Part shown: in pieces, positions 1 through 7,281 of the stretch | Numbering within the stretch: the stretch's first letter is position 1 | Layout of the letters: each line of letters starts with the position of its first letter | Assembly (NCBI GenBank): GCA_001803565.1 | Contig: MHDQ01000084.1 | Coordinates: 1-7,281 of the forward strand | Length of the DNA stretch: 7,281 nucleotides | Direction: 5' to 3' | Origin: Nitrospinae bacterium RIFCSPLOWO2_12_FULL_45_22 | GTDB taxonomy: Bacteria; 2-12-FULL-45-22 | Made by a program: the position numbers and the translations under genes | Notes under the pieces: generated by a model | Told to the model about the DNA's origin: nothing | What the model saw: the letters and a program-made list of their open reading frames with translations, nothing else | Database searches by the model: none

Positions 1-1
1 T

Positions 2-1396
2 CTTACCACCGGCGAATATCTCCGGGAGGCCGTAACGTTGCTTTGTGAGATAGCAACCCTGGATGATGAAGACCTGGCAAAGCCGGGCCTCAAGGGTATA
101 TTTCCTCTCCTGGTAGAGAGGTTGAGCGATTCATTCAACCCGGAATATTGTGCGCTTTATGATCAAGCCTTTGCCCAGGTAGTAGAATTCTGCCGTCATC
201 TGCCAGCCGGGAGGGCCCTGGATACGCAATTGAGACGGTTTGGCCTGATGAATGAACAAAACCTTTTAGCCCGAAAGGCAGCCCTTAAGCATCTGCGGGG
301 AAAGTTCAACCCTTCTCTAAAAAGGAGCATCAAGAAGATATTTGTCCTCTCCCGGGTCACCGTGGGGGCTGAGGTAGCAATAACCAGCATTATTCTGGCA
401 AAATTGAAGCAGACCTTTCCTCAGGCTGAGCTAGTACTACTGGCAGACCCACGGATGAGGCAGCTCTTTGGTGGGGATTCCAGGGTAAGGATACGCGAAA
501 CCCAATATGAAAGGAGCGGGGATCTAATTGAGCGGCTGAACAGTTGGATCGAGGTGGTTGATACCATTGACGATGAGATAAGGGGTTTGGAGTCTAGCGA
601 GTTCTTAGTGGTTGATCCCGATTCGAGGCTCACGCAGCTAGGTATCCTGCCGGTGGTAGAAGATGACTCCAGATACCTATTCTTTGAGAGCCGTGGCTAT
701 AGAAAACCCGGAATAGGGTCTATCGGCCAGCTCACCGTGAATTGGCTGAATAACCGTTTCGGTGGGGATGATGAATTGTATCCTTACGTTAGTTTACCCG
801 CCACGGATAATGCCTTTGGCAGACAGCTATCCCAGAAGCTCCGTAGTGGCAGTAGCCCTTATCTGGTAAGCATCAGTTTTGGCGTGGGTGGCAATTTGCG
901 AAAAAGAGTCCCTGACCCATTTGAGGAGAAACTTATATTAAGCCTCATTGATGATGGCTGCGTAGTTCTCCTGGACAAGGGTGTAGGGGAGGAGGAGCGT
1001 CTCAGGGCCAACCAGTTAATTGCTGGCTTATGCGAGAAAGGCAAATTAGTTACTGAAGTTGATGAAGCCAGTGCACCTTATATACTACAGTCAGAGACCA
1101 TCTCCTGTCATATAGCTACCTGGGAAGGAGGCATTGGTCCCTTTGCTTCTTTAATTGCTGAAAGCGACGAATATATTGGGTACGATTCTGCCGGTCAACA
1201 TATTGCAGCAGCCCTCGCTGTGCCTACCATAGATCTTTTTGCCGATAGGAGTTACCCGCTGTTTTCTGAACGCTGGAAGCCTTATGGCAAAGGGCCGGTC
1301 AAGGTAGTAAAACTAAACGATAGCAAGAACGCTCCTGAGGAGGCATTGGCAGCAGTAATGGCTTATCATCAGGAGAGCAGAAAGGCCCGCCCGTAA
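2..1396 (+). CDS. Glycosyltransferase family 9 (heptosyltransferase-like), 5' end outside window
   Basis: Probably transfers a sugar from a nucleotide donor to a growing cell-surface glycan on the cytoplasmic side of the membrane. Numbering from the TTG at 38 (452 residues), a helical N-terminal region of about 95 residues precedes two Rossmann-like halves of a GT-B fold. The first opens with FVLSRVTVGAEVAITS (102-117) followed by FPQAELVLLADP (127-138), the usual GT9 pattern. The second starts near 273, and GYDSAGQHIAAALAVPTIDL (381-400) is the typical GT9 C-terminal donor-site block. The frame is open to the left edge and reads plausible coding sequence (LTTGEYLREAVT), so I treat the gene as 5' partial. 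A GGGAGG at 24-29, eight bases before the TTG at 38, makes a start there possible but less likely. The stop lies 8 bases before the flippase ATG, indicating an operon. The class is fairly certain; the sugar and acceptor cannot be read, and 'heptosyltransferase' is only a family label. Confidence 0.82.
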   Translation, partial: LTTGEYLREAVTLLCEIATLDDEDLAKPGLKGIFPLLVERLSDSFNPEYCALYDQAFAQVVEFCRHLPAGRALDTQLRRFGLMNEQNLLARKAALKHLRGKFNPSLKRSIKKIFVLSRVTVGAEVAITSIILAKLKQTFPQAELVLLADPRMRQLFGGDSRVRIRETQYERSGDLIERLNSWIEVVDTIDDEIRGLESSEFLVVDPDSRLTQLGILPVVEDDSRYLFFESRGYRKPGIGSIGQLTVNWLNNRFGGDDELYPYVSLPATDNAFGRQLSQKLRSGSSPYLVSISFGVGGNLRKRVPDPFEEKLILSLIDDGCVVLLDKGVGEEERLRANQLIAGLCEKGKLVTEVDEASAPYILQSETISCHIATWEGGIGPFASLIAESDEYIGYDSAGQHIAAALAVPTIDLFADRSYPLFSERWKPYGKGPVKVVKLNDSKNAPEEALAAVMAYHQESRKARP

Positions 1397-1404
1397 AAGG
1401 AAAT

Positions 1405-2667
1405 ATGGAGAGAGTTCAAGGGGATAATCTTATCGGACATGGTTCAATCCTTATGGCAGCGACAATGACTGCCAATATTTCCAACTATTTGTTCCATATA
1501 TTTATGAGCCGGTATTTAGGGCCATCTAACTATGGTATACTCAATTCTCTGCTGGCCTTATTTATGATCATTGCCATTCCCATGACCTCTATCCAAACAT
1601 TAGTGGCGAGATATATATCAAAATATCTAGCCCTCAATGATATAGCAAAGATAATCCCCTTCCTGGCCTTCACCATAAGACAGGTAGCAATTTTGGGAAT
1701 ATCGTTTTTTGCCATTTTTCTTATCTCTCTCAGAACGCTCTCTTCTTACCTTAATATTGATGAGTTGGCCCCGGTGCTAATAACCGGGGTTGCCCTCTTT
1801 ATTACTATGTTTTTACCCATTGCCCAGGGTTTGTTGCAAGGTGCCCAGAGGTTCTGGTATCTATCGGCAAGCATAGCAGGAGGTACGGTTGGGAGGCTTT
1901 TTGTAGGTATCTTGCTGGTTCTGCTGGGGTTTGGTGTAAACGGCGGAATAGCGGCATCAGCCCTGGCATCTTTCCTGTCTATCCTTATCTGCCTCTACCC
2001 CATATATCTATTCCTCAGAGAGCTATGGGGAACTAAAAACCGGCTTGAAATTAACCCCAAAGAGGTATATGGCTACTTCACCCCACTATTTACTGCCTTT
2101 TTCCTGTTTGCTATCCTGACCAATGTGGATGTGATAATAGTAAAACACTACTTTTCCTCCATAGAAGCGGGCTATTATTCTGCCGCGGCCCTTATCGGCA
2201 GGGCCTTTCTCTTTCTCCCGGCCGCCCTGGTCATGGTTATGTTCCCCAAGGTCTCGGAGATGTACTCACGGCAAGAAAATTCTCTGGTTCTTCTCAAGAA
2301 AGCCCTGTTTTTTAGCCTGATAATATCATCTTGTGGGATCGTCTCCTGCCTCCTATTCCCCCAGGTTATTATATCCCTGCTATTCGGAGAAAAATACCTA
2401 GCCGCTAAGCCCCTGATAATGTTCTTTGGCCTTTCGCTCACCCCGCTTGCTATGGTGAATATCCTTATCAATTATCATATTGCCCGCGAGCAGGTATCCT
2501 TCATATTTCCTGTGATGCTTGCAGCCATTATACTATTTGTTAGCTTAATATTTTTTCATCAGTCTCTACTCCAGGTGCTATTCATATTGGGGCTGAGCGG
2601 ATTTTTCTTATTTTTATTCCTTTTAGGAATAATTTATCGAGAAGCCAGGCAAGAAGAGTGTTTCTGA
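1405..2667 (+). CDS. Wzx-like oligosaccharide flippase (MOP/MATE superfamily)
   Basis: Integral membrane protein of 420 residues, the usual size for polysaccharide-biosynthesis flippases, which move lipid-linked oligosaccharides from the inner to the outer face of the cytoplasmic membrane. About 12 hydrophobic segments are visible, roughly at residues 14-34, 43-65, 92-115, 122-145, 155-178, 180-205, 225-247, 255-280, 298-318, 335-357, 365-385 and 388-411. Family-typical stretches are FMSRYLGPSNYGILNSL (33-49) after the first helix and TNVDVIIVKHYFSSIEAGYY (239-258) followed by FPKVSEMYS (280-288). The short N-terminus rich in Gly and polar residues before helix 1 is also typical. The ATG is supported by AAAAGGA at 1395-1401, which overlaps the stop of the preceding gene. 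Placement between glycosyltransferase genes supports a role in exporting their product. No conserved catalytic residues are expected, so substrate cannot be inferred. Family assignment is secure. Confidence 0.9.
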   Translation: MERVQGDNLIGHGSILMAATMTANISNYLFHIFMSRYLGPSNYGILNSLLALFMIIAIPMTSIQTLVARYISKYLALNDIAKIIPFLAFTIRQVAILGISFFAIFLISLRTLSSYLNIDELAPVLITGVALFITMFLPIAQGLLQGAQRFWYLSASIAGGTVGRLFVGILLVLLGFGVNGGIAASALASFLSILICLYPIYLFLRELWGTKNRLEINPKEVYGYFTPLFTAFFLFAILTNVDVIIVKHYFSSIEAGYYSAAALIGRAFLFLPAALVMVMFPKVSEMYSRQENSLVLLKKALFFSLIISSCGIVSCLLFPQVIISLLFGEKYLAAKPLIMFFGLSLTPLAMVNILINYHIAREQVSFIFPVMLAAIILFVSLIFFHQSLLQVLFILGLSGFFLFLFLLGIIYREARQEECF

Positions 2668-2686
2668 GGCCCAATTAGTAATTATC

Positions 2687-2713
2687 ACCGCAAAGGCGCA
2701 AAGAACGCAAAGA
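2687..2713 (+). repeat. Solitary CAAAGG-type repeat, related to the inverted repeat at 5911/6338
   Basis: The 74-base gap between flippase and double glycosyltransferase contains a purine-rich unit with the core CAAAGGCGCAAAGA. Aligned with the reverse complement of the arm at 6338-6363 it matches 21 of 26 positions with one extra A; four of the five mismatches are A/G. Its orientation is that of the left arm at 5911. No open frame is attached to it. The gap otherwise holds only GAAAGG at 2725-2730 and AAAAGG at 2735-2740 as possible ribosome-binding bases for the next gene. I see no promoter or terminator. Confidence 0.6.
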
Positions 2714-2741
2714 AAGATAGGTAAGAAAGGTTCTAAAAGGA

Positions 2742-4451
2742 ATGCAGGATAAAATTTCAGTAATCATGCCCGCCTATAATGAAGGGGATAATATCTATCA
2801 TAATATCTCTGAAACGGTAAGGGTTTTTAATAACCTGAGAGGTACATACGAGATCATTGTGGTTGACGATGGTAGCAGGGATAATACTTACCAGGAGGCA
2901 CAAAGGGCAGCCGAGATATATCCCACTGTGCTAGTAAAGAAAAATGATGATAATCAGGGGAAAGGGTCCTCCCTCAAATACGGGTTTCAGCTTGCTACCG
3001 GGGAGCTCATAGTATTTCTCGATGCCGACCTGGACCTTCACCCGGAGCAACTAGATACCCTATTCCAGGTAATGGACCAGACCGGCTCTGATGTAGTAAT
3101 TGGCTCCAAAAGACACCCCCATTCGCAATTGAATTACCCCCTAGACCGGAAGATCATAAGCAATATCTATGCCTTGCTCCTCCGACTCCTCTTCAGACTC
3201 CCTTTAAAAGATACCCAGACCGGCCTCAAAATCTATAAAACCGAGGTGCTAAGAAAAATATTTCCACGGATCCTTTGTAAGGGATATGCCTTTGACGTAG
3301 AACTATTGGCCAATGCCCACGGCTTTGGCTACAAGATTACCGAGGCGCCAGTCATATTGAATTTCCGGCGTGAGGCACGATGGGGCCGGATCGGATTATA
3401 TACCTTATACAAGACTGGACTGGATACCCTGGCTATCTTTTATCGGATGTATATCCTGAAATATTACCAGAGAGCGCTGCCCCAAATTGAGGCCTTCCCC
3501 AGGGTTTCAATTATAATTGCGGCAAAGGATTTTAATCACTATGCGCAAGAAGCTATAGAACGTTGTCGCAACCTTAACTATCCGGATTTCGAGATTATAT
3601 TCCTTCCAGACCCTCCCTGCCAGATACCCTATGAGGAGGTTAAGGTTGTTCCTACCGGGCCAGTCGTCCCATCAAAAAAGAGGGACCTGGGGGTTGCGGC
3701 ATCCTCTGGCCAGATAATAGCATTTCTGGACGATGATGCCTATCCGGTAAGGGATTGGTTGATGAATGCCGCCAGATACTTTAATGACCCGGACATTGCC
3801 GCCATAGGTGGCCCTGCGGCTACCCCTGAAGAAGACAGTACCATGCAGAAGGCTAGTGGCGCTATCTATGCCTCGCTAATGATGGGGGGTAACCAGGGCT
3901 ACCGCTATATCCCCAAGACTTATCGGGAGGTTGATGATTACCCTACCTGCAATCTAATCGTAAAAAAATCTGATTTCGAAAAAGTGGGTGGATTTAATAC
4001 CAACTTCTGGCCCGGTGAGGATACCTTTCTCTGCCTGAAGTTAACCAGGGAGCTAAAGAGAAAGATTGTTTATGACCCGGACGTCCTGGTATATCACCAC
4101 CGCAGGCCCCTCTTCCTGCCTCACCTCAGACAGATAAAGAGCTATGGTTTACACCGGGGTTATTTTGTAAAAAGGTTTCCCAAAACTTCCTTACGTATAT
4201 CCTATTTTCTGCCCACATTATTGATCCTGGGCCTATCCCTGGGCTGGCTGACCGTATTCAGCTATCCTATGCTTTTTTCTATTTATCTCCTCGGCCTCGG
4301 TATCTATCTCACTATGGCATTTTTAACGGGCTTGAAAAGCTTTCGTCTAAAAATGGCCCTGGGAATATTTTCTGGGATAATTTTATCCCACTTCACGTAT
4401 GGGATCTGCTTTATAAAGGGGCTTATGAGCAGGAGGCTACCGGAAGAATGA
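2742..4451 (+). CDS. Fused double GT2 glycosyltransferase with C-terminal membrane region
   Basis: A 569-residue protein with two GT-A domains. Domain 1 (about 4-240) resembles dolichyl/polyprenyl-phosphate mannosyl- or glucosyltransferases (DPM1-like): ISVIMPAYNEGDN at 5-17, VVDDGSRDNT at 40-49, metal-binding DAD at 94-96 and DTQTGLKIYKTEVL at 157-170. Domain 2 (about 253-480) starts again with PRVSIIIAAKD. It carries FLDDDAYP (328-335), GEDTFLCLK (425-433) and YHHRR (451-455) with QIKSYGLHRG (464-473), giving the DDD, ED and basic-tail elements of a processive-type or membrane-bound GT2. Two hydrophobic stretches at about 486-530 and 536-562 likely anchor it. In domain 2 the usual VDDGS nucleotide motif is replaced by FLPDPP (287-292). 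The start is well placed because the fold begins at residue 4. The last codons overlap the ATG of the radical SAM gene. Domain 1 may charge a polyprenyl phosphate or sugar chain and domain 2 add another sugar; that split is inference. Separate one-domain genes are the commoner arrangement. Confidence 0.87.
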   Translation: MQDKISVIMPAYNEGDNIYHNISETVRVFNNLRGTYEIIVVDDGSRDNTYQEAQRAAEIYPTVLVKKNDDNQGKGSSLKYGFQLATGELIVFLDADLDLHPEQLDTLFQVMDQTGSDVVIGSKRHPHSQLNYPLDRKIISNIYALLLRLLFRLPLKDTQTGLKIYKTEVLRKIFPRILCKGYAFDVELLANAHGFGYKITEAPVILNFRREARWGRIGLYTLYKTGLDTLAIFYRMYILKYYQRALPQIEAFPRVSIIIAAKDFNHYAQEAIERCRNLNYPDFEIIFLPDPPCQIPYEEVKVVPTGPVVPSKKRDLGVAASSGQIIAFLDDDAYPVRDWLMNAARYFNDPDIAAIGGPAATPEEDSTMQKASGAIYASLMMGGNQGYRYIPKTYREVDDYPTCNLIVKKSDFEKVGGFNTNFWPGEDTFLCLKLTRELKRKIVYDPDVLVYHHRRPLFLPHLRQIKSYGLHRGYFVKRFPKTSLRISYFLPTLLILGLSLGWLTVFSYPMLFSIYLLGLGIYLTMAFLTGLKSFRLKMALGIFSGIILSHFTYGICFIKGLMSRRLPEE

Positions 4452-5899
4452 AGGTCTTTATCTCCTACCCGCCCCTGGAAGACGCGAGGGGGATACCCCT
4501 TCTGAGCCAGAACAGGCAGTTCCAGTGGTTTAACAACCCTACTTATATCTATCCTATGGTACCGGCTTATGCTGCTACTATGCTTAAAGAAGATGGATTC
4601 GAGGTGATATGGGATGATGCCATAGCCGAATCAAAGAGTTATAAAGACTGGTTCTTAAATCTAATCAAAGAGGAACCAGACCTCATAGCTATTGAGACGA
4701 AAACCCCGGTTATCAAGCGACACTGGCAGATCATTGATGAGCTTAAGAATTCATCGCCTGGCACTAAGCTTGTGCTCCTCGGGGACCATGTAACCGCTAT
4801 GCCAGAAGAGAGCCTGGAGGCAAGCCAGGCAGACTTCCTGCTCACCGGGGGAGATTATGATTTTCTACTGCTCAATCTCTGTCGCTATCTTAATGGGAGC
4901 GCAGAAAGCCTGGAGCCCGGTATCTGGTACCGCCACAAAGGGCAAATACTTAATACCGGAGGATTTGCCCTGAACCACGACCTCCAACGGCTGCCATTCA
5001 TTGATCGGGATTTAACTAGGTGGCAACTGTATAGTGAGAAAAACGGAAATTATAAAAGACTTCCAGGTACCTATACTATGGCCGGACGGGATTGCTGGTG
5101 GGGTAAATGTACCTTCTGCTCCTGGGTTTCTCTATATCCTAAATATCGTCTCAGGCCATACGAAAATCTACTGGATGAGATAGGTCTATTGATAGATCAG
5201 TACGGCATAAAGGAAATAATGGACGATACAGGAACTTTTCCGGCTGGCCAGTGGCTCAGGGATTTTTGCCAGGGGATGATTGATCGGGGCTATAATAAAA
5301 AGATAGCCTTTGACTGCAATATGCGACCCGGTATCCTGAAAGCTGAAGATTACCAACTCATGGGTAAGGCCGGGTTCCGTCTCATACTATTCGGGCTAGA
5401 ATCTGCCAATCAGGAAACCCTTGATAGGATCAATAAAGGGGTAAGGGCGGATGATATCATAAAGGACTGCCAGATGGCAAAGAGGGCCGGGCTACAGCCC
5501 CATATCACGGTGATGGTAGGGTATCCCTGGGAAGATAAAAGCCAGGTGAAAAACACCCTCTGCCTGGCTGCTAATCTCTTCAAGCAGGGGCTGGTAGATA
5601 CCCTCCAGGCCACTATTGTCATTCCCTATCCCGGCACCCCGCTCTTTGATGAATGCAAAAAAAACCAATGGCTCATCACCGAGGAATGGGATAGGTACGA
5701 CATGAGGGAGCCGGTTATGAAATCACCCCTCTCGCCTGAAGAGCTTAAAAAGGCCACCCAACAACTATATAAGGCCTTTATCTCACCCCGGTTTATTGCC
5801 CGGAAGGTCTTAGCCATCCGGGGCCTTGATGACTTAAAGTTTCTTTACCGGGCGGCAAAGTCAGTGCTAGGCCATCTTAAAGATTTTATCCCTCATTAA
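4448..5899 (+). CDS. B12-binding-type radical SAM enzyme
   Basis: A 483-residue protein with the two-part architecture of cobalamin-binding radical SAM enzymes. Residues 1-190 form a B12-binding-like Rossmann domain: MVPAYAATMLKEDGFEVIWDD (37-57), KLVLLGDHVTAMPEESL (107-123), ADFLLTGGDYDFLLLNL (128-144). No DxHxxG lower-ligand motif is visible, so any cobalamin would be bound base-off without histidine, or not bound. The radical SAM barrel follows (about 205-440) with iron-sulfur cysteines C216, C221 and C224 in GRDCWWGKCTFCSW, spacing CX4CX2C instead of the canonical CX3CX2C. Also present are EIMDDTGTFPAGQWL (256-270), FGLESANQETLDRINKG (315-331) and GYPWE (358-362). Known members methylate unreactive carbons or rearrange lipids (for example HpnP- and HpnJ-type hopanoid enzymes) or mature peptides. 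Here the ATGA overlap with the double glycosyltransferase gene suggests action on a glycan, its lipid carrier or a precursor. Enzyme class is firm; reaction is unknown. Confidence 0.88.
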   Translation: MKVFISYPPLEDARGIPLLSQNRQFQWFNNPTYIYPMVPAYAATMLKEDGFEVIWDDAIAESKSYKDWFLNLIKEEPDLIAIETKTPVIKRHWQIIDELKNSSPGTKLVLLGDHVTAMPEESLEASQADFLLTGGDYDFLLLNLCRYLNGSAESLEPGIWYRHKGQILNTGGFALNHDLQRLPFIDRDLTRWQLYSEKNGNYKRLPGTYTMAGRDCWWGKCTFCSWVSLYPKYRLRPYENLLDEIGLLIDQYGIKEIMDDTGTFPAGQWLRDFCQGMIDRGYNKKIAFDCNMRPGILKAEDYQLMGKAGFRLILFGLESANQETLDRINKGVRADDIIKDCQMAKRAGLQPHITVMVGYPWEDKSQVKNTLCLAANLFKQGLVDTLQATIVIPYPGTPLFDECKKNQWLITEEWDRYDMREPVMKSPLSPEELKKATQQLYKAFISPRFIARKVLAIRGLDDLKFLYRAAKSVLGHLKDFIPH

Positions 5900-5910
5900 T
5901 CAGCCTTTAG

Positions 5911-5936
5911 GCCACAAAGGCACCAAGTCACTAAGA
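5911..5936 (+). repeat. Left arm of cassette inverted repeat
   Basis: This 26-base unit with the core CCACAAAGGCACCAAG is the inverted counterpart of 6338-6363 (23/26 identical; mismatches at the 14th, 18th and 22nd positions). It begins 12 bases after the radical SAM stop and ends 8 bases before the ATG of the GxxExxY gene, so its last bases (AAGA) include most of the only Shine-Dalgarno-like stretch, AAGAG at 5933-5937. Just outside, GCCTTT at 5903-5908 could pair with AAAGGC at 5916-5921 as a small alternative hairpin. Confidence 0.8.
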
Positions 5937-5944
5937 GCAGCATA

Positions 5945-6337
5945 ATGATATATGGGCCACTATCCGAAAGAGAAGAAGAGGTAGCTAGAAAGATTGTTGA
6001 CGCAGCTTACACGATCCACCGAATATTAGGACCAGGTTTGCTAGAAAAAGTGTATGAAGTCTGTTTTTGTCACGAGCTTTCTAAGAGAGAACTTTCTTAT
6101 CAAAGACAGGTTGACGTTACGATTGTATACGATGGTATTTCATTTGATGAAGGCCTGCGATTAGATGTGTTGGTTGAAGGACTGGTCATCTGTGAGCTCA
6201 AGGCTATGGATACCATAAACCCAGTATGGGAAGCACAGTTGTTAAGCCAATTAAAACTCACAGGCAAACGTCTCGGTTTTCTGATCAACTTCAATGTTCC
6301 CCTTATCAAAGACGGGATCAAGCGAATAATTTTGTAA
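5945..6337 (+). CDS. GxxExxY family protein (PD-(D/E)XK nuclease-like)
   Basis: A complete 130-residue protein, close to the usual size of the GxxExxY family (Pfam PDDEXK_3). The name-giving motif is at G31-E34-Y37 in GPGLLEKVYE, preceded by the expected helix AAYTIHRIL (20-28). A PD-(D/E)XK-like core follows: D74 in RLDVLVEG, then E84-x-K86 in VICELKA, then EAQLLSQLKLTG (96-107) and the closing LGFLINFNVPLIKDGIKRII (110-129). All presumed catalytic residues are present, so the gene looks intact. No signal peptide or membrane segment is seen. The biological role of the family is not established; the fold relationship suggests nucleic-acid cleavage, but this is prediction. The ribosome-binding site is weak (AAGAG at 5933-5937). 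The gene appears richer in A/T and in codons such as GTT and CTT than its neighbours, by eye. It is enclosed by an inverted repeat and is unrelated to glycan synthesis, which suggests independent acquisition. Confidence 0.88.
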   Translation: MIYGPLSEREEEVARKIVDAAYTIHRILGPGLLEKVYEVCFCHELSKRELSYQRQVDVTIVYDGISFDEGLRLDVLVEGLVICELKAMDTINPVWEAQLLSQLKLTGKRLGFLINFNVPLIKDGIKRIIL

Positions 6338-6363
6338 TCTTGGTGTCTTTGTGCCTTTGTGGC
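6338..6363 (-). repeat. Right arm of cassette inverted repeat
   Basis: The 26-base unit begins at the base immediately after the TAA of the GxxExxY gene and ends 16 bases before the ATG of the next glycosyltransferase. Its reverse complement, with the core CCACAAAGGCACAAAGACAC, matches the left arm at 23 of 26 positions. It is also closer to the solitary copy at 2687-2713 than the left arm is. It has no poly-T tract of the kind expected for an intrinsic terminator. Confidence 0.8.
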
Positions 6364-6379
6364 AAAACTGAGTAGCCGG

Positions 6380-7281
6380 ATGAATAATAACGAATTACCA
6401 TCAATATCAGTTATAATCCCTACCTATAACTCAGGATCGGTCATCGGCAGTTGTCTTGACTCGATTACGGAACAAGATTATCCGGGCGGACTAATAGAGT
6501 TAATTATCGTTGATGGTGGTTCAACGGACAATACGATTAAGATTGTCCAGCAATATAGGGATAGACTCAACAATATCCGCATCCTGGAAAATAAGCTGAA
6601 GACCGGTGAGGCAGGGAAGGCACTGGGGGCCAAGGCCGCCACCGCAGAAATAATTGCCTTGATAGACTCTGATAATATATTACCAACAAAAGATTGGCTC
6701 AAAACGATGGTCAGCCCCTTTGCTGACCCAGCCATAGTTGGCACCGAGCCTATCGCATACACCTGGAGAAGGGAAGATAGTTATATAACTAGATACTGTG
6801 CCCTCATCGGTATGAACGACCCTCTCTGCCTGTTCCTGGGAAACTATGACCGGTATAGCCTGCTTACCGGGAAATGGACCGGGTTGCCAGTAAAACAAGA
6901 GGATAAAGGTGGTTATATAGAAGTTACTTTGAGCAAGGAACAAATCCCTACTGTCGGTGCCAATGGATTTATGATCAGGCAGAAGGCGCTATTGCAAGTA
7001 AATATTGGTGACTATTTGTTCGACATAGATATCCTTTGCGAATTGATTAATAAATATGGAGCGGACAATAATAAGATTGCTAAGGTAAAGACCGGTATTG
7101 TACATATATTTTCTGGAAACTTATCTACTTTTATTAGAAAGCAGCGGAGGCGGATCGAGGACTTTATCTTTTTTGAAAAAAGGGCCTTGAGGAAGTATCC
7201 CTGGAAAACCAGGCCCAGGCAAAACCTGATAAAATTTATCCTCTACTCTATTATCGGCCTGCCGCTTTTCTGGCAAACGAT
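6380..7281 (+). CDS. Family 2 glycosyltransferase, 3' end outside window
   Basis: An uninterrupted frame of 300 codons runs from the ATG at 6380 to the window edge with no stop. The product is a GT-A fold glycosyltransferase: ISVIIPTYNSGSVIGSCLDS at 9-28, LIIVDGGSTDNT at 41-52, metal-binding DSD at 96-98 in ALIDSDNILPTKDWL, a conserved-looking TVGANGFMIR (191-200), D215/D217 in the acidic segment, VHIFS (241-245) and a basic stretch FIRKQRRRIEDF (251-262). A hydrophobic segment starts at about 283 (NLIKFILYSIIGLPLF), so a C-terminal membrane region probably continues beyond the edge. It would add a sugar, donor unknown, to the same lipid-linked glycan as the upstream enzymes. The start is chosen because the domain begins at residue 8; the ribosome-binding site is poor (GAG at 6370-6372), perhaps because the cassette repeat ends only 16 bases upstream. 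Confidence 0.87.
   Translation, partial: MNNNELPSISVIIPTYNSGSVIGSCLDSITEQDYPGGLIELIIVDGGSTDNTIKIVQQYRDRLNNIRILENKLKTGEAGKALGAKAATAEIIALIDSDNILPTKDWLKTMVSPFADPAIVGTEPIAYTWRREDSYITRYCALIGMNDPLCLFLGNYDRYSLLTGKWTGLPVKQEDKGGYIEVTLSKEQIPTVGANGFMIRQKALLQVNIGDYLFDIDILCELINKYGADNNKIAKVKTGIVHIFSGNLSTFIRKQRRRIEDFIFFEKRALRKYPWKTRPRQNLIKFILYSIIGLPLFWQT

Follow-up and report, generated by a model that had tools for sequence, protein, structure and literature searches.

A GxxExxY gene between inverted heptad arms as a putative minimal selfish cassette

Architecture of the locus

The window, a 7,281-nt stretch of contig MHDQ01000084.1 from Nitrospinae bacterium RIFCSPLOWO2_12_FULL_45_22, carries genes whose profile matches indicate a flippase, two genes with GT2-type glycosyltransferase domains, a GT9-like gene and a B12-radical SAM gene. 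The latter had no match in the only other genome compared within the phylum (two genomes). Among these genes lies an intact GxxExxY gene (5945..6337, + strand) encoding 130 amino acids, with a PD-(D/E)XK fold and intact catalytic residues. It is enclosed by an inverted repeat (5911-5936 and 6338-6363), whose 26-nt arms are complementary at 23 of 26 positions (88%) and lie 401 nt apart. Eight bases separate the left arm from the ATG, and the right arm follows the TAA immediately. The original prediction had described this layout, with 26-base arms around exactly one gene, at the same positions. It had also placed the cassette between genes without breaking any, and inspection of the neighbouring genes confirmed that none was broken.

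Both arms consist of three 7-nt units spaced by 8 bp. Specifically, the left arm (5911..5936, + strand) contains CACAAAG (5913-5919), CACCAAG (5921-5927) and CACTAAG (5929-5935), and the inverted right arm (6338..6363, - strand) contains CTTGGTG (6339-6345), CTTTGTG (6347-6353) and CTTTGTG (6355-6361), which read CACAAAG, CACAAAG and CACCAAG inward from the right end.

An additional solo arm of another word type, overlooked by the original prediction, was found at 2689..2712 (+ strand). It comprises three copies of CGCAAAG at spacings of 8 and 9 and is located 21 bp past the stop codon of the flippase gene, before the next glycosyltransferase gene. Its architecture equals that of the CGCAAAG arms of other GxxExxY genes (L033, L113, L137 and L243). 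No intact gene matching this CGCAAAG type was seen in this genome.

The GxxExxY protein and its distribution

The window protein is a clear full-length member of the TIGR04256/PF13366 family. It matched PF13366 (PDDEXK_3) with an E-value of 5.2e-37 and 127.2 bits (cut-off 22) and TIGR04256 (GxxExxY) with an E-value of 1.5e-39 and 135 bits (cut-off 35), covering profile positions 2-116 of 116. The names of both models state no function. The residues G31, E34, Y37, D74, E84, K86 and Q98, which are invariant or nearly so across the family, are all present. An AlphaFold2 model built with 60 relatives reached a mean pLDDT of 94.6 and a pTM of 0.87, and its nearest solved folds were Cas4 SSO0001 (Z 9.3), the Holliday junction resolvase Hjc, R.SwaI and BamHI. 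The predicted PD-(D/E)XK-like protein with intact motif residues was therefore borne out by profile matches, invariant residues and model fold. A sequence search of the PDB gave nothing significant, a PADLOC defence search returned a weak Cas4 match alone (E 0.016), and searches of PHROGs and Rfam gave no match.

GxxExxY genes were present in 90 of 389 diverse genomes, a patchy distribution, and are under purifying selection (dN/dS 0.03-0.35). At least 580 PF13366 places were found in one species-level scan. The window's genome holds 12 such places (four full-length copies, one N-terminally short copy and seven with the last third only), decayed remnants being among them. On mobile replicons the gene was scarce: none was found among 50,697 phages, seven among 72,556 plasmids and three loci among 2.9 million viral contigs. 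The genome of Tangfeifania diversioriginum (G404, the genome of L234) showed 17 PF13366 matches, mostly full length. At least six GxxExxY genes lie on one strand within approximately 41 kb of one chromosome in another genome (G135:C1:786477-827837).

Inverted arms accompany GxxExxY genes across phyla

For 135 full-length genes from 67 diverse genomes, the 300-bp flanks on either side of each gene were compared and their best inverted match was scored; many of the surveyed genomes are fragmented assemblies. Arms at a score of at least 30 were found at 98 of the 135 genes (73%), compared with 4.4% of mixed pairs and 1% of windows shifted by 700 bp, and the median flank-match score was 37 for real pairs versus 18 for mixed pairs. 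The genes are thus repeatedly bounded by arms across phyla, in support of the original prediction, and detectable arms were absent at about one quarter of them. In the window's genome, 11 of the 12 flank pairs of PF13366 places scored at least 25, the exception being a copy at a contig end. The inverted repeat around the window gene is real and beyond chance, and such repeats are found well past this locus.

The arms lie a median of 9 bp behind the stop codon of a co-directional upstream gene. A bias in orientation with respect to the upstream gene (39 versus 12) probably just reflects the usual co-orientation of neighbours and was given no weight.

Heptad words covary with the protein

Across loci, each arm repeats a 7-nt word, mostly C-R-C-N-R-A-(G/T/A), about three times in direct orientation, at a spacing of 8-10. 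The variants over 103 gene loci include CACAGAG, CGCAGAT, CGCAGAG, CACAAAG, CACGGAT, CACGAAT, CGCCGAT and CACTGAA; word extraction presumes the C-R-C-N-R-A frame, leaving out rarer designs. In 117 elements, heterozygosity between and within elements was 0.50 and 0.02 at word position 5, 0.40 and 0.05 at position 7, and 0.47 and 0.08 at position 2. Position 4 of the same units drifts (0.64 between and 0.36 within elements) and serves as a built-in control.

Protein similarity tracks arm similarity between genomes (Mantel rho 0.27, versus a maximum of 0.12 in 1000 permutations). Relatives from several phyla with 54-81% identity to the window protein mostly have CACNAAG arms, like the window. At 125 non-redundant loci, residue 14 was associated with word position 5 (z 20.6; median column 0.8), with threonine corresponding to G (38/40), alanine to A (21/22) and glycine to A (15/18). 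At the same loci, glycine at residue 124 corresponded to G at word position 7 (94/97), and absence of this residue mostly to T (19/24). In a tree test, residue 14 was the best co-changing column for position 5, accounting for 11 of 25 word changes versus 3.6 expected (p 1.4e-4). Position 7 changes too seldom on the tree to be separated from clade, and its covariation with residue 124 mostly reflects the division between clades.

When held-out loci were predicted, the residue 14 rule was correct in 38 of 41 cases for T, A, S or a gap, and glycine at residue 14, for which the training set was too small, was mispredicted in 19 of 20. Overall, the rule was correct for 39 of 61 held-out loci against a baseline of 21. 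Where residue 124 was present, position 7 was G at 57 of 60 held-out loci. Because co-inheritance alone would not hold positions 2, 5 and 7 uniform while position 4 drifts, the simplest reading is that the protein recognises the word directly. From these patterns, we infer that the GxxExxY protein recognises the word of its own arms.

Arms are dispersed without the gene

The check proposed with the original prediction, a search of the same genome for other copies of the arm, came out in its favour: the pattern CACNAAGNCACNAAG had 182 matches in the window's genome versus one for the reversed pattern. Among the arms listed in this genome, 20 neighbouring pairs faced inward and none outward, at distances of 34-418 bp, with the window gene inside the widest pair. 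Arms with a gene between them are the minority in this genome, which makes the palindrome, and not the gene, the abundant unit.

Between genomes, arm-pattern counts ranged from tens to approximately 1000. A high count of G-type arms was found in 29 of the 90 genomes with a GxxExxY gene versus five of the 299 without (Fisher p 7.5e-16; 389 genomes, the discovery genome being included), which agrees with the expected association between arms and GxxExxY genes. The T-type pattern gave the reciprocal picture, and G-type and T-type arms follow the type of gene (p 0.006). In Dolichospermum, the dispersed copies are single intergenic arms.

Turnover of cassettes at defined sites

Across 16 genomes from the genus Dolichospermum, three different cassettes were found at a single site between two convergent genes. 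Type A (arms CGCAGAG) was found in three genomes, type B (CGCAAAG) in five and type C, in the opposite orientation, in three; one genome has the palindrome only, and three have broken sites. The flanks are 96-98% identical, yet the cassettes are only 71-77% identical between types, compared with 89-99% within one type. Each type has its own arms, and six changes of cassette type were counted on the flank tree (11 genomes). The cassettes end approximately 25 bp beyond the left arm and approximately 8 bp beyond the right arm. Residues 14-15 are S-G in type A, A-R in type B and A-T in type C, consistent with G, A and A, respectively, at word position 5.

Among 120 Hymenobacter genomes, one site holds the gene with its arms in many species, a gene-less palindrome in others and nothing at all in others. 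Divergence of flanks and cassettes was also considered as proof of replacement in this genus; the cassettes do diverge faster, but this alone is insufficient.

In these genera, cassette and arms are gained, lost, swapped and inverted together, as a single unit. The proposal that the window cassette is a minimal mobile unit is therefore partly supported by its counterparts in other genera, where a given site may hold a cassette, lack it or have exchanged it for another.

Target duplications and IS66-like tips

No clear general excess of target-site duplications was seen at the arm edges. Long flanking direct repeats exceeded the control through a few loci only (L108, 14 bp), and some of them are arm words or arrays. 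Sharp tips were found in derivatives within the window's genome, where the IS66-like tip sequences are GTAAGTATTCAG and GTAACCGTTCA. On contigs C64, C67 and C114 (loci L017, L018 and L053), the common tips GTAAGTATTCAGTAAACC are accompanied by 8-bp direct repeats (CTGTTGAT/CTGTTGAT, AGGATGCC/AGGATGCC and TATCCAGT/TATCCGGT, respectively). These three loci form an internally deleted family with only parts of the GxxExxY gene inside CACAAGAT arms, and they look like IS66-type MITEs carrying GxxExxY arms. A fourth derivative, the gene-less CACCAAG palindrome L352, has GTAACCGTTCA tips with AACACTTT on both sides.

In these four derivatives, GTAA..TTAC tips with 8-bp direct repeats thus lie outside the arms, a combination that IS66-family elements have. 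Tips with duplications were found at three of 14 arm pairs versus two of 182 mixed controls, and at gene-bearing loci GTAA tips with duplications occurred in two of 162 cases. Around the window's own arms, no clear tips were seen by eye.

Proposed mechanism and alternative explanations

We consider it probable, though far from certain, that the locus represents a minimal selfish cassette, in which a small PD-(D/E)XK protein and two inverted arms, each made of three 7-nt words that this protein recognises, spread and are swapped as a unit. The protein would bind the words as a multimer, with one subunit per word and a word about every helical turn (spacing 8-10 bp). Most likely, the protein bound to the heptads would then cut or nick at the arms, and repair of the break with a cassette or arm as donor would copy, swap or invert cassettes between palindromic sites, in a manner resembling homing or REPtrons; the step from recognition to movement is inferred. 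That both orientations are met at one site would follow from the symmetry of the palindromes. Internal deletions would leave gene-less palindromes and single arms. Several points weigh against the selfish cassette: arm edges show no general target-site duplication, no direct sign of cutting was seen, about a quarter of the genes lack detectable arms, and the Dolichospermum swaps could have spread through homologous recombination of the ordinary kind in the flanks, once the cassettes had inserted independently.

The original prediction had named the nuclease-like product itself or a transposase in trans as the mover. The protein-arm recognition code and the palindrome-bounded swapping favour the own nuclease, and the 8-bp duplications with IS66-like tips support a transposase in trans for some derivatives. 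Both may operate, since the arms hold the protein's sites and transposons may pick the arms up. If the gene and its arms were only passengers of MITE-like elements with IS66-like GTAA...TTAC tips, moved in trans by an IS66-type DDE transposase, the protein would be otherwise employed, for example in protecting or regulating the element. The tips of the four derivatives and the enrichment at arm pairs over mixed controls suit such passengers. However, the two cases among 162 gene-bearing loci mean that this reading cannot explain the cross-phylum association of gene and arms, the covariation of residue and word or the Dolichospermum swapping, and no clear tips were seen by eye around the window arms; we regard it as unlikely. 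Less probable still is a domesticated protein, belonging to the host or semi-selfish, that binds or nicks specific sites and has dispersed operators. The two arms around its gene would then have a role in autoregulation, in transcription termination or in chromosome structure, and the spread of arms would be old or selected. Purifying selection, the strict recognition-like word, the dispersed intergenic single arms of Dolichospermum, the position of arms shortly behind co-directional stop codons and the near-absence from phages, plasmids and viral contigs all agree with it. Nevertheless, the patchy presence, the as many as 17 PF13366 places of a single genome, the complete lack of gene and arms at the same site in congeners and the decayed remnants look like selfish turnover rather than a host regulator. 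Arm counts from tens to about 1000 per genome also argue against it.

Another view is that the arms were there beforehand, as palindromic hot spots or terminators into which GxxExxY genes insert, with gene and arms correlated through co-inheritance but without recognition. Most palindromes in the window's genome indeed lack a gene, and co-inheritance alone would yield a correlation of protein and arms. In that case, however, the six units of an element should drift independently, whereas positions 2, 5 and 7 stay uniform within an element and position 4 drifts. The repeated residue-specific co-change of residue 14 with position 5 and the three cassettes at one Dolichospermum site, each with its own arms, also speak against hot spots, which we judge to be very improbable. 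A chance inverted repeat around an ordinary gene is refuted: approximately 1e-4 inverted repeats of 23/26 within 1 kb would be expected anywhere in the window, the same architecture occurs at about three quarters of relatives, and the arm pattern far outnumbers its reversed control.

A more specific form of the selfish cassette, to which we give slightly less than an even chance, would make GxxExxY proteins the enzymes of undescribed autonomous selfish elements of approximately 0.5 kb. Here a single PD-(D/E)XK nuclease would read a heptad code, with residue 14 setting position 5, the loop at 124 setting position 7 and position 4 unread, and would copy its cassette into cognate arms, having seeded many bacterial phyla with dispersed heptad-triplet repeats that have so far lacked an explanation. 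If true, a large family of unknown role would acquire a function and a natural history, and a class of dispersed intergenic repeats across phyla would be explained. A very small nuclease would also provide a protein-DNA recognition code that can be read, and PD-(D/E)XK alone would join the chemistries by which minimal elements and their non-autonomous repeats are known to spread.

Relation to known systems

The literature searched, which left most subscription papers and preprints outside, so that an earlier description is possible, gave no description of arms or mobility for GxxExxY, PF13366 or TIGR04256, and the arm words were not found printed as a repeat in it. In the window's genome, some derivatives resemble the IS66 family and its MITEs in their GTAA...TTAC tips and in the 8-bp target duplications that lie beyond the arms. 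The cassette itself contains no DDE transposase, and the tips are missing at nearly all other gene-bearing loci.

Free-standing homing endonucleases include PD-(D/E)XK enzymes such as I-Ssp6803I. The cassette resembles them as a small nuclease gene that is inserted between genes and fills a site in some strains while being absent from others, and such presence and absence at one site among relatives was found in Hymenobacter (filled, palindrome-only and empty). In contrast to homing endonuclease genes, it has no intron or intein, and its arms travel with the gene as inverted flanks and occur in tens to about a thousand dispersed copies. Homing endonucleases recognise the uninterrupted target and cut it only when empty, and the swapping of occupied sites in Dolichospermum is unusual for homing.

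The nearest system in behaviour is the REPtron, in which a TnpA_REP (RAYT) gene is accompanied by REP/BIME palindromes (PMC8266576, PMC3116915). Both have a single small chromosomal enzyme gene between inverted copies of a dispersed, co-evolved intergenic repeat, and both have solo copies and arrays of that repeat. However, TnpA_REP is an HUH enzyme whose substrates are single-stranded REPs folded into hairpins, with a conserved motif in front (PMC8266576), whereas the cassette enzyme belongs to the PD-(D/E)XK type and is not an HUH/Y1 transposase. The cassette arm is made of three direct heptads instead of a tagged hairpin, need not fold on itself and is single in Dolichospermum. The cassette is therefore analogous to the REPtron but unrelated, and by its enzyme and its lack of a hairpin it falls outside that group.

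Arrays, nested families and other palindrome designs

At L072, L098 and L187, tandem arrays of gene-less palindromes lie beside GxxExxY genes, similar to BIME clusters of REPs. In the window's genome, CACNAAG arms were found inside cacggatgaacac arms and around aaacgtaaaacgcaaagc inner repeats (L004, L007 and L342); these nested palindrome families appear as if arms of different types insert into one another. Nine Hymenobacter loci (L402, L406, L407 and L409-L414) are gene-less palindromes of a wider-spaced design (CGCAAGG TTT CGCGAGG ...), which are perhaps the arms of a related, undetected protein. An extreme expansion of dispersed arms was observed in G202, a 4.1-Mb genome with 1027 T-type arm matches versus one for the reversed control.
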